A stretch of 64,000 nt of DNA, from positions 2,728,001-2,792,000 of the forward strand of contig NZ_CP080332.1 in assembly GCF_019456655.1 (NCBI RefSeq), in the 5' to 3' direction. Made by a program: the position numbers and the translations under genes. Below are positions 1-64,000 of this stretch, in pieces. The number at the start of each line of letters is the position of its first letter. Within the stretch, counting starts at the first letter, position 1. Source of the DNA: Mycolicibacterium diernhoferi. GTDB lineage: Bacteria; Actinomycetota; Actinomycetes; Mycobacteriales; Mycobacteriaceae. Under the pieces are notes generated by a model that was not told the origin of the DNA, ran no database searches, and was given only the letters and a program-made list of their open reading frames with translations.

Positions 1-124
1 GGTCGGCGGGGTCCTGGCCGATGGCGTCCCAGAGCTGTTCCTGACAGTGCAGGCCGAGATCGCGATCGAAGGCGGACTCGATCTTGAGAAAGCCCTCGTC
101 GATGAAACGGTCCACGTCGAGCAC
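1..124 (-). CDS. phytanoyl-CoA dioxygenase-like protein, N-terminal fragment (partial)
   Basis: On the minus strand an open frame runs off the left edge and begins VLDVDRFIDEGFLKIESAF. This resembles the N-terminus of PhyH-type Fe(II)/2-oxoglutarate dioxygenases, which in mycobacteria often open with a DxDRF..DGFxKIE pattern. Only about 41 codons are visible and no metal ligands lie inside the window. The GTG at 122-124 is the assumed start, but the frame stays open further upstream toward the divergent TetR gene, so the start is uncertain. Function is inferred from the N-terminal pattern alone. Confidence 0.5.
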   Translation of the reverse strand, partial: MLDVDRFIDEGFLKIESAFDRDLGLHCQEQLWDAIGQDPAD

Positions 125-196
125 CTCACCATCATGTTGACGGTCGCCGACCCGGGCAACCGAATATCCGCCGTGTAGCGCCGTAGCCTTGACCCC

Positions 197-832
197 GTGA
201 CTCGACACACCGCGCGGCGGCCGGACCGGCGCACTGTCGCGACGACAGCGACGATCCTGGAGGCCGCGCAACTGCTGTTCACCGAGCGGGGATTCCATGC
301 GGTCACCATGGACGCCATCGCGGCCGAGGCCGACGTCGCGGTCGGGTCGATCTACCACCACTTCGGCAACAAGGACAGCCTCTACCTCGCGCTTGTCGAA
401 CGCGCGCTGGAACTCAACGAGCAGGTGATGGCGCAGGCGTATGGCGGCGGCCGGACCCCGGTGCAGGAGCTGGTCGCCGCGAGCGACGCGTACTGCCGGT
501 TCAGCCTGGAATACCCCGGTCATTTCCGGATGATCGCGCTGCGCGCGGTCGCCATGCCGCCGGGGGATCTCGCCGGTGAAGTGGAACAGCGGATCGCCGA
601 CAAGGTGGAGACTCTCGTCGGTCAGGTGGCCGATGCGCTGCGCCGCGCGCACGATGCCGGCGAGATCGACTGTCCGGATCCCGGTCGCACCTCGGTGTTC
701 CTCTGGTCTGCCTGGAACGGGGTGCTCTCGGCGCGCTGGCGGCCGGACCGCCTGGCGCTCGACGGGGCCGAGTTGGCCCGCGTGCTCGAGATCGGCCGGG
801 ACATCGTGATGCGTGGCCTCCGGGTCGCATAA
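197..832 (+). CDS. TetR/AcrR family transcriptional regulator
   Basis: This 211-residue protein has an N-terminal TetR helix-turn-helix at about residues 15-60 (ILEAAQLLFTERGF, then VAVGSIYHHFGNKDSLYLAL) followed by an all-helical ligand-binding domain, the usual TetR size and layout. The GTG at 197 is the first good start. It is divergent from the dioxygenase-like gene to the left. It lies 42 bases upstream of the nitrilase-family gene, and a tandem 18 bp repeat sits in that gap (see 838-871). It probably controls one or both neighbours. The ligand is unknown. Confidence 0.85.
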   Translation: MTRHTARRPDRRTVATTATILEAAQLLFTERGFHAVTMDAIAAEADVAVGSIYHHFGNKDSLYLALVERALELNEQVMAQAYGGGRTPVQELVAASDAYCRFSLEYPGHFRMIALRAVAMPPGDLAGEVEQRIADKVETLVGQVADALRRAHDAGEIDCPDPGRTSVFLWSAWNGVLSARWRPDRLALDGAELARVLEIGRDIVMRGLRVA

Positions 833-837
833 TTTTC

Positions 838-871
838 TTGTAGTAGCGTTCAATTTTGTAGTAGCGTTCAA
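838..871 (+). promoter_or_regulatory. tandem 18-bp repeat; putative promoter of a leaderless nitrilase mRNA and candidate TetR site
   Basis: The 16-mer TTGTAGTAGCGTTCAA occurs twice, at 838-853 and 856-871, with an 18-base period, just before the ATG at 875. TTGTAG (838-843) and TAGCGT (862-867) are separated by 18 bases, fitting a -35/-10 pair. That would start transcription at or next to the ATG, which has no Shine-Dalgarno sequence. The repeat unit is a plausible half-site for the upstream TetR protein. The repeat is seen directly; promoter and operator roles are inferred. Confidence 0.4.
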
Positions 872-874
872 AAC

Positions 875-1795
875 ATGGTGCTGGCGGCTGCGGTGCAATT
901 GGATGCGGTGCTCGGTGACGTCGCGGCGAATCTCGCCGCCTGCGAACGGCTCGCCGACGAGGCGGGTGCTGTCGGCGCGAAAATCATTGCGCTGCCGGAG
1001 TTCTTCACCACCGGCATCGGGTTCCTCGACACGTTGGTGGACGCGGCAGTTCCGCCCGATGGCCCGGCCACCGCGCTGCTCACCGAGCTGGCCCACCGGC
1101 ACGGCGCGCTGGTCGGCGGCTCGTTCCTGTGCCGCGACGACGACGGGCACATCCGCAATGCCTACCTGCTGGCCGATCCGAGCGGCATCGTCGGCCGGCA
1201 CGACAAGGACCTACCCACCATGTGGGAGAACGCCTTCTATGTCGGCGGCAACGACGACGGGGTACTGACCGCAGGTACGCATCAGGTCGGCGCCGCGGTG
1301 TGCTGGGAATTGATGCGCACCCAGACGGTCCGCCGGCTCGCCGGGCGCGTCGATCTGGCCATGACCGGATCGGGGTGGTGGTCGATACCGCAATGGCATC
1401 CCCGGCGCCTCTTCGCACGGCTCGAAGCGCGCAACGCGGCGACCGCACGCCGGGCCGCCGCGGATTTCGCCCGCTACATCGGTGCGCCGGTGGCCCACGC
1501 CGCCCACTCCGGTGCGCTGGCCTGCCCGATGCCCTTGCTGCCCTTGGGCTATCGCGGCCACTTCGAGGGCGGCGCCATGATCGTCGATGCCGATGGCACG
1601 GTGATCGCCGAGCGGACCTATGCCGACGGTGAAGGCATCGTGGTGGGGGAGATCGAACTCGGCCGACGCAACCCGTCCGCTACCGCGGGCACGGGATTCT
1701 GGCTGCACCGGCGCGGTGCGCTACCCGCGGCGGTCTGGCACTACCAGCGCTGGCATGGCCGCCGCTGGTACCGGCGGAATGCGGTCCGGCCATGA
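875..1795 (+). CDS. carbon-nitrogen hydrolase (nitrilase superfamily amidase)
   Basis: The 306-residue protein carries the Glu-Lys-Cys triad of the nitrilase superfamily: E42 in LPEFF, K111 in GRHDKDLP and C143 in AAVCWELMRT. Length and motif spacing fit a single CN-hydrolase domain, which cleaves the C-N bond of amides or nitriles. The substrate cannot be told. The ATG lacks a ribosome binding site and probably starts a leaderless transcript. Its stop overlaps the start of the next gene by 4 bases (ATGA), so the two are translationally coupled. Confidence 0.8.
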   Translation: MVLAAAVQLDAVLGDVAANLAACERLADEAGAVGAKIIALPEFFTTGIGFLDTLVDAAVPPDGPATALLTELAHRHGALVGGSFLCRDDDGHIRNAYLLADPSGIVGRHDKDLPTMWENAFYVGGNDDGVLTAGTHQVGAAVCWELMRTQTVRRLAGRVDLAMTGSGWWSIPQWHPRRLFARLEARNAATARRAAADFARYIGAPVAHAAHSGALACPMPLLPLGYRGHFEGGAMIVDADGTVIAERTYADGEGIVVGEIELGRRNPSATAGTGFWLHRRGALPAAVWHYQRWHGRRWYRRNAVRP

Positions 1796-2166
1796 GTGTG
1801 CTTGTCCGCGTAGGTCTTTTCGAACTGGCCTTCGGTGCGCTGCTCGGCTGGGCGATGGTGGGCAACCTGGCCGCACCGCAGCTGATGGAGCGGCTCGGGA
1901 TCGTCAGCCCGCGTCGCATCCTGCAGGCCCACCTCGACTACGTGATGATGGGCCTCATCCTCATCGCCGTCGGGCTGGCGCTACCGGGACTGGCCACCTG
2001 GATCGCGGTGCTCGTGATCGTGGGCACGCTGCTGAACCCGACGCTGTTCCTGCCGCTGGCCTTCAACGAGAAGCTGGCGAAAACCCTTGCGTTCCAGGGC
2101 GTGAGCTTCGTGTCCTTCCTGGCCGTCAGTGTCGGGCTGGTCGCCGCGGCGTGCAGCGCGCTGTAG
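1792..2166 (+). CDS. small four-helix membrane protein, styrene-oxide-isomerase/HabB-like
   Basis: This 124-residue, strongly hydrophobic protein has about four membrane segments (roughly residues 5-25, 48-66, 68-90 and 101-122). The stretch RRILQAHLDYVMMGLILIAV, with H47 just before or within helix 2, resembles the ARAHSGPALNGMMVIA segment of styrene oxide isomerase StyC and the AHLEG..NG motif of hydroxylaminobenzene mutase. I recall that His as a haem ligand in StyC. The resemblance is from memory and remote. The gene is coupled by ATGA overlap to the nitrilase-family gene. An isomerase or mutase role is a hypothesis; it could equally be an uncharacterised membrane protein. Confidence 0.45.
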   Translation: MSVLVRVGLFELAFGALLGWAMVGNLAAPQLMERLGIVSPRRILQAHLDYVMMGLILIAVGLALPGLATWIAVLVIVGTLLNPTLFLPLAFNEKLAKTLAFQGVSFVSFLAVSVGLVAAACSAL

Positions 2167-2167
2167 T

Positions 2168-3421
2168 TCAGCTCTTGTTGCGCTTGACCTGATTGAACGG
2201 CACCCCGCGGTCGGCAGCCGCCTCGCGGGGGAAGCCGAGCACCCGTTCACTGATCACGTTGCGCGCCATCTCCGAGCTGCCGCCGCCCAGCGAGCCGGTC
2301 TGCCGGGACAGGTAGCGCACACCGATCTCCAGCAGGCCGTCACCATCGTCGATCACACCGGCGGTCCCGGCGATGGCCAGCGCGGTGTCCACCTCCAGCT
2401 CGGTGGTCTCGGCGTGGAACAACCGGATCAGCGTGCCGGCGTTCGGCGGCAGTGACCCGTCGGCGATGGACCGGGACACATGCTCGATCAGCTGCTCCTT
2501 GACGATCCGGCGCGCGTACGCCCGTCCGGCGAGGTCCTGCACCCGCGGATCGGTGTCCTGGCCGGTGGCGATGGCCAGACCGACGTGATCCGGCGGCATC
2601 TCGCTGGCGTTCTCGGCGCCGGTGCCGCTGGCGAACTCGGATCCGCCGCCGACCGCGCGCCGCTCATGGTGCAGTTGGCGCGATGCCACCGTCCAGCCGT
2701 CGTTGACCGCGCCGACCACGGCGTCGTCACCGAGTTCGAGACCGTCGAAGAACTCCTCGCAGAACTCCTCGTTGCCGTTGACCTCCTTGATCCGGCGCAT
2801 GGTGATGCCCGGGGCGGCCAGCGGCACCAGGAACATGGTGAGGCCCTCGTGCTTGGGCACGGTCCAGTCGGTGCGGGCCAGCATCAGGCCGTAGTCGGCG
2901 GCGAAGGCGCTGGTGCTCCAGGTCTTGGCGCCGTTGATGATCCACTTGTCGCCGACCTTCTCGGCCCGGGTGATCACCCCGGCCAGGTCGGATCCGCCGC
3001 TGGGCTCGGAGAGCAACTGGCACAGGATCTCATCGCCGCGGATGGCCGCCGAGATCCGCTCGCGCTTCTGCTCCTCGCTGCCCACATCCAGGATCGTCGC
3101 CCCGCAGATGGTGAACGACGGGGTGTTCAGGATCAGCGGCATCTCATAGCTGCGGCACTCGGCGTTGAACGCCTTCTGATAGGCCAGATCCAGTCCGAGA
3201 CCACCGTATTCGCGCGGGAAGCAGATCCCGGCGAAACCACCCTCGTACAGTTTCTTCTGCAATTCCTTGGCGCGATCCCAGGACTGCTGCTCGGCGCGCA
3301 CCATGAACGGCGGATCGTCCGGGTCGATCGGCGGCATGTTCTGCGCCAGCCAGGCCCGGGCCCGGGCGGCGAAATCGGCGACCGGCTCGTCGGTGCCGGT
3401 GGCGATGGCGGTGTCGGTCAT
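2168..3421 (-). CDS. acyl-CoA dehydrogenase, FadE family (subunit 1 of a likely heteromeric pair)
   Basis: This 417-residue flavoprotein of the acyl-CoA dehydrogenase family has an N-terminal helical domain, the mid-domain segment LLSEPSGGSDLAG, NGAKTWSTSAF, and a C-terminal GGGSSEMARN..SERVLGFPRE that matches the FAD/CoA-binding end. The residue aligned with the MCAD catalytic Glu (YEGTAQ) is Gly here. The ATG at 3421 overlaps the stop of the upstream dehydrogenase by 4 bases. Adjacent, coupled dehydrogenase genes in mycobacteria often encode alpha2-beta2 enzymes acting on bulky CoA esters. The substrate is unknown. Confidence 0.85.
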   Translation of the reverse strand: MTDTAIATGTDEPVADFAARARAWLAQNMPPIDPDDPPFMVRAEQQSWDRAKELQKKLYEGGFAGICFPREYGGLGLDLAYQKAFNAECRSYEMPLILNTPSFTICGATILDVGSEEQKRERISAAIRGDEILCQLLSEPSGGSDLAGVITRAEKVGDKWIINGAKTWSTSAFAADYGLMLARTDWTVPKHEGLTMFLVPLAAPGITMRRIKEVNGNEEFCEEFFDGLELGDDAVVGAVNDGWTVASRQLHHERRAVGGGSEFASGTGAENASEMPPDHVGLAIATGQDTDPRVQDLAGRAYARRIVKEQLIEHVSRSIADGSLPPNAGTLIRLFHAETTELEVDTALAIAGTAGVIDDGDGLLEIGVRYLSRQTGSLGGGSSEMARNVISERVLGFPREAAADRGVPFNQVKRNKS

Positions 3422-4548
3422 GCGGGAACCTTCCGGCTCAGTTCGAAGATGACGCGGTGGTGGTCCTCGGGGGAGCCGAACATCGCCCGGTTGAGCGCGG
3501 CGCGGCGCAGATACAGGTGCAGATCGTGTTCCCAGGTCACCCCGATACCGCCGTGCAGCTGGACGCAGTCCTGCAGCATCACCGGGGCACGTTCTCCGAC
3601 ATAGGCTTTCGCGACACTGACCAGCTTGCGGGCCTCGGGGGAGCGTCGGCCGACCGCCTCGGCTGCACCGGCGGTGGTGCCTCGGGCGGCCTCGAACCAC
3701 ATCTTCATATCGGCGACGCGATGTTTGAGCGCCTGATAGGAGGCCAGCGGGCGACCGAAGCTGTGCCGGTCGAACAGCCACTGGTTGGTCATCGACAGCA
3801 CCGCGTCGAGAATGCCGACGGTCTCGGCGCACTGCAGCACCAGCGCCACCTGGCGCTGACGCTCGATCACCTCGGGGGTCTGCTCGGCCGAGCCCAGCAC
3901 GGACTCGGCGCCGACCTGGACGCCGTCGAAACGCACCCGGGCGTAACGGCGCACCATGTCCAGGGAGCGCTGCGCCTCGACGCTGACCCCGGCGGTGTCG
4001 GTCGGTACCACGAACTGGCGTACCGCACCGTCGGCCACAGCGGTCACCAGCAGGATGTCGGCCGAGTCGCCGGCCTCGACCCGGTCCTTGACTCCGTCGA
4101 GCCGGTAGCCGCTGTCGGTCGCGGTGGCGGTGAGTTGCGGGGTCAGCGGGGCCCAGGGCCGGCCCGGCTCGTAGACCGCCCAACTGGCCACCGCCTCACC
4201 GGATACCAGGGATTCGATCGTCGCTTCGTGGCCCTCCGGTGCCTCGACCAGCCCGGCCAGCGCGACGCTGACCGGGTGTAGCGGCCCGGGTGCGACGGAG
4301 CGGCCGGCCTGCTCGGCGAGCAGTGCCAGATCGGAGACGCCGTCCCCGGAGACGCTGCCGCCGCCGAGATCCTCGGGCACCAGCAGGCTGGCCCAGCCCA
4401 GCTCGGCCGCGCGCTGCCACCATCGGGCATCGAAAGAGGCACCGGTGTCGTGCATTTCGCGCACCCGGGTCAAAGGTGCTTCCTTCTCCAGGAAGGCCTG
4501 GGCGGTGGAGGCGAACAGCATCTGTTCGGGGTTGGCGGCGGCGGTCAT
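3418..4548 (-). CDS. acyl-CoA dehydrogenase, FadE family (subunit 2 of a likely heteromeric pair)
   Basis: The 376-residue protein has the shorter, more diverged acyl-CoA dehydrogenase pattern typical of one partner of mycobacterial heteromeric FadE enzymes. It has an LVPEDLGGG segment near residue 55, a weak mid-domain, then FGRPLASYQALKHR and VQLHGGIGVTWEHDLHLYLRRA at the C-terminus. It lies 13 bases downstream of the amidohydrolase and overlaps the next dehydrogenase gene by ATGA. All three are therefore probably made from one transcript starting near 5800. Confidence 0.83.
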   Translation of the reverse strand: MTAAANPEQMLFASTAQAFLEKEAPLTRVREMHDTGASFDARWWQRAAELGWASLLVPEDLGGGSVSGDGVSDLALLAEQAGRSVAPGPLHPVSVALAGLVEAPEGHEATIESLVSGEAVASWAVYEPGRPWAPLTPQLTATATDSGYRLDGVKDRVEAGDSADILLVTAVADGAVRQFVVPTDTAGVSVEAQRSLDMVRRYARVRFDGVQVGAESVLGSAEQTPEVIERQRQVALVLQCAETVGILDAVLSMTNQWLFDRHSFGRPLASYQALKHRVADMKMWFEAARGTTAGAAEAVGRRSPEARKLVSVAKAYVGERAPVMLQDCVQLHGGIGVTWEHDLHLYLRRAALNRAMFGSPEDHHRVIFELSRKVPA

Positions 4549-4561
4549 AGTGATCTCCTGA

Positions 4562-5791
4562 TCACGCGAAGGTCATGGCGGGTACGTCGGGTTTGTGCAC
4601 GATCTGGTTGGGCACCTTGAACAGGTCGACCAGGTTGCCGCCCATCACCTTTCGCACGCCGTCGGCATCGAGTCCGTGCTGCTCCAGATCGTCGACCAGA
4701 TTGATCGGATCGGCCAGACCCTCCGGGTGCGGCCAGTCCGAGCCGAAGATGATCCGGTCGATGCCGCACAGGTCGGCCATCTCCTTGAAGTTGTCCTCCC
4801 AGAACGGGGCGACGTAGACGCCCCGCTTGAACGCCTGGATCGGGTCTTCGGGGAACTCGCCGGGCATCTTGGAGTAGACATCGGCGAACTGGTGGAACAG
4901 GTAGGGCACCCAGGAGGCGCCGTTCTCCACCGACAGGATGCGCAGGTCCGGGTTGCGGGTGAGCGCACCGTGGCAGACCAGCGCGGCCATGGTGTCCTCG
5001 ATGGGGCGCTTGCCCATCGCCACCATCCGGAAGGCGGTGGGCTTGAACGGCAGGTACTCGTCGGCGGGTTCCCAGTCGTTGAGGTACTGGGCGTAGCCGC
5101 TGTCGGAGGCGTGCATGCAGACGGGGATGCCCGCCTGCACGCAGGCCCGCCAGAACGGGTCGAACTCCTCCAGGCCCATCGACCGGGTGCCGCGGTAGCC
5201 GGGCACCGGGGCGGGGCGCACCAGCACCGTCTTCGCGCCGCGCGCCAGGCACCATTCGAGTTCTTCGAGCGCCCGGTCCACGTTGGGCAGGGTGATCACC
5301 GGGGTGGAGAAGATCCGGTCTTCGTAGTTGAACTGCCAGGTCTCGTACATCCACTGGTTCAGCGCGTGGATGATGTCGTGGATCAGGTCCGGATCGTCCT
5401 TGAGGCGCTCCTCCACCAGGCTGGCCAGGGTCGGGAACATGATCGTGTAATCGAGGCCCAGGCTGTCCATCACCTCCAGGCGCGCTTCCGGATTGCGGAA
5501 GGCCGGAATGGCTTTCATGGGCTTACCCATCACCTCGCGGTAGCTCTTGCCGCCGCTGCCGTGCCGGAAGTACTCCTCCTGCGCGCCCGGACGGGCGACG
5601 ACTTCGAAGGTCGGATTGGGGATGTAGTCGCTGATGTGATTGCGGACCATGATCTTGGTCCGGCCGCGTACATCGATGTAGTCGATGACGCCTTTCCGGT
5701 GCTCCGGGAGGAACTGCGTCAACGCCTCTTTGGGCTCATAGAAGTGGTTGTCGGCGTCGAACACCGGATACGACAACGTCCGTGATGGCAT
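4562..5791 (-). CDS. amidohydrolase family protein (amidohydrolase_2, metal-dependent TIM barrel)
   Basis: The 409-residue protein starts with the metal-binding strand FDADNHFYE (residues 11-19) and contains VCMHASD in mid-sequence and IIFGSDWPHPEG near the C-terminus. These are hallmarks of the amidohydrolase_2/ACMSD-like family, whose members hydrolyse or decarboxylate acids. The start has a clear AGGAGA ribosome binding site. It is the first gene of a three-gene operon with the two acyl-CoA dehydrogenases. A perfect 7-bp-arm palindrome (5823-5841) lies 32 bases upstream of its start, so TetR control is likely. The substrate is unknown. Confidence 0.8.
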   Translation of the reverse strand: MPSRTLSYPVFDADNHFYEPKEALTQFLPEHRKGVIDYIDVRGRTKIMVRNHISDYIPNPTFEVVARPGAQEEYFRHGSGGKSYREVMGKPMKAIPAFRNPEARLEVMDSLGLDYTIMFPTLASLVEERLKDDPDLIHDIIHALNQWMYETWQFNYEDRIFSTPVITLPNVDRALEELEWCLARGAKTVLVRPAPVPGYRGTRSMGLEEFDPFWRACVQAGIPVCMHASDSGYAQYLNDWEPADEYLPFKPTAFRMVAMGKRPIEDTMAALVCHGALTRNPDLRILSVENGASWVPYLFHQFADVYSKMPGEFPEDPIQAFKRGVYVAPFWEDNFKEMADLCGIDRIIFGSDWPHPEGLADPINLVDDLEQHGLDADGVRKVMGGNLVDLFKVPNQIVHKPDVPAMTFA

Positions 5792-5822
5792 TTCCGTCTC
5801 CTGAAAGGCTGATTTCCGTGGA

Positions 5823-5841
5823 GTGGTAATGACGTTACCAC
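5823..5841. promoter_or_regulatory. palindromic TetR-type operator (site A)
   Basis: GTGGTAA-tgacg-TTACCAC is a perfect inverted repeat with 7-base arms. It lies between the amidohydrolase start (5791) and the 3' end of the TetR gene, whose TAA stop (5835-5837) is inside the palindrome. The core AATGACGTTACC recurs at 6518-6529 upstream of the TetR gene and the divergent thioesterase. Two copies at the two promoters around a TetR gene make this the probable binding site of that regulator. Confidence 0.65.
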
Positions 5842-6476
5842 GACCGATGGATCGGGTGACCGGGGTCGCGCAGCAGGCTGCGGACGCAGAATTCGTAGAT
5901 GTGGGTGCCCTCGACCGGCGTGCCGTTGAGTTCGGCGCCGAGCGCCCGCAGGCGCAGGGCGCCGAGCACGGTCTGCATGATCAGCGCTGCGGCGGTGTCG
6001 GTCTCGGCCTCCGACGCCTCCCGGAAGACGCCCTCGGCGATACCGGTGGTGATGATGTCGACGATCAGTTCGTGCAAGGGGGACAGCACCCGGGCGTACT
6101 CGCGGGGCAGCGTCTCGGCCAGGTGGTCGTTGTAGAACGTCAGCCCACGGTTGATGCTGTCCTGCTTGGTCGAGGCTGCCGGCGCGCTGATCCGCTCGAC
6201 CAGGGTCCGCAGCGCGGTGACGGCGTCGAGGCCCTGCACGTCGGCGCGCCACCGCGCCGACGACTCGGTCATGATCTTGTCGACGAGCGCCAGCAGCAAC
6301 TCGTCCTTGGTCGAGTAGTGCTGGTAGAAGGACCGCAGAGAGGTCTTGGACCGTTCCACCACCGCGAGCACGGTGAAGTCGGCGCGGCCCGTCTCGCCGA
6401 GGATCTCCAGCGCCGACTTCATGAACCGGGCGGGCCGTGACGCGGCCTCCTCGGCGCGCGACGTCGATTTGGTCAT
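5835..6476 (-). CDS. TetR family regulator of the amidohydrolase/FadE/thioesterase set
   Basis: This protein of about 213 residues has a TetR helix-turn-helix (LEILGETGRADFTVLAVVER, then TSLRSFYQHYSTKDELL) and a C-terminal helical ligand domain. I chose the ATG at 6476 because it follows a GAGGAG ribosome binding site at about 8 bases; an in-frame ATG at 6503 is possible. It sits between the amidohydrolase operon, on the same strand, and the divergent thioesterase gene. Copies of one palindrome occur in both flanking gaps, so it probably represses both units and itself. The inducer may be an acyl-CoA of the pathway. Confidence 0.85.
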   Translation of the reverse strand: MTKSTSRAEEAASRPARFMKSALEILGETGRADFTVLAVVERSKTSLRSFYQHYSTKDELLLALVDKIMTESSARWRADVQGLDAVTALRTLVERISAPAASTKQDSINRGLTFYNDHLAETLPREYARVLSPLHELIVDIITTGIAEGVFREASEAETDTAAALIMQTVLGALRLRALGAELNGTPVEGTHIYEFCVRSLLRDPGHPIHRSW

Positions 6477-6512
6477 CTGTCGACTCCTCGCGAGCGGAAC
6501 CATTGTGCAACC

Positions 6513-6531
6513 GATGAGAATGACGTTACCG
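6513..6531. promoter_or_regulatory. degenerate palindromic TetR-type operator (site B)
   Basis: This second copy of the operator shares the 12-mer AATGACGTTACC (6518-6529) with site A; its left arm is degenerate (4 of 7 arm positions pair). It lies in the 84-base gap between the TetR start (6476) and the divergent thioesterase start (6561), placed to control both promoters. Confidence 0.55.
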
Positions 6532-6560
6532 TTTCCGGAGAGCCGCTAGGAAGGGACAGT

Positions 6561-7463
6561 ATGACGACTTCGGAGACGACTTCGGACCAGGCGCAGGACC
6601 AGGTGCTGTGGACGCTGGAGGGGCTGCTCGAGCTCTTCGAGTCGCAGCCCGATGGGGAGAACCGGTTCATCGCGCAGACCGGACTCGCCGGAGCCGATGA
6701 TCGCCAGGTGGTGGAGGGCACGCAGGTTCTGGCGCAGGCCATCGTGGCGGTGGCCAAGCGCTTTCCGGACAAGTCGGTGCGCTCGGCCCATGCCGTCTTC
6801 GCCCGGGTCGTGCTGGTCGGCCCGCCGGTGGAACTCGACATCGACGTGGTGTCCGAGGGGCGCTCCACGGCCACCGCGGTGGTGACGGCCTCGCAGAACG
6901 GCAAGCGCTGCATCACCGTCACGGTGCTGGCCGACGTGCCCTCCGAAGACGTCATCCGCCACCATCTGCCCCGGGCCGACGTGGTGGCCCCGGCCGACGC
7001 GCAGCGCCCGATCATGGAGATGACCGGGCGTCAGGTCCGCCTCGTCGACGTGGTCGACGTCAACAGCCCCGACGAAGTCGGCCCGCCGGAGATCCATGCG
7101 TGGCTACACTATGACCCGATCCCGGCTCGGGATGATCTTGCCAAGGCCCTGATCGCGTATTTCACTGGACACCTGGGGATTTCGACGACCATGCGCGCAC
7201 ACGAAGGTATCGGTACGGCCCAAGCCCATCTCACCGTCTCGACCGCCCCGATGACCGTCTCGGTGAGCTTCCACGAGCCCGTGCAGTGGAACGGCTGGCT
7301 GCTCTACGGGCATGAGAGCACGCAGGTCGGCGCCGGAATGTCCTATGTGCGGGGCACCGTGCACACCGAGGAGGGTGAACTGCTCGCCTCGTTCGGTCAG
7401 GACGGGCTGATCCGCCCGTTGCGCACCACCGACACCGATATCAAGCACCAGTCGCGGCTCTGA
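6561..7463 (+). CDS. acyl-CoA thioesterase, TesB-like double hot-dog fold
   Basis: The 300-residue protein has the length and two-part layout of TesB/acyl-CoA thioesterase II. The N-terminal half carries VVEGTQVLAQAIVAVAKRFPDKSVRSAH and the C-terminal half carries the second hot-dog (STAPMTVSVSFHEPVQWNGWLLYGHES, then GELLASFGQDGLIR). Such enzymes hydrolyse acyl-CoA to free acid and CoA. It is transcribed divergently from the TetR gene and shares its operator. It probably releases CoA in the same pathway as the two FadE proteins and the amidohydrolase. Confidence 0.8.
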   Translation: MTTSETTSDQAQDQVLWTLEGLLELFESQPDGENRFIAQTGLAGADDRQVVEGTQVLAQAIVAVAKRFPDKSVRSAHAVFARVVLVGPPVELDIDVVSEGRSTATAVVTASQNGKRCITVTVLADVPSEDVIRHHLPRADVVAPADAQRPIMEMTGRQVRLVDVVDVNSPDEVGPPEIHAWLHYDPIPARDDLAKALIAYFTGHLGISTTMRAHEGIGTAQAHLTVSTAPMTVSVSFHEPVQWNGWLLYGHESTQVGAGMSYVRGTVHTEEGELLASFGQDGLIRPLRTTDTDIKHQSRL

Positions 7464-7505
7464 GGGTTACATCGCGCCGGGGGCGGGTTACATCGCGCCA
7501 GGGGC
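7464..7505. repeat. 21-bp tandem duplication at a convergent gene junction
   Basis: A 21-base unit starting GGGTTACATCGCGCC occurs twice, at 7464-7484 and 7485-7505, with one mismatch. The second copy encodes the last residues (PGAM) and stop of the minus-strand metallopeptidase; the first repeats this sequence just beyond its stop and directly after the thioesterase stop. It is a recent local duplication that leaves both reading frames intact. Confidence 0.75.
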
Positions 7506-8381
7506 GAAGGTGTCGCACTTGTTCGGATCGCCGGTCTGGTAGCCGACGGTGAACCACTTCTGCCGTTGCTCGGATGACCCGTGCGTCCAGGACTCCGGGT
7601 TCACCCGGCCGGTGGCCTGCTTCTGGATGCGATCGTCACCGACGGAGGCCGCGGCCGACAGGGCGTCGGCGATGTCCTTGTCGCTCAACGGCTCCAGGAA
7701 CGGAACGCCGGTGCTCTCCTGCTTGGTGATGGCCGCGTAGTGCGCCCACACCCCGGCGTAGCAGTCGGCCTGCAGCTCGGTGCGCACCCCGCCACCCTTG
7801 GGGCCCTGCGGATCCTGCTGTGCGCGTCCGAGCACGCCGAGCAGGTTCTGTACGTGGTGGCCGAACTCGTGGGCGACGACGTACTCCTGGGCCAACGGCC
7901 CACCGCTGGAACCGAATTGGTCGCGTAGCAGATCGAAGAAGTCGGTGTCGAAGTAGGCGGTGCGGTCGGCCGGGCAGTAGAACGGACCCACCGCGCTGTC
8001 AGCCCGGCCGCAGCCGGTGTCCACCTGACCGGTGAACAACCGCACCTGCGGGCGCTGGTAGCCCTGCAGCTGCTGCGCCCATACGGCGTCGACCGAATTA
8101 CCGGTGGCGACCACCCGGCACTGCACGATCTCGTTGGCATCCGTGCCGGTCTTGCACTGGCTCAGATCGAAGCCGGGATCCGAATAGCCCTCGCTGGCAT
8201 AGTCGCCGCCTTGGGTCTGCGGCATCACGCTGCCCGGATCCACACCGAGGAACAGGGCCACCACGATGAGCAACAGGCCGCCGACCCCGCCGCCGACCGC
8301 GATCCGTCGTCCGCCTCCGCCGCGACCGCCGCTGCTCGACGTGGTGCTCGTGTCGATCTGCATACCCTCGTTGAAGGTCAT
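7488..8381 (-). CDS. membrane-anchored neutral zinc metallopeptidase (YpfJ family, Rv2575-like)
   Basis: The protein of about 297 residues has a Ser/Gly-rich N-terminal segment, one membrane helix (about residues 31-47), a Cys-containing extracellular part and the zinc site HEFGHHVQNLLG at residues 171-182 (HExxH). This is the layout of the YpfJ/neutral zinc metallopeptidase family. I chose the ATG at 8381 because it follows GGTGGGGACG; an upstream in-frame ATG at 8399 has no ribosome binding site. It is syntenic with M. tuberculosis Rv2575 near aspS. The substrate is unknown; it acts outside the cytoplasmic membrane. Confidence 0.82.
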   Translation of the reverse strand: MTFNEGMQIDTSTTSSSGGRGGGGRRIAVGGGVGGLLLIVVALFLGVDPGSVMPQTQGGDYASEGYSDPGFDLSQCKTGTDANEIVQCRVVATGNSVDAVWAQQLQGYQRPQVRLFTGQVDTGCGRADSAVGPFYCPADRTAYFDTDFFDLLRDQFGSSGGPLAQEYVVAHEFGHHVQNLLGVLGRAQQDPQGPKGGGVRTELQADCYAGVWAHYAAITKQESTGVPFLEPLSDKDIADALSAAASVGDDRIQKQATGRVNPESWTHGSSEQRQKWFTVGYQTGDPNKCDTFAPGAM

Positions 8382-8458
8382 CGTCCCCACCAACTCCATC
8401 TGTCGGGCACTGTCTGGCGGTTCAGCCGGGGTTCAGCTTTCCACACTACGATTCGGGC

Positions 8459-9934
8459 GTGGCTCCAGTCGCCGAACTGTCGACGATCGTGACGACGTCG
8501 CACGGCCGCCTCCGCGGCACCGCCGAGGGCGGGGTGCGGGTCTGGCGCGGCGTCGCCTACGCCGAGCAACCCGTCGGGGATCTGCGCTTCCGGGCGCCCC
8601 GGCCCTTGCAGGCCTGGACCGGGGTGCGCGATGCGACCGACCACGGTCCGCTGCCGCCGCAGGGCCGCTCCTTCGTGGGCGGCGGGCGGGACGACCCCAA
8701 GATGCGCGACGAGGCCTGCCTGACCGTCACCGTCTGGTCCCCGGACGTGTCCGGCTCGCTGCCGGTGATGGTGTGGATCCCCGGGGGTGCCTTCGTCTAC
8801 GGCGCGGGGCAGCTGCAGCTCTACAACGGCTCGCGGCTGGCCGCCAACGGCAACGTCGTCGTGGTCAACGTCACCTACCGGCTGGGGGTCTTCGGCGGGT
8901 TCGAACTCGGCGACCTCGGCGCCGGTTTCGACGACAACCTCTGCCTGCGCGACCAACTCGCCGCGCTGCGCTGGATCCGGGAGAACATCGCCGCGTTCGG
9001 CGGCGATCCGGAGCAGGTGACGGTGTTCGGGGAGTCGGCGGGGGCGACGTCGGTGCTGGCGCTGCTGGCCAGCCCGGCCGCCGAGGGCCTGTTCGGGCGG
9101 GCCATCGCGCAGAGCCCGGCATTGCCGCTGATCGCCGATCGGGAGACCCGGGCGCGTCAGTCCCGGGCGTTCCTGGCCGAACTCGGTGTCGAGGCCGACG
9201 AGGTCAGGGCGCTGCCGCAACGCCGGCTGCGCCGGGCGGCCGGCCAGATCCAGTTGGAGAGCGCGGCCCAGACCCCGGTGCTGGCCTACGGGCTGACCCA
9301 CGGCGTCGATCTGCTCCCGGAGCACCCGATCGACGCGGCGCGGTCGGGCCGGGTGGCGCCGGTCCCGTTGATCATCGGCACCAACAGTCACGAGGCGTCG
9401 ATGTTCGCGTGGGGAAAACCGCCGATGCTGCCCACCACCGCCGCCGGCGTGGACGGGTTCTTCGCCCGCGTCGCACCTGATGCCCGGGACCGGGTACTGG
9501 CCGCCTATCCCGGGTTTCCGCGCCGGAGCGCGCTGGTCGACTTCGGCTCCGACGCCATGTTCGGCGCACCCACCTGGGCGTTCATCGATGCCTACAGCGT
9601 CGACGCGCCCACCCACGTGTACCGCTTCGACCACACCACCTGGACGTTGAAGGCGCTGGGTCTGGGCGCGACGCACGGCAGCGAGATCGTGCACATCCAG
9701 CACAGCTACAGCTCGTACCTGGGGCGCAGGCTGCACCCGCTGGGCCGCCGCGTCCAACCCTCGGTGGGCAGGCGGATGCAGCGGACCTGGCTGGACTTCG
9801 CCACCGACGGCCGCAGCGTCTGGCCGCGCTATGACGCCGAGCACCGCCGCACCCTGGTGATCCGCTCGACCCGCGATGTCACCGTGCCGGACCCGGACGG
9901 CATCCGGCGCGCGGCCTGGGCGGGGGTGTACTGA
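8459..9934 (+). CDS. type B carboxylesterase
   Basis: The 491-residue alpha/beta hydrolase has the family signature VTVFGESAGATSVLALL with nucleophile S193, the oxyanion-hole segment VWIPGGAFVYGAG (about 105-117), GVAYAEQPVGDLRF near the N-terminus and a candidate catalytic His in GATHGSE. No signal peptide is evident, so it is probably cytoplasmic. It starts at GTG 8459 without a strong ribosome binding site, divergent from the metallopeptidase. It ends one base before the convergent SRPBCC gene. It hydrolyses carboxylic esters; the substrate is not predictable. Confidence 0.85.
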   Translation: MAPVAELSTIVTTSHGRLRGTAEGGVRVWRGVAYAEQPVGDLRFRAPRPLQAWTGVRDATDHGPLPPQGRSFVGGGRDDPKMRDEACLTVTVWSPDVSGSLPVMVWIPGGAFVYGAGQLQLYNGSRLAANGNVVVVNVTYRLGVFGGFELGDLGAGFDDNLCLRDQLAALRWIRENIAAFGGDPEQVTVFGESAGATSVLALLASPAAEGLFGRAIAQSPALPLIADRETRARQSRAFLAELGVEADEVRALPQRRLRRAAGQIQLESAAQTPVLAYGLTHGVDLLPEHPIDAARSGRVAPVPLIIGTNSHEASMFAWGKPPMLPTTAAGVDGFFARVAPDARDRVLAAYPGFPRRSALVDFGSDAMFGAPTWAFIDAYSVDAPTHVYRFDHTTWTLKALGLGATHGSEIVHIQHSYSSYLGRRLHPLGRRVQPSVGRRMQRTWLDFATDGRSVWPRYDAEHRRTLVIRSTRDVTVPDPDGIRRAAWAGVY

Positions 9935-9935
9935 G

Positions 9936-10427
9936 TCAGCGGTAACGCTGGTCGGTGTAGCGGCGCAGGTTGTGCAGGAAACGCTGGAACATCCACGCCA
10001 TCACCGGCTTGCCCACCCGCATGCCCAGCCGGGCGGCGCCGCCGCCCGGTTTCATCGCCATCACCCAGGTCAGGTGGCAGCCCTGCTCGGTGGGCACGAT
10101 CCAGTAGTCCTCGGCGAACGCCGCGATGCTGGTGGTCGACGCCTCGTTGAATCGAAAGGCCATGTGGCTGTGCGGCTCCCAGGCCAGGAACTCCTCGTCC
10201 CCGACGATGCCGCCGCGCATGTGCACAGTGCGGGTGGTGCCGACGTCATAGGGCTGCGGACTGGTCCAGGTCACCTTGGTGATGACGGCGGCCCACTGCG
10301 GCCAGGACTGCGCGTCGGAGAGCACCTCGAACAGCTGCTCGGGACTGATCGCCAACTCGACGGTGCTGACGAAGCGGAACGGGGCATCGGAGATGAAGTC
10401 CAGGTCCACGCGCTCGCAGGGGTACAT
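9936..10427 (-). CDS. SRPBCC/polyketide cyclase-like ligand-binding protein (Rv2574-like)
   Basis: The protein of about 163 residues has the START/SRPBCC pattern: [29 protein letters not shown], a run of beta strands, and the closing long helix [17 protein letters not shown]. Such proteins bind hydrophobic ligands. The ATG at 10427 is preferred because the conserved-looking sequence begins at [11 protein letters not shown]; the frame could extend to 10478. It is divergent from aspS, matching the M. tuberculosis order around Rv2574. Ligand and role are unknown. Confidence 0.7.
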
Positions 10428-10525
10428 GGTCGGCACCCGCCGACCATATATGCCGCCGCACCCTGCGGGTGGACCCACTCTCTAGACTGAACAATCGTCC
10501 CGACAGTTCTTCACGAGGAGTTTTT

Positions 10526-12301
10526 GTGCTGCGCACCCATGCCGCCGGTTCGTTGCGGTCCACCGACGCCGGTCAGACGGTGACCCTGGCGGGTTGGGTG
10601 GCGCGCCGGCGCGACCACGGTGGCGTCATCTTCATCGACCTGCGGGACTCCTCGGGCACCTCCCAGGTGGTGTTCCGCGATGCGGCCGTGCTGGAGCAGG
10701 CCCACCGGCTGCGCGCCGAGTTCTGCGTGGCGATCACCGGTGTCGTCGAGGTGCGCCCGGAGGGCAACGCCAACGCCGAGATCGCCACCGGCGAGATCGA
10801 GGTCAATGCCACCGAGCTGACCGTGCTGGGCGAGAGCGCACCCCTGCCGTTCCAGCTGGACGAGACCGCCGGCGAGGAAGCCCGGCTCAAGTACCGCTAC
10901 CTGGATCTGCGCCGCGAAGGGCCCGGCCACGCAATCCGGTTGCGCTCCAAGGTGAATGCGGCCGCCCGCGGGGTGCTCGCCGAGCACGACTTCGTGGAGA
11001 TCGAGACCCCGACGCTGACCCGGTCGACGCCCGAGGGCGCCCGCGACTTCCTGGTGCCCGCCCGGCTGCAGCCCGGCTCCTTCTACGCGCTGCCGCAGAG
11101 CCCGCAGCTGTTCAAGCAGCTGCTGATGGTCGCCGGCATGGAGCGCTACTACCAGATCGCCCGGTGCTACCGGGACGAGGACTTCCGCGCCGACCGCCAG
11201 CCCGAGTTCACCCAGCTCGACATGGAGATGAGCTTCGTCGACGCCGACGACGTCATCGCCATCTCGGAAGAGGTGCTCCGGGCCGTATGGTCGACGATCG
11301 GCTACGACCTCCCCACTCCGTTGCCGCGGATCAGCTACGCCGACGCGATGCGCCGGTTCGGTTCGGACAAGCCCGATCTGCGGTTCGGCGTGGAACTTGT
11401 GGAGTGCACCGAATACTTCTCCGACACCACCTTCCGGGTGTTCCAGGCGCCCTACGTCGGCGCCGTGGTGATGGCCGGCGGGGCGTCGCAGCCCCGGCGC
11501 ACGCTGGACGGTTGGCAGGAGTTCGCCAAGCAGCGTGGGCACAAGGGCCTGGCGTACGTGCTGGTCGGCGAGGACGGTGAGCTGAGCGGCCCGGTCGCCA
11601 AGAACCTCACCGATGCCGAGCGCGAGGGCCTGGCGGCGCACGTCGGCGCCGAGCCCGGTGACTGCATCTTCTTCTCGGCCGGATCGGTGAAGGCCGGCCG
11701 CGCCCTGCTCGGCGCGACCCGCATCGAGATCGCCAAGCGCCTGGATCTGATCGACCCGGCGGCGTGGGCGTTCACCTGGGTGGTGGACTGGCCGATGTTC
11801 GAGTCGGCCGAGGAGGCGACCGCCTCCGGTGACGTCGCGGTGGGCTCGGGCGCCTGGACCGCGATGCACCACGCGTTCACCTCGCCCAAGCCGGAGTCCG
11901 AGGCGACCTTCGACACCGACCCCGGCAGCGCGTTGTCCAACGCCTACGACATCGTCTGCAACGGCAACGAGATCGGCGGCGGGTCGATCCGTATCCATCG
12001 CGCCGATGTGCAGGAACGGGTGTTCGCGATGATGGGCATCGATCATGACGAGGCCCGGGACAAGTTCGGATTCCTGCTGGACGCCTTCAACTACGGTGCG
12101 CCGCCGCACGGCGGCATCGCCTTCGGCTGGGACCGGATCACCGCGCTGCTGGCCGGCGTCGACTCGATCCGTGAGGTCATCGCGTTCCCCAAGTCGGGTG
12201 GCGGCGTGGACCCGTTGACCGATGCGCCCGCGCCGATCACCGCGCAGCAGCGCAAGGAATCGGGAATAGACGCCAAGCCGGAAAAGCTGGACAAGGCATG
12301 A
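10526..12301 (+). CDS. aspS: aspartyl-tRNA synthetase (probably Asp/Asn non-discriminating)
   Basis: This 591-residue bacterial-type class II synthetase has an N-terminal OB-fold anticodon-binding domain (about 1-110), motif 2 ([25 protein letters not shown]), the bacterial GAD insertion domain (about 300-420) and motif 3 (GIAFGWDRI). It attaches aspartate to tRNA. In mycobacteria lacking AsnRS the enzyme also charges tRNA-Asn for GatCAB; that is family knowledge. The start is GTG at 10526, 5 bases after ACGAGGAG. A short coupled ORF and a Ddn-like gene follow. Confidence 0.97.
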
Positions 12302-12366
12302 GCGAAGCTTGCGAGCGAATCATCGGACCTGAATGCGGCAGCCGAGCCTGCGAGGCAGTCGCATGA
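12298..12366 (+). CDS. possible 22-codon coupling ORF within a GAGCGAAGC-type intergenic repeat
   Basis: An ATG at 12298 overlaps the aspS stop (ATGA) and opens a 22-codon frame beginning [10 protein letters not shown], with three Cys. Its stop TGA (12364-12366) overlaps the ATGA start of the Ddn-like gene. Translating ribosomes could thus pass from aspS to the next gene. The sequence GAGCGAAGCTTGCGAGCGAA is of a kind often seen between mycobacterial genes, so the peptide may be incidental. The frame is seen directly; translation is inferred. Confidence 0.3.
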
Positions 12367-12815
12367 CAGACGAACTCGACAAGGACAAGCTCGTCGCCGA
12401 CACCGCGGCGTTGGACGACTTCAACCGCGCCATCGTCGAGGAGTTCCGGGCCAACGCCGGAAAGGTCGGCGGACCCTTCGCGGGGGCGACCCTGGTGCTG
12501 CTGCACACCACCGGTGCCAAGTCGGGCAAGCCGCGGCTGTCGCCGCTGGCCTATCTGGAGATCGACGGCAAGGTGCTGATCGTCGGCTCCTACGCCGGGG
12601 CTCCGTCCAACCCGGCCTGGGTGCACAACCTGCGGGCGAACCCGAAGGCCCGCATCGAGGTGGGTACCGACAGCTACGAGGTCGTCGCCCGCGAACTGCC
12701 CGCAGATGAGCGCGATGCGACCTACCCGAAGATCATCGCGTTGGCGCCGGTGTTCGCCGAGTACCAGGCCAAGACGACGCGGGCGATCCCGTTGTTCGAA
12801 TTGACGCGCGCGTAG
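12363..12815 (+). CDS. deazaflavin (F420)-dependent nitroreductase family protein, Ddn-like
   Basis: This 150-residue split-barrel protein has TTGAKSGKPRLSPLAYLEIDGK (about 58-79), VGSYAGAPSNPAWVHNLRANP (about 84-104) and a C-terminal YPKIIALAPVFAEYQAKTTRAIPLFEL. These are conserved in the Ddn/DUF385 family, which binds F420 and reduces quinones or nitro compounds. The ATG at 12363 follows a GCGAGGCAG ribosome binding site and overlaps the short ORF stop. The in vivo substrate is unknown; membrane-quinone reduction is the usual proposal for the family. Confidence 0.85.
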   Translation: MTDELDKDKLVADTAALDDFNRAIVEEFRANAGKVGGPFAGATLVLLHTTGAKSGKPRLSPLAYLEIDGKVLIVGSYAGAPSNPAWVHNLRANPKARIEVGTDSYEVVARELPADERDATYPKIIALAPVFAEYQAKTTRAIPLFELTRA

Positions 12816-12875
12816 CAAACGCCCCTCCCGGGCGATCGGACTTCGCCTTATGCTGTGCGTTGGCTCTGCATTTCG

Positions 12876-12881
12876 TATGCT
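12876..12881 (+). promoter_or_regulatory. putative -10 element of the first condensation/WS-DGAT-like gene
   Basis: TATGCT lies in the 106-base gap before the GTG at 12922, inside GTATGCTCACC. Nearly the same block, GTATGCTGACC, occurs upstream of the paralogous gene (15613-15623), suggesting the two are expressed alike. No convincing -35 was found at standard spacing. Confidence 0.3.
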
Positions 12882-12921
12882 CACCCCGACTGACTGTGTT
12901 GGGGGAGATGCGGGGGAATCA

Positions 12922-14286
12922 GTGGCCGAACTCGTCGTGCGCGATCCGGCGCCGAACACCGTGGACTACATGGATCACGCATCCTACGTCGCGCTGCGGG
13001 CGCTGCGCCGCGGCCCGGTGGGGCAGTCGGTGTGGATCTACGAGCGCGGCGTCGACCTGGACGGTCTGCGCCGGTTCCAGCGCAACCTAAAACACACGTT
13101 GCTCGGCCGGCGCATCGAGCGGTCGCCACTTCCGTTCGGCCGGCATCGCTGGGTGGCCTGCGCCGGCCCGGACAGCATCGCCGTCGCCACCGGTGAACGG
13201 GCCCGCTCTCAGGTATGGGAGTGGGCCAACGAGCGGGCCAGGATCCCGGTCGACCCGGAGGACGGTCCGCCATGGCATCTGGCGGTGCAACCGCTGATCG
13301 GTGGGGGATCGGCGGTGTCACTGGTGTTCTCGCACACCATCGCCGACGGGGCCGCCTCCACGCTGTCGATCGTGTCCGCCGTGGAGGGCCGGAAATGGAA
13401 CCTCGGCTATCCGGCGCCGGGTTCGCGGACCTTCGGCAAAGCGCTGCGTGAAGATCTGCTGTCCACGCTGCGATCGCTGCCCGCAATCCCGTCATCGGTG
13501 GTCGGTACCGTGCGCCTGCAGCGCCGGCAGGCGGCCGAAACCCCCAGGACCGGGAAGGCCGGTGTGCCGGCACCGGCGGCGTCGTCGGGATCGAAGGAAC
13601 CGGTCACCGTGCCGATGGTGGCCGCGAGCGTCGACGTGGCGAGCTTCGATGCCAAGGTCGCCGAACTCGGCGGCACCCGCAACGCGTTCGTCGCCGCGCT
13701 GGCGGCCCGGCTCGGCCACGCCCTGGACCGGATCGACACCGACGGGAACGTGATGCTGACGTTCCCGGTCAGTGAACGCACCGAGGGTGATACCCGCGGC
13801 AACGCGCTGAACGTCATCACGGTGACGGTGGACCCCGAGACCGTGCTGACCGATCTCGCCGTGCTGCGAAAGGCGGTCAAGGATGCGCTGGTCCAGATGC
13901 AGGCCACCCGGGACGCCATGATGGCGCCGCTGCCGTTGATTCCGTTCGTGCCGAAATCGCTGATGGCCGCCGTCGAGAAGGCGGTGCTGCAGCAGGGGCA
14001 GCCGATCGGGTGCTCGAACGCCGGGGACATGCCGCCGGCCCTGAGCCGGATCGACGGTACCGAAGCGGACTTCTTCATCGGCCGGATGATCGAGAACGGC
14101 GTCACCGAGGACGCTTTCGCCCGCCGCGGTGGGCATCTGGCGCTCGGCGTCACGATCGCAGGTGGCACCGTCGCCATCAGCATCGCGTCCTGGAAGGTCG
14201 GCGGACCGAACTCGGCGTCGGCCCTGGCCGACGCCGTCGGAAAGGCCTTCGCCGACTTCGGGCTGCCGCCGACGATCGAGTGGTGA
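12922..14286 (+). CDS. condensation/WS-DGAT-like acyltransferase-fold protein (paralog 1)
   Basis: The protein of about 454 residues has an N-terminal block NTVDYMDHASYVALRALRRGP and VWIYERGVDLDGLRRFQRNL and the acyltransferase motif HxxxDG as FSHTIADG near residue 136. A second block includes TRGNALNVITVTVD and the C-terminal IGCSNAGDMPP. This resembles condensation-domain and wax ester synthase/DGAT proteins, which transfer acyl groups. I chose the GTG at 12922 for its GGGGGAATCA ribosome binding site; an ATG at 12850 is in frame. A clear paralog lies beyond the thiolase at 15720. Acceptor and acyl donor are unknown. Confidence 0.65.
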   Translation: MAELVVRDPAPNTVDYMDHASYVALRALRRGPVGQSVWIYERGVDLDGLRRFQRNLKHTLLGRRIERSPLPFGRHRWVACAGPDSIAVATGERARSQVWEWANERARIPVDPEDGPPWHLAVQPLIGGGSAVSLVFSHTIADGAASTLSIVSAVEGRKWNLGYPAPGSRTFGKALREDLLSTLRSLPAIPSSVVGTVRLQRRQAAETPRTGKAGVPAPAASSGSKEPVTVPMVAASVDVASFDAKVAELGGTRNAFVAALAARLGHALDRIDTDGNVMLTFPVSERTEGDTRGNALNVITVTVDPETVLTDLAVLRKAVKDALVQMQATRDAMMAPLPLIPFVPKSLMAAVEKAVLQQGQPIGCSNAGDMPPALSRIDGTEADFFIGRMIENGVTEDAFARRGGHLALGVTIAGGTVAISIASWKVGGPNSASALADAVGKAFADFGLPPTIEW

Positions 14287-14288
14287 GG

Positions 14289-15488
14289 CTATAACCGCTC
14301 GATGATGGTGGCGTTGGCCATGCCGCCGCCCTCACACATGGTCTGCAGGCCGTACCGGGCGCCGCGCTGCTGCAGCGCGTTGACCAGGGTGGTCATGATC
14401 CGGGCCCCGCTGGCGCCCAGCGGGTGCCCGATCGCGATGGCGCCGCCGTTGACGTTCACCCTTTGGAGTAAGGCCGAGTCAGATCGTCCGCCCATTTCGG
14501 CCGCCCAACTCAACACCACCGGGGCGAAGGCCTCGTTCACCTCGAAGAGATCGATGTCGTCCAGGCTCAGCCCGGCGCGCCGCAACACCTTCTCGGTGGC
14601 CGGGATGACACCGGTCAGCATGTAGAGCGGGTCGGAGCCCACCACGGCGGTGGTGTGGATGCGCGCCAGCGGGGTGAGTCCGAGCGTGCGTGCGGTCGCC
14701 CCGCTGGTGATCATCACCGCGGCGCTGCCGTCGGACAGCGGCGACGAGTTGCCCGGGGTGACCTCCCAGTTGATCTGCGGGAACCGGGCGGCGTAGGCCT
14801 CGTTGTAGAACGCCGGGCGCAGCCCGGCGAGGGTGTCGACCGACGTGCCGGGACGGATGATCTCGTCGGTGTTCAACCCGGCGATGGGGGCCAGTTCGGT
14901 GTCGAACAGGCCGTCCTTGGTGGCGGCGGCCGCCTTCTCGTGGCTGCCCGCCGAGAATTCGTCGAGTTGGGCGCGCGACAGATTCCACTTCGCCGCGATG
15001 AGCTCGGCACTGATGCCCTGGGGGACAAGGCCTTCGGAGTAGCGGGCGGTCATGTCCCGGCCGAACGGGTCACTGCCGGGCAGTACCGAGGAGCCCATCG
15101 GCACCCGCGACATCGATTCGACGCCGGCGGCGATCACGATGTCGTAGGCGCCGGCCTGCACACCCTGGGCGGCGAAGCTGATGGCCTGCTGGCTGCTGCC
15201 GCACTGGCGGTCCACGGTGGTACCGGGAACCGATTCCGGGAATCCGGCGCCGAGCAGCGCGTTGCGGGCGATGTTCACCGCTTGATCACCGACCTGGGTG
15301 ACGGCGCCGGCGATGACGTCGTCGACCAGGGCGGGGTCGACGCCGGTGCGGGCGATCAGCTCGCGGAGGCTGTGTGCCAGCAGATCGGCGGGCAACACCT
15401 CGTGCAGGCCGCCGCCCGGCTTACCCTTGCCGACCGGTGTGCGCACGGCGCCGACGATGACCGCATCGCGGTCCGAGAATCCTGACAT
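14289..15488 (-). CDS. acetyl-CoA acetyltransferase / thiolase family protein (FadA-like)
   Basis: This 399-residue thiolase carries the nucleophile C96 in VDRQCGSSQQ, FEVNEAFAP, H355 in AIGHPLGASG and the second catalytic C385 in CEGGGMANA. All active-site residues are present, so it should cleave 3-ketoacyl-CoA or condense acetyl-CoA. It lies on the opposite strand between two acyltransferase-fold paralogs, 2 bases from the end of the first. It may supply or use acyl-CoA in the same lipid process, but the opposite orientation weakens that link. Confidence 0.92.
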   Translation of the reverse strand: MSGFSDRDAVIVGAVRTPVGKGKPGGGLHEVLPADLLAHSLRELIARTGVDPALVDDVIAGAVTQVGDQAVNIARNALLGAGFPESVPGTTVDRQCGSSQQAISFAAQGVQAGAYDIVIAAGVESMSRVPMGSSVLPGSDPFGRDMTARYSEGLVPQGISAELIAAKWNLSRAQLDEFSAGSHEKAAAATKDGLFDTELAPIAGLNTDEIIRPGTSVDTLAGLRPAFYNEAYAARFPQINWEVTPGNSSPLSDGSAAVMITSGATARTLGLTPLARIHTTAVVGSDPLYMLTGVIPATEKVLRRAGLSLDDIDLFEVNEAFAPVVLSWAAEMGGRSDSALLQRVNVNGGAIAIGHPLGASGARIMTTLVNALQQRGARYGLQTMCEGGGMANATIIERL

Positions 15489-15613
15489 GTGTCCTCCTGA
15501 ACCAGAGTCTGGGTATCGCTATAACAACCCAGCTGTCGCGGAGATTCCGGTCGGATCACCCGCGGGCTTTTGGACCGAAGATATTGACTATCCTGTTAAA
15601 ATCTGCTGGCGGG

Positions 15614-15619
15614 TATGCT
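15614..15619 (+). promoter_or_regulatory. putative -10 element of the second condensation/WS-DGAT-like gene
   Basis: TATGCT within GGCGGGTATGCTGACC lies 100 bases before the ATG at 15720, in the 231-base gap after the divergent thioesterolytic thiolase gene. It matches the block upstream of the paralog at 12876. TTGACT at 15584-15589 is too far (24 bases) for a normal -35. The rest of the gap shows nothing I can name. Confidence 0.3.
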
Positions 15620-15719
15620 GACCGACGTAATTCAGTAGACCCGTAGCAAAGTCGACTGCGTGCAGGGGGGCCCGTACGCGCCGGCCGAGTCATCGCGGCA
15701 CGGAAAGGGCCCCCGATAC

Positions 15720-17063
15720 ATGAGCGACGCCGCCGACAACACGCTGGCCTATATGGACCAAGGCTCGTACCTGGGGCTGCGTGCCCTGGGCCGGGGACCG
15801 GTGATCCAGTACGTGTGGATCTACGAGCGTGGGGTCGACATGGACGGCCTGCGACGATTTCACCGCAATCTGTCCGGCGGGCTGCTCGGCAGACTCGTCG
15901 AACGATCCTCCATCCCGTTCGGGCGGCACCACTGGGTCCGGTCCGGTGAGCCGACCGGAATCGACATCTCCGCCGTCGAGCGCCGCCGCGACGAGATGTG
16001 GGACTTCGTCGACGAGCGCGCCAACGTGCCCGTCGATCCCGAGTTCGGGCCGCCGTGGCACGTCGGGGTGCAGCCCCTCGTCGAGGGCGGCGCGGTCGTC
16101 ACCCTGGTGGTGTCGCACACCGTGGCCGACGCCGGTGCCCTGATTGAATCCATCATCGGTGCCGTCGACGGCACCGACCGCAACCTCGGCTATCCGGCTC
16201 GCGGATCGCGCACCCGCCGGCAGGCGCTGCGCGAGGACACCCGCACCACGCTGCGGGCGCTGGGCGAGGTTCCCGCCGCCGTGATCGGCGCGGCCCGCAT
16301 CGCCCGCGAGCAGTCCGGGGACCTGTCCGAGTCGGCGAAGGCCGCCGCGCCCGCCTCGGCCGTCCGGCACCCGCAGCGCCCGGTCAACCTGCCCACCGTC
16401 GCGGTGCGCGTGGACGAGGCCGAATGGGATGCCCGGGCCAAAGCCCTCGGCGGATCCAGCAATGCCCTGCTCGCCGGGATCGCCGCCCGCATCGGCGTCA
16501 TCGTCGGCAGGGTGGACGCCGACGGCAAGGCGATGCTCTCGCTCCCGGTCAGCGAGCGGGTCGCCGACGACACCCGGGGCAACGCGCTGAACACCATCAC
16601 CGTCATGGCGGACGGGCATACCTCGCCGGGCGATCTGAGCCCCATCCGGGCGGACATCAAGTCGGCGCTCATCGAGTGCGCCGACAAGCGCGAACGGCTG
16701 CTGGCGCCGTTGCCGCTGGCGCCCTACACACCGAGATTCCTGCTGCGCCGGCTGGAGAAACTGGTTCTCAAGGTCGGCAAGCCGATCGGCTCGTCCAACT
16801 CCGGCCCGCTGCCCGAGCAGGTGAACCGCCCGGACGGCACGCCCGCGGACCTCTTCTTCGCCACCTCCCCGGAGCCCGGACTCACCGCCGGTGACCTGGA
16901 GCGGATGGGCGGCCGCATGCTGCTGGCCGCCGGCTCCGTCGGCGGCGCCGTCTGCATCTCGGTCGCGTCCTGGGAACCCGGAGCGCCGAATACCAAAGAC
17001 GCCCTTATGCAATCGGTCAAGGAAGCCTTCTATGATTTCGAGCTCAACGCCGTGATGGAGTAG
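15720..17063 (+). CDS. condensation/WS-DGAT-like acyltransferase-fold protein (paralog 2, HxxxDA motif)
   Basis: This 447-residue protein is clearly related along its length to the one at 12922: NTLAYMDQGSYLGLRALGRGP, VWIYERGVDMDGLRRFHRNL, TRGNALNTITVMAD and IGSSNSGPLPEQ. The catalytic-type motif reads SHTVADAGAL, so the Gly of HxxxDG is Ala here. The His and Asp are kept, so activity is possible but altered. The ATG at 15720 follows GGAAAGGG. The two genes probably arose by duplication and now flank a thiolase. Role unknown; lipid acyl transfer is the best guess. Confidence 0.63.
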   Translation: MSDAADNTLAYMDQGSYLGLRALGRGPVIQYVWIYERGVDMDGLRRFHRNLSGGLLGRLVERSSIPFGRHHWVRSGEPTGIDISAVERRRDEMWDFVDERANVPVDPEFGPPWHVGVQPLVEGGAVVTLVVSHTVADAGALIESIIGAVDGTDRNLGYPARGSRTRRQALREDTRTTLRALGEVPAAVIGAARIAREQSGDLSESAKAAAPASAVRHPQRPVNLPTVAVRVDEAEWDARAKALGGSSNALLAGIAARIGVIVGRVDADGKAMLSLPVSERVADDTRGNALNTITVMADGHTSPGDLSPIRADIKSALIECADKRERLLAPLPLAPYTPRFLLRRLEKLVLKVGKPIGSSNSGPLPEQVNRPDGTPADLFFATSPEPGLTAGDLERMGGRMLLAAGSVGGAVCISVASWEPGAPNTKDALMQSVKEAFYDFELNAVME

Positions 17064-17120
17064 CGCCGCCCGACGCGTGCGCGATGCGATCCCGAGCGAC
17101 CTGTGATGGGATCGGACGCT

Positions 17121-20100
17121 ATGGGAATCAAAGTGGCGCTGGAGCACCGCACCACCTACACCTTCGACAGGCTGGTCGACGTGCACCCGCATGTGGTGCG
17201 GTTGCGCCCGGCCCCGCATTCGCGCACCCCGATCGAGGCCTACTCACTGCACGTCGAACCGGCCGACCATTTCGTCAACTGGCAGCAGGACGCCTTCGGC
17301 AACTTCGTGGCGCGCCTGGTGTTCCCGACCCGGGCCCGCAGCCTGTCGATCACCGTCGGGCTGATCGCCGACATGTTGGTCATCAACCCGTTCGACTTCT
17401 TCATCGAGGAATGGGCGGAGACGGTCCCGTTCAGCTATCCCAAGGAGCTGCTCGCCGACCTCGAACCGTTCCTGCGCCCGGTCGACGAGGACGGCGCCGG
17501 ATCCGGCCCGGGCCCGGTGGTCAGCGAGTGGGTGCGCAGCTTCCACATCGCCGAGGGCACCCCCACCATCGACTTCCTGGTCAAGCTCAACGCGGCGGTG
17601 CGGGCCGACGTCGGCTACAGCGTGCGGATGGAACCCGGTGTGCAGACACCGGATTTCACGCTGCGCAGCGGTATCGGCTCATGCCGGGATTCGGCCTGGC
17701 TGCTGGTGTCCATCCTTCGTCAACTCGGGTTGGCCGCCCGCTTCGTCTCCGGTTACCTGGTCCAGCTGACCTCCGACATCGCCGCCCTCGACGGGCCGTC
17801 CGGCCCGGCCGCCGACTTCACCGACCTGCACGCCTGGACCGAGGTGTACATCCCCGGGGCCGGCTGGATCGGGATGGACCCGACCTCCGCGCTGTTCGCC
17901 GGGGAGGGGCACATCCCGCTGTCGGCCACCCCGCACCCGTCCTCCGCAGCGCCCATCGCCGGCGCCACCGGGCCCTGCGAATCCACGCTGGACTTCAGCA
18001 ACATCGTCACCCGCATCCACGAGGATCCGCGGGTCACCCTGCCCTACACCGACGAAGCGTGGGGGGCGATCAACGCGCTCGGCGAGCAGATCGATCGGCG
18101 GCTCGCCGCGGCCGATGTGCGCCTGACCGTCGGCGGGGAACCGACCTTCGTCTCGATCGACAACCAGACCGATCCCGAATGGACCACCGAGGCGGACGGC
18201 CCGCACAAACGCGAGCGCGCGTCCGCACTGGCCGAGCGGCTGCGCACGCTGTGGGCGCCCACCGGCCTGGTGCAACGCACCCAGGGCAAGTGGTATCCGG
18301 GAGAACCGTTGCCGCGCTGGCAGATCGGCCTGCACTGGCGCACCGACGGTGAACCGCTGTGGAACGATCCGGCACTGCTGGCCGATCCGTGGGCCGAAAC
18401 CGAGCCCGTCGCCGCCCCTGCCGGCGCGGGAGCCGACCTGCTCGCCGCGATCGCCGACGGGATGGGGTTGCCCCGCACGCAGGTGCGCCCCGCCTTCGAA
18501 GATCCGCTGGCCCGGCTGGCCGCGGCGGTGCGACGCCCGGCGGGGGACCCGGTCGACCCGGGCGAGGACCTGGCCGACGACGATCCGGTGCGGCGCGTCC
18601 ACCTGCTCGCCCGGCTGGATGCCTCCGTCGACGAACCCGCGGCCCACGTGCTGCCGCTGCACCGGCGCGAGGACGACAACGGCTGGGCGAGCGCGGACTG
18701 GAGGATGCGGCGCGGCCGAATCGTGTTGCTGGCCGGTGATTCCCCGGCGGGCCTGCGACTACCGCTGGACTCGATCAGCTGGGTTCCACCCCGCCCGGAG
18801 TTCGATGCCGACCCGACCGCGCCCCGGACCGAGTTGGGCGTCGATGCGGCGGGCCGACCCCCGGCGGAGGTCGAGGAGGCCGCGACCAAACCCACCACGG
18901 CGTTGGTGGCCGAGGTACGCGACGGGCTGCTCTACGTCTACCTGCCGCCCACCACCGATCTGGAGCATTTCGTCGACCTGGTGTCGCGGGTCGAACGGGC
19001 CGCGGCCACCATCGCGGTGCCGGTGGTCATCGAAGGCTACGGACCCCCGCGTGATGCCCGGCTCACCTCGATGAGCGTCACCCCCGATCCCGGCGTCATC
19101 GAGGTGAACGTCGCGCCCACAGCCAGTTTCGCCGAGCAGAAGGCGCAACTGGAGGCGCTTTACGAGCAGGCCCGGCTGGCCCGGCTGTCCACCGAGTCGT
19201 TCGGCGTGGACGGCACCCACGGCGGTACCGGCGGTGGCAACCACATCACCCTGGGCGGTGTGACACCTGCGGAGTCCCCGCTGCTGCGGCGCCCGGATCT
19301 GCTGGTGTCCATGCTGACCTATTGGCAGCGGCACCCGGCGCTGTCCTATCTGTTCGCCGGCCGGTTCATCGGCACCACGTCGCAGGCGCCGCGGGTGGAC
19401 GAGGGCCGGGCGGAGTCGTTGTACGAGTTGGAGATCGCGTTCGCCGAGATCGCGCGGCTGTCGGAGGAGGGGGCCCCTCACGCCTGGATCACCGACCGGG
19501 CCCTGCGTCACCTGCTCACCGACATCACCGGCAACACCCACCGCGCCGAGTTCTGCATCGACAAGCTCTACAGCCCGGACAGTCCCACCGGCCGGCTCGG
19601 ACTGCTGGAACTGCGCGGGTTCGAGATGCCGCCGCACCATCAGATGGCGATGGTGCAGTCGCTGCTGGTGCGCGCGCTGATCTCCTGGTTCTGGGAGCAA
19701 CCGCTGCGCGCCCCGCTGATCCGGCACGGCGCCAACCTGCACGGTCGATATCTGCTGCCGCACTTCCTGATTCAAGACATTGCCGATGTGGCCGCCGACC
19801 TGCGGGCGCATGGGGTGCAGTTCGAGACCAGCTGGCTGGACCCGTTCACCGAGTTCCGGTTCCCGCGGATCGGCACCGCCGTGTTCGACGGTGTCGAGAT
19901 CGAGCTGCGCGGGGCCATCGAGCCATGGAACGTGCTCGGAGAGGAATCCACCGGCAGCGGCACCGCCCGGTACGTCGATTCCTCGGTGGAACGGGTCCAG
20001 GTGCGCCTCGTCGGCGCCGACCGTCACCGGCACGTCGTCACCGTCAACGGGCACCCGATCCCGTTGCTGGCCACCGGCAAGGAGGACGTCCAGGTCGGGG

Positions 20101-20435
20101 GAGTCCGGTACCGGGCCTGGCAACCGCCCAGCGCGCTGCACCCCACCATCACCGTCGACGGGCCGCTGTGTATCGAGCTCATCGACACCGCGACCGGGAT
20201 GTCCCGCGGCGGGTGCACCTACCACGTGGCCCACCCCGGCGGCCGGTCCTACGACACCCCGCCGGTGAACGCCGTCGAGGCCGAGTCGCGGCGCGGCCGC
20301 CGGTTCGAGGCCACCGGATTCAGCCCGGGACGTGTGGATATGGCCGATCTCCGGGAGAAGCAGGCCCGTCAGTCCACCGATACGGGTGCGCCGGGCATCC
20401 TGGACCTACGCCGGGTGCGTACCGTTCTGCGTTGA
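17121..20435 (+). CDS. transglutaminase-like cysteine protease fused to DUF2126 (Rv2566-like)
   Basis: The protein of about 1104 residues has a bacterial transglutaminase N-terminal beta domain (about 4-90), then a transglutaminase core with the triad C188 (GIGSCRDSAW), H237 (DLHAWTEVY) and D253 (GMDPTSA). A long DUF2126 region follows (about 300 to the end; VGGEPTFVS, GTHGGTGGGNHITLGG, RGFEMPPHHQMAMVQSLLVRALI). Family work predicts a role in peptide ligation or cleavage with permuted ATP-grasp enzymes. The start could be GTG 17103, ATG 17106 or ATG 17121; I prefer 17121 (MGIKVALEHRTTY). An inverted repeat (CGATCCC 17087-17093, GGGATCG 17108-17114) lies before it. Its stop overlaps the next gene by one base. 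Confidence 0.87.
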   Translation: MGIKVALEHRTTYTFDRLVDVHPHVVRLRPAPHSRTPIEAYSLHVEPADHFVNWQQDAFGNFVARLVFPTRARSLSITVGLIADMLVINPFDFFIEEWAETVPFSYPKELLADLEPFLRPVDEDGAGSGPGPVVSEWVRSFHIAEGTPTIDFLVKLNAAVRADVGYSVRMEPGVQTPDFTLRSGIGSCRDSAWLLVSILRQLGLAARFVSGYLVQLTSDIAALDGPSGPAADFTDLHAWTEVYIPGAGWIGMDPTSALFAGEGHIPLSATPHPSSAAPIAGATGPCESTLDFSNIVTRIHEDPRVTLPYTDEAWGAINALGEQIDRRLAAADVRLTVGGEPTFVSIDNQTDPEWTTEADGPHKRERASALAERLRTLWAPTGLVQRTQGKWYPGEPLPRWQIGLHWRTDGEPLWNDPALLADPWAETEPVAAPAGAGADLLAAIADGMGLPRTQVRPAFEDPLARLAAAVRRPAGDPVDPGEDLADDDPVRRVHLLARLDASVDEPAAHVLPLHRREDDNGWASADWRMRRGRIVLLAGDSPAGLRLPLDSISWVPPRPEFDADPTAPRTELGVDAAGRPPAEVEEAATKPTTALVAEVRDGLLYVYLPPTTDLEHFVDLVSRVERAAATIAVPVVIEGYGPPRDARLTSMSVTPDPGVIEVNVAPTASFAEQKAQLEALYEQARLARLSTESFGVDGTHGGTGGGNHITLGGVTPAESPLLRRPDLLVSMLTYWQRHPALSYLFAGRFIGTTSQAPRVDEGRAESLYELEIAFAEIARLSEEGAPHAWITDRALRHLLTDITGNTHRAEFCIDKLYSPDSPTGRLGLLELRGFEMPPHHQMAMVQSLLVRALISWFWEQPLRAPLIRHGANLHGRYLLPHFLIQDIADVAADLRAHGVQFETSWLDPFTEFRFPRIGTAVFDGVEIELRGAIEPWNVLGEESTGSGTARYVDSSVERVQVRLVGADRHRHVVTVNGHPIPLLATGKEDVQVGGVRYRAWQPPSALHPTITVDGPLCIELIDTATGMSRGGCTYHVAHPGGRSYDTPPVNAVEAESRRGRRFEATGFSPGRVDMADLREKQARQSTDTGAPGILDLRRVRTVLR

Positions 20436-23089
20436 TGGTTCTTCGTACGCACTCCCCATCCGAGCCCGGCGGCGGGATCTCGGGCGCGCCGACGCGCGCG
20501 TCCGATGTGCTCACCGCATACCGGGCCCGTCGTGCTCAGCAACCGCTGTTCGACGTCCGTGGCGCGCTCGGCACCGGATACGACGAGTTCATCGATGCCG
20601 CCGGTGACATCCGACCCGGATGGCAGGAACTGGCCGATTGCATCGCCGAGCGAGGCCGCGGCGGACTGGACCGGCTGCGCAACACGGTGCGCAACCTGGT
20701 CGACGATGACGGCATCACCTACGTGCGGGTCGATCAGAACGCCCCGACCGAGGACGCGGTGGCCGAACCCTGGCGCCTGGACGCGCTGCCACTGCTGATC
20801 TCCACCACCGACTGGGACACCCTGGAAGCCGGGCTGGTGCAGCGTTCCCGGCTGCTGGACGCGGTCCTGACCGACCTCTACGGGGAGCGCAGGTCGATCA
20901 CCAGCGGTGTGCTGCCTCCGCAGTTGCTGTTCGCGCACCCCGGCTATGTGCGGGCCGCACACGGGATCCAGGTGCCGGGCCGACACCAGCTGTTCCTGCA
21001 CGGCTGCGACGTCAGCCGCAACACCGCCGGGTCCTTCGTCGTCAATGCGGACTGGACGCAGGCGCCGTCGGGCGCCGGCTACGCGCTGGCCGGCCGCCGG
21101 GTCATCGCGCACGCCGCCTCCGACATGTACGAGCGGATCGCCCCGCGCCCGGCATCGCCGTGGGCGCAGGCGCTGCGACTGGCGCTCATCGACGCCGCAC
21201 CCGAATCCGCCGCCGAACCGATGGTGGTGGTGCTCAGCCCGGGCACCCAGTCCGAGACCGCCTTCGACCAGGCCTATCTGGCCGGCGTGCTCGGCTTCCC
21301 GCTGGTGGAGAGTGCCGATCTGGTGGTGCGCGAGGGCAGACTGTGGATGAGGTCGCTGGGCACCCTCAAGCGCGTCGACGTGGTGCTGCGCCGGGTGGAC
21401 GCCGGTTACGTCGACCCCCTGGATCTGCGGCCGGACTCCCGACTCGGTGTGGTCGGCCTGGTCGAGGTGATGCGCCGCGGCGCGGTCACCGTGGTGAATA
21501 CCCTCGGCAGCGGAATCCTGGAAAGCCCTGGGCTGCTTCACTTCCTGCCCCAACTCGCGGAGATGCTGGTGGGGGAGACCCCGATGCTGGCCTCGCCGCA
21601 GACCTATTGGGGCGGCGTCGACGTGGAACGTTCGCACCTGCTGTCGCACCTGGGCTCGCTGTTGGTCAAACCCACCACCGGCGGCGACACGATCGTCGGC
21701 CCCGCGCTGACGGCGGCGCAGCGCGACGAACTCGCCGCCCGGATCGCAGCCGAGCCGTGGCGCTGGATCGGCCAGGAACCTCCGCAATTCTCCTCGGCGC
21801 CAACGGACTACCACCCCGGTGGCGTGTCCGCCGCGGAGGTCGGGGTGCGCCTGTTCACCGTTGCGCAGCGCGGTGGATACGCGCCGATGAGCGGTGGCCT
21901 GGGCTTTCTGCCGGCGCCGGGCAACAGTGCCTACACCATGGATACCGTTGCGGCCAAGGATGTCTGGGTGCGCACCCCGGACCGGGCCAGGGCGGTGCCC
22001 AGCCCGGCGGTGGACCTGCCGGTCATGACGCCGAGCCCGACCCGGTCGATCACCTCGCCGCGTGTGCTGTCCGACCTGTTCTGGCTGGGCCGGTACGCCG
22101 AACGCGCGGAGCAGACGGCGCGTCTGCTCACCGTCACCCGCGAGCGGTACCACGAATACCGCTACCGCCAGGACATGGAGGAGAGCCAATGCGTGCCGGT
22201 GCTGCTCGGTGCCATCGGAGCGCTCACCGGAACCGACACCGGCGCAGGCGATGACGATCATGAGGCGATCGCGGTGGCACCCAGCACGCTGTGGTCGCTG
22301 ACCGCCGACCGCCGCCGCCCGGGTTCGTTGGCCCAATCGGTCGAGCGGCTCGGACAGGCGGCCCGCGGTGTGCGCGACCAGATGTCCAACGACACCTGGA
22401 TGGTCCTGGCTGCGGTGGAGCGTGCGGTGGCGCTGAACAAGACCGGGTCACCGCCCGATTCCCATGCGCCCGCGGACGCCTACCTGCTGACCGCGCACAC
22501 CCAGACCCTGGCCGGCATGCTGGCACTGTCCGGGATGGCCGCCGAGTCGATGGTTCAGGACATCGGCTGGACCATGATGGACATCGGCAAGCGCATCGAA
22601 CGCGGGCTCGGGCTGACCGCGTTGCTGCGCGCCACGCTGGGCACCGTGCGGCCGCCGGGCGCCGAGCAGGCCGTCACCGAGTCGATGCTGGTGGCCTGCG
22701 AATCGTCGGTGATCTACCGGCGCCGGACGCTGGGCAAGATCAGCGTGTCCGCGGTGGCCGACCTGTTGCTCTTCGACAGCGAGAACCCGAGGTCGCTGGT
22801 GTTCCAGTTCGAGCGGCTGCGGGCCGATCTCAAACGGCTGCCGTCCGCGTCGGGTACCTCCCGGCCGGAACGGCTGGCCGACGAGATCGCCGCCACGCTG
22901 CGCCGGGCCGACCCCGATGACCTGGAGATCATCGCGGCGGACGGCACCCGCGCCGAACTCGTCGAGCTGCTCGACGGTCTGCACACCGAGTTGCGGGAGT
23001 TGTCGAGTCGGATCGCCGCGGCCCATCTCTGTCTGCCGACCGGTATCCAGCCGCTGTGGGGTCCCGACGAGCGGAGGCAGCTGCCGTGA
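20435..23089 (+). CDS. circularly permuted ATP-grasp protein fused to an alpha-E domain (Rv2567-like)
   Basis: This 884-residue protein joins a circularly permuted ATP-grasp domain (about residues 60-500; LHGCDVSRNTAGSFVVNADW, VVVLSPGTQSETAFDQAYLAG, VVNTLGSGILESPGLLHFLP) to an all-helical alpha-E domain (about 540-860; VLSDLFWLGRYAERAEQTARLL). Permuted ATP-grasp proteins are predicted amide or peptide ligases; alpha-E is a partner domain of unknown chemistry. In many bacteria the two are separate genes. The ATG overlaps the upstream stop (TGATG), and its own stop overlaps the GTG of the next transglutaminase, so three products are made in concert. Confidence 0.88.
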   Translation: MVLRTHSPSEPGGGISGAPTRASDVLTAYRARRAQQPLFDVRGALGTGYDEFIDAAGDIRPGWQELADCIAERGRGGLDRLRNTVRNLVDDDGITYVRVDQNAPTEDAVAEPWRLDALPLLISTTDWDTLEAGLVQRSRLLDAVLTDLYGERRSITSGVLPPQLLFAHPGYVRAAHGIQVPGRHQLFLHGCDVSRNTAGSFVVNADWTQAPSGAGYALAGRRVIAHAASDMYERIAPRPASPWAQALRLALIDAAPESAAEPMVVVLSPGTQSETAFDQAYLAGVLGFPLVESADLVVREGRLWMRSLGTLKRVDVVLRRVDAGYVDPLDLRPDSRLGVVGLVEVMRRGAVTVVNTLGSGILESPGLLHFLPQLAEMLVGETPMLASPQTYWGGVDVERSHLLSHLGSLLVKPTTGGDTIVGPALTAAQRDELAARIAAEPWRWIGQEPPQFSSAPTDYHPGGVSAAEVGVRLFTVAQRGGYAPMSGGLGFLPAPGNSAYTMDTVAAKDVWVRTPDRARAVPSPAVDLPVMTPSPTRSITSPRVLSDLFWLGRYAERAEQTARLLTVTRERYHEYRYRQDMEESQCVPVLLGAIGALTGTDTGAGDDDHEAIAVAPSTLWSLTADRRRPGSLAQSVERLGQAARGVRDQMSNDTWMVLAAVERAVALNKTGSPPDSHAPADAYLLTAHTQTLAGMLALSGMAAESMVQDIGWTMMDIGKRIERGLGLTALLRATLGTVRPPGAEQAVTESMLVACESSVIYRRRTLGKISVSAVADLLLFDSENPRSLVFQFERLRADLKRLPSASGTSRPERLADEIAATLRRADPDDLEIIAADGTRAELVELLDGLHTELRELSSRIAAAHLCLPTGIQPLWGPDERRQLP

Positions 23090-23973
23090 CCCTGCCCGCA
23101 ACGCGAAGCTACGAGATCACCCACCGCACCACCTACCGGTACTCCGACGATGTCACCAGTTCCTACGGCCGGGGGTTTTTGACCCCACGGGAGACCGCCG
23201 GGCAACGCTGCCTGTCCCACGAACTGGTCATCGAGCCGGAGACCGCGGACAGCACCACCAGCCGCGACGTGTTCGGAAACGTCAGCTCCTATTTCCATGT
23301 CACCGAACCGCATCGGGTGCTGTCGGTGACCAGCCACTCCATGGTCGAGGTGGACCCGCCGTCACCGGAGCTCTACAGCGGGGGTTCGGCCCGCGCTCCC
23401 TGGGAGATCTCGCGGCCGGTCGGACCGGACGGCGCGCTGGCCTGCGAGTTCACCCTGGACCTGGTGTCCGCGGAGATCACCGACGAGGTACGCGCTTATG
23501 CCGCACCGAGTTTCATCCCCGGGCGCCCGCTGATCGATGTGCTGCGCGACCTGAATGCGCGGATATACACCGATTTCACCTACCGCTCCGGGTCGACGAC
23601 GGTGTCCACCCGGGTCGCCGAGGTGCTGGCCGCCCGCGAAGGTGTCTGCCAGGACTTCGCCCGGCTGGCGATCGCCTGCCTGCGGGCCAACGGCCTGGCG
23701 GCCAGCTACGTGTCGGGTTATCTGGCCACCGATCCGCCGCCGGGACGGGAACGGATGGTCGGGGTGGACGCCACCCACGCCTGGGCCTCGGTGTGGACCC
23801 CGCAGAACCAGTGGCTGGGCCTGGATCCGACCAATGACCAGATGGTCGACGAACGTTATGTGGTGGTCGGTTTGGGACGGGACTACGCCGACGTTCCGCC
23901 GCTGCGCGGCATCATCTACACCGAATCGAAGCGCAGCGTGATCGAAGTCTCGGTCGATGTGGCGCCGCGCTGA
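23086..23973 (+). CDS. transglutaminase-like protein (Rv2569c-like)
   Basis: The 295-residue protein has the bacterial transglutaminase N-terminal domain (YEITHRTTYRYSDDVTSSYGR) and a core with Cys in REGVCQDFARLA, His in ATHAWASVW and Asp in GLDPTND, a complete triad. The GTG at 23086 follows GCGGAGGCAG and overlaps the previous stop (GTGA). It belongs with the DUF2126 and ATP-grasp/alpha-E proteins. The cluster may make and cleave, or crosslink, a peptide-like product. It is cytosolic by sequence, with no signal peptide. Confidence 0.88.
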   Translation: MTLPATRSYEITHRTTYRYSDDVTSSYGRGFLTPRETAGQRCLSHELVIEPETADSTTSRDVFGNVSSYFHVTEPHRVLSVTSHSMVEVDPPSPELYSGGSARAPWEISRPVGPDGALACEFTLDLVSAEITDEVRAYAAPSFIPGRPLIDVLRDLNARIYTDFTYRSGSTTVSTRVAEVLAAREGVCQDFARLAIACLRANGLAASYVSGYLATDPPPGRERMVGVDATHAWASVWTPQNQWLGLDPTNDQMVDERYVVVGLGRDYADVPPLRGIIYTESKRSVIEVSVDVAPR

Positions 23974-24018
23974 GGCAGATCCGGTTTAGGCAGGGGCCCG
24001 ACGGGGCACGTTCTAGCG

Positions 24019-24037
24019 GGCGCGGACCGGCCGCGCC
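24019..24037 (+). terminator. 7-bp GC hairpin between the transglutaminase operon and the metallopeptidase gene
   Basis: GGCGCGG-accgg-CCGCGCC forms a perfect 7-bp stem with a 5-base loop, 46 bases after the transglutaminase stop and just before the GGGAGGGG ribosome binding site at 24041-24048. There is no T-run. It could end the upstream transcript or partly shield the next start. Confidence 0.4.
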
Positions 24038-24054
24038 TCAGGGAGGGGCGGGCC

Positions 24055-25080
24055 GTGCGGGATTTCCATTGCCCCAATTGTGGTCAGCGGTTGGCATTCG
24101 AGAACTCGAAGTGCCTGTCGTGCGGTGCCAGGTTGGGGTTCTCGCTCGACGATATGGCGCTGTTGGTGATCGCCCCGGAGCAGGAGAGCGAACACGCCGG
24201 GGCGGTCGATGAGCGCAAGTACCGGCTGTGCGCGAATCTATATCTGGCAGAGTGCAACTGGCTGGTGGAGAAGGGCCCCGTCGTCAAACTCTGCCAGTCC
24301 TGCACGCTGACCCGGACCCGTCCCGACGATGCGGACGGTAAGGCGCTCGCGGCGTTCGCCGTCGCGGAGAAGGCCAAACGCAGGATGATCGCCGAACTGC
24401 ACGAGCTCAAGTTGCCGATCGTCGGCCGCGATGAGGACCCGGACTACGGGCTGGCCTTCGACCTGCTCTCCAGCGAGCAGGAGAAGGTGTTCACCGGGCA
24501 CGCCAACGGGGTCATCACCCTCGATCTCGCCGAGGGTGACGATGTGCACCGCGAGCAGCTCCGGGTGGCCATGGAGGAGCCCTACCGCACCCTGCTCGGG
24601 CACTTCCGGCATGAGATCGGGCACTACTACTTCTACCGGCTGGTCAGCGGGTCACCGGAGTATCTGCAACAGTTCAACGATCTGTTCGGCGACCCCGACC
24701 TCGACTACCAGGCGGCGCTGGACCGGCACTACAGCGAGGGCGCACCGGCGGGGTGGGAGGCCACCTACGTGTCGTCCTACGCCACCATGCACCCGGCCGA
24801 GGACTGGGCCGAGACCTTCGCTCACTACCTGCACATCCGTGACACCCTGGACACCGCGGCGGCCTTCGGGTTCGCACCGGCCGGCGCCACGTTCGACCGG
24901 CGGGCGCTGGGGCCCAGCGGATTCGACACCATCATCGATCTGTGGCTGCCGCTGGCCTGGTCGCTGAACATGGTCAACCGGTCGATGGGGCACCCCGACC
25001 TGTATCCGTTCGTGCTGCCCGCGGCGGTGCTGGAGAAGATGTGCTTCGTGCACACCGTGATCGACGAGGTCACCGGCTGA
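24055..25080 (+). CDS. zinc-ribbon putative zinc metallopeptidase (Rv2568c-like)
   Basis: The 341-residue protein starts with a zinc ribbon (C6-x2-C9, C20-x2-C23) and has a second Cys pair in KLCQSC (about 80-83). It carries an HExxH metalloprotease site as HFRHEIGHYYF (H186, E187, H190) and a downstream EDWAETFAHYLH segment that may give the third ligand. The GTG at 24055 follows GGGAGGGG. It lies next to the transglutaminase/ATP-grasp genes, as in M. tuberculosis, so it may process the product or carrier of that system. The substrate is unknown. Confidence 0.8.
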   Translation: MRDFHCPNCGQRLAFENSKCLSCGARLGFSLDDMALLVIAPEQESEHAGAVDERKYRLCANLYLAECNWLVEKGPVVKLCQSCTLTRTRPDDADGKALAAFAVAEKAKRRMIAELHELKLPIVGRDEDPDYGLAFDLLSSEQEKVFTGHANGVITLDLAEGDDVHREQLRVAMEEPYRTLLGHFRHEIGHYYFYRLVSGSPEYLQQFNDLFGDPDLDYQAALDRHYSEGAPAGWEATYVSSYATMHPAEDWAETFAHYLHIRDTLDTAAAFGFAPAGATFDRRALGPSGFDTIIDLWLPLAWSLNMVNRSMGHPDLYPFVLPAAVLEKMCFVHTVIDEVTG

Positions 25081-25146
25081 TCAAGATGCCGTGACGAGGG
25101 CATGTCGCAACGGGGTCTTCGCGGCGGGCATTTCTAGTATCGCCGG

Positions 25147-25983
25147 GTGACTGATCGCTACGGCTCCGACATCCTGTCCCGTAACCCGCACACCCCGAAG
25201 GGCGTTCGGTCCGTCGAGCACCCCGCCGACAAGGGGCTGGTGGTCGAGGACCCGACGAGCGGTTTCGTCGGCGCGGTGGTGCGGATCGAGAATGGCCGGG
25301 TGGACCTGGAGGACCGCAACCGCCGGGTGCGGTCGTTCCCGCTGGGGCCGGGGTTCCTGGTCGAGGGCAAACCGGTGATCCTGACCGTGCCGAAGACGGC
25401 GCCCAAGGCGCCCACGCGCACCGCGTCGGGATCGGTGGCCGTCCCCGGCGCCAAGGCCCGCGTCGCACTGGCCAGCCGCATCTACGTGGAGGGCCGCCAC
25501 GACGCCGAACTCGTCGAACAGGTGTGGGGTGCGGACCTGCGGATCGAGGGCGTCGTCGTGGAATACCTGGGCGGCGTGGACGATCTGAGTGCCATCGTCG
25601 CCGAGTTCAATCCCGGTCCCGGCCGCCGGCTCGGTGTGCTGGTCGACCATCTGGTGGCCGGTTCCAAGGAGTCCCGGATCGCCGAGGCGGTCCGGCGCGG
25701 CCCCGGCGGGGAGCACACCCTGGTGGTCGGGCACCCGTTCGTCGACATCTGGCAGGCGGTCAAGCCGGCCCGGCTGGGGATGAAGGAGTGGCCGGTGATC
25801 CCGCGCAACGTGGAGTGGAAGCACGGTATCTGTGAGGCGCTGGGCTGGCCGCACGCCGATCAGGCCGATATCGCCGGGGCCTGGCAGCGGATCCGCGGCC
25901 GGGTGCGGGACTGGACCGACCTGGAGCCGGCGCTGATCGGGCGGGTCGAGGAACTGATCGACTTCGTGACGGCCCCGGCCTAG
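25147..25983 (+). CDS. DUF3097 protein with Toprim-like features
   Basis: The 278-residue actinobacterial DUF3097-type protein has an N-terminal beta-rich part (about 30-75) and a C-terminal part with RIYVEGRHDAELVEQVWG (about 113-130), VVEYLGGVDDL and LGVLVDHLVAGSKESRIAEA. The VEGxxD glutamate followed by a strand-D-H...SKE element recalls the Toprim fold of primases and RNase M5. That comparison is mine and needs a structure search. It starts at GTG 25147, with RarA downstream. A nucleic-acid role is possible but unproven. Confidence 0.65.
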   Translation: MTDRYGSDILSRNPHTPKGVRSVEHPADKGLVVEDPTSGFVGAVVRIENGRVDLEDRNRRVRSFPLGPGFLVEGKPVILTVPKTAPKAPTRTASGSVAVPGAKARVALASRIYVEGRHDAELVEQVWGADLRIEGVVVEYLGGVDDLSAIVAEFNPGPGRRLGVLVDHLVAGSKESRIAEAVRRGPGGEHTLVVGHPFVDIWQAVKPARLGMKEWPVIPRNVEWKHGICEALGWPHADQADIAGAWQRIRGRVRDWTDLEPALIGRVEELIDFVTAPA

Positions 25984-26020
25984 ATCCAGCACGGCCCCGG
26001 CGACCAACTAGCGTTGAGGC

Positions 26021-27358
26021 GTGGCAGACAGTCTGTTCGATATGCCCGGCGACACCCCGCCCGGCGACGCCCTGCCCGCGGCCGCCAGTCCGCTGGCCGT
26101 CCGGATGCGCCCGGCGAACCTCGACGACGTCGTGGGCCAGCAGCATCTGCTCAAACCGGGATCGCCGCTGCGCCGCCTCGTCGAGGGGTCCGGCGCGGCC
26201 AGCGTCATCCTCTACGGTCCGCCGGGCACCGGTAAGACCACGCTCGCGTCGCTGATCTCCGGGGCGACCGGCCGGCGGTTCGAGGCGTTGTCCGCGCTCA
26301 GCGCCGGGGTCAAAGAGGTGCGCGCCGTCATCGAGGAGGCCCGGCGCGCCGCCATCCGCGGACAGCAGACCGTGCTGTTCATCGACGAGGTGCACCGGTT
26401 CTCCAAGACTCAGCAGGACGCCCTGCTGGCGGCGGTGGAGAACCGGGTGGTGCTGCTGGTTGCGGCCACCACCGAGAATCCGTCCTTCTCGGTGGTCGCG
26501 CCGCTGCTCAGCCGGTCGCTGATCCTGCAGCTGCAACCGCTGGGGCCCGACGAGGTGCGCACCGTCCTGGTGCGTGCGGCCACCGATGTGCGCGGGCTGG
26601 GCGGCAAGGTGCCCATCGCCGAGGATGCACTCGATCTGCTGGTCAAGCTGTCCGCCGGCGATGCCCGCCGCGCTCTCACCGCGCTCGAGGTGGCCGCCGA
26701 AACGGCCGGCGGCGCGGGCGGCACCGTCACCGTCGAGGTGGTGGAGCAGTCGCTGGACCAGGCCGCCGTCCGCTATGACCGCGACGGTGATCAGCACTAC
26801 GACGTGGTGAGCGCGTTCATCAAGTCGGTGCGCGGGTCGGACGTGGACGCCGCGCTGCACTACCTGTCCCGGATGCTGTCCGCGGGGGAGGACCCGCGGT
26901 TCATCGCACGCCGGCTGATGATCCTGGCCAGCGAGGACATCGGGATGGCGGATCCGACGGCGCTGCCGACCGCGGTCGCCGCCGCGCAGACGGTGCAGTT
27001 GATCGGCATGCCGGAGGCTCAGCTGACGCTGGCGCACGCGACGGTGCACCTGGCGACGGCACCGAAGTCCAACGCGGTGACCACCGCGCTGGGCGCCGCC
27101 ATGGGCGACATCCGGGCCGGCAAGGCCGGGCTGGTGCCGCCGCATCTGCGCGACGGGCACTACGCAGGCGCCCAGAAACTGGGCAATGCGGTGGGCTACA
27201 AGTACGCCCACGACGCGCCGGGTGGTGTTGCGTCCCAACAGTATCCACCCGACGAGCTGGTCGGGGTGGACTACTACCACCCGACCGGATACGGCGCCGA
27301 GCGGGAGATTTCCACCCGGCTGGAGAAACTGCGCGCGATCGTCCGCCGCAAGCGGTAG
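26021..27358 (+). CDS. rarA: RarA/MgsA-family AAA+ ATPase (replication-associated)
   Basis: The 445-residue AAA+ protein has [15 protein letters not shown] (about 30-44), Walker A GPPGTGKT (66-73), Walker [11 protein letters not shown] (D122, E123), sensor 1 [11 protein letters not shown], an arginine finger region LLSRS, and the RarA C-terminal tetramerisation part ([25 protein letters not shown]). The family acts at stalled replication forks and gaps, with ties to clamp-loader ATPases. The start is GTG 26021. It matches Rv2559c in the same chromosomal area. Confidence 0.93.
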
Positions 27359-27362
27359 CCCG

Positions 27363-27983
27363 TCAGACCAGCTCGGGCACCCGCAGGTGGGCGATGACGA
27401 GTTCGAACTCTCCCTCGTCCACCTCGGAGGCTCCGGCGCTGCGCATCGAATCGGCCTTCAGCGCGGTCATCCGGTCCCGGCTGCTCTCCAGGGCGTCCCG
27501 GCTGTGGAACGAGGCGCAGGCCACACCGCGCCCGGTTCTGCGATCCACCAGCAGGCTGGCGCTGCAGAACCCGGGCAGGTGCTCCATCTGCGGCAGCACC
27601 GACCCGCGGAAGTATTCGATGCCCGCGTCCATCAGGTCCTGTGGCAGCGTCACCCAGGTCGCCCGGACGCACGCGCCCGGGTCCGAGCTGTGCTCGCGGT
27701 GCAGGGCCGCGATGTCCCAGTGTTCGGCGGTCGACGTCCCGCCGAGGATCTCCGCGGCCCGGTCCCGCAGTCTCGTCGCCGCATCGGCGCTGTCGAGCAT
27801 CGCCTCCTCGGAGTCCCAGGACGTCGTCGAGATGCACCGGCCCGAGGCCCGGTCGACCATCGCGGACAGGCCGACCCAACCCGGCATCTCGTGCAGTGCC
27901 GGCATGACCACATCGCGTATGTGGGTGATCCCGGCGTCGATGGATTCGGGCCGCGCCATCACCGTGGTAGAGCGTGCGAACAC
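27363..27983 (-). CDS. tandem ABM-like (dimeric alpha/beta barrel) protein (Rv2557/Rv2558-like)
   Basis: The 206-residue protein is an internal duplication. The first half has [29 protein letters not shown] and SWDSEEAM; the second has [29 protein letters not shown] and SFHSRDAL. Each half fits a dimeric alpha/beta barrel domain like those of antibiotic-biosynthesis monooxygenases. The GTG at 27983 follows a strong AAGGGGGTG ribosome binding site. Rv2557 and Rv2558, reported as starvation-responsive, are the likely relatives. Catalytic activity is not evident. Confidence 0.7.
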
Positions 27984-28076
27984 GATCCACCCCCTTTACA
28001 AACGGGGCAGCGCCCCGGCGGCGCCACCGGTCGAGTTCAACTGTCCTCCGTTCTCCAGCCTCGTAGGCTGGAAACG

Positions 28077-28478
28077 ATGAACACCGAAGTACTCGATGTG
28101 GACACCGCGCGCCGCCGGGTCGTCGACCTCACCCCGGCGGTGCGTGACTTCTGCGCCCGGCGGGGGGACGGACTCTGCAATGTCTTCGTCCCGCACGCCA
28201 CCGCGGGCCTGGCGGTCATCGAGACCGGCGCGGGATCCGATGAGGACCTGCTCGACGCGCTGGAGCGGCTGCTGCCGCGTGACGACAGGTACCGGCACGC
28301 GCACGGTTCGCCCGGTCACGGCGCCGATCATGTGCTGCCCGGTTTGGTGTCACCGTCGGTCACCGTGCCGGTCGGTGACGGGCAGCCGCTACTGGGAACC
28401 TGGCAGAGCATCGTGCTGGTGGATCTCAACAGGGACAACCCGCGTCGTTCGGTGCGGCTGAGCTTCCTGTCGGGCTGA
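28077..28478 (+). CDS. YjbQ/UPF0047 family protein (Rv2556c-like)
   Basis: This 133-residue protein is of the secondary thiamine-phosphate synthase (YjbQ) family: NVFVPHATAGLAVIETG (about 35-51), HGADHVLPGLVSPSVTVPV (about 81-99), and LGTWQSIVLVDLNRDNPRR near the end. The family is a trimer with a conserved His/Glu site; some members show weak thiamine-phosphate synthase activity. It is divergent from the ABM-like gene and 70 bases ahead of alaS, the same order as in M. tuberculosis. Confidence 0.88.
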   Translation: MNTEVLDVDTARRRVVDLTPAVRDFCARRGDGLCNVFVPHATAGLAVIETGAGSDEDLLDALERLLPRDDRYRHAHGSPGHGADHVLPGLVSPSVTVPVGDGQPLLGTWQSIVLVDLNRDNPRRSVRLSFLSG

Positions 28479-28548
28479 CGGTTCGGGCTGGTCGGCGACC
28501 GGTACTGTGGTGCGGTCGAAGTTCGCAGGTTAACCGAAGGAACAGCAC

Positions 28549-31239
28549 GTGCAGACACACGAGATCAGGAAACGCTTCCTCGATCATTTCGTGAAAGCGG
28601 GACATACCGAGGTGCCCAGCGCATCGGTGGTTCTCGACGACCCCAACCTGCTGTTCGTGAATGCCGGCATGGTGCAGTTCGTGCCGTATTTCCTCGGCGC
28701 CCGGACCCCGCCGTACGACACCGCCACCAGCGTGCAGAAGTGCATCCGCACTCCTGACATCGAAGAGGTGGGCATCACCACCCGGCACAACACCTTCTTC
28801 CAGATGGCCGGCAACTTCAGCTTCGGCAACTACTTCAAGAAGGGCGCCATCGAACTGGCGTGGACCCTGCTGACCAATCCGGTCTCCGAGGGCGGCTACG
28901 GGTTCGACCCGGAGCGGCTGTGGGCCACCGTCTATCTCGACGACGACGAGGCCATCGAGCTGTGGCAGGAGGTCGCCGGGTTGCCGCCCGAGCGCATCCA
29001 GCGCCGCGGCATGGCCGACAACTACTGGTCGATGGGCATTCCCGGGCCGTGCGGGCCGTGCTCGGAGATCTATTACGACCGCGGTCCCGACTACGGCGTC
29101 GACGGTGGGCCGGCGGCCAACGAGGACCGCTACATCGAGATCTGGAATCTCGTGTTCATGCAGAACGAGCGCGGCGAGGGCACCTCGAAGGACGACTTCG
29201 AGATTCTCGGGCCGCTGCCGCGTAAGAACATCGACACCGGCATGGGTGTCGAGCGCATCGCGTGCCTGCTGCAGGGTGTGGACAACGTCTACGAGACCGA
29301 CCTGGTGCGCCCCGTCATCGACCTGGTCGCCGGGATCGCCCCGCGCGGCTACGGGCAGGGCAATCACACCGACGATGTGCGCTACCGCATCATCGGCGAC
29401 CACAGCCGCACCGCGGCCATCATCATCGGCGACGGAGTCACCCCCGGTAACGAGGGCCGTGGCTACGTGCTGCGCCGGCTGCTGCGCCGCATCATCCGGG
29501 CGGCCCGGTTGCTCGGGGTGGAGCGCCCGATCATGGCCGACCTGATGGCCACCGTGCGCGACGAGATGGGGCAGTCCTACCCGGAACTGGTGGCCGACTT
29601 CGACCGGATCAACCGGATCGCGGTGGCCGAGGAGACGGCGTTCAACCGGACGCTGGCGTCGGGGTCCAAGCTGTTCGACGACGCGGCCGAGGCGACGCGT
29701 GCCGCCGGCAAATCGACGCTGTCGGGCACGGACGCGTTCACCCTGCACGACACCTACGGATTCCCGATCGACCTCACCCTGGAGATGGCGGCCGAGGCCG
29801 GTCTGACCGTCGACGAGGAGGGCTTCCGCGGCCTGATGGCCGAGCAGCGCCGGCGTGCCAAGGCCGACGCGGCCGCCCGCAAGCAGGCGCACGCCGACCT
29901 GTCGGCCTACCGCGAACTCGTCGACAGCGGGCCCACCGAGTTCACCGGGTTCGACGAATTGAGCTCGCAGGCAAGCATTCTCGGCATCTTCGTCGATGGC
30001 AAGCGGGTCCCGGTGGTGTCCCACGAGGCCGCCAAGGGCCAGCAGGTCGAACTGATCCTGGACCGCACGCCGTTCTACGCCGAATCCGGCGGCCAGATCG
30101 CCGACGAGGGCGCCATCTCCGGCACCGGTTCGTCCGAGACCGCCAAGGCTGCCGTCACCGACGTGCAGAAGATCGCGAAAACCCTGTGGGCACACCGTAT
30201 CTCGGTGGAGTCCGGGGAGTTCGTCGAAGGCGACACCGTCATCGCCGAGGTCGACCCGAAGTGGCGCCACGGCGCGACCCAGGGCCATTCCGGCACGCAC
30301 ATGGTGCACGCCGCGCTGCGGGAGGTGCTCGGCCCCAACGCCGTGCAGGCGGGCTCGCTGAACCGGCCCGGCTACCTGCGGTTCGACTTCAACTGGCAGG
30401 GCTCGTTGTCCGACGAACAACGAGCGCGGATCGAGGCCGTCGCCAACGAGGCGGTGCAGGCCGATTTCGCGGTGAACACCTTCAACACGGGCCTCGAGCA
30501 GGCCAAGGCGATGGGCGCGATGGCGCTGTTCGGCGAGAACTACCCCGACGAGGTCCGGGTGGTCGAGATCGGCGGGCCGTTCTCCCTGGAACTCTGCGGC
30601 GGCACGCACGTGCGCAGCTCCGCCCAGATCGGTCCGGTCACCGTGCTCGGCGAATCCTCGGTCGGCTCGGGTGTGCGCCGCGTGGAGGCCTTCGTCGGGC
30701 TGGAATCGTTCCGGCACCTGTCCAAGGAACGCGCGCTGATGGCCGGTCTGGCCTCGTCGTTGAAGGTGCCCTCCGAAGAGGTCCCGGCCCGGGTGGCCAA
30801 CCTGGTGGAACGGCTGAAGGCCGCCGAGAAGGAGCTCGACCGGGTCCGGCTGGCGACCGCCCGCGCCGCGGCAGCAAATGCCGCTGCCGGAGCGGAAGTT
30901 GTCGGTAAGGTGCGTCTCGTGGCTCAGCGTATGGCCGGAGGAATCTCCGGAGGGGATCTGCGCAGCCTCGTCGGCGACATCAAGGGCAAGCTGGGTTCGG
31001 ACCCGGCGGTCGTCGCGCTGATCAGTGAGGGCGAGGATGACGCCGTGCCGTTCGTGGTGGCGGTCAACCCGGCCGCGCAGGATCTCGGTCTGAGCGCCAA
31101 CGACCTGGTGAAGACGTTGGGGGCGGCCGTCAACGGCCGCGGGGGTGGCAAGGCCGATCTGGCCCAGGGGTCCGGTAAGGGGGCGGCGGGTATCGACGCG
31201 GCATTGGCCGCGCTGCACGCAGAGATCGCCCGGAGCTAG
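28549..31239 (+). CDS. alaS: alanyl-tRNA synthetase
   Basis: The 896-residue class II synthetase has the catalytic core at about 1-240 ([20 protein letters not shown]), the tRNA-recognition domain, the editing domain with zinc-site HSGTH (H580, H584) and CGGTH (C683, H687), and a C-terminal DHHA1-like domain ([13 protein letters not shown]). All editing ligands are present. It starts at GTG 28549 after AACCGAAGGAA. It is followed after 3 bases by ruvX, then mltG and aroE, a standard mycobacterial operon. Confidence 0.97.
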
Positions 31240-31242
31240 CCG

Positions 31243-31737
31243 GTGGCTGACGATGCCGATCGCCGGCCGGACCGGCCCGGTCCAGATGATCCGGGACGGG
31301 GACGCAGGCTCGGTATCGACGTCGGCACCGTCCGGATCGGGGTCGCCGCCAGCGACCCCGATGGGATTCTGGCCACCCCGCTGGAGACCGTGCAGCGGGA
31401 CAAGACGGGACGTCACCTGCGCAAGTTGGTGAAGCTCGTCGAGGAGAACGAAGCGGTCGAGGTCGTCGTCGGCCTGCCGCGCACGTTGGCGAACCGTTCG
31501 GGTTCGTCAGCTCAGGACGCCGTCGAACTGGCCGATGCTCTGTCGGCCCGGATCGCACCGACACCGGTGCGGCTGGCCGACGAACGTCTGACCACGGTGA
31601 CCGCGCAGCGGTCGTTGCGGGAAGCGGGGGTACGCGCCAAGAACCAGCGGGCCATGGTCGATCAGGTTGCGGCAGTGGGGATTCTGCAGAACTGGTTGGA
31701 CCAGCGCCGGTCCGCATTAAGGGATGTTGATGAGTGA
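31243..31737 (+). CDS. ruvX: Holliday-junction resolvase-like / pre-16S rRNA nuclease (YqgF family)
   Basis: The 164-residue RNase H-fold protein has [15 protein letters not shown] (catalytic Asp, about 25-39), [14 protein letters not shown] and the closing [11 protein letters not shown] motif, giving the acidic site of the YqgF family. Family members process the 5' end of 16S rRNA in E. coli and act on branched DNA in vitro; both names are in use. Its end overlaps the start of mltG. Confidence 0.92.
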
Positions 31738-32974
31738 TCACTGGAATCCCGAGCGCAGCGAACCGCTGGCGGTCGGGCCCCCACGCCGTCGACTGAGCCG
31801 CACCGCCCGGGCGCAGGAGCGTCGAAACGCCCGCCGTCGGCGGGTGTTGTCGATAGTGGCCTTGGCGGCGCTGGTCGTGGTGGTGATCGGGGCGGTGTTC
31901 GTCGGCTCCAAGCTGTGGCACGGGCTGTTCGGCGGCACCAGCGACTTCGCCGGTGACGGCGTCGCCGATGTCGTCATCGAGGTGCACAACGGGGACTCGA
32001 CCACGGCGATCGGGCAGACGCTGGCCGAACAGAACGTGGTGTCCTCCTCGAAGGCCTTCGTGGAGGCCGCGGCCAGCAACCCGGCCATCGCCGCGATCCA
32101 GCCCGGCTTCTACAAGCTGCGCACCGAGATCCCGGCGTCGAGTGCGGTGGAGAAGCTGGCCGACCCGCAGAGCCGGGTCGGCCAGATGGTCATCCCGGAG
32201 GGCCGCCAGCTCGATGACGTCGCCGACGTCAAGACCAACGCGGTGACCAAGGGCATCCTGTCGCTGATCTCGGACGCCTCCTGCGTCGACCTCGACGGCG
32301 ACCGCGCCTGCGTATCGGCCGATGAGTTGAGAGAGGCCGCCGGTAACGCGAACCTCACGGCGCTGTCGGTGCCGGCGTGGGCCAGCGCACCGGTGACCGC
32401 GATGGGCAATGATCACCGGCGGCTGGAAGGCCTCATCGCGCCGGGCAGCTGGAACGTCGACCCGTCCGGTTCGGCCGAGCAGATCCTGAGCTCGCTGATC
32501 GGCGCCAGCACCGCTCTCTATGAGGCCAACGGGCTGCTCGGGGCGGCCGCGACGGCCGAGCTGACCCCCTACGAGATCCTCATCGTCGCATCGCTGGTTC
32601 AGCGCGAGTCGATGCCGCAGGACTTCTCGAAGGTGGCCCGGGTGATCTTCAACCGGCTCGACGTGGGCCAGAAACTCGAGTTCGATTCGACGGTGAACTT
32701 CTCGCTGGACCGCACCGAGGTGGCCACCACCGACGCCGACCGGGCGCGGGTCACCCCGTGGAACACCTATGCCTCACCGGGACTGCCGAAGACACCGATC
32801 TGCTCATCCGGCAAGCCCGCGCTGACCGCCGCGGAGAATCCGGAGCCGGGGGACTGGCTGTACTTCGTCACCATCGACCTACAGGGCACCACCCTGTTCA
32901 CCCGCGATTACGACCAGCACCTCGCGAGCATCGAACTGGCCCGGAAAAACGGTGTCCTCGACAGCGCGCGATGA
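31730..32974 (+). CDS. mltG: endolytic peptidoglycan transglycosylase MltG
   Basis: The protein of about 414 residues has a basic cytoplasmic N-terminus, one membrane helix (about 43-63), a LysM-like beta domain ([11 protein letters not shown]) and the YceG catalytic domain. The essential Glu is E293 in [24 protein letters not shown], followed by STVNFSL and [20 protein letters not shown]. It cuts nascent glycan strands at the membrane. I chose the ATG at 31730, 7 bases after AAGGG; an ATG at 31724 is in frame. It overlaps both ruvX and aroE. Confidence 0.94.
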
Positions 32975-33770
32975 CCAGGGCATCCGGCGTGCCGCCGTGC
33001 TGGGATCGCCGATCTCGCACTCCCGCTCGCCGGACATCCACCTGGCCGCCTACCGGGCGTTGGGCCTGACGTCGTGGACCTATGACCGCATCGAGTGCAG
33101 CGCCGAACAACTACCCGGGTTGGTCGCCGGCCTCGGACCGGAATGGGTCGGGCTCTCGGTCACCAAACCGGGCAAGTTCGCGGCGCTGGCGGTGGCCACC
33201 GAGCGCACCGACCGGGCGGCACTGGTCGGCTCCGCGAACACCCTGGTGCACACCGAGAACGGTTGGCGCGCCGACAACACCGATATCGACGGTGTGATCG
33301 GCGCCCTGGCCGACGAGGTCACCGCGCCCGTCCGGGGCGCGGTCCTCGGTTCCGGGGGCACCGCGCCGGCGGCGGTGGCGGCATTGGCTTCGCTCGGGGT
33401 CAAAGACCTCGCGGTGCTCGCGCGCAACAAGGACAAGGCCGCGCCGCTGCTGGCCATCGGCGGCGCCCTCGGGGTGCAGATCCGGTGGGTCGAACTCGGC
33501 ACGCCGGTGCCCGGTCTGGACGTCGCGGTCAACACGCTGCCCGCCGACATCGCCGGCGGGTACGCCCCCACCATCGACGGGGTTTCGGTGCTGCTCGACG
33601 CGATCTACGACCCATGGCCCACACCGCTGGCCGCCGCGGTGCGCGCCGGTGGCGGACGGGTCGTCAGTGGGTTGCAGATGCTGCTGCACCAGGCGGTCGC
33701 CCAGGTGGAGCAGTTCACCGGGCTGGCGGCGCCAAAAGAGGTGATGAGAGCGGCACTGAGGCGGTCCTAG
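32952..33770 (+). CDS. aroE: shikimate dehydrogenase
   Basis: This 272-residue enzyme reduces 3-dehydroshikimate to shikimate. Visible are the substrate-binding LGSPISHSRSPDIH (18-30), the catalytic Lys in SVTKPGKF (K75), DNTDIDG with D111, the nucleotide loop GSGGTAPAA (about 133-141) and NTLP. The GTG at 32952 overlaps mltG by 23 bases; no better in-frame start is seen. It is the first aro gene of the window; aroC-aroK-aroB lie 7 kb further on, separated by the LacI region. Confidence 0.93.
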   Translation: MSSTARDDQGIRRAAVLGSPISHSRSPDIHLAAYRALGLTSWTYDRIECSAEQLPGLVAGLGPEWVGLSVTKPGKFAALAVATERTDRAALVGSANTLVHTENGWRADNTDIDGVIGALADEVTAPVRGAVLGSGGTAPAAVAALASLGVKDLAVLARNKDKAAPLLAIGGALGVQIRWVELGTPVPGLDVAVNTLPADIAGGYAPTIDGVSVLLDAIYDPWPTPLAAAVRAGGGRVVSGLQMLLHQAVAQVEQFTGLAAPKEVMRAALRRS

Positions 33771-33779
33771 CCTGGAATC

Positions 33780-34205
33780 GTGGGCGTGCTGGCGGTCGGT
33801 CTCTGGCTGGCCGCGCTGACCGGGTACGACATCGCCCGGCGGCGCCTGCCGAACCTGCTGACCGTGCCGGGCGCGGTGCTGATCCTGGGCTGGGCGGTGG
33901 CCAGCGGGCGCGGGTGGCCGGCGTTGTGCGGGGCGGTGGCGCTGTTCGGGGCGTACCTGCTCATTCATCTCGTGTCGCCCGCCGACCTGGGGGCCGGCGA
34001 TGTGAAGCTGGCCCTCGGCCTCGGCGCGCTCACCGGGGCTTTCGGAATCGACGTGTGGACGCTGGCGGCGCTCGGCGCACCGCTGCTGACGGCGGTGTGG
34101 GCCCTGGCCGCTCGGGTGTGCGGGCGGCGCGGCCCGGTGCCGCACGGCCCGGCGATGTGCGCGGCCAGCGCCGCGGCCGTCGCGCTGGTGCTGGTTCAGC
34201 CGTGA
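33780..34205 (+). CDS. prepilin peptidase (A24 family, membrane aspartyl protease; Rv2551c-like)
   Basis: This short 141-residue A24 protease has the two catalytic Asp in GYDIARRRLPN (about D17) and GAGDVKLALG (about D74) and roughly four membrane helices. It lacks the N-terminal methylase domain of full-length PilD, as usual in mycobacteria. It starts at GTG 33780, 9 bases after aroE, and overlaps the convergent glycerate kinase by 10 bases. No pilin gene lies near, so its substrate is elsewhere. Confidence 0.85.
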   Translation: MGVLAVGLWLAALTGYDIARRRLPNLLTVPGAVLILGWAVASGRGWPALCGAVALFGAYLLIHLVSPADLGAGDVKLALGLGALTGAFGIDVWTLAALGAPLLTAVWALAARVCGRRGPVPHGPAMCAASAAAVALVLVQP

Positions 34206-35368
34206 TGGGCCGCAGGCGCCAAACGGTCGGATGCGATGGCAGCGCCGATCCGGCGCAGCAGGGTGCGGGCGTTGCGCATGCTGGACGTCTCGTCGGGTTC
34301 CAGTGCGGCCAGGGTGTAGACGCCGTCGAGTCCGGCCGCCTGCACTTCGGACGCGCCCACCGTGCAGCGTCCGGCGACCGCCAGCACCGGAACACCGTGG
34401 GCGCGTGCCGCTCTGGCCACCCCGATCGGGCCCTTGCCGCGCAATGACTGCCCGTCCAGGGATCCCTCGCCGACCAGCACCAGCGCGGCCCCCTCGACCA
34501 CCTCGGCGAAGCCACCGACGGCGAGCAGCAGGTCGATCCCGGAAGTGAGCCGGGCGCCCAGCACCGCGGCCAGGGCGAAGGCCAGCCCGCCGGCGGCGCC
34601 GACACCCGGGTGGTCGCGCAGATCGCGTCCGGTGTGGCGGGCGACGATATCGGCCCATCGGCCCAGTGCGGCGTCCAGGGCTCGGGCGGTGGCCGGGTCC
34701 GCGCCCTTCTGCGGTCCGTAGACCGACGCCGCCCCGGACGGGCCGGTGAGCGGGTTGTCGACATCGCAGGCGACGACGAGATCGGCGCCGCGCAATCGAG
34801 GGTCGAGCCGGTCGAGGTCCACGGCGTGCGCGTGGGCCAGATCGTCCCCGCTGGGATAGAGCGGGTCGCCGTGCACGTCGAGCAGGCGGGCGCCCAGGCC
34901 GACCAGCAGGCCCGCCCCGCCGTCGGTGGTGGCGCTGCCACCGACGCCGAGCACGATCCGCCGGGCGCCGCGGTCGAGGGCGTCCCGCAACAAGGCGCCG
35001 ACTCCGAGGGTGCAGGCGGTGCGCGCCGTCGTCGAGGTGGGCCCGCCGGGACCCAGCAGGGCCAGCCCGTTGGCCGCCGCCGCCTCGATGACCGCGGTGC
35101 TGCCGTGCAGGGCATAGGTGGCGGTCACCGGCCGCTGCAGCGGTCCCGGGACGGTGCAGTGCACCGGGGTGAAGCCGCGGCCGATCATCATGTCCACCGT
35201 GCCCTCGCCGCCGTCGGCGATGGGGAACTCGACGATCCGGCGCGAGGTGACCTCCCGCAGCCCGGCGGCCAGCGCCGCCGCGACGTCCGCCGCGGTGGCC
35301 GAACCTTTGAATTTGTCCGGCGCCACCACGATGTGGCCGCCAGATCCGTTGTCTTCCATGGGCTTCAC
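34196..35368 (-). CDS. glycerate kinase (GarK/GlxK family), LacI-regulated
   Basis: The protein of about 390 residues has HIVVAPDKFKGSATAADVA (N-terminus), PIADGGEGTVDMM, VLGVGGSATTDGGAGLL, LTGPSGAASVYGPQKGA and GEGSLDGQSLRGKGP, the full glycerate-kinase (PF02595) signature. It phosphorylates glycerate into central carbon metabolism. No ribosome binding site precedes the ATG at 35359. A promoter with -35 TTGCTT (35404-35399) and -10 TACCGT (35380-35375) would start RNA at about the GTG at 35368, so I take that leaderless start. The -35 lies inside a LacI-type operator shared with the neighbouring catabolic genes. Confidence 0.9.
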   Translation of the reverse strand: MKPMEDNGSGGHIVVAPDKFKGSATAADVAAALAAGLREVTSRRIVEFPIADGGEGTVDMMIGRGFTPVHCTVPGPLQRPVTATYALHGSTAVIEAAAANGLALLGPGGPTSTTARTACTLGVGALLRDALDRGARRIVLGVGGSATTDGGAGLLVGLGARLLDVHGDPLYPSGDDLAHAHAVDLDRLDPRLRGADLVVACDVDNPLTGPSGAASVYGPQKGADPATARALDAALGRWADIVARHTGRDLRDHPGVGAAGGLAFALAAVLGARLTSGIDLLLAVGGFAEVVEGAALVLVGEGSLDGQSLRGKGPIGVARAARAHGVPVLAVAGRCTVGASEVQAAGLDGVYTLAALEPDETSSMRNARTLLRRIGAAIASDRLAPAAHHG

Positions 35369-35397
35369 GGTGTGACGGTAGGAGCCGGACAAAACGG

Positions 35398-35411
35398 TAA
35401 GCAACGTTAAG
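35398..35411 (-). promoter_or_regulatory. LacI-type operator 1 overlapping the glycerate kinase -35
   Basis: TAAGCAACGTTAAG here is the exact reverse complement of 14 bases at 35456-35469 and shares 12 bases with 40847-40858. The core AACGTT has the central CG step typical of LacI-family operators. On the minus strand it contains TTGCTT, followed after 18 bases by TACCGT. A repressor bound here would block RNA polymerase. Confidence 0.65.
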
Positions 35412-35455
35412 CCGCCGGGAAGCTGCCGGCGGGCGACCGGTAACGTGAGACCGCA

Positions 35456-35469
35456 CTTAACGTTGCTTA
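35456..35469 (+). promoter_or_regulatory. LacI-type operator 2 overlapping the lacI promoter -35
   Basis: CTTAACGTTGCTTA is the inverted copy of operator 1, 58 bases away. It contains TTGCTT (35463-35468), followed after 17 bases by TGTAAT (35486-35491), a plausible promoter for the LacI gene at 35545. This suggests autoregulation, and possibly looping between operators 1 and 2. Confidence 0.65.
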
Positions 35470-35544
35470 ACGCAGGGTCCGAAGCTGTAATGGGGACCAC
35501 AGTGGTTCCGCATGCCCGATAGCCGACCTTCGAGAGGAGGGGCG

Positions 35545-36603
35545 ATGAACGACATCGCCGTACCGGCCGCCCCTGCCAAGACGGTGTCGGCGGCCGCGGT
35601 CGCGCGTGCCTGCGGCGTCTCGAAGGCGACCGTCAGTTATGTGATGAACGGTCAGGGTGGGGTGTCGGCGGAGACCCGCAGGCGGGTCATCAAGACCGCC
35701 AGTGAACTCGGCTACCGGCCCGCCGCCGGTCCCCGTCGCGATCCGCTGCTGACCCGCGTGGTCGGCCTGATCCTGCCCAACATCGGCAACCCGATGTACA
35801 CCGGCTGGGCCGAACGCATCATCTCGATCACCCGGGAGCAGGGCTTCGACGTCTTCGTGGCCACCACCGACGACGATCCCGACACGCTGGCCCAGGTGGC
35901 GGGCACCCTGGCCGCCCGCAATGTCGACGGGGTGATCATCGCGGCCCTGATGCGCGAGGACCTGCGCGCGCTGCGAGTGTTGCGGCAGAAGCGGATTCCG
36001 TTCGTCTGCCTGTCCCGCAGCGCCGACCAGTTGCACGGGGATTTCGTCGGCATCGACTTCGACGCGGCGGCCACCCTGCTGATGGAGCACGTCCTGTCGC
36101 ACGGCTACCGCGACATCGCCACGGTGATCGGCCCGCGCTTCTCGACCGCCTCGTTGGTCCGCGAAGAAGCCTTCGTGCGCACCGCGGCGGCCGCCGGGGT
36201 GGCCGTCCGGGGCGCCCGCAAGATCAGCACCCGCCTGGACAGCGCCGGCGGCCGGGCGGCCGCCAAATCCCTGCTGAGCAGCGCCAAGCCGCCGCGGGCA
36301 GTGGTGTGCGGGTCGGACGAGATCGCCATCGGGATCATGGAACACGCGATGTCCGTCGGCCTGCGGATCCCCGAAGACCTCGCGGTGGTCGGCGGTGACG
36401 GGTTGCCGCACAGCCGATCCGCGCTGATCAACCTGACCACCGTGATCCAGCCGATCAACGTGATGGCGGAGCGGTCCTTCGAGCTGCTGCTCGACCAGAT
36501 CACCGCGCCCCGCAGCACCTATCACCACGTGATCTGCGAACACCGTCTGCACATCGGACGGACCTGCGGCTGCCCGCCGGTCCGCCAGGACAGCACCGAG
36601 TAA
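35545..36603 (+). CDS. LacI family transcriptional regulator of the lactonase/BKACE/glycerate kinase set
   Basis: The 352-residue protein has an N-terminal LacI helix-turn-helix (about 14-60; SAAAVARACGVSKATVSYVMNG and RVIKTASELGYRPAAG) and a periplasmic-binding-protein-like sugar-binding domain (VVGLILPNIGNPMYTGWAERI, DGVIIAAL, DLAVVGGDGLPHSRSALINLTTVIQP). The ATG at 35545 is 5 bases after GAGAGGAGGGG; an in-frame ATG at 35512 is unlikely. Matching operators sit before glycerate kinase, before itself and before the lactonase-MFS operon. The effector is probably a sugar acid or a pathway intermediate. Confidence 0.92.
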   Translation: MNDIAVPAAPAKTVSAAAVARACGVSKATVSYVMNGQGGVSAETRRRVIKTASELGYRPAAGPRRDPLLTRVVGLILPNIGNPMYTGWAERIISITREQGFDVFVATTDDDPDTLAQVAGTLAARNVDGVIIAALMREDLRALRVLRQKRIPFVCLSRSADQLHGDFVGIDFDAAATLLMEHVLSHGYRDIATVIGPRFSTASLVREEAFVRTAAAAGVAVRGARKISTRLDSAGGRAAAKSLLSSAKPPRAVVCGSDEIAIGIMEHAMSVGLRIPEDLAVVGGDGLPHSRSALINLTTVIQPINVMAERSFELLLDQITAPRSTYHHVICEHRLHIGRTCGCPPVRQDSTE

Positions 36604-36625
36604 CACCACCCATCACCGCATGACG

Positions 36626-36644
36626 CATGGCCGACCCGGCCATG
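36626..36644. promoter_or_regulatory. 7-bp inverted repeat between lacI and the SDR gene
   Basis: CATGGCC-gaccc-GGCCATG is a perfect 7-bp-arm inverted repeat in the 73-base gap between the LacI stop and the SDR start. It may be a weak terminator or attenuator that lowers expression of the catabolic genes relative to lacI, or an operator of another regulator. No T-run follows. Confidence 0.4.
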
Positions 36645-36676
36645 GGTCTATTCACCCTGCGCATAAGGAGAATGAA

Positions 36677-37450
36677 GTGCACGATCTCGATCTCACCGGA
36701 CGGCGGGTGCTGGTCACCGCCGGCGCCGCCGGTATCGGCCTGGCCATCGCCGCCGCCATGAAGGACCGGGGCGCCGAGGTGTTCGTCACCGACGTCAACC
36801 CGGCGGCCGTCGAGGCGGCCCAGGGCCTGGGCCTGCATGCCGTGGTCAGCGATGTGTCCCGCGAAGACGATGTGGTGGCGCTGATGGCGCTGCTCGCCGA
36901 GCGGTTGGGCGGGCTGGACGTCCTGGTCAACAATGCCGGCGTCGCCGGGCCAACCGGTCCGGTCGAGACGCTGGACACCGACGCCTGGAAGTTCACCTTC
37001 GAGGTCAACGTGCACGGGCAGTTCCTGTGCGTGAAACACGCTCTGCCGATGCTGAAGTCGTCCCCGGACGGATCGATCATCAACATGTCCTCGGCCGCCG
37101 GCCGACTGGGGATGGCCGGGCGCAGCCCGTACTCGGCCTCGAAGTGGGCGGTCATCGGCTTCACCAAATCATTGGCGATCGAGTTGGGGGAGTGCGGCAT
37201 CCGGGTCAACGCCATCTGCCCGGGTGCCGTCGACGGCCCCCGGATCGACGCCGTCATCGAGGCGAAGGCGGCCATGCTCGGCAAGCCGGTCGCCGAGGTC
37301 GCCGCCCTCTATCGCGGCCAGTCCTCGCTCGGGCGTCTGGCCACCGCCGACGACATCGCCGGCATGGCGGTCTTTCTGTCCAGCGGCCTGGCCCGCACCG
37401 TCAACGGCCAGGCGATGGCCGTCGACGGCAACACCGAAAAGCTCTACTGA
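36677..37450 (+). CDS. short-chain dehydrogenase/reductase (SDR)
   Basis: The 257-residue classical SDR has the NAD(P) loop TAGAAGIG (14-21), NNAG (85-88) and catalytic N111, S139, Y152 and K156 (YSASK). Acidic D39 at the end of beta-2 (VTDVNP) suggests NAD preference. The GTG at 36677 follows AAGGAG by 6 bases. It lies 24 bases before the BKACE gene. In this setting a likely job is oxidation of a beta-hydroxy acid to the beta-keto acid that BKACE cleaves; that is inferred. Confidence 0.9.
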   Translation: MHDLDLTGRRVLVTAGAAGIGLAIAAAMKDRGAEVFVTDVNPAAVEAAQGLGLHAVVSDVSREDDVVALMALLAERLGGLDVLVNNAGVAGPTGPVETLDTDAWKFTFEVNVHGQFLCVKHALPMLKSSPDGSIINMSSAAGRLGMAGRSPYSASKWAVIGFTKSLAIELGECGIRVNAICPGAVDGPRIDAVIEAKAAMLGKPVAEVAALYRGQSSLGRLATADDIAGMAVFLSSGLARTVNGQAMAVDGNTEKLY

Positions 37451-37474
37451 GCGACCCGAAGGAGATACGAGAAC

Positions 37475-38407
37475 ATGTCCCGCGCACGCAAAGTCATCAT
37501 CACCAGCGCCGTCACCGGCGCCATCCACACACCGAGCATGTCGCCGCACCTACCGGTGACCGCCGAGGAGATCGCCGACGCCGCGATCGGCGCTGCCAAG
37601 GCGGGTGCGGCCATCGTGCACATGCACGCCCGCTCACCCGAGGACGGCCGGCCGTCCCAGGATCCCAAGGATTTCGAGCCGATCCTGGCCAAGCTGAAGG
37701 CCAACACCGATGCGGTCATCAACATCACCACCGGCGGATCGCCGCACATGACCGTGCAGGAGCGGATGCGCCCGGTGGCAACCTTCGCACCCGAACTCGC
37801 CTCGTTGAACATGGGGTCGATGAACTTCGGCCTGTACCCGATGCTGGAGCGCTTCACCGAATTCCAGCACCCGTGGGAGCGTGAAGGCCTGGAGAAGTCG
37901 CGCGACCTGGTCTTCAAGAACACCTTCGCCGATATCGAGACCATCCTGGAGATCGGCAACACAAACGACACTCGCTTCGAATTCGAGTGCTACGACATCT
38001 CGCATCTGAACAACCTCGCGCACTTCCACGCCCGCGGGCTGGCGCGCGGGCCGCTGTTCGTGCAGTCGGTGTTCGGGTTGCTCGGCGGAATCGGTGGTCA
38101 CCCCGAGGATCTCATGCACATGCGGCGCACCGCGGACCGGCTGCTCGGGGATGCCTACGAATGGTCCATCCTCGGCGCGGGGCGCAACCAGATGCCGCTG
38201 GCCACCATCGGGGCGGCCATGGGCTCGCACGTGCGGGTCGGGCTGGAGGACTCGCTGTGGATCGGACCCGGCCAGTTGGCCGCGTCGAACGCCGAACAGG
38301 TCAGCCGGATCCGCACCATCCTGGAGGCGTTGAACTTCGAGGTCGCCACCCCGGACGAGGCCCGCGAGATGCTCAACCTGAAGGGGGCCGACAAGGTCGG
38401 TTTCTGA
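37475..38407 (+). CDS. BKACE family beta-keto acid cleavage enzyme (DUF849)
   Basis: The 310-residue TIM-barrel protein of the beta-keto acid cleavage enzyme family (first known as Kce, 3-keto-5-aminohexanoate cleavage enzyme) has Zn-ligand-type VHMHAR (H49, H51), NITTGG, LNMGSMNFG and GSHVRVGLEDSLWIGPG. Family members react a beta-keto acid with acetyl-CoA to give acetoacetate and a CoA ester, or vice versa. The ATG follows GAAGGAGAT. With the SDR, lactonase and glycerate kinase it suggests cleavage of a keto-sugar acid. Its exact substrate is not predictable from sequence alone. Confidence 0.88.
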   Translation: MSRARKVIITSAVTGAIHTPSMSPHLPVTAEEIADAAIGAAKAGAAIVHMHARSPEDGRPSQDPKDFEPILAKLKANTDAVINITTGGSPHMTVQERMRPVATFAPELASLNMGSMNFGLYPMLERFTEFQHPWEREGLEKSRDLVFKNTFADIETILEIGNTNDTRFEFECYDISHLNNLAHFHARGLARGPLFVQSVFGLLGGIGGHPEDLMHMRRTADRLLGDAYEWSILGAGRNQMPLATIGAAMGSHVRVGLEDSLWIGPGQLAASNAEQVSRIRTILEALNFEVATPDEAREMLNLKGADKVGF

Positions 38408-38426
38408 CCCCTCCGCGGGAGGCCGG

Positions 38427-38476
38427 CAGATACAGAATCGCCCCAAAACCGAGGTTTTGGGGCGATTCTGTATCTG
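38427..38476. terminator. 24-bp perfect-stem bidirectional terminator
   Basis: A perfect inverted repeat has arms 38427-38450 and 38453-38476 around the central GA. It lies between the BKACE stop (38407) and the stop of the convergent MFS gene (38490). The stem starts CAGATACAGAATCG. There is no clean T-run after it. Its position and symmetry fit a two-way terminator that insulates the convergent catabolic operons. Confidence 0.8.
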
Positions 38477-38489
38477 GTCGCGGGGGTGG

Positions 38490-39839
38490 TCAGCGGCCGG
38501 TCGGCACCACCTCGGGTTCGGCGGTCGCCGGTGTCTCCGGCAGGGTGAAGAACTGCAGGAGCACACCGAGCAGCGCACAGGCCGCCATCGCGAAGAAACA
38601 GACGATGTAGCCGCCCGCTTCGGTCCACCCGCCACTCATCGAGATGAGCCGGCCCATGAACAGCGGGGCGATGCCGCCGCCGATGAACATCGCGGTGGTG
38701 ATGATGCCGTTGGCGGTGGAGATCGCACCCTCGGGGGCGGCGTCGGAGGCGGCCGCGTAGTAGATCGGCCAGACCGCATTCGCGACCACACCGAACACCA
38801 GCTGCACGATGACCACCAGCAGCGAGGACGTCGCCACATAGAAGGCCGCCACACTGAAGGCCATCCAGATGCCGCAGATCACGATGGTCTTCTTCCGGCC
38901 GATGACATCGGACAGGCTGGGCCACAGGATCTGGCCGAGTACGCCGGTCAACGCGAATACCACGCTGAGACCGGCGGATTCGGCCAGCGACAATCCGACC
39001 ACGTTGTACAGGTAGGCCGGCAGCACCATGTTGATGCCCATGTAGACGATCTGGGTGAGCAACGTGGTCAGCGCGGTCATCGAGATGGTGCGGTTGCGCA
39101 GGCAGGCCAGCACGAGGCCACGGCCGCCACCGGCGCGCAGCAACGGATCGTCGCGGTCCGGCGGGGTGAGCCCCTGGGCGGCGATGTCGTCGTAGAGTTC
39201 GTCGATCTTCTGCGCGGTGGAGTACTTGCCCCAGAACAGCATCAGCGGCACGGCGACGATCAGGCCGAGGAACAGCGCGTAGGACCAGTTCGCCGGCCCG
39301 AAGGCGGCGATCACTCCGGCGGCGATCAGGCCACTGAGCAACGAGCCGATCGGGTAGCCGGTGTGGTGGGCGCCGAGGGCGAAGCCGCGCCGTTCCTTGG
39401 GCCACCATTCGGCGGTGTTGCTGACGCCCACCGGTTCACCCCAGCCGGCGCCCAGGTTCACGCCGATGCGCAGCGCGACGAAGGCGACCAGGTTGGAGCT
39501 GACGGCCTTGAAACCGGAGATGAAGGACAGTGCGGTGTAGCCGATGACGAGCGGCACCTGGAACCGCGCGCGCTTCCACCCGCCGCCGTAGCGGTCGCTC
39601 ATGCTGGATCCCGGGATCGCCAGCACGGCAAGAGAGATCATGATCAGCGAGACGATGGCGCCCCAGGCGTCCGCACTCAGGTCGAAGGTCTCGGAGATGG
39701 TCGGCCCGAGCCGCAGGATGATCTCGCGGTCATAGGCGTTGAGCACCCAGATCAGCCAGCACACGCCGAGCGAGATCCAGGAGTACTTGTGGGTTTTGCG
39801 CAGCGATCCGCGCCGGGATTTCACCCGGGATGAAGCCAT
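38490..39839 (-). CDS. MFS transporter, probable sugar-acid/anion uptake
   Basis: The protein of about 449 residues has roughly twelve membrane helices. MFS motifs include SMSDRYGGGWKRAR after helix 2 and LSDVIGRKKT in the second half. The WVLNAYDREIIL segment near residue 30 and EWWPKERRGFALGAHHTGYPIGSLLSG recall the anion:cation symporter group that imports sugar acids. The ATG at 39839 follows AAGGA at about 10 bases. It is downstream of, and co-oriented with, the lactonase (35-base gap), so its substrate is probably the acid or lactone used by this regulon. Confidence 0.87.
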   Translation of the reverse strand: MASSRVKSRRGSLRKTHKYSWISLGVCWLIWVLNAYDREIILRLGPTISETFDLSADAWGAIVSLIMISLAVLAIPGSSMSDRYGGGWKRARFQVPLVIGYTALSFISGFKAVSSNLVAFVALRIGVNLGAGWGEPVGVSNTAEWWPKERRGFALGAHHTGYPIGSLLSGLIAAGVIAAFGPANWSYALFLGLIVAVPLMLFWGKYSTAQKIDELYDDIAAQGLTPPDRDDPLLRAGGGRGLVLACLRNRTISMTALTTLLTQIVYMGINMVLPAYLYNVVGLSLAESAGLSVVFALTGVLGQILWPSLSDVIGRKKTIVICGIWMAFSVAAFYVATSSLLVVIVQLVFGVVANAVWPIYYAAASDAAPEGAISTANGIITTAMFIGGGIAPLFMGRLISMSGGWTEAGGYIVCFFAMAACALLGVLLQFFTLPETPATAEPEVVPTGR

Positions 39840-39874
39840 GGTGTCGTCGTCCTTGTAGGTGGAGTGGTCGAGGG

Positions 39875-40783
39875 TTATGCGCCGAAGCGGAGTTCGGGGA
39901 TGCCGCGGACGCCGAGGCCGCGAACGGCGAAGAGCGAGCCGCGCAGCTGGCCGTCGCCGGGGAAGCGGGGCAGCGGCGGCTTGGCCATCGACGTGACATA
40001 GAGCGTGTCGAGGTCCGGGCCGCCGAACATCACGCTGGTGGGTTTGCGGACCGGGAAGTCGATGACCCGATCCACCGAGCCGTCCGGTGCGTAGCGAATG
40101 ATCTTGCCGCCGTAGACCAATGCCTGCCACAGGTAACCGTCCGCGTCCACGGTGGCGCCGTCGGCCGCCCCGCCGCCGCTGGTGTCGACGGTGGCGAAGG
40201 TCCGCCGGTTGGACACCGCACCGGTGTGCACGTCGTAGTCGTAGGCCCAGATCTCACCGGTCCAGGTATCGGCGAAGTACAGGGTGGACCCGTCCGGGCT
40301 GAAGCATGGCCCGTTGGACACCGTGATGCCTTCGTCGAGGACGCTCAGCGTGCCGTCGGGCGAGTAGCTGTAGAGCTTTCCGCTGGCCGACTCCTCCATG
40401 GTGTCCATCGAACCGAAGACGAAACGGCCCGCCCGGTCGACCGTTCCGTCGTTGAGACGGTTGTGCGGCAGGTCGGCTTCGATCTCGACGGCCAGCGTGA
40501 GCTCGCCGGTGCCGAAATCCAGGCGCCACAACCCGTCCTGCAGGGCCACGATCGCCCCGGCGCCGTCCTGGGTCAGCGCCATCGAACCGATCTTCTGGCC
40601 GACCTCCCACGCACGGATCTGCTCACCGTGCGCGGTCGACCGGAAGATCCGGCCGTCGGCGCTGTCGATCCAATACAACGCCTGCTGGGCGACATCCCAC
40701 AGCGGGCCCTCGCCGAGGGTGGTCTTGAGATCGACCACCACCTCGATGCTGTGCTGCCGGTTGTCTCGGGTGCTGTCCGCCAT
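39875..40783 (-). CDS. SMP-30/gluconolactonase/regucalcin family lactonase
   Basis: The 302-residue six-bladed beta-propeller has the metal-site motifs LGEGPLWD (about 23-30, with the Glu), RLNDGTVDRAGRF, VSNGPCFSPDGSTLYFADT and DGATVDADGYLWQA. The family hydrolyses sugar lactones to the acids with a divalent metal. It is the first gene of the minus-strand lactonase-MFS operon. Upstream are a GGAG ribosome binding site, -10 TAGCGT (40827-40822) and -35 TTGCTG (40851-40846), the latter inside the third LacI operator. Confidence 0.9.
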   Translation of the reverse strand: MADSTRDNRQHSIEVVVDLKTTLGEGPLWDVAQQALYWIDSADGRIFRSTAHGEQIRAWEVGQKIGSMALTQDGAGAIVALQDGLWRLDFGTGELTLAVEIEADLPHNRLNDGTVDRAGRFVFGSMDTMEESASGKLYSYSPDGTLSVLDEGITVSNGPCFSPDGSTLYFADTWTGEIWAYDYDVHTGAVSNRRTFATVDTSGGGAADGATVDADGYLWQALVYGGKIIRYAPDGSVDRVIDFPVRKPTSVMFGGPDLDTLYVTSMAKPPLPRFPGDGQLRGSLFAVRGLGVRGIPELRFGA

Positions 40784-40846
40784 GGGACTCCATTCTCTAT
40801 GTCCTTGCGCGTCGTCTCGGAACGCTAGGAGCCCGCCAGGACGTTC

Positions 40847-40858
40847 AGCAACGTTAAG
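40847..40858 (-). promoter_or_regulatory. LacI-type operator 3 overlapping the lactonase-MFS -35
   Basis: AGCAACGTTAAG matches 12 bases of operator 1, 5.4 kb away. On the minus strand it provides -35 TTGCTG; 18 bases later comes -10 TAGCGT, about 40 bases before the lactonase ATG. The shared operator ties the lactonase and transporter to the LacI protein at 35545. Confidence 0.63.
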
Positions 40859-40936
40859 TTGTGACCTGGGTCATGTGAATTGCCGACACCCGCACGGATT
40901 TCCTCAGGTCAAACCGGACATGGGAGAATGGCGTCC

Positions 40937-42139
40937 GTGTTGCGATGGACTACTGCAGGTGAATCCCACGGCCGCGCCCTGGTGGCGATGCTCGAAGGCA
41001 TGGTCGCGGGTGTGTCGGTCACGTCCGACGACATCGGGGCCCAGTTGCAGCGCCGCCGGCTCGGCTACGGCCGCGGTGCCCGGATGAAGTTCGAGAAGGA
41101 CCAGGTCACCATCCTGGGCGGGGTGCGCCACGGCCTCACCCTGGGCGGCCCGATCGCCGTCGAGATCGGCAACACCGAATGGCCCAAGTGGGAATCGGTG
41201 ATGTCCGCCGACCCGGTCGCGCCCGAACAGCTCGACGCGGACGCCGCCCGCAACGCCCCGCTGACCCGGCCGCGTCCCGGGCACGCCGACTACGCCGGGA
41301 TGCTCAAGTACGGGTTCGACGACGCTCGCCCGGTGCTGGAACGCGCCAGCGCCCGCGAGACGGCCGCGCGCACCGCGGCCGGCACCATCGCCCGGGCCTT
41401 CCTCAAGCAGGCGCTCGGCGTCGAGGTGATCTCACATGTCATCTCGATCGGAGCCTCGAAGCCCTACGAGGGTCCGTCGCCGTTGCCGCGGGACCTGGCG
41501 AAGATCGACGAGAGCCCGGTCCGCGCGTTCGACGACGAGACCGCTCAGCTGATGATCGACGAGATCGAGGCCGCCAAGAAGGACGGTGACACCCTCGGCG
41601 GTGTCGTCGAGGTCGTCGTCAGCGGGTTGCCCATCGGACTCGGCTCGTTCATCAGCGGTGACGACCGGCTCGACAGCCAGCTGGCGGCCGCGGTGATGGG
41701 CATCCAGGCCATCAAGGGCGTCGAGATCGGCGACGGGTTCGAGACCGCGCGCCGGCGCGGCAGCGTCGCGCACGACGAGATGTACCCCGGGCCCGACGGT
41801 GTGGTGCGCTCCACCAACCGGGCCGGCGGTCTGGAGGGTGGCATGACCAACGGGCAACCATTGCGGGTGCGGGCCGCGATGAAGCCGATCTCCACCGTGC
41901 CGCGCGCGCTGGCCACCGTCGACATGGCCACCGGCGACGAGGCCGTCGCCATCCACCAGCGCTCGGACGTGTGCGCGGTGCCGGCCGCCGGTGTCGTGGT
42001 CGAGAACATGGTGGCCTTGGTGCTGGCCCGGGCCACGCTGAAGAAGTTCGGCGGTGACTCGCTGGCCGAGACCAAGGCGAACGTCGAGAATTACCTGCGC
42101 GCGGTGGCGGATCGAGAACCCGCTCAGGCATCGGGATAG
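40937..42139 (+). CDS. aroC: chorismate synthase
   Basis: The 400-residue enzyme makes chorismate from EPSP using reduced FMN. Signatures are [52 protein letters not shown] and [27 protein letters not shown], with [15 protein letters not shown] at the C-terminus. I chose the GTG at 40937 (10 bases after GGGAG; it gives the usual [12 protein letters not shown]-terminus); an ATG at 40928 is possible. It is called aroF in M. tuberculosis. It is followed by aroK and aroB. Confidence 0.97.
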
Positions 42140-42142
42140 CCG

Positions 42143-43850
<1,708 letters not shown>

Positions 43851-43854
43851 CGAG

Positions 43855-44379
43855 CTACTTGGACGTTTCGGCAGTTTCGTCTGCGCCCGGCTGCACCGCG
43901 GCGAAGACGTCGGTGTCGGCCCGCTCCTCATCGCCCTCGCGGCGACGGACGAACGGCGGGGCCTTGCGGTCCACCGCCCAGCGGCCGATGGTCACCGCCA
44001 CCACGCCGGTCACGAAGACCAGCAGCGCGGTGAATGCCGCGAACGACGTGAGCTCGCTGATCAGGTTGCCGGTGTAGAGCACCGGGTAGAACAGCCCGAT
44101 GAACCAGCACACCAGGTCGCCGAGCAGACCGGCGATCAGGCCGGCCACCAGCCAGACCATCGCCAGGTCCTGGCGGCGGTCCGGATCGGATTGTGCGCGG
44201 GCGTCGGCGCGGCCGTCGAAATAGGCCCACAGGATTGCCGGGATCGCCAGGAAGAGACCCAGCACGGGGCTGATCCATCCGGCCTGTGTCGGGAAGGCAT
44301 CCACCAGCGCCCCCTGGATCAACCGGAGGACGACCACGACCGCCGCGAACACGAGTCCGCGCAGCAACCACTTGCTCAT
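43855..44379 (-). CDS. four-helix membrane protein (B-4DMT family, Rv2536-like)
   Basis: The 174-residue protein has about four membrane helices (roughly 5-22, 35-53, 72-97 and 107-133) and a charged C-terminal tail rich in Asp/Glu/Ala. Size and context (between aroB and pepQ) match M. tuberculosis Rv2536, which is annotated in the B-4DMT transporter group. Transport has not been shown for this group to my knowledge. It is convergent with aroB and divergent from pepQ. Confidence 0.7.
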   Translation of the reverse strand: MSKWLLRGLVFAAVVVVLRLIQGALVDAFPTQAGWISPVLGLFLAIPAILWAYFDGRADARAQSDPDRRQDLAMVWLVAGLIAGLLGDLVCWFIGLFYPVLYTGNLISELTSFAAFTALLVFVTGVVAVTIGRWAVDRKAPPFVRRREGDEERADTDVFAAVQPGADETAETSK

Positions 44380-44412
44380 GAGGGGACAGCGTAGCGAGTA
44401 GCGTCAGCGGCT

Positions 44413-45507
44413 GTGACGATTTCTCAACGCCGGGCCCGGCTGCGGCGTCGGCTGGCCGCCGCCGAATTGGACGCGATGTTGGTAACGGACCTGGTCAACG
44501 TCCGATATCTGTCCGGATTCACCGGGTCGAATGCGGCTCTACTGGTGCGGGTCGACGACGACACGCCGGTGTTGGCAACCGACGGGCGATATGTAACACA
44601 GGCGGCGGCGCAGGCGCCGGACGCCGAACTCGCCATCGAGCGGGCGTGCGCGCCGCACCTGGCCGGCCTGGCGGCGGGGTGCGGAGTGCGAAAGCTCGGC
44701 TTCGAGAGCCACGTCGTCACCGTGGACGGCTTCACCGCGCTGCAGCGGACGGCCGAGGGTGTGGAACTGGTGCGCGCCGCCGGCATGGTGGAACGGCTGC
44801 GCGAGGTCAAGGACGCGGGGGAGATCGCGATCCTGCGGCTGGCGTGCGAGGCCGCCGATGCGGCCCTGCGCGACCTGCTGGACCGCGGCGGGCTGCGGCC
44901 CGGCCGCACCGAGAAAGAGGTCCGCCGCGACCTGGAATCACTGATGCTCGACCACGGCGCCGACGGGGTGTCCTTCGAGACGATCGTGGCCACCGGCGCC
45001 AATTCGGCGATCCCGCACCATCGGCCCACCGATGCGGTCCTGACCGACGGTGACTTCGTGAAGATCGACTTCGGGGCGCTGGTCGCCGGCTACCACTCCG
45101 ATATGACCCGCACCTTCGTACTGGGCCAGGCCGCGCAATGGCAGCTGGACGTGTATCAGCTGGTGGCGGACGCGCAGCGGGCCGGTCGGGAAGCACTCGC
45201 CCCGGGCGTCGCACTCAAGGAGGTCGACGCCGCGTCACGGCAGGTGATCGCCGACGCCGGTTTCGCCGAGAACTTCGGGCACGGGCTGGGGCACGGGGTC
45301 GGACTGCAGATCCACGAAGCGCCGGGAATCAGTGCTTCAGCCGCCGGTACACTGCTTGCTGGCGCTGCGGTCACCGTGGAGCCCGGCGTGTATCTGCCCG
45401 GTAGGGGTGGTGTCCGGATCGAGGACACCCTGGTTGTCGGCAGCGAGAACGCACCCATACCCGAGTTACTCACCCGGTTCCCCAAGGAACTGGCTGTGAT
45501 CACCTGA
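44413..45507 (+). CDS. pepQ: Xaa-Pro peptidase, M24 family (PepQ)
   Basis: The 364-residue pita-bread metallopeptidase has an N-terminal creatinase-like domain (about 1-130; [20 protein letters not shown]) and the catalytic domain with all five metal ligands: the two Asp of [20 protein letters not shown], His in [14 protein letters not shown], and Glu in [10 protein letters not shown] and [10 protein letters not shown]. It cleaves X-Pro bonds in peptides in the cytosol. GTG start at 44413. It is 19 bases upstream of efp, as in other mycobacteria. Confidence 0.93.
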
Positions 45508-45526
45508 CCGAGGAGCTGTACTAACC

Positions 45527-46090
45527 GTGGCATCAACCGCCGACTTCAAGAATGGGCTCGTTCTTCAGATCGATGGCCAGTTGTGGCAGATCATCGAGTT
45601 CCAGCACGTCAAGCCCGGCAAGGGCCCGGCCTTCGTACGCACCAAGCTGAAGAACGTGGTGTCCGGCAAGGTTGTCGACAAGACCTACAACGCCGGTGTG
45701 AAGGTGGAGACCGCCACCGTCGACCGCCGCGACGCCACCTACCTGTACCGCGACGGCAGCGACTTCGTCTTCATGGACTCCGAAGACTTCGAACAGAATC
45801 CGCTGCCCGAGGCGCTGGTGGGCCGGCTGGCCGGCTTCCTTCTGGAGAACATGCCCGTCCAGATCGCCTTCCACGACGGCGTGCCGCTGTATCTCGAGCT
45901 GCCCGTCACCGTGGAACTCGTCGTCGCCCACACCGAGCCGGGCCTGCAGGGCGACCGCTCCAACGCCGGCACCAAGCCTGCGACGTTGGAGACCGGCGCC
46001 GAGATCCAGGTGCCGCTGTTCATCAACACCGGCGACAAGCTGAAGGTCGACTCGCGCGACGGTAACTACCTCGGACGGGTGAATGGCTAG
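45527..46090 (+). CDS. efp: translation elongation factor P
   Basis: The 187-residue three-domain EF-P helps ribosomes past polyproline stretches. The tip loop [17 protein letters not shown] places K32 at the functional tip. C-terminal OB-domain signatures include [19 protein letters not shown] and [18 protein letters not shown] start after GAGGAGCTGT. I see no neighbouring EpmA- or YmfI-type modification gene. nusB follows after 23 bases. Confidence 0.97.
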
Positions 46091-46113
46091 GACGGGCGAG
46101 CGGAGCGACGGGA
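46090..46113. repeat. GAGCGgAGCGA-type intercistronic repeat between efp and nusB
   Basis: The 23-base efp-nusB spacer consists mainly of GGGCGAGCGGAGCGACGGGA, a variant of the GAGCGAAGCGA-like sequence also seen after aspS (12301-12320) and at the pyrC 3' end (52988-53028). Such short elements are frequent between mycobacterial genes. The purine-rich end may serve as the nusB ribosome binding site. Confidence 0.4.
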
Positions 46114-46608
46114 ATGTCTGATCGTCGCGGCGACCGCGGCCGGCATCAGGCCCGCAAGCGGGCCGTCGACCTGCTGTTCGAAGCCGAGGCGCGCGGGATC
46201 ACCGCCGCCGAGGCGGCGGACGGACGAAACAAGCTGTCGCACACCCAGGCCGATATCAACCCGTTGAACCCGTACACCCTCACGGTGACGCACGGGGTCA
46301 CCGAACAGGCCGCGCACGTCGACGACCTGATCTCCTCGCATCTGCAGGGCTGGACGCTGGAGCGGCTGCCCGCGGTGGACCGGGCGATCCTGCGGGTCGC
46401 GGTGTGGGAACTGCTGCACGCCGAGGATGTGCCGGAGCCGGTCGCGGTGGACGAGGCCGTCGAGCTGGCCAAGGAATTGTCCACCGATGAGTCACCGGCG
46501 TTCGTCAACGGTGTGCTGGGGCAGGTCATGCTGGTGACCCCGCAGATCCGCGCTGCGGCCGCGGCGCTGCGTCCCGCCGACGGCGGATCCCCGGACAGCG
46601 GAGAGTAG
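46114..46608 (+). CDS. nusB: transcription antitermination factor NusB
   Basis: The 164-residue all-helical protein has [24 protein letters not shown] at the start, [14 protein letters not shown] as [49 protein letters not shown] in the C-terminal half. NusB binds the boxA RNA with NusE (S10) to support rRNA transcription. It is co-directional with efp and the small gene downstream. Confidence 0.95.
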
Positions 46609-46611
46609 ACG

Positions 46612-47133
46612 ATGCCGCACGACTGGGCGCCCTATACGAGCGTGCAGGATGCGGCCTCGGTTTATCTGCGCGACCCCGAACTGGCCCTGGAACAACTCAG
46701 GTCGGTCATCGAGTTCCCCGGCATCGCCGCGTTCATCATGTCGCGCGGCGAGACCGAGGAGCGCGAGGGCACCGCGCTGTGGCAGGAAGTGGTGGCCACC
46801 GACGGGCTGCGGCTGATCATGTGGCGTGCCGACGACGAGTTCGTCGACGACCGAAGGCAATTGAACTCGTCGGTGCGCACCATTCTGTTGTCGACGATCA
46901 GCGACCACATCCTGAGCACCCAGTACGAGGTTCTCGGTGACGGCACCCGTCGGCTGTCCGAGGTCCGGCTGCGGATGTATACCCAGTTGGTGACCCGCGT
47001 CCGGCGGACCTCGGCCACCGACAGCGACCTGTACTGCGAGTCGTTCCGGTACACCAAGACCGTCGACAACGGCGGCCTGGCACAGATGGAACGGCTGCTG
47101 CAGTTCGGCCGGGTGTTGTCGCGCTCGATGTAG
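46612..47133 (+). CDS. conserved hypothetical protein
   Basis: This 173-residue soluble protein begins 3 bases after nusB and is probably in the same operon. Features include an acidic N-terminal helix (DPELALEQLRSVIEFPG), a central beta-rich part (ALWQEVVATDGLRLIMWRADDEFVDD) and a basic C-terminal half (RLRMYTQLVTRVRRTSATDSDLYCESFRY). I recognise no catalytic motif and do not know the family; it resembles mycobacterial proteins annotated only as conserved after nusB. Confidence 0.7.
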   Translation: MPHDWAPYTSVQDAASVYLRDPELALEQLRSVIEFPGIAAFIMSRGETEEREGTALWQEVVATDGLRLIMWRADDEFVDDRRQLNSSVRTILLSTISDHILSTQYEVLGDGTRRLSEVRLRMYTQLVTRVRRTSATDSDLYCESFRYTKTVDNGGLAQMERLLQFGRVLSRSM

Positions 47134-47261
47134 TGACGCGGTCTCCGGGACGGGTATGAAAGTGCCCACCTCGCAGCGACATTCGAGCGACAATCCAGCC
47201 TCAGAAATTTCTTTGGCCTCTTTCGTCCCTGCTGTCACATCCTGTCATGATTTGTCGGTGG

Positions 47262-47277
47262 TCGCACGTATGTTCGA
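47262..47277. promoter_or_regulatory. LexA (SOS) box immediately before the DUF222/HNH gene
   Basis: TCGCACgtatGTTCGA matches the mycobacterial SOS box TCGAAC-N4-GTTCGA with one mismatch. It ends 3 bases before the ATG at 47281. TATGTT inside it (47269-47274) could be the -10 of a leaderless transcript, so LexA binding would cover the promoter. Confidence 0.65.
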
Positions 47278-47280
47278 ATC

Positions 47281-48786
47281 ATGAAGTCGGACGCGGTGGC
47301 CAGTCGGGAGACGGTGCAGGATGCACTCTCCGATCACGCCGCGTCCACCAAAGCCTTGCTGGATGCCGACTTCACGGTGTTCGACACCGCGGAGTTATTG
47401 GCCATCCAATCCGAGCGCGAACTGCGGGCGCGCGCGGACGAGATGATCGGGCACCGCATCCAGGCCGCGCTGATGGACCGGGCCGGCGCGCACGAGATCG
47501 GTGGGAAGTCCTGGGTCGATGTGCTGGCCACTCGGATGCGGATCAGCCGTGCCGAGGCCGCCCGCCGGGTGTCGGGCGCTGAACTCCTGGGCCCCCGGCA
47601 CGCCATCGGCGGGGAGGTATTGGAGCCGGTGCTGGCGGCCTGTGCCGCCGCGTTGGCCGAAGGATCGATCTGTGCGGCACACATCAAAGTGGTCCGGGCG
47701 ACAATGACATCCGCCTCGGGCCGGATGACAGGTACCGAGTTGGCGGACTTGGAGGTGTCGCTGGTCGCCGCGGCCAAGACCACGACCCCGGAAACCCTGG
47801 AAAAGGCCGCCGAACGGGTGCTCTACAAACTCAACCAGGACGGCGATGGCCCCGATGTCGCGCGGCATAAGCGGGGCATCACCCTGGGTGCGCAGGATGC
47901 CGACGGGCTGGTGCGCATCACCGGCTGGGTGGATGCGGAGCTGGCCGCGTATCTGGGCACCGTGCAGGAGGTGTGGGGCCGGCCCGGGGTCAACAACCCC
48001 GATGACGCTGAGCCCAAGCTCAATCCGGACCCGAGCCCGCTCGAAGACGAACCCGGGCCGGCGTGCGATCCGGCGGGTGCAGAGCCCTTCGCCGACGCCG
48101 ACACAGCAGAAGATCCCGACCCCAACCACCCCGCCAACTTCGGGGCCCTGGCCGATCTGGCCGCCGGTGACACCCGCACCCGGGCTCAACGTTTGCACGA
48201 TGCCTTCAAGGCGATCCTGCGTGATGCCCTGATGGCCAAGAGCCTCGGCCAGCACAACGGGATCCCGGTCACCATGGTGGTGTCCACGACGTTGGCGGAG
48301 TTGGAGGCCGGGGCCGGGATCGCGGTCACCGGGACCGGCACGCTGATGCCCATGCCGGATCTGATCCGCCTGGCCGAACAGGCGTATCACTACCTGGTGG
48401 TGTACCGAAAACACACCGCCGAACCGCTCTATCTCGGGCGCACCAAACGCCTGGCCAGCAAGGCCCAACGCCTACTGCTCTACAACCGCGACCGGGGCTG
48501 CACCCGGCCCGGCTGCACCAAGGCCGCGTGTCAGTGCCAGGCCCATCACGCCGAACCCAGCTGGAACAACGGCGGACTCACCGACGCCCCCACCCTCGCC
48601 CTGGGCTGCGGCCCCGACAACCGGCTCGCCGAAATGGGCTGGACCACCAGCATCGACCACGACACCGGGCGGGTCCACTGGCACCCACCCCCACTGATGG
48701 ACACCGGCGGTGACACCCTCAACCACCACTTCCACCCCGAAGAACTCCTCCCACCGGAGGAAGGCGCGGGCGGGGCGAACTGTTGA
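47281..48786 (+). CDS. DUF222 / HNH-signature protein (13E12 repeat family)
   Basis: The 501-residue protein has an N-terminal helical DUF222 domain (about 25-330; SWVDVLATRMRISRAEAARRV, GSICAAHIKVVRATM), an acidic Pro/Asp-rich linker (about 238-285) and a C-terminal HNH-type module (about 395-460; RDRGCTRPGCTKAACQCQAHH, WNNGGLT, LGCGPDNR). This is the 13E12 repeat family, multi-copy in mycobacteria and often DNA-damage inducible. No ribosome binding site is present; a LexA box sits directly upstream. Nuclease activity is inferred from the HNH pattern. The gene may be a mobile-repeat relic that remains intact. Confidence 0.85.
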   Translation: MKSDAVASRETVQDALSDHAASTKALLDADFTVFDTAELLAIQSERELRARADEMIGHRIQAALMDRAGAHEIGGKSWVDVLATRMRISRAEAARRVSGAELLGPRHAIGGEVLEPVLAACAAALAEGSICAAHIKVVRATMTSASGRMTGTELADLEVSLVAAAKTTTPETLEKAAERVLYKLNQDGDGPDVARHKRGITLGAQDADGLVRITGWVDAELAAYLGTVQEVWGRPGVNNPDDAEPKLNPDPSPLEDEPGPACDPAGAEPFADADTAEDPDPNHPANFGALADLAAGDTRTRAQRLHDAFKAILRDALMAKSLGQHNGIPVTMVVSTTLAELEAGAGIAVTGTGTLMPMPDLIRLAEQAYHYLVVYRKHTAEPLYLGRTKRLASKAQRLLLYNRDRGCTRPGCTKAACQCQAHHAEPSWNNGGLTDAPTLALGCGPDNRLAEMGWTTSIDHDTGRVHWHPPPLMDTGGDTLNHHFHPEELLPPEEGAGGANC

Positions 48787-48811
48787 TTGGCCCCGACGCG
48801 CTGGAACCGGC

Positions 48812-50014
48812 CTAGAGCCCCAGCCCCTGGTAGGTGCGGCGGACGAATTTCGGTTGTGCCATCCGGAGTTTGGCCATCGAGGTGTTGCCCGCGACCTGTG
48901 CGATATCGGCGGTCAGATCGGGAAAGTTCTGGATCAGGTACATCACGATGACGTCATTGGCCGGGTCGGCCTGCCACCAGGTGCCGTAGGCGCCGGGCCA
49001 GCCGAAGGTCCCGATCCCGCCGGGGCCGAAGAACCGCTCGGACTGGGCCGGGTCGGTCACCACCGACATGCTCAGCCCGAATCCGCGCCCGATCCAGAAC
49101 GGCACCCCGAGGAAGTTGTGTTCCTTCTGGTCGGGGTGCAACCGGTCGGTGCGCATCAACTGGGTCGACTCCTCGGAGAGCACCCGGACACCGTCGACGG
49201 TGCCGCCGCCCAGCAGCATTCGGGCGAACTTCAGGTAGTCGTCGGCGGTGGACATCAGGCCGCTGCCGCCGGAGCAGAACTCCGGGGGAGTCAGCGGCGG
49301 GGGACCCATGACATCGTCCCGCAGGGACCCGTCTGTGGTCAGGCCGTACATGGTGGCCATCCGGCGGCGCTGGGTCAGGCTGAGCGCGAAACCGGTGTCC
49401 GACATGCCCAGCGGCTCGAAGATCCGCTCGGCGAGCAGCTCGTGCAGCGGTTGGCCGGCCATCCGGGCGATGGCGATGCCCAGCACGTCGGTGCCGTGGC
49501 TGTAGGTGATGCGGGCCCCGGGCTGATGTACCAGCGGCAGTTCGGCCAGCTCGGCCAGCCAGCGCTCCTCGTTCTGCCGGTGTGACAACCGGGCGTAGGC
49601 CTTGGCCAGTGGCCCGGTGATGGAGAACGGATAGGCCAGCCCCGCACGGTGGGTCATCAGATCGTCGAAGGTGATGGGCCGGCGCAGCGGCTCGGTGACA
49701 TCGAGTTCACCGGTCGGCCGGGTCAGCACCCGCAGCCCGGCGATCTCGGGCACCCAGCGGGCCACCGGGTCGTCGAGGGTGAACCGGCCCTCGTCCATCA
49801 GCGTCATCGCCGCGGCCACCGTGACCGGCTTGCTCATCGAGGCGATCCGGAACACCGTGTCGCGCTGCATCGGCAGACCGGCCGCGACGTCACGATGGCC
49901 GAGCTCGTTGACCTGCACCACCTGGCCGGCGTGCCACACCAGGGTGACCGCGCCGGCCAGCAGGCCGGAGTCGATGGCCTCGGTGATGGAGGCGGCGTTG
50001 TTGTCGAGGTTCAC
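48812..50014 (-). CDS. beta-lactamase-fold serine hydrolase (class C-like esterase)
   Basis: The protein of about 400 residues is of the beta-lactamase/penicillin-binding-like esterase family. The nucleophile motif SMSK (S59-x-x-K62) lies in VFRIASMSKPVTVAAAM, the YxN-equivalent is ITYSHGTDVLG, and the C-terminus has FGWPGAYGTWW. No signal peptide is evident. I take the GTG at 50014, about 9 bases after GATAAC, as a probable leaderless start; an in-frame GTG/ATG up to 50098 is possible. Such proteins usually hydrolyse esters rather than penicillins. It is divergent from the pyr operon. Confidence 0.8.
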   Translation of the reverse strand: MNLDNNAASITEAIDSGLLAGAVTLVWHAGQVVQVNELGHRDVAAGLPMQRDTVFRIASMSKPVTVAAAMTLMDEGRFTLDDPVARWVPEIAGLRVLTRPTGELDVTEPLRRPITFDDLMTHRAGLAYPFSITGPLAKAYARLSHRQNEERWLAELAELPLVHQPGARITYSHGTDVLGIAIARMAGQPLHELLAERIFEPLGMSDTGFALSLTQRRRMATMYGLTTDGSLRDDVMGPPPLTPPEFCSGGSGLMSTADDYLKFARMLLGGGTVDGVRVLSEESTQLMRTDRLHPDQKEHNFLGVPFWIGRGFGLSMSVVTDPAQSERFFGPGGIGTFGWPGAYGTWWQADPANDVIVMYLIQNFPDLTADIAQVAGNTSMAKLRMAQPKFVRRTYQGLGL

Positions 50015-50125
50015 CCGGCAGACGTTATCGGGCGCGCGGGAGTTCGGGCGCTCCGCCCGAGACGAAGGGCACACCGTCACGGGCCGGAGCGATGACACCG
50101 GCCTGATAAGCTGGCCTGCAGTTCG

Positions 50126-50166
50126 ACGTCCTTTAACGATCCGTCCAGAGAGGCGGAGAAGGAGGT
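50126..50166 (+). promoter_or_regulatory. pyr operon leader with PyrR-binding-loop-like element
   Basis: CCGTCCAGAGAGGCGG (50141-50156) matches the PyrR RNA-binding loop pattern (UCC..AGAGAGG). It is flanked by ACGTCCTT (50126-50133) and AAGGAGGT (50159-50166), which can pair with one mismatch and would bury the ribosome binding site. In mycobacteria PyrR is known to regulate pyr genes by binding the leader and blocking translation rather than by Bacillus-type attenuation. GATAAG at 50105-50110 could be the -10. Confidence 0.6.
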
Positions 50167-50178
50167 CCTGGTTTACTC

Positions 50179-50760
50179 GTGGCTGCCGCAGATCCTGCCG
50201 GTCCCGACCGGGAATTGATGTCCGCCGCCGATGTGAGCCGGACCATCTCGCGCATCGCGCACCAGATCATCGAAAAGACCGCGCTCGACGCGCCGAATGC
50301 CCCGCGGGTGGTGCTGCTGGGCATCCCGACCCGCGGCGTGACGCTGGCGGCCCGGCTGGCCGAGAAGGTCGGTGAGTTCGCCGGGGTGGATCTGCCGCAC
50401 GGCGGCCTCGACATCACCCTCTACCGCGACGACCTGAACATCAAACCGCCGCGCCCGCTGGAGTCGACGTCGATCCCGGCCGGCGGCATCGACGGCGCCC
50501 TGGTCATCCTCGTCGACGACGTGCTCTACTCCGGGCGGTCGGTGCGCTCGGCGCTGGACGCCCTGCGCGACATCGGCCGGCCCCGGATCGTGCAGTTGGC
50601 GGTGCTCGTCGACCGCGGTCACCGGGAGCTACCGATCCGTGCGGACTATGTCGGCAAGAACGTGCCCACCTCGCGCAGCGAGAACGTCAAGGTGCGACTG
50701 CAGGAACCCGATGGGGAGGACAGCGTGCGGATCGCACCGTATGGAGGACCGAGTAGGTGA
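50179..50760 (+). CDS. pyrR: PyrR bifunctional regulator / uracil phosphoribosyltransferase
   Basis: The 193-residue protein regulates the pyr genes in response to UMP and carries the PRPP-binding loop [22 protein letters not shown] (about 113-134), plus [16 protein letters not shown] helix and LLGIPTRGV. The start is GTG 50179, 12 bases after GGAGGT, a long spacing; an ATG at 50218 with GGGA is an alternative, but relatives have the longer N-terminus. It is the first gene of an operon running to pyrF with mostly 4-base overlaps. Confidence 0.95.
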
Positions 50761-51707
50761 AGCATCTGTTGGCGGCGGGCGACCTGTCGCGCGACCAGGC
50801 CGTCGCGATTCTCGATGACGCAGACCGCTTCCGGGAGGCACTGCTGGGCCGCGAGGTCAAGAAGCTGCCCACCCTGCGCGGGCGCACCATCATCACCATG
50901 TTCTACGAGAACTCCACCCGCACCCGGGTGTCGTTCGAGGTGGCCGGGAAGTGGATGAGCGCCGACGTCATCAACGTCAGCGCCTCCGGGTCCTCGGTGG
51001 CCAAGGGGGAATCGCTGCGCGACACCGCCCTCACACTGCGGGCCGCCGGCGCCGACGCGCTGATCATCCGGCACCCGGCTTCCGGTGCGGCACAGCAGCT
51101 TGCCGCGTGGACACATGACGAATTGGGCGGGCCCAGCGTGATCAATGCCGGTGACGGTACCCACGAACACCCCACCCAGGCGCTGCTCGACGCGCTCACC
51201 CTGCGCCAGCGGCTCGGCTCCATCGAGGGCCGCCGGGTCGTCATCGTCGGCGACGTGCTGCACAGCCGGGTCGCGCGCTCCAACGTCGAACTGCTGGCAA
51301 CCCTCGGCGCGGAGGTGGTGCTGGTCGCCCCGCCGACCCTGCTGCCGGTCGGCGTGGCCGGGTGGCCGGTCACCGTGTCGCACGATCTGGACGCCGAACT
51401 GCCCGCCGCCGATGCGGTCCTGATGCTGCGGGTGCAGGCCGAGCGGATGAACGGCGGATTCTTCCCCTCCGAGCGCGAGTACTCGGTGCTCTACGGACTG
51501 TCGGAGAAGCGGCGCGCCAAGCTGGCCGAGGACGCCGTGGTGCTGCACCCCGGCCCGATGCTGCGCGGTATGGAAATCGGGTTCGCGGTCGCCGATTCGT
51601 CGCAGTCGGCTGTGCTGCAGCAGGTTTCCAACGGAGTACATGTACGGATGGCGGTGCTGTTCCACCTGTTGGTCGGCGCCGGGGAACGGGAGGCGATCAC
51701 CGCATGA
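50757..51707 (+). CDS. pyrB: aspartate carbamoyltransferase catalytic subunit
   Basis: The 316-residue enzyme joins carbamoyl phosphate and aspartate in de novo pyrimidine synthesis. Present are the carbamoyl-phosphate loop [40 protein letters not shown] and [16 protein letters not shown] start overlaps pyrR (GTGA). No regulatory subunit PyrI gene is seen, as usual in actinobacteria. Confidence 0.97.
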
Positions 51708-53032
51708 GCGGACAGGTGTTGATCCGGGGCGTGCGGCTCTACGGTGAGGGCGATCCGGTCGACGTGCTCATCGCCGACGGTCAGATCGCCGAGATCGGAT
51801 CGGGGATCGGTTCGGACGCCGACACCGTGATCGAGGCCGCCGGCCAGATTCTGCTGCCCGGTTTCGTCGATCTGCACACCCATCTTCGTGAGCCCGGCCG
51901 CGAATACGCCGAGGACATCGAAACCGGTTCGGCGGCTGCCGCTCTAGGTGGCTACACCGCGGTGTTCGCGATGGCCAACACCGACCCGGTGGCCGACAGC
52001 CCGGTGGTCACCGACCACGTGTGGCACCGCGGACAGCAGGTCGGCCTGGTCGATGTGCATCCGGTCGGCGCGGTCACGGTGGGCCTGGAGGGCAAGCAGC
52101 TCACCGAGATGGGGCTGATGGCCGCCGGCGCCGGAGGGGTCCGGATGTTCTCCGACGACGGCGTCTGCGTGCACGACCCGTTGGTGATGCGCCGCGCACT
52201 GGAGTACGCAAGCGGGCTGGGTGTGCTGATCGCCCAGCACGCCGAGGAACCGCGGCTCACCGTCGGCGCCGTCGCGCACGAGGGACCCAATGCCGCCAAG
52301 CTGGGGCTGGCCGGCTGGCCGCGCTCGGCCGAGGAATCCATCGTCGCGCGCGACGCGATTCTGGCCCGCGACGCCGGAGCCCGGGTGCACATCTGCCACG
52401 CATCCACCGCGGGCACCGTCGAACTGTTGAAATGGGCCAAAGCGCAGGGCATCTCGATCACCGCCGAGGTCACCCCGCACCACCTGCTGCTCGACGACAC
52501 CCGGCTGAACAGCTATGACGGCCGCAACCGGGTCAACCCGCCGCTGCGCGAGGCCTCCGATGTGGCGGCCCTGCGACAGGCGCTCGCCGACGGGGTCATC
52601 GACTGCGTGGCCACCGACCACGCCCCACACGCCGAGCAGGAGAAGTGCTGCGAATTCGCCAACGCGCGCCCCGGCATGCTGGGCCTGGAGACCGCGCTGT
52701 CCGTGGTCGTCGAGACCATGGTCAAGCCCGGCCTGCTGGGCTGGCGTGATGTCGCCCGGGTGATGAGTGAGGCCCCCGCCGCGATCGTCGGGCTGCCCGA
52801 TCAGGGCCGCCCGCTGGCGGTGGGGGAACCGGCCAACGTCACCGTCGTCGATCCCGACGCCACCTGGACGGTCACCGGCTCGGAACTGGCCAGCCGCTCG
52901 GACAACACACCGTTCGAAGAGATGACGCTGCCGGCCGCGGTGACATGTACGTTGCTGCGCGGCAAGATCACCGCGCGCCGGGGATCGGGCGAGCGTGACC
53001 GCCCAACGAGTAGCGAAGCGGATCGCGCATGA
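51704..53032 (+). CDS. pyrC: dihydroorotase (with repeat-encoded C-terminal tail)
   Basis: The 442-residue amidohydrolase converts carbamoyl aspartate to dihydroorotate. Zinc-site motif [42 protein letters not shown] and [14 protein letters not shown] are present. The last 16 residues ([16 protein letters not shown]) are encoded by a GAGCG..GTAGCGAAGCG intergenic-type repeat that runs into the ATGA start of the next gene, so the tail is probably not functional. The ATG overlaps pyrB (ATGA). Confidence 0.95.
52988..53028. repeat. GAGCGtgac..GTAGCGAAGCG repeat encoding the PyrC tail
   Basis: This stretch (CGAGCGTGACC, then CGAGTAGCGAAGCGGATCG) belongs to the same short repeat type as those after aspS and efp. 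Here it is read as the last codons of pyrC and ends at the ATGA that starts the next gene, keeping translational coupling. Confidence 0.4.
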
Positions 53033-53529
53033 ACGACGCAACCCTGATCGGATCGCTGGTGCTGGCCACGGTGGTGGTGCTGGCCATCGGCTTCTTCATC
53101 CGGCAGATCGTGCGTGGCTGGCGCCACCGCATCGAGCGGCAGGCCGAGCTCATCGGCAACCTGCCGCCGCTGCCGGACACCGTCGGGCCGGTGCTGGCCG
53201 GCCCCACCAAGGGTCTCTACGTCGGCAGCACGGTGGCGCCGAACTGGAACGACCGGATCGCGGCCGCCGGGCTGGGATTCCGGGCCAAGGGAGTGCTCAC
53301 CCGCTATCCCGAGGGAATCATGGTGCAACGCAGTGGGATCGGTCCGATCTGGATTCCGGACGAATCGATCCTGGCAATACGCAGCGAACGGGCCATCACA
53401 GGTAAGGCACTCACCCACGACGGCATCATCGCCGTCCGGTGGCGACTGCCGTCGGGTACCGAGATCGACACCGGTTTCCGGGCCGACGACCGGGGCGAAG
53501 TCAAGAATTGGGTCAAGGAGGATGCGTGA
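53029..53529 (+). CDS. single-pass membrane protein of the pyr operon (Rv1382-like)
   Basis: The 166-residue protein has one N-terminal membrane helix (about 6-26) and a cytosolic beta-rich domain resembling a PH-like fold ([58 protein letters not shown]). It overlaps pyrC and carA by 4 bases each and is always found here in mycobacteria, as far as I recall. Its link to pyrimidine synthesis is unknown; it could position pathway enzymes at the membrane. Confidence 0.8.
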
Positions 53530-54668
53530 CACGCAGCGCTGAAAAAGCAGTCCTGGTACTGGAGGACGGCCGGGTCTACACCGGCACGCCCTTCGGGGCG
53601 ACCGGGCAGACACTCGGTGAGGCGGTGTTCTCCACCGGGATGTCCGGCTACCAGGAGACGCTGACCGACCCGAGCTACCACCGTCAGATCGTGGTCGCGA
53701 CGGCGCCGCAGATCGGCAACACCGGCTGGAACGGTGAGGACGGCGAGAGCCGCGCGGACAAGATCTGGGTGGCCGGCTACGTCGTGCGTGACCCGTCGCC
53801 GCGCGCGTCGAACTGGCGCTCGACCGGCACCCTCGAGGATGAACTGGTGCGCCAGGGCATCGTCGGCATCGCGGGGATCGACACCCGCGCGGTCGTGCGC
53901 CATCTGCGCACCGCCGGGTCCATGAAGGCCGGTGTGTTCTCCGGTGACGCCCTCGACGACGTCGACACCCTGGTCGACCGGGTGCGCAGCCAGCCCTCGA
54001 TGCTCGGAGCCGACCTGGCCGGCGAGGTGTCCACCGCAGAGCGCTACACGGTGGAAGCCGATGGGCCGCAGCGTTTCACCGTCGCCGCCATCGACCTCGG
54101 CATCAAGACCAACACCCCGCGCAACTTCGCCCGCCGGGGCATCCGCAGCCATGTGTTGCCGGCCGCGACGACCTTCGACGAGATCATCGAGATCAAGCCG
54201 GACGGGGTGTTCCTGTCCAACGGTCCCGGTGACCCGGCCACCGCCGACCACATCGTGGAGGTCACCCGCCAGGTCCTCGGCGCCGGAATCCCGTTGTTCG
54301 GCATCTGTTTCGGCAACCAGATCCTGGGCCGGGCGCTGGGCCGGTCCACCTACAAGATGACCTTCGGTCACCGGGGCATCAACATCCCGGTGATGGATCA
54401 CGCCACCGGCCGGGTCGCGGTCACCGCCCAGAACCACGGCTTCGCTCTGGAAGGCGAGGCCGGCGAGGAGTTCGACACCCCCTTCGGCCGCGCGGTGGTC
54501 AGCCACACCTGCGCCAACGACGGCGTGGTGGAGGGCATCAAACTCATCGACGGTCGGGCCTTCTCGGTGCAGTACCACCCCGAGTCGGCCGCCGGTCCAC
54601 GGGACGCCGAGTACTTGTTCGATCAGTTCATCGACCTTCTGTCGGAACGCAAGTCAGGGGAGAAGTAA
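53526..54668 (+). CDS. carA: carbamoyl-phosphate synthase small (glutaminase) subunit
   Basis: The 380-residue protein supplies ammonia from glutamine to CarB. The N-terminal CPSase domain has [14 protein letters not shown]; the C-terminal class I amidotransferase has C261 in FGICFGNQ, H351 and E353 in QYHPES. GTG start at 53526, 5 bases after AAGGAGG, overlapping the membrane-protein gene. Confidence 0.97.
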
Positions 54669-58009
<3,341 letters not shown>

Positions 58010-58013
<4 letters not shown>

Positions 58014-58834
58014 GCTCGTTCGGGGCGCGGCTGGCCGAGGCCGTCGCCGCCAGGGGACCGTTGTGCCCGGGCATCGACCCGCACCCCGAACTGCTGTCCT
58101 CCTGGGGGTTGCCCGTCGACGTGACGGGCCTGGCGCGGTTCAGTGAGATCTGCGTGGCGGCGTTCGCGGATTTCGCGATCGTCAAACCCCAGGTGGCGTT
58201 CTTCGAGGCGTACGGCTCGGCCGGCTTCGCGGTGCTGGAACAGACGACGGCGGCCCTGCAGGCCGCGGGGGTGCTGGTGCTCGCCGACGCCAAACGCGGC
58301 GACATCGGCACCACCATGGCGGCCTACGCGCAGGCCTGGGCGGGGGAGTCGCCGTTGGCCGCCGACGCGGTCACGGCCTCGCCCTACCTGGGTTTCGAAT
58401 CGCTGCGGCCGCTGCTCGACGTCGCCGCGGCACACGGGCGCGGAGTCTTCGTGCTGGCGGCCACCTCGAACCCGGAGGGTGCCGGCGTGCAGCGTGCCGT
58501 CGTGGGCGGACCGGCGGACGGGCGCACCGTCGCACAGAGCATCGTCGACGCGGCCGGCATGGAGAACCAGGCGAACAGGGCCCACCAGGGCCCCGGGTCG
58601 ATCGGTGTGGTGATCGGGGCGACGCTGTCCGATCTGCCGGACCTCGGCGCCCTGGACGGCCCGGTACTGGCCCCCGGGGTGGGGGCCCAGGGTGGACGGC
58701 CCGAGGATCTCGGCCGATTGGGCTCCCGGGTCCTGCCCGCGGTGTCCCGGGAGATCCTGCGCGCCGGACCCGAGGTCGCCGCATTGCGGGCGGCCGCGGA
58801 ACGGCTCCGCGACGAGGTCGCCTACCTGGCCTGA
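58010..58834 (+). CDS. pyrF: orotidine 5'-phosphate decarboxylase (type 2)
   Basis: This 274-residue decarboxylase makes [51 protein letters not shown] (with the catalytic Asp-Lys array) and [14 protein letters not shown] identify the longer PyrF type 2 subfamily. GTG start overlaps carB. It is the last gene of the operon; hairpins follow. pyrD and pyrE are not in the window. Confidence 0.95.
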
Positions 58835-58844
58835 GGAGCTGTCT

Positions 58845-58865
58845 GCCCGCTGTACGGGGGCGGGT
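58845..58865 (+). terminator. weak hairpin just after pyrF
   Basis: CCCGC (58846-58850) pairs with GCGGG (58860-58864) across a 9-base loop, about 10 bases after the pyrF stop. The stem is short and no T-run follows; it may act with the stronger hairpin at 58889-58914. Confidence 0.3.
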
Positions 58866-58888
58866 GGATGGAACCCGGCCGAGCGGGG

Positions 58889-58914
58889 TGGCGGAGGGCG
58901 CTGGCGCCCCGCCA
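58889..58914 (+). terminator. GC-rich hairpin, probable end of the pyr operon
   Basis: TGGCG (58889-58893) pairs with CGCCA (58910-58914), and GGGCGC (58896-58901) pairs with GCGCCC (58904-58909), with a GA bulge: an 11-bp stem about 55 bases after pyrF. There is no U-tract, as is common for mycobacterial terminators. Confidence 0.5.
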
Positions 58915-59304
58915 GGCGGCCGAAGCGATGGGTGTCCTCGCCGGGCTGGTCCCGGCCCCACGCGGCGCCCGAACCTGGGAGTGCCGGGGTGGAAAATCCG
59001 CAGATGATACGCCTGGTATCCGGGCGTTTGTTTAGGTTTGCTATGCGTCCACTGCGGTGGGTGACGTGACGGGTGTCCCGGCGATCTCCGACACGCCCGA
59101 CACGCCATGACCAGCGAAAATTTCTCATTCCAGTGCCAGGAATCGCGATTCAGCGAACTGACGGCGGCCGCGCTCAATCTCCCGCCGATCTGCAATTCAG
59201 CTGAAAACCCTTGCTGTGCAGGGAGATCAGAAGAGCGGGTGCTGGCAAACACCCGTGCGGCCGGAAAATGGGCACGGCGGGCTCACGCCGTACACGCTGG
59301 TCTT

Positions 59305-59336
59305 TTGACCCGGAAACGCGGGGGTGGGGTTAGCTT
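59305..59336 (+). promoter_or_regulatory. putative mihF promoter
   Basis: TTGACC (59305-59310) is followed after 19 bases by TTAGCT (59330-59335; TAGCTT one base on). RNA would start near 59343, giving a leader of about 86 bases before the GTG at 59429. Confidence 0.35.
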
Positions 59337-59428
59337 TCGTCAGGATGCGTGGGTACGGTCGTCGTCGCTGGCTGGTTACGTGATCCAGCCGTGATGAAAC
59401 AACAGATGGCGAGAGACGGAGGAACCCC

Positions 59429-59752
59429 GTGGCCCTTCCCCAGTTGACCGACGAACAGCGCGCGGCAGCGTTGGAGAAGGCTGCTGCCGCACGTCGAGCG
59501 CGAGCCGAGCTCAAAGATCGGCTCAAGCGCGGCGGCACCAACCTCAAGCAGGTTCTCAAGGACGCTGAGACCGATGAGGTCTTGGGCAAGATGAAGGTCT
59601 CCGCACTGCTGGAGGCGCTGCCCAAGGTCGGCAAGGTCAAGGCTCAGGAGATCATGACCGAACTGGAGATCGCTCCGACCCGCCGCCTGCGCGGCCTCGG
59701 CGATCGCCAGCGCAAGGCGCTGCTGGAGAAGTTCGACTTCACCAGCGACTAA
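59429..59752 (+). CDS. mihF: mycobacterial integration host factor (mIHF)
   Basis: The 107-residue nucleoid protein is unrelated to enterobacterial IHF. A long N-terminal helix ([29 protein letters not shown]) is followed by a helix-two-turn-helix part ([47 protein letters not shown]). It binds and shapes DNA and is needed for mycobacteriophage L5 integration. GTG start after GACGGAGGAA. This short form matches the biochemically active mIHF. Confidence 0.96.
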
Positions 59753-59763
59753 TCAGTACCCAA

Positions 59764-60342
59764 TTGAACACTGGTGGTGGGCCGGACAAGGCTGCGGTCG
59801 TAGTCCTGTCCGGCCCTTCCGCTGTCGGGAAGTCCACGGTGGTGCGCTGTCTGCGCGACCGGATTCCCGACCTTCATTTCAGCGTGTCAGTCACGACACG
59901 CGCGCCGCGACCCGGTGAGGTCGACGGCGTGGACTACACGTTCGTCTCGGCCGAAGAGTTCCAGCGTCTGATCGACAACGGAGAACTCCTCGAGTGGGCC
60001 GAGATCCACGGCGGTCTGCAACGGTCGGGTACCCCGGCCGCGCCGATCCGTGCGGCCACCGCCGCCGGCGTCCCGGTACTGATCGAGGTCGATCTGGCCG
60101 GAGCCCGCGCCGTGAAGGCGGCGATGCCCGAGGTCACGACCGTCTTCCTCGCACCGCCCAGCTGGGAGGTGCTGGAGGAACGGCTGGTGGGACGCGGGAC
60201 CGAAAGTCCCGAGGTCCAGGCCCGGCGGCTGAGCACCGCACGCGAGGAACTGGCCGCCCAGGGCGACTTCGATGTGGTGGTTGTCAACAGGCAATTGGAG
60301 TCGGCTTGCGCGGAATTGGTATCCTTGCTGGTGGCCCGCTAG
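59764..60342 (+). CDS. gmk: guanylate kinase
   Basis: The 192-residue enzyme converts GMP to GDP. P-loop [13 protein letters not shown] (about 16-28), [32 protein letters not shown] and EEERL-type lid ([21 protein letters not shown]) are clear. The only start before the P-loop that leaves mihF intact is TTG at 59764, 12 bases after the mihF stop and without an obvious ribosome binding site, so translation may be coupled to mihF. Relatives have about 15 more N-terminal residues. Confidence 0.93.
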
Positions 60343-60380
60343 TCGGATTGCCTCAATCGCACCAAATGCATCGTCTTTAA

Positions 60381-60701
<321 letters not shown>

Positions 60702-60719
60702 CAGCCAGGGGCTGCCGAA

Positions 60720-61955
60720 ATGACCGACCGTAAACGGATCGTCGTCGGCGTTGCAGGCGGGATCGCCGCCTATAAGGCGTGCACCGTTGTCCGGCAGCTC
60801 ACGGAAGCGGGCCACGAGGTCAAGGTGGTGCCGACCGAGTCGGCGCTGAAGTTCGTCGGTGCCGCGACGTTCGAGGCGCTGTCGGGTCAGCCGGTGCACA
60901 CCGGCGTCTTCGAATCCGTCCACGAGGTTCCGCATGTCCGGATCGGCCAGCAGGCCGATCTGGTGGTGGTCGCCCCCGCGACGGCGGACCTGCTGGCCCG
61001 GGCGGTCGCCGGTCGGGCCGATGACCTGCTGACCGGGACCCTGTTGACCGCACGCTGTCCGGTGCTGTTCGCGCCGGCCATGCACACCGAGATGTGGTTC
61101 CACCCGGCCACCGTGGACAACGTCGCCATGTTGCGTTCTCGGGGTGCGGTGGTGCTCGAACCGGCCTCCGGGCGGCTCACCGGCGCCGACACCGGCCCGG
61201 GCCGGCTGCCCGAGGCCGAGGAGATCACCACCCTGGCGGGGCTGCTGCTGGAGCGTCCCGACGCCCTCCCGTACGACCTGTCCGGGGTGAAGGCGCTGGT
61301 GACCGCCGGCGGTACCCGCGAGCCGCTGGACCCGGTGCGCTTCATCGGCAACCGGAGTTCGGGCAAGCAGGGCTACGCGGTGGCCCGGGTGATGGCCCAG
61401 CGTGGCGCCGAGGTCACCCTGGTCGCCGGGAACACCTCCGGCCTGATCGATCCGGCCGGGGTCAACGTGGTGCACATCGGTTCGGCCACCCAGCTCAAAG
61501 AGGCGGTCACCAAGCTCGCCTCTGAAGCGAACGTCCTGGTGATGGCGGCCGCCGTCGCGGACTTCCGGCCGGCGCAGGTCGCCACGGCCAAGATCAAGAA
61601 GGGCGCATCCGAGCCCTCCTCGATCGAACTGATCCGAAATGACGACGTGCTCGCCGACGCTGTCCGCGCCCGCGCCGAGGGCCAGCTGCCCAATATGCGC
61701 GCAATCGTGGGCTTCGCCGCCGAGACCGGCGATGAGAACGGCGATGTGCTGTTCCACGCACGGGCCAAGCTCAAGCGCAAGGGCTGCGAAATGCTGGTGG
61801 TCAATGCGGTCGGGGAAGGCAAGGCCTTCGAGGTCGATCACAACGACGGCTGGATGCTGGGCGCCGACGGAACCGAAACCGCGTTGGAGCACGGCTCGAA
61901 GACTTTGATGGCCAGCCGTATCGTGGACGCGATCGGGGCGCTCCTGAACGGGTGA
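60720..61955 (+). CDS. coaBC: bifunctional phosphopantothenoylcysteine decarboxylase/synthase
   Basis: This 411-residue protein has two steps of coenzyme A synthesis. The N-terminal CoaC flavodoxin-like domain (about 1-185) has VGVAGGIAAYKA, VVVAPATADLLA and the PAMHTEMW active-site loop. The C-terminal CoaB domain (about 186-411) has VTAGGTREPLDPVRFIGNRSSGKQGYA and MAAAVADFRPA, ending with the CTP-dependent ligase part. ATG start, 18 bases after rpoZ. M. tuberculosis calls it dfp. Confidence 0.96.
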   Translation: MTDRKRIVVGVAGGIAAYKACTVVRQLTEAGHEVKVVPTESALKFVGAATFEALSGQPVHTGVFESVHEVPHVRIGQQADLVVVAPATADLLARAVAGRADDLLTGTLLTARCPVLFAPAMHTEMWFHPATVDNVAMLRSRGAVVLEPASGRLTGADTGPGRLPEAEEITTLAGLLLERPDALPYDLSGVKALVTAGGTREPLDPVRFIGNRSSGKQGYAVARVMAQRGAEVTLVAGNTSGLIDPAGVNVVHIGSATQLKEAVTKLASEANVLVMAAAVADFRPAQVATAKIKKGASEPSSIELIRNDDVLADAVRARAEGQLPNMRAIVGFAAETGDENGDVLFHARAKLKRKGCEMLVVNAVGEGKAFEVDHNDGWMLGADGTETALEHGSKTLMASRIVDAIGALLNG

Positions 61956-62054
61956 ACCGCATTGCGCCTAACGGTTGCGTCGATCGGCTTTACAAGGTTG
62001 GCTGCCAGTGAGCAAGATTAAGCTTTGCCTATCTAACTATTTGGAGGATGTCAC

Positions 62055-63263
<1,209 letters not shown>

Positions 63264-63281
63264 CCTCTTTTTCTCGCGAAG

Positions 63282-63329
63282 AGACGCGAATGGCCGCTAT
63301 TCCACCCGGAATAGCGGCCATTCGCGTCT
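63282..63329 (+). terminator. 22-bp perfect-stem terminator after metK
   Basis: Arms 63282-63303 and 63308-63329 are perfectly complementary around the loop ACCC; the stem starts AGACGCGAATGG. It lies 18 bases after the metK stop. A T-rich patch (CTCTTTTTCTC) precedes rather than follows the stem. It resembles the 24-bp stem at 38427-38476 in design. Confidence 0.8.
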
Positions 63330-63352
63330 GCTGGCAAGGGCTTTCGTGCACC

Positions 63353-63412
63353 GGCATTCGAACCGCGCTCGACGGTGTCTCCATCTCGGTGGCGCAGGGT
63401 GAGATCCTCGTT
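63353..63412 (+). pseudogene. remnant of an ABC-transporter ATPase N-terminus
   Basis: Read on the plus strand in the frame starting 63353, this stretch encodes TALDGVSISVAQGEIL, a near-consensus ABC ATPase start just before the Walker A loop (xALDGVSLxVxxGEIxxLxGPNGAGKS). The match stops at the stop codon of the convergent monooxygenase (63413-63415), and no Walker A follows. It looks like a truncated fragment left by a deletion or rearrangement ending exactly here. It is too short to be functional. Confidence 0.5.
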
Positions 63413-64000
63413 CTAACCCGCCGTCCCGCTGAACGCGTAGTCATCGAGCGGGAAGGTGCGGCTGCGCCAGTACGTCTCCGGCGTGCTGGCCGGGCGCAGC
63501 GGCACATCGCCGTTCTTGTCGAAGTAATAGCTGTTGGCCGTCGCGCAATTGTCCTGCCAGAAAATCTGGCGGTGTCGTTTGCGCATCATCTCGGCGAAGT
63601 AGCGGGCGTTGGCCTCGGGCCGCACCTCGACCCGCGCCGCGCCGGTGCGCGCGGCCTGCTGCAGGCAGCGCACGATGTGATGGGTCTGCGTCTCGATCAA
63701 CGCGAAGTACGACGAGCCGACGTACCCGTACGGGCCGCAGACATTGAAGAAATTCGGGAAGCCGGGCACGCTGACACCCTCGTACGCCTGCATCCTGTTG
63801 CGGGTCCAGAAGTCGGCCAGTGCCTGACCGCCCGGGCCGATCAGTCCGAAGGTGCCGGAGTCGACATCCATCACCTTGAAACCCGTTGCGAGCACCAGCA
63901 CGTCGACATCGTGGGCGACGCCTTCGCCCGATGTCCCGGTGGTGCACACCCCGGTCGGGGTGATCCGATCGATCGGTTCGGTGACGAGGTCGACGTTGTC
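63413..64000 (-). CDS. FAD-dependent monooxygenase (Baeyer-Villiger type), C-terminal part (Rv1393c-like)
   Basis: This open frame runs off the right edge; 195 codons of the C-terminal part are visible. VDVLVLATGFKVMD matches the ATG motif of flavin monooxygenases, and NFFNVCGPYGYVGSSYF plus THHIVRCLQQ follow as in Baeyer-Villiger-type enzymes. The frame continues without a break through VDLVTEPIDRITPTG to position 64000. M. tuberculosis has monooxygenase Rv1393c downstream of metK on the opposite strand, the same arrangement. The substrate is unknown (ketones or sulfides in the family). Confidence 0.87.
   Translation of the reverse strand, partial: DNVDLVTEPIDRITPTGVCTTGTSGEGVAHDVDVLVLATGFKVMDVDSGTFGLIGPGGQALADFWTRNRMQAYEGVSVPGFPNFFNVCGPYGYVGSSYFALIETQTHHIVRCLQQAARTGAARVEVRPEANARYFAEMMRKRHRQIFWQDNCATANSYYFDKNGDVPLRPASTPETYWRSRTFPLDDYAFSGTAG

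Follow-up and report, generated by a model that had tools for sequence, protein, structure and literature searches.

Six genes of Mycolicibacterium diernhoferi that look like an actinobacterial, LacI-controlled copy of the oxidative 2-deoxyribonate pathway

The analyses presented here indicate that six neighbouring genes of Mycolicibacterium diernhoferi look like an actinobacterial copy of the known oxidative pathway for 2-deoxyribonate, an oxidised form of DNA's sugar, which Price et al. (2019; PMC6365646, cited here from the part of its text available) worked out in Pseudomonas simiae by measuring mutant fitness. We consider it probable, at roughly 0.83, that the genes form a regulon that LacI represses and that serves to break down 2-deoxy-D-ribonate, its lactone or both. 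The pathway is known; the LacI regulon is newly seen. A first-pass annotation had proposed an uncharacterised sugar-acid route, and this novelty is ruled out since the same enzyme set was published in 2019 (PMC6365646); the chemistry it had inferred, namely import, opening of a lactone, oxidation by the SDR to a beta-keto acid, cleavage of that acid by BKACE with acetyl-CoA and entry of a C3 acid via glycerate kinase (GK), does fit that set.

Gene content, layout and proposed route

Within the window, by which we mean the whole stretch of 64,000 nucleotides analysed, the interval 34196..40858 holds six open genes with 0 internal stops, and both the open frames and the Pfam matches bear out the first-pass assignment of GK, LacI, SDR, BKACE, MFS and SMP-30 lactonase. 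The features are as follows.

34196..35359, minus strand: glycerate kinase, TIGR00045 family (PF02595, 406 bits), divergent from LacI
35400..35411, plus strand: predicted LacI operator 1, AGCAACGTTAAG, between GK and LacI; exact 12-mer, conserved in relatives
35456..35467, minus strand: predicted LacI operator 2, inverted AGCAACGTTAAG; exact 12-mer, conserved in relatives
35512..36603, plus strand: LacI-family regulator (PF00356, 53 bits, with Peripla_BP_3)
36620..37450, plus strand: SDR, predicted 2-deoxyribonate 3-dehydrogenase (PF13561, 198 bits; PF00106)
37475..38407, plus strand: BKACE, predicted to cleave 2-deoxy-3-ketoribonate in an acetyl-CoA-dependent reaction (PF05853, 365 bits)
38427..38476, no strand: perfect 24-nt inverted repeat, probable two-way terminator, in the gap where the BKACE and MFS genes converge
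38490..39839, minus strand: MFS1-type transporter, predicted to import deoxyribonolactone and/or deoxyribonate (PF07690 (MFS_1), 138 bits)
39875..40783, minus strand: SMP-30/gluconolactonase-family lactonase, predicted 2-deoxyribonolactonase (PF08450 (SMP-30/SGL), 277 bits)
40847..40858, plus strand: predicted LacI operator 3, before the lactonase-MFS unit, with 63 bases separating it from the lactonase ATG

The genes thus form two converging units, LacI-SDR-BKACE on the plus strand and SMP-30 followed by MFS on the minus strand, with GK divergent from LacI; GK and MFS probably start inside their longest ORFs, at 35359 and 39839 respectively. The inverted repeat between BKACE and MFS falls in a segment (38405-38495) whose predicted RNA fold has an energy of -65.9 kcal/mol (z -9.8); it is absent from the output of the terminator scan, and a sigma-70 scan found 0 promoters. 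Composition was dropped as a guide to recent transfer, being uninformative either way (GC 0.685 for the island and 0.688 for the window, with GC3 alike).

We infer the substrate in M. diernhoferi, the substrate of the transporter, the CoA step, LacI binding and the inducer as follows. MFS1 would import the lactone or the acid, the SMP-30 protein would open the lactone, and the SDR would oxidise C3 to give 2-deoxy-3-ketoribonate, which the BKACE would convert with acetyl-CoA to acetoacetate and glyceryl-CoA. Glyceryl-CoA would then lose its CoA by hydrolysis or pass it to acetoacetate, with glycerate kinase yielding phosphoglycerate and acetoacetyl-CoA being turned into acetyl-CoA. LacI may bind operators of the TTAAGCAACGTTAA type ahead of each unit, a compound of the pathway releasing it.

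Comparison with the published pathway and with relatives

The published enzyme set comprises an SDR, a BKACE, a lactonase, glycerate kinase and two MFS transporters (PMC6365646). According to the available text, the SDR step was demonstrated in vitro and mutant phenotypes were shown in Pseudomonas; cleavage by BKACE to glyceryl-CoA lacks direct demonstration even in P. simiae, and the glyceryl-CoA hydrolase is given as an unknown step. Four Proteobacteria were used, and that part of the text makes no mention of Actinobacteria.

Identities to the published system were measured on L176, a reference cluster of the P. simiae type standing in for the PS417 proteins, which has the published order gntR-SDR-BKACE-lactonase-MFS1-MFS2 and carries GTGATCAC at 6283. 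The gntR ATG lies 47 bases further on, at 6330, and this placing of the site is the one given for P. simiae (PMC6365646). The window BKACE is 72% identical to that of L176 over 310 aa, and by this value and the tree described below it is an ortholog of the ketodeoxyribonate cleavage enzyme; it also contains the stretch HMHAR. The lactonase (with stretches LGEGP, VSNGP and DGATVD) is 70% identical to its L176 counterpart, and the transporter 67% identical to MFS1 as against 21% to MFS2. The SDR is the most diverged part at 49% over 251 aa, yet second SDR matches in 17 loci reach only 25-38%, in keeping with orthology to deoxyribonate dehydrogenase. Its stretches TAGAAGIG, NNAG, SSAA and YSASK we take to be SDR motifs. 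The glycerate kinase scores 370 bits against TIGR00045 (cut-off 168) and falls below the cut-offs of the two E. coli-type equivalogs; a second PF02595 gene lies elsewhere in the genome, at 3764286-3765305.

The likeness to the P. simiae WCS417 cluster (PS417_07240-07265; PMC6365646) consists of relatives of its SDR, BKACE, lactonase and MFS1, as measured on L176, and the use of GK. In contrast to that single operon with a GntR regulator and GTGATCAC, the window has two converging units and a divergent kinase, GK inside the cluster, no recognised MFS2, and a LacI with its own predicted operator; GntR is no requirement of the pathway. The Paraburkholderia bryophila and Burkholderia phytofirmans clusters share the SDR and BKACE, and GK is important there for growth on deoxyribonate, but these genomes, unlike the window, are without close lactonase homologues according to the available text (PMC6365646). 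A beta-hydroxyacyl-CoA dehydrogenase is discussed for both species (PMC6365646), and many betaproteobacterial loci in the present comparison have the arrangement SDR-3HCDH-BKACE. Klebsiella michiganensis shares the lactonase, the MFS pair and glycerate kinase, whereas its proposed acyl-CoA route runs without SDR or BKACE (PMC6365646).

A sample of 369 genomes, drawn from the class to which L074's genome belongs, gave 12 BKACE places in 11 genomes; 11 of these places, viewed with wider flanks, gave the full P. simiae gene set in none and lactonase, BKACE and SDR together in one (L136). The full set did occur in the family, probably the Pseudomonadaceae, to which a genome with a strong OprF match belongs. 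Two other genome searches of this comparison scored no more than 4 candidates in each genome.

Among the best 80 of at least 584 confirmed stretches, which were the BKACE loci compared, 25 are actinobacterial, and 21 of the 25 have LacI, SDR and BKACE in the same order on one strand. Proteins of these 21 are 54-75% (LacI) and 63-74% (SDR) identical to those of the window, and the BKACE is 84-91% identical in 20 of them and 78% in L039. The 25 loci further contain GK in 9, a CoA-transferase pair in 4 and a thiolase in 3. Well-conserved examples of the set come from Arthrobacter, Paeniglutamicibacter, Leucobacter, Saccharopolyspora, Brevibacterium and the genus of the window itself. In 24 of the 25 loci the examined flanks lack the lactonase-MFS1 pair. 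Two observations show that the grouping of the six genes exceeds chance: the recurrence of the order LacI-SDR-BKACE, and the distribution of AGCAACGTTAAG, of which the window has exactly three copies (35400+, 35456-, 40847+) and 100 shuffles produced none. For the empty-site comparison, 59 congeners had an aroC match and 29 gave loci, that of L127 covering only about 120 bases upstream.

In a BKACE tree built by a quick method, the window belongs to a clade of 26 actinobacterial rows (SH-aLRT 98); for 24 of these the flanking DNA examined includes an SDR or a gene of ketopantoate-reductase type. Outside the clade are the SDR-bearing clusters of Caballeronia, of Burkholderia and of the L176 type. 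Full-length structural relatives of the window BKACE are 3E49 (495 bits), deposited as uncharacterised, and BKACE15 (8RIO/8RIP/9HNF, about 432 bits), whose physiological role is called unknown in the available part of PMC11961710.

Alternative readings

The SDR divergence, the LacI in place of GntR, the single MFS type seen and the label NF053538 all speak against our reading, as do close BKACE relatives (75-78%) in loci without an SDR ortholog in the examined flanks, e.g. Limnohabitans. The best-surviving alternative, which we nevertheless regard as unlikely, is the same chemistry on another 2-deoxypentonate, e.g. the C3 epimer 2-deoxy-D-threo-pentonate or its lactone. Since C3 is oxidised before cleavage, BKACE and GK would be blind to C3 epimers and only the SDR and the lactonase could distinguish them; of the proteins compared with L176, the SDR shows the lowest conservation (49%, the rest being at 67-72%), and L007, L030 and L194 share the operator with no SDR ortholog seen and a ketopantoate-reductase-family gene present, in the BKACE run (L194), about 2 kb downstream (L030) or about 7 kb upstream of BKACE (L007). 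However, intermediate SDRs exist: many betaproteobacterial loci have an SDR 53-64% identical to that of the window, and the SDRs of L063, L068, L074, L077, L136 and L147 are 57-60% identical to the L176 one. Moreover, the lactonase, which would act on the intact stereocentre, is as close to L176 as stated above.

Far less probable is that the BKACE acts on 3,5-dioxohexanoate (e.g. from triacetate lactone), with the lactonase opening that lactone. The NCBIfam equivalog NF053538 (3,5-dioxohexanoate:acetyl-CoA acetone transferase) matches the window BKACE at 543 bits (cut-off 430), and 3,5-dioxohexanoate is among the confirmed substrates of BKACE15 of P. denitrificans (PMC11961710). Yet NF053538 does not discriminate, because the deoxyribonate-type L176 BKACE reaches 541 bits; the label, which thus gets placed on the BKACE of a deoxyribonate-type cluster, was dropped as counter-evidence to deoxyribonate, and GK and a sugar-acid-type lactonase would presumably have no role in such a route. 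Least probable of all is a chance adjacency of two unrelated groups, LacI-SDR-BKACE with the kinase and lactonase-MFS, which would account for the rarity of the latter pair in the examined actinobacterial DNA but not for the identical operator sequence before both units, nor for the lactonase-MFS1 pair held with BKACE in L176-type clusters, L009 and L194.

Regulator, transporters and the CoA step

The regulator joins a LacI HTH to a periplasmic-binding-like domain, and we predict from sequence that AGCAACGTTAAG is its operator. In the window this exact 12-mer is located before the two transcription units only, which fits the co-regulation proposed at first pass. Of 24 related actinobacterial loci, 23 have it, with at most one mismatch, upstream of LacI or MFS2, whereas none of 200 permuted 12-mers was so placed in more than one locus; as the loci are related these counts are not independent, and operator distances in relatives were counted up to where the tblastn match begins rather than to the start codon. 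The terms sought in a LacI regulon review gave no match. A LacI with a readable site makes the regulon searchable.

Some relatives supply candidates for two open points of the 2-deoxyribonate pathway, the removal of CoA from glyceryl-CoA and the purpose of two transporters. MFS1 adjoins the lactonase in 17 of 17 loci (a count omitting weak matches of 27-34% in L007, L022, L182 and L183), which suggests that MFS1 imports the lactone; in the M. diernhoferi genome MFS1 is present and a search run with no positive control gave no MFS2 match at 1e-20. A 3-oxoacid CoA-transferase is added in some relatives and is a candidate for what the published scheme leaves as an unknown glyceryl-CoA hydrolase. 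We tentatively suggest, as an idea with rather less than even odds, that the actinobacterial LacI regulon may encode a complete pathway in which this transferase moves CoA from glyceryl-CoA directly to acetoacetate, MFS1 imports deoxyribonolactone and MFS2 the free acid, the window being a lactone-feeding version. If so, direct transfer would close the hydrolase step and spare the cost of activating acetoacetate. With regard to the activation of acetoacetate, which in the published pathway falls to a CoA-transferase or synthetase, a 3-oxoacid CoA-transferase-like pair, 68-71% identical to pairs downstream of BKACE in relatives, lies away from the window in the same genome, at 5461648-5463017.

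The six genes and the published deoxyribonate route

We consider it very probable (about 0.83 by our estimate) that the genes listed here serve the catabolism of deoxyribonate or deoxyribonolactone. All six are uninterrupted and match their families, which bears out the identities given in the first-pass annotation.

Features of the gene set
34196-35359, minus strand: glycerate kinase (GK), intact, family match
35512-36603, plus strand: LacI regulator, intact, family match
36620-37450, plus strand: SDR, intact, family match
37475-38407, plus strand: BKACE, intact, family match
38427-38476: perfect inverted repeat (24 nt, 2-base gap), lying where the BKACE and MFS genes converge
38490-39839, minus strand: MFS transporter, intact, family match
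39875-40783, minus strand: SMP-30 lactonase, intact, family match

The route had been put forward as an unrecognized one; the same pathway is already published for Pseudomonas simiae (Price et al., 2019; PMC6365646). In the passages available from that paper, the genes found important on deoxyribose, and in most cases on deoxyribonate as well, include the SDR PS417_07245, BKACE 07250, lactonase 07255, MFS genes 07260 and 07265, the GntR regulator 07240 and a glycerate kinase located elsewhere; oxidation by the SDR was demonstrated in vitro and cleavage to glyceryl-CoA was deduced.

As a stand-in for the published proteins we took a reference cluster (L176). It comes from a set of 248 genomes, all in the family to which a genome strongly matching OprF belongs; 18 of them gave a BKACE match at 1e-80 (22 places), and L176 is one of four places at 71–72% identity. 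Its order is gntR, SDR, BKACE, lactonase, MFS1, MFS2 (gntR and MFS2 families checked), and the palindrome GTGATCAC lies at 6283, 47 bases ahead of the gntR ATG at 6330. Since this order and position match Price et al., who place GTGATCAC at −47 to −40 (available passages of PMC6365646), we regard L176 as belonging to the published cluster type. The same six kinds of gene occur in L178 and L179, and L177 is without lactonase and MFS1. Compared with L176 rather than with the P. simiae proteins, the window BKACE is 72%, the lactonase 70% and the SDR 49% identical, and the window MFS is 67% identical to MFS1 and 21% to MFS2, the two transporter types of that cluster. NCBIfam names the window BKACE as a 3,5-dioxohexanoate enzyme, but its model gives the window 543 bits and L176 541 and is therefore unable to tell the two apart.

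We assign the set to a known pathway, in a bacterial group from which we found no report of it; compared with P. simiae it has a different regulator with a predicted operator of its own. No actinobacterial deoxyribonate regulon was found among the matches listed in the literature searched, which includes a minority of subscription papers, nor in the passages available from PMC9007349 (a paper later than that of Price et al.), PMC11961710 and PMC12215611 (citation only), nor by a term search of PMC4052901. The substrate, inducer, division of labour between transporters and role of the CoA-transferase are predictions from sequence.

Genomic site and related loci

The set is flanked on one side by alanyl-tRNA synthetase, ruvX, a YceG-family gene, aroE and a type IV leader peptidase gene (A24), and on the other by chorismate synthase aroC, shikimate kinase, 3-dehydroquinate synthase, an M24 peptidase and elongation factor P, an order which we take to be reminiscent of mycobacteria. 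At 1e-80 none of the 36 congeners sampled has a BKACE match, and matches of 54–55% turned up in two of 24 genomes sampled elsewhere in the order. Among 29 congener aroC loci, 14 have an A24 match whose end is no more than 160 bases from aroC and four have one at 0.5–0.7 kb, while in 11 no A24 match was seen in the examined flank. The gap ranges from about 40 bases to more than 0.5 kb, which makes this a variable site within the aro gene region. It follows that the set occupies a position that in other members of the genus is either empty or variable. Its base composition does not differ from that of the flanks.

Relatives were drawn from the best 80 of 584 confirmed BKACE stretches, families being checked on examples. 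The grouping noticed at first pass recurs in its core, LacI, SDR and BKACE being collinear on one strand in 21 of the 25 actinobacterial loci among these 80 and glycerate kinase present in nine; lactonase with MFS1 occurs in one (L009). MFS2 is found in 21 of the 25, a CoA-transferase A/B pair in four (L008, L009, L019, L020) and a thiolase in three (L008, L019, L020). Exceptions to the core order are L022 and L046, where BKACE is the sole gene present among those sought, and L007 and L030, where an SDR ortholog was not seen and a ketopantoate-reductase-family gene lies some distance from BKACE (about 7 kb upstream in L007, about 2 kb downstream in L030). These last two (Rhodococcus ruber and Saccharopolyspora rhizosphaerae) have the operator as in the window, MFS2 and a BKACE of 90% and 82% identity, respectively.

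In a quick, midpoint-drawn BKACE tree of 117 rows, the window falls within an actinobacterial clade (26 rows, SH-aLRT 98), with SDR-bearing Pseudomonadota clusters outside. BKACE by itself is no proof of substrate, since relatives at 75–78% exist where an SDR ortholog was not seen, for example in Limnohabitans (best 80 of 584). Instead of the actinobacterial arrangement, many betaproteobacterial loci of the 80 carry SDR, 3-hydroxyacyl-CoA dehydrogenase and BKACE. In nine loci of Limnohabitans and other Burkholderiales (L047, L052, L055, L059, L070, L071, L073, L078, L081; BKACE 77–78%, SDR ortholog not seen), an ORF about 1,100 codons long lies downstream of BKACE on the opposite strand in seven, with a piece of it in the other two, so this BKACE group serves another context.

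The predicted LacI regulon

Both promoter regions of the window share the 12-mer AGCAACGTTAAG, a predicted LacI operator: two copies lie between GK and LacI (35400 and 35456) and one precedes the lactonase (40847). The three exact copies compare with none in 100 shuffles; at up to two mismatches the window has four, a number also reached by two of the 100 shuffles, so it is the exact copies and where they sit that count as evidence. We scanned 27 relatives' loci (443 kb; the 25 actinobacterial ones, betaproteobacterial L024 and the congener locus L194), 24 of which contain a match to LacI (at least 40%) or to MFS2. These loci are related, so that counts are not independent. The 12-mer, with at most one mismatch, lies no more than 300 bases upstream of a LacI or MFS2 match in 23 of the 24, and 15 of them have it without mismatch; L023 lacks it. 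Of 29 sites at up to one mismatch in the 27 loci, 27 lie upstream of LacI or MFS2; 200 permuted 12-mers gave a mean of 0.7 sites overall and at most one locus with a site so placed. The other two form an operator-like pair at 3312-3392 in L020 (Arthrobacter, no MFS2 match), upstream of a 3-hydroxyacyl-CoA-dehydrogenase-family gene (3713-4681), a possible extra regulon member.

The inverted repeat at 38427-38476 (RNA fold z −9.8), an 18-base piece of which has no second copy in the window at up to three mismatches, is probably a two-way terminator.

Transport, a sister set and the CoA step

A search of 394 genomes of the class found MFS1 in two, that of the window and the congener G1079. Wherever an MFS1 match of at least 67% was seen, the lactonase adjoins it (17 of 17 loci: the window, L009, L194 and 14 of 14 from 398 L176-family genomes), and 20 of 21 MFS2-bearing actinobacterial loci (best 80 of 584) lack a lactonase in the examined flank. 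This pattern suggests that MFS1 may import the lactone. MFS1 has no MFS2 beside it in the window, nor in L201 and L205 (flank examined, about 1.5 kb) or in L208/L180, which are one place (16 kb examined); an MFS2 match is absent from the window's genome at 1e-20 in a search run without positive control. A lactonase match without MFS1 is found in L024, L035, L082 and L136 (best 80 of 584); L024 has ABC-transporter genes nearby, and L035 and L082 carry members of the same two gene clusters. Against a lactone role for MFS1, both MFS genes were important on deoxyribose and on deoxyribonate in P. simiae; the same paper (available passages of PMC6365646) notes that lactone and acid interconvert in solution, and this might account for the result.

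G1079, outside the 36-genome sample, holds a sister set (L194, 2851-11092) with matches to lactonase (85%), MFS1 (82%) and LacI (48%) and with two exact AGCAACGTTAAG operators between LacI and lactonase. Its MFS2 is 63% identical to Arthrobacter MFS2, its BKACE shares no more than 45% identity with the L176 enzyme, and it adds a ketopantoate-reductase-family dehydrogenase and a CoA-transferase pair; L194 possibly represents a different stereoisomer or a different enzyme solution.

Removal of CoA from glyceryl-CoA was earlier assigned to an unknown hydrolase. A CoA-transferase pair lies downstream of BKACE in L008, L009, L019, L020 and L194 (TIGR02429/TIGR02428 in L009, TIGR02429 in L194, PF01144 in both) and is a direct candidate for this step, in which glyceryl-CoA would hand its CoA to acetoacetate; just as possible is an ordinary transferase that activates acetoacetate. 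The same CoA-transfer logic, with formyl-CoA, appears in a synthetic cycle (available passages of PMC11961710). The window's genome has a similar CoA-transferase pair elsewhere, away from the gene set.
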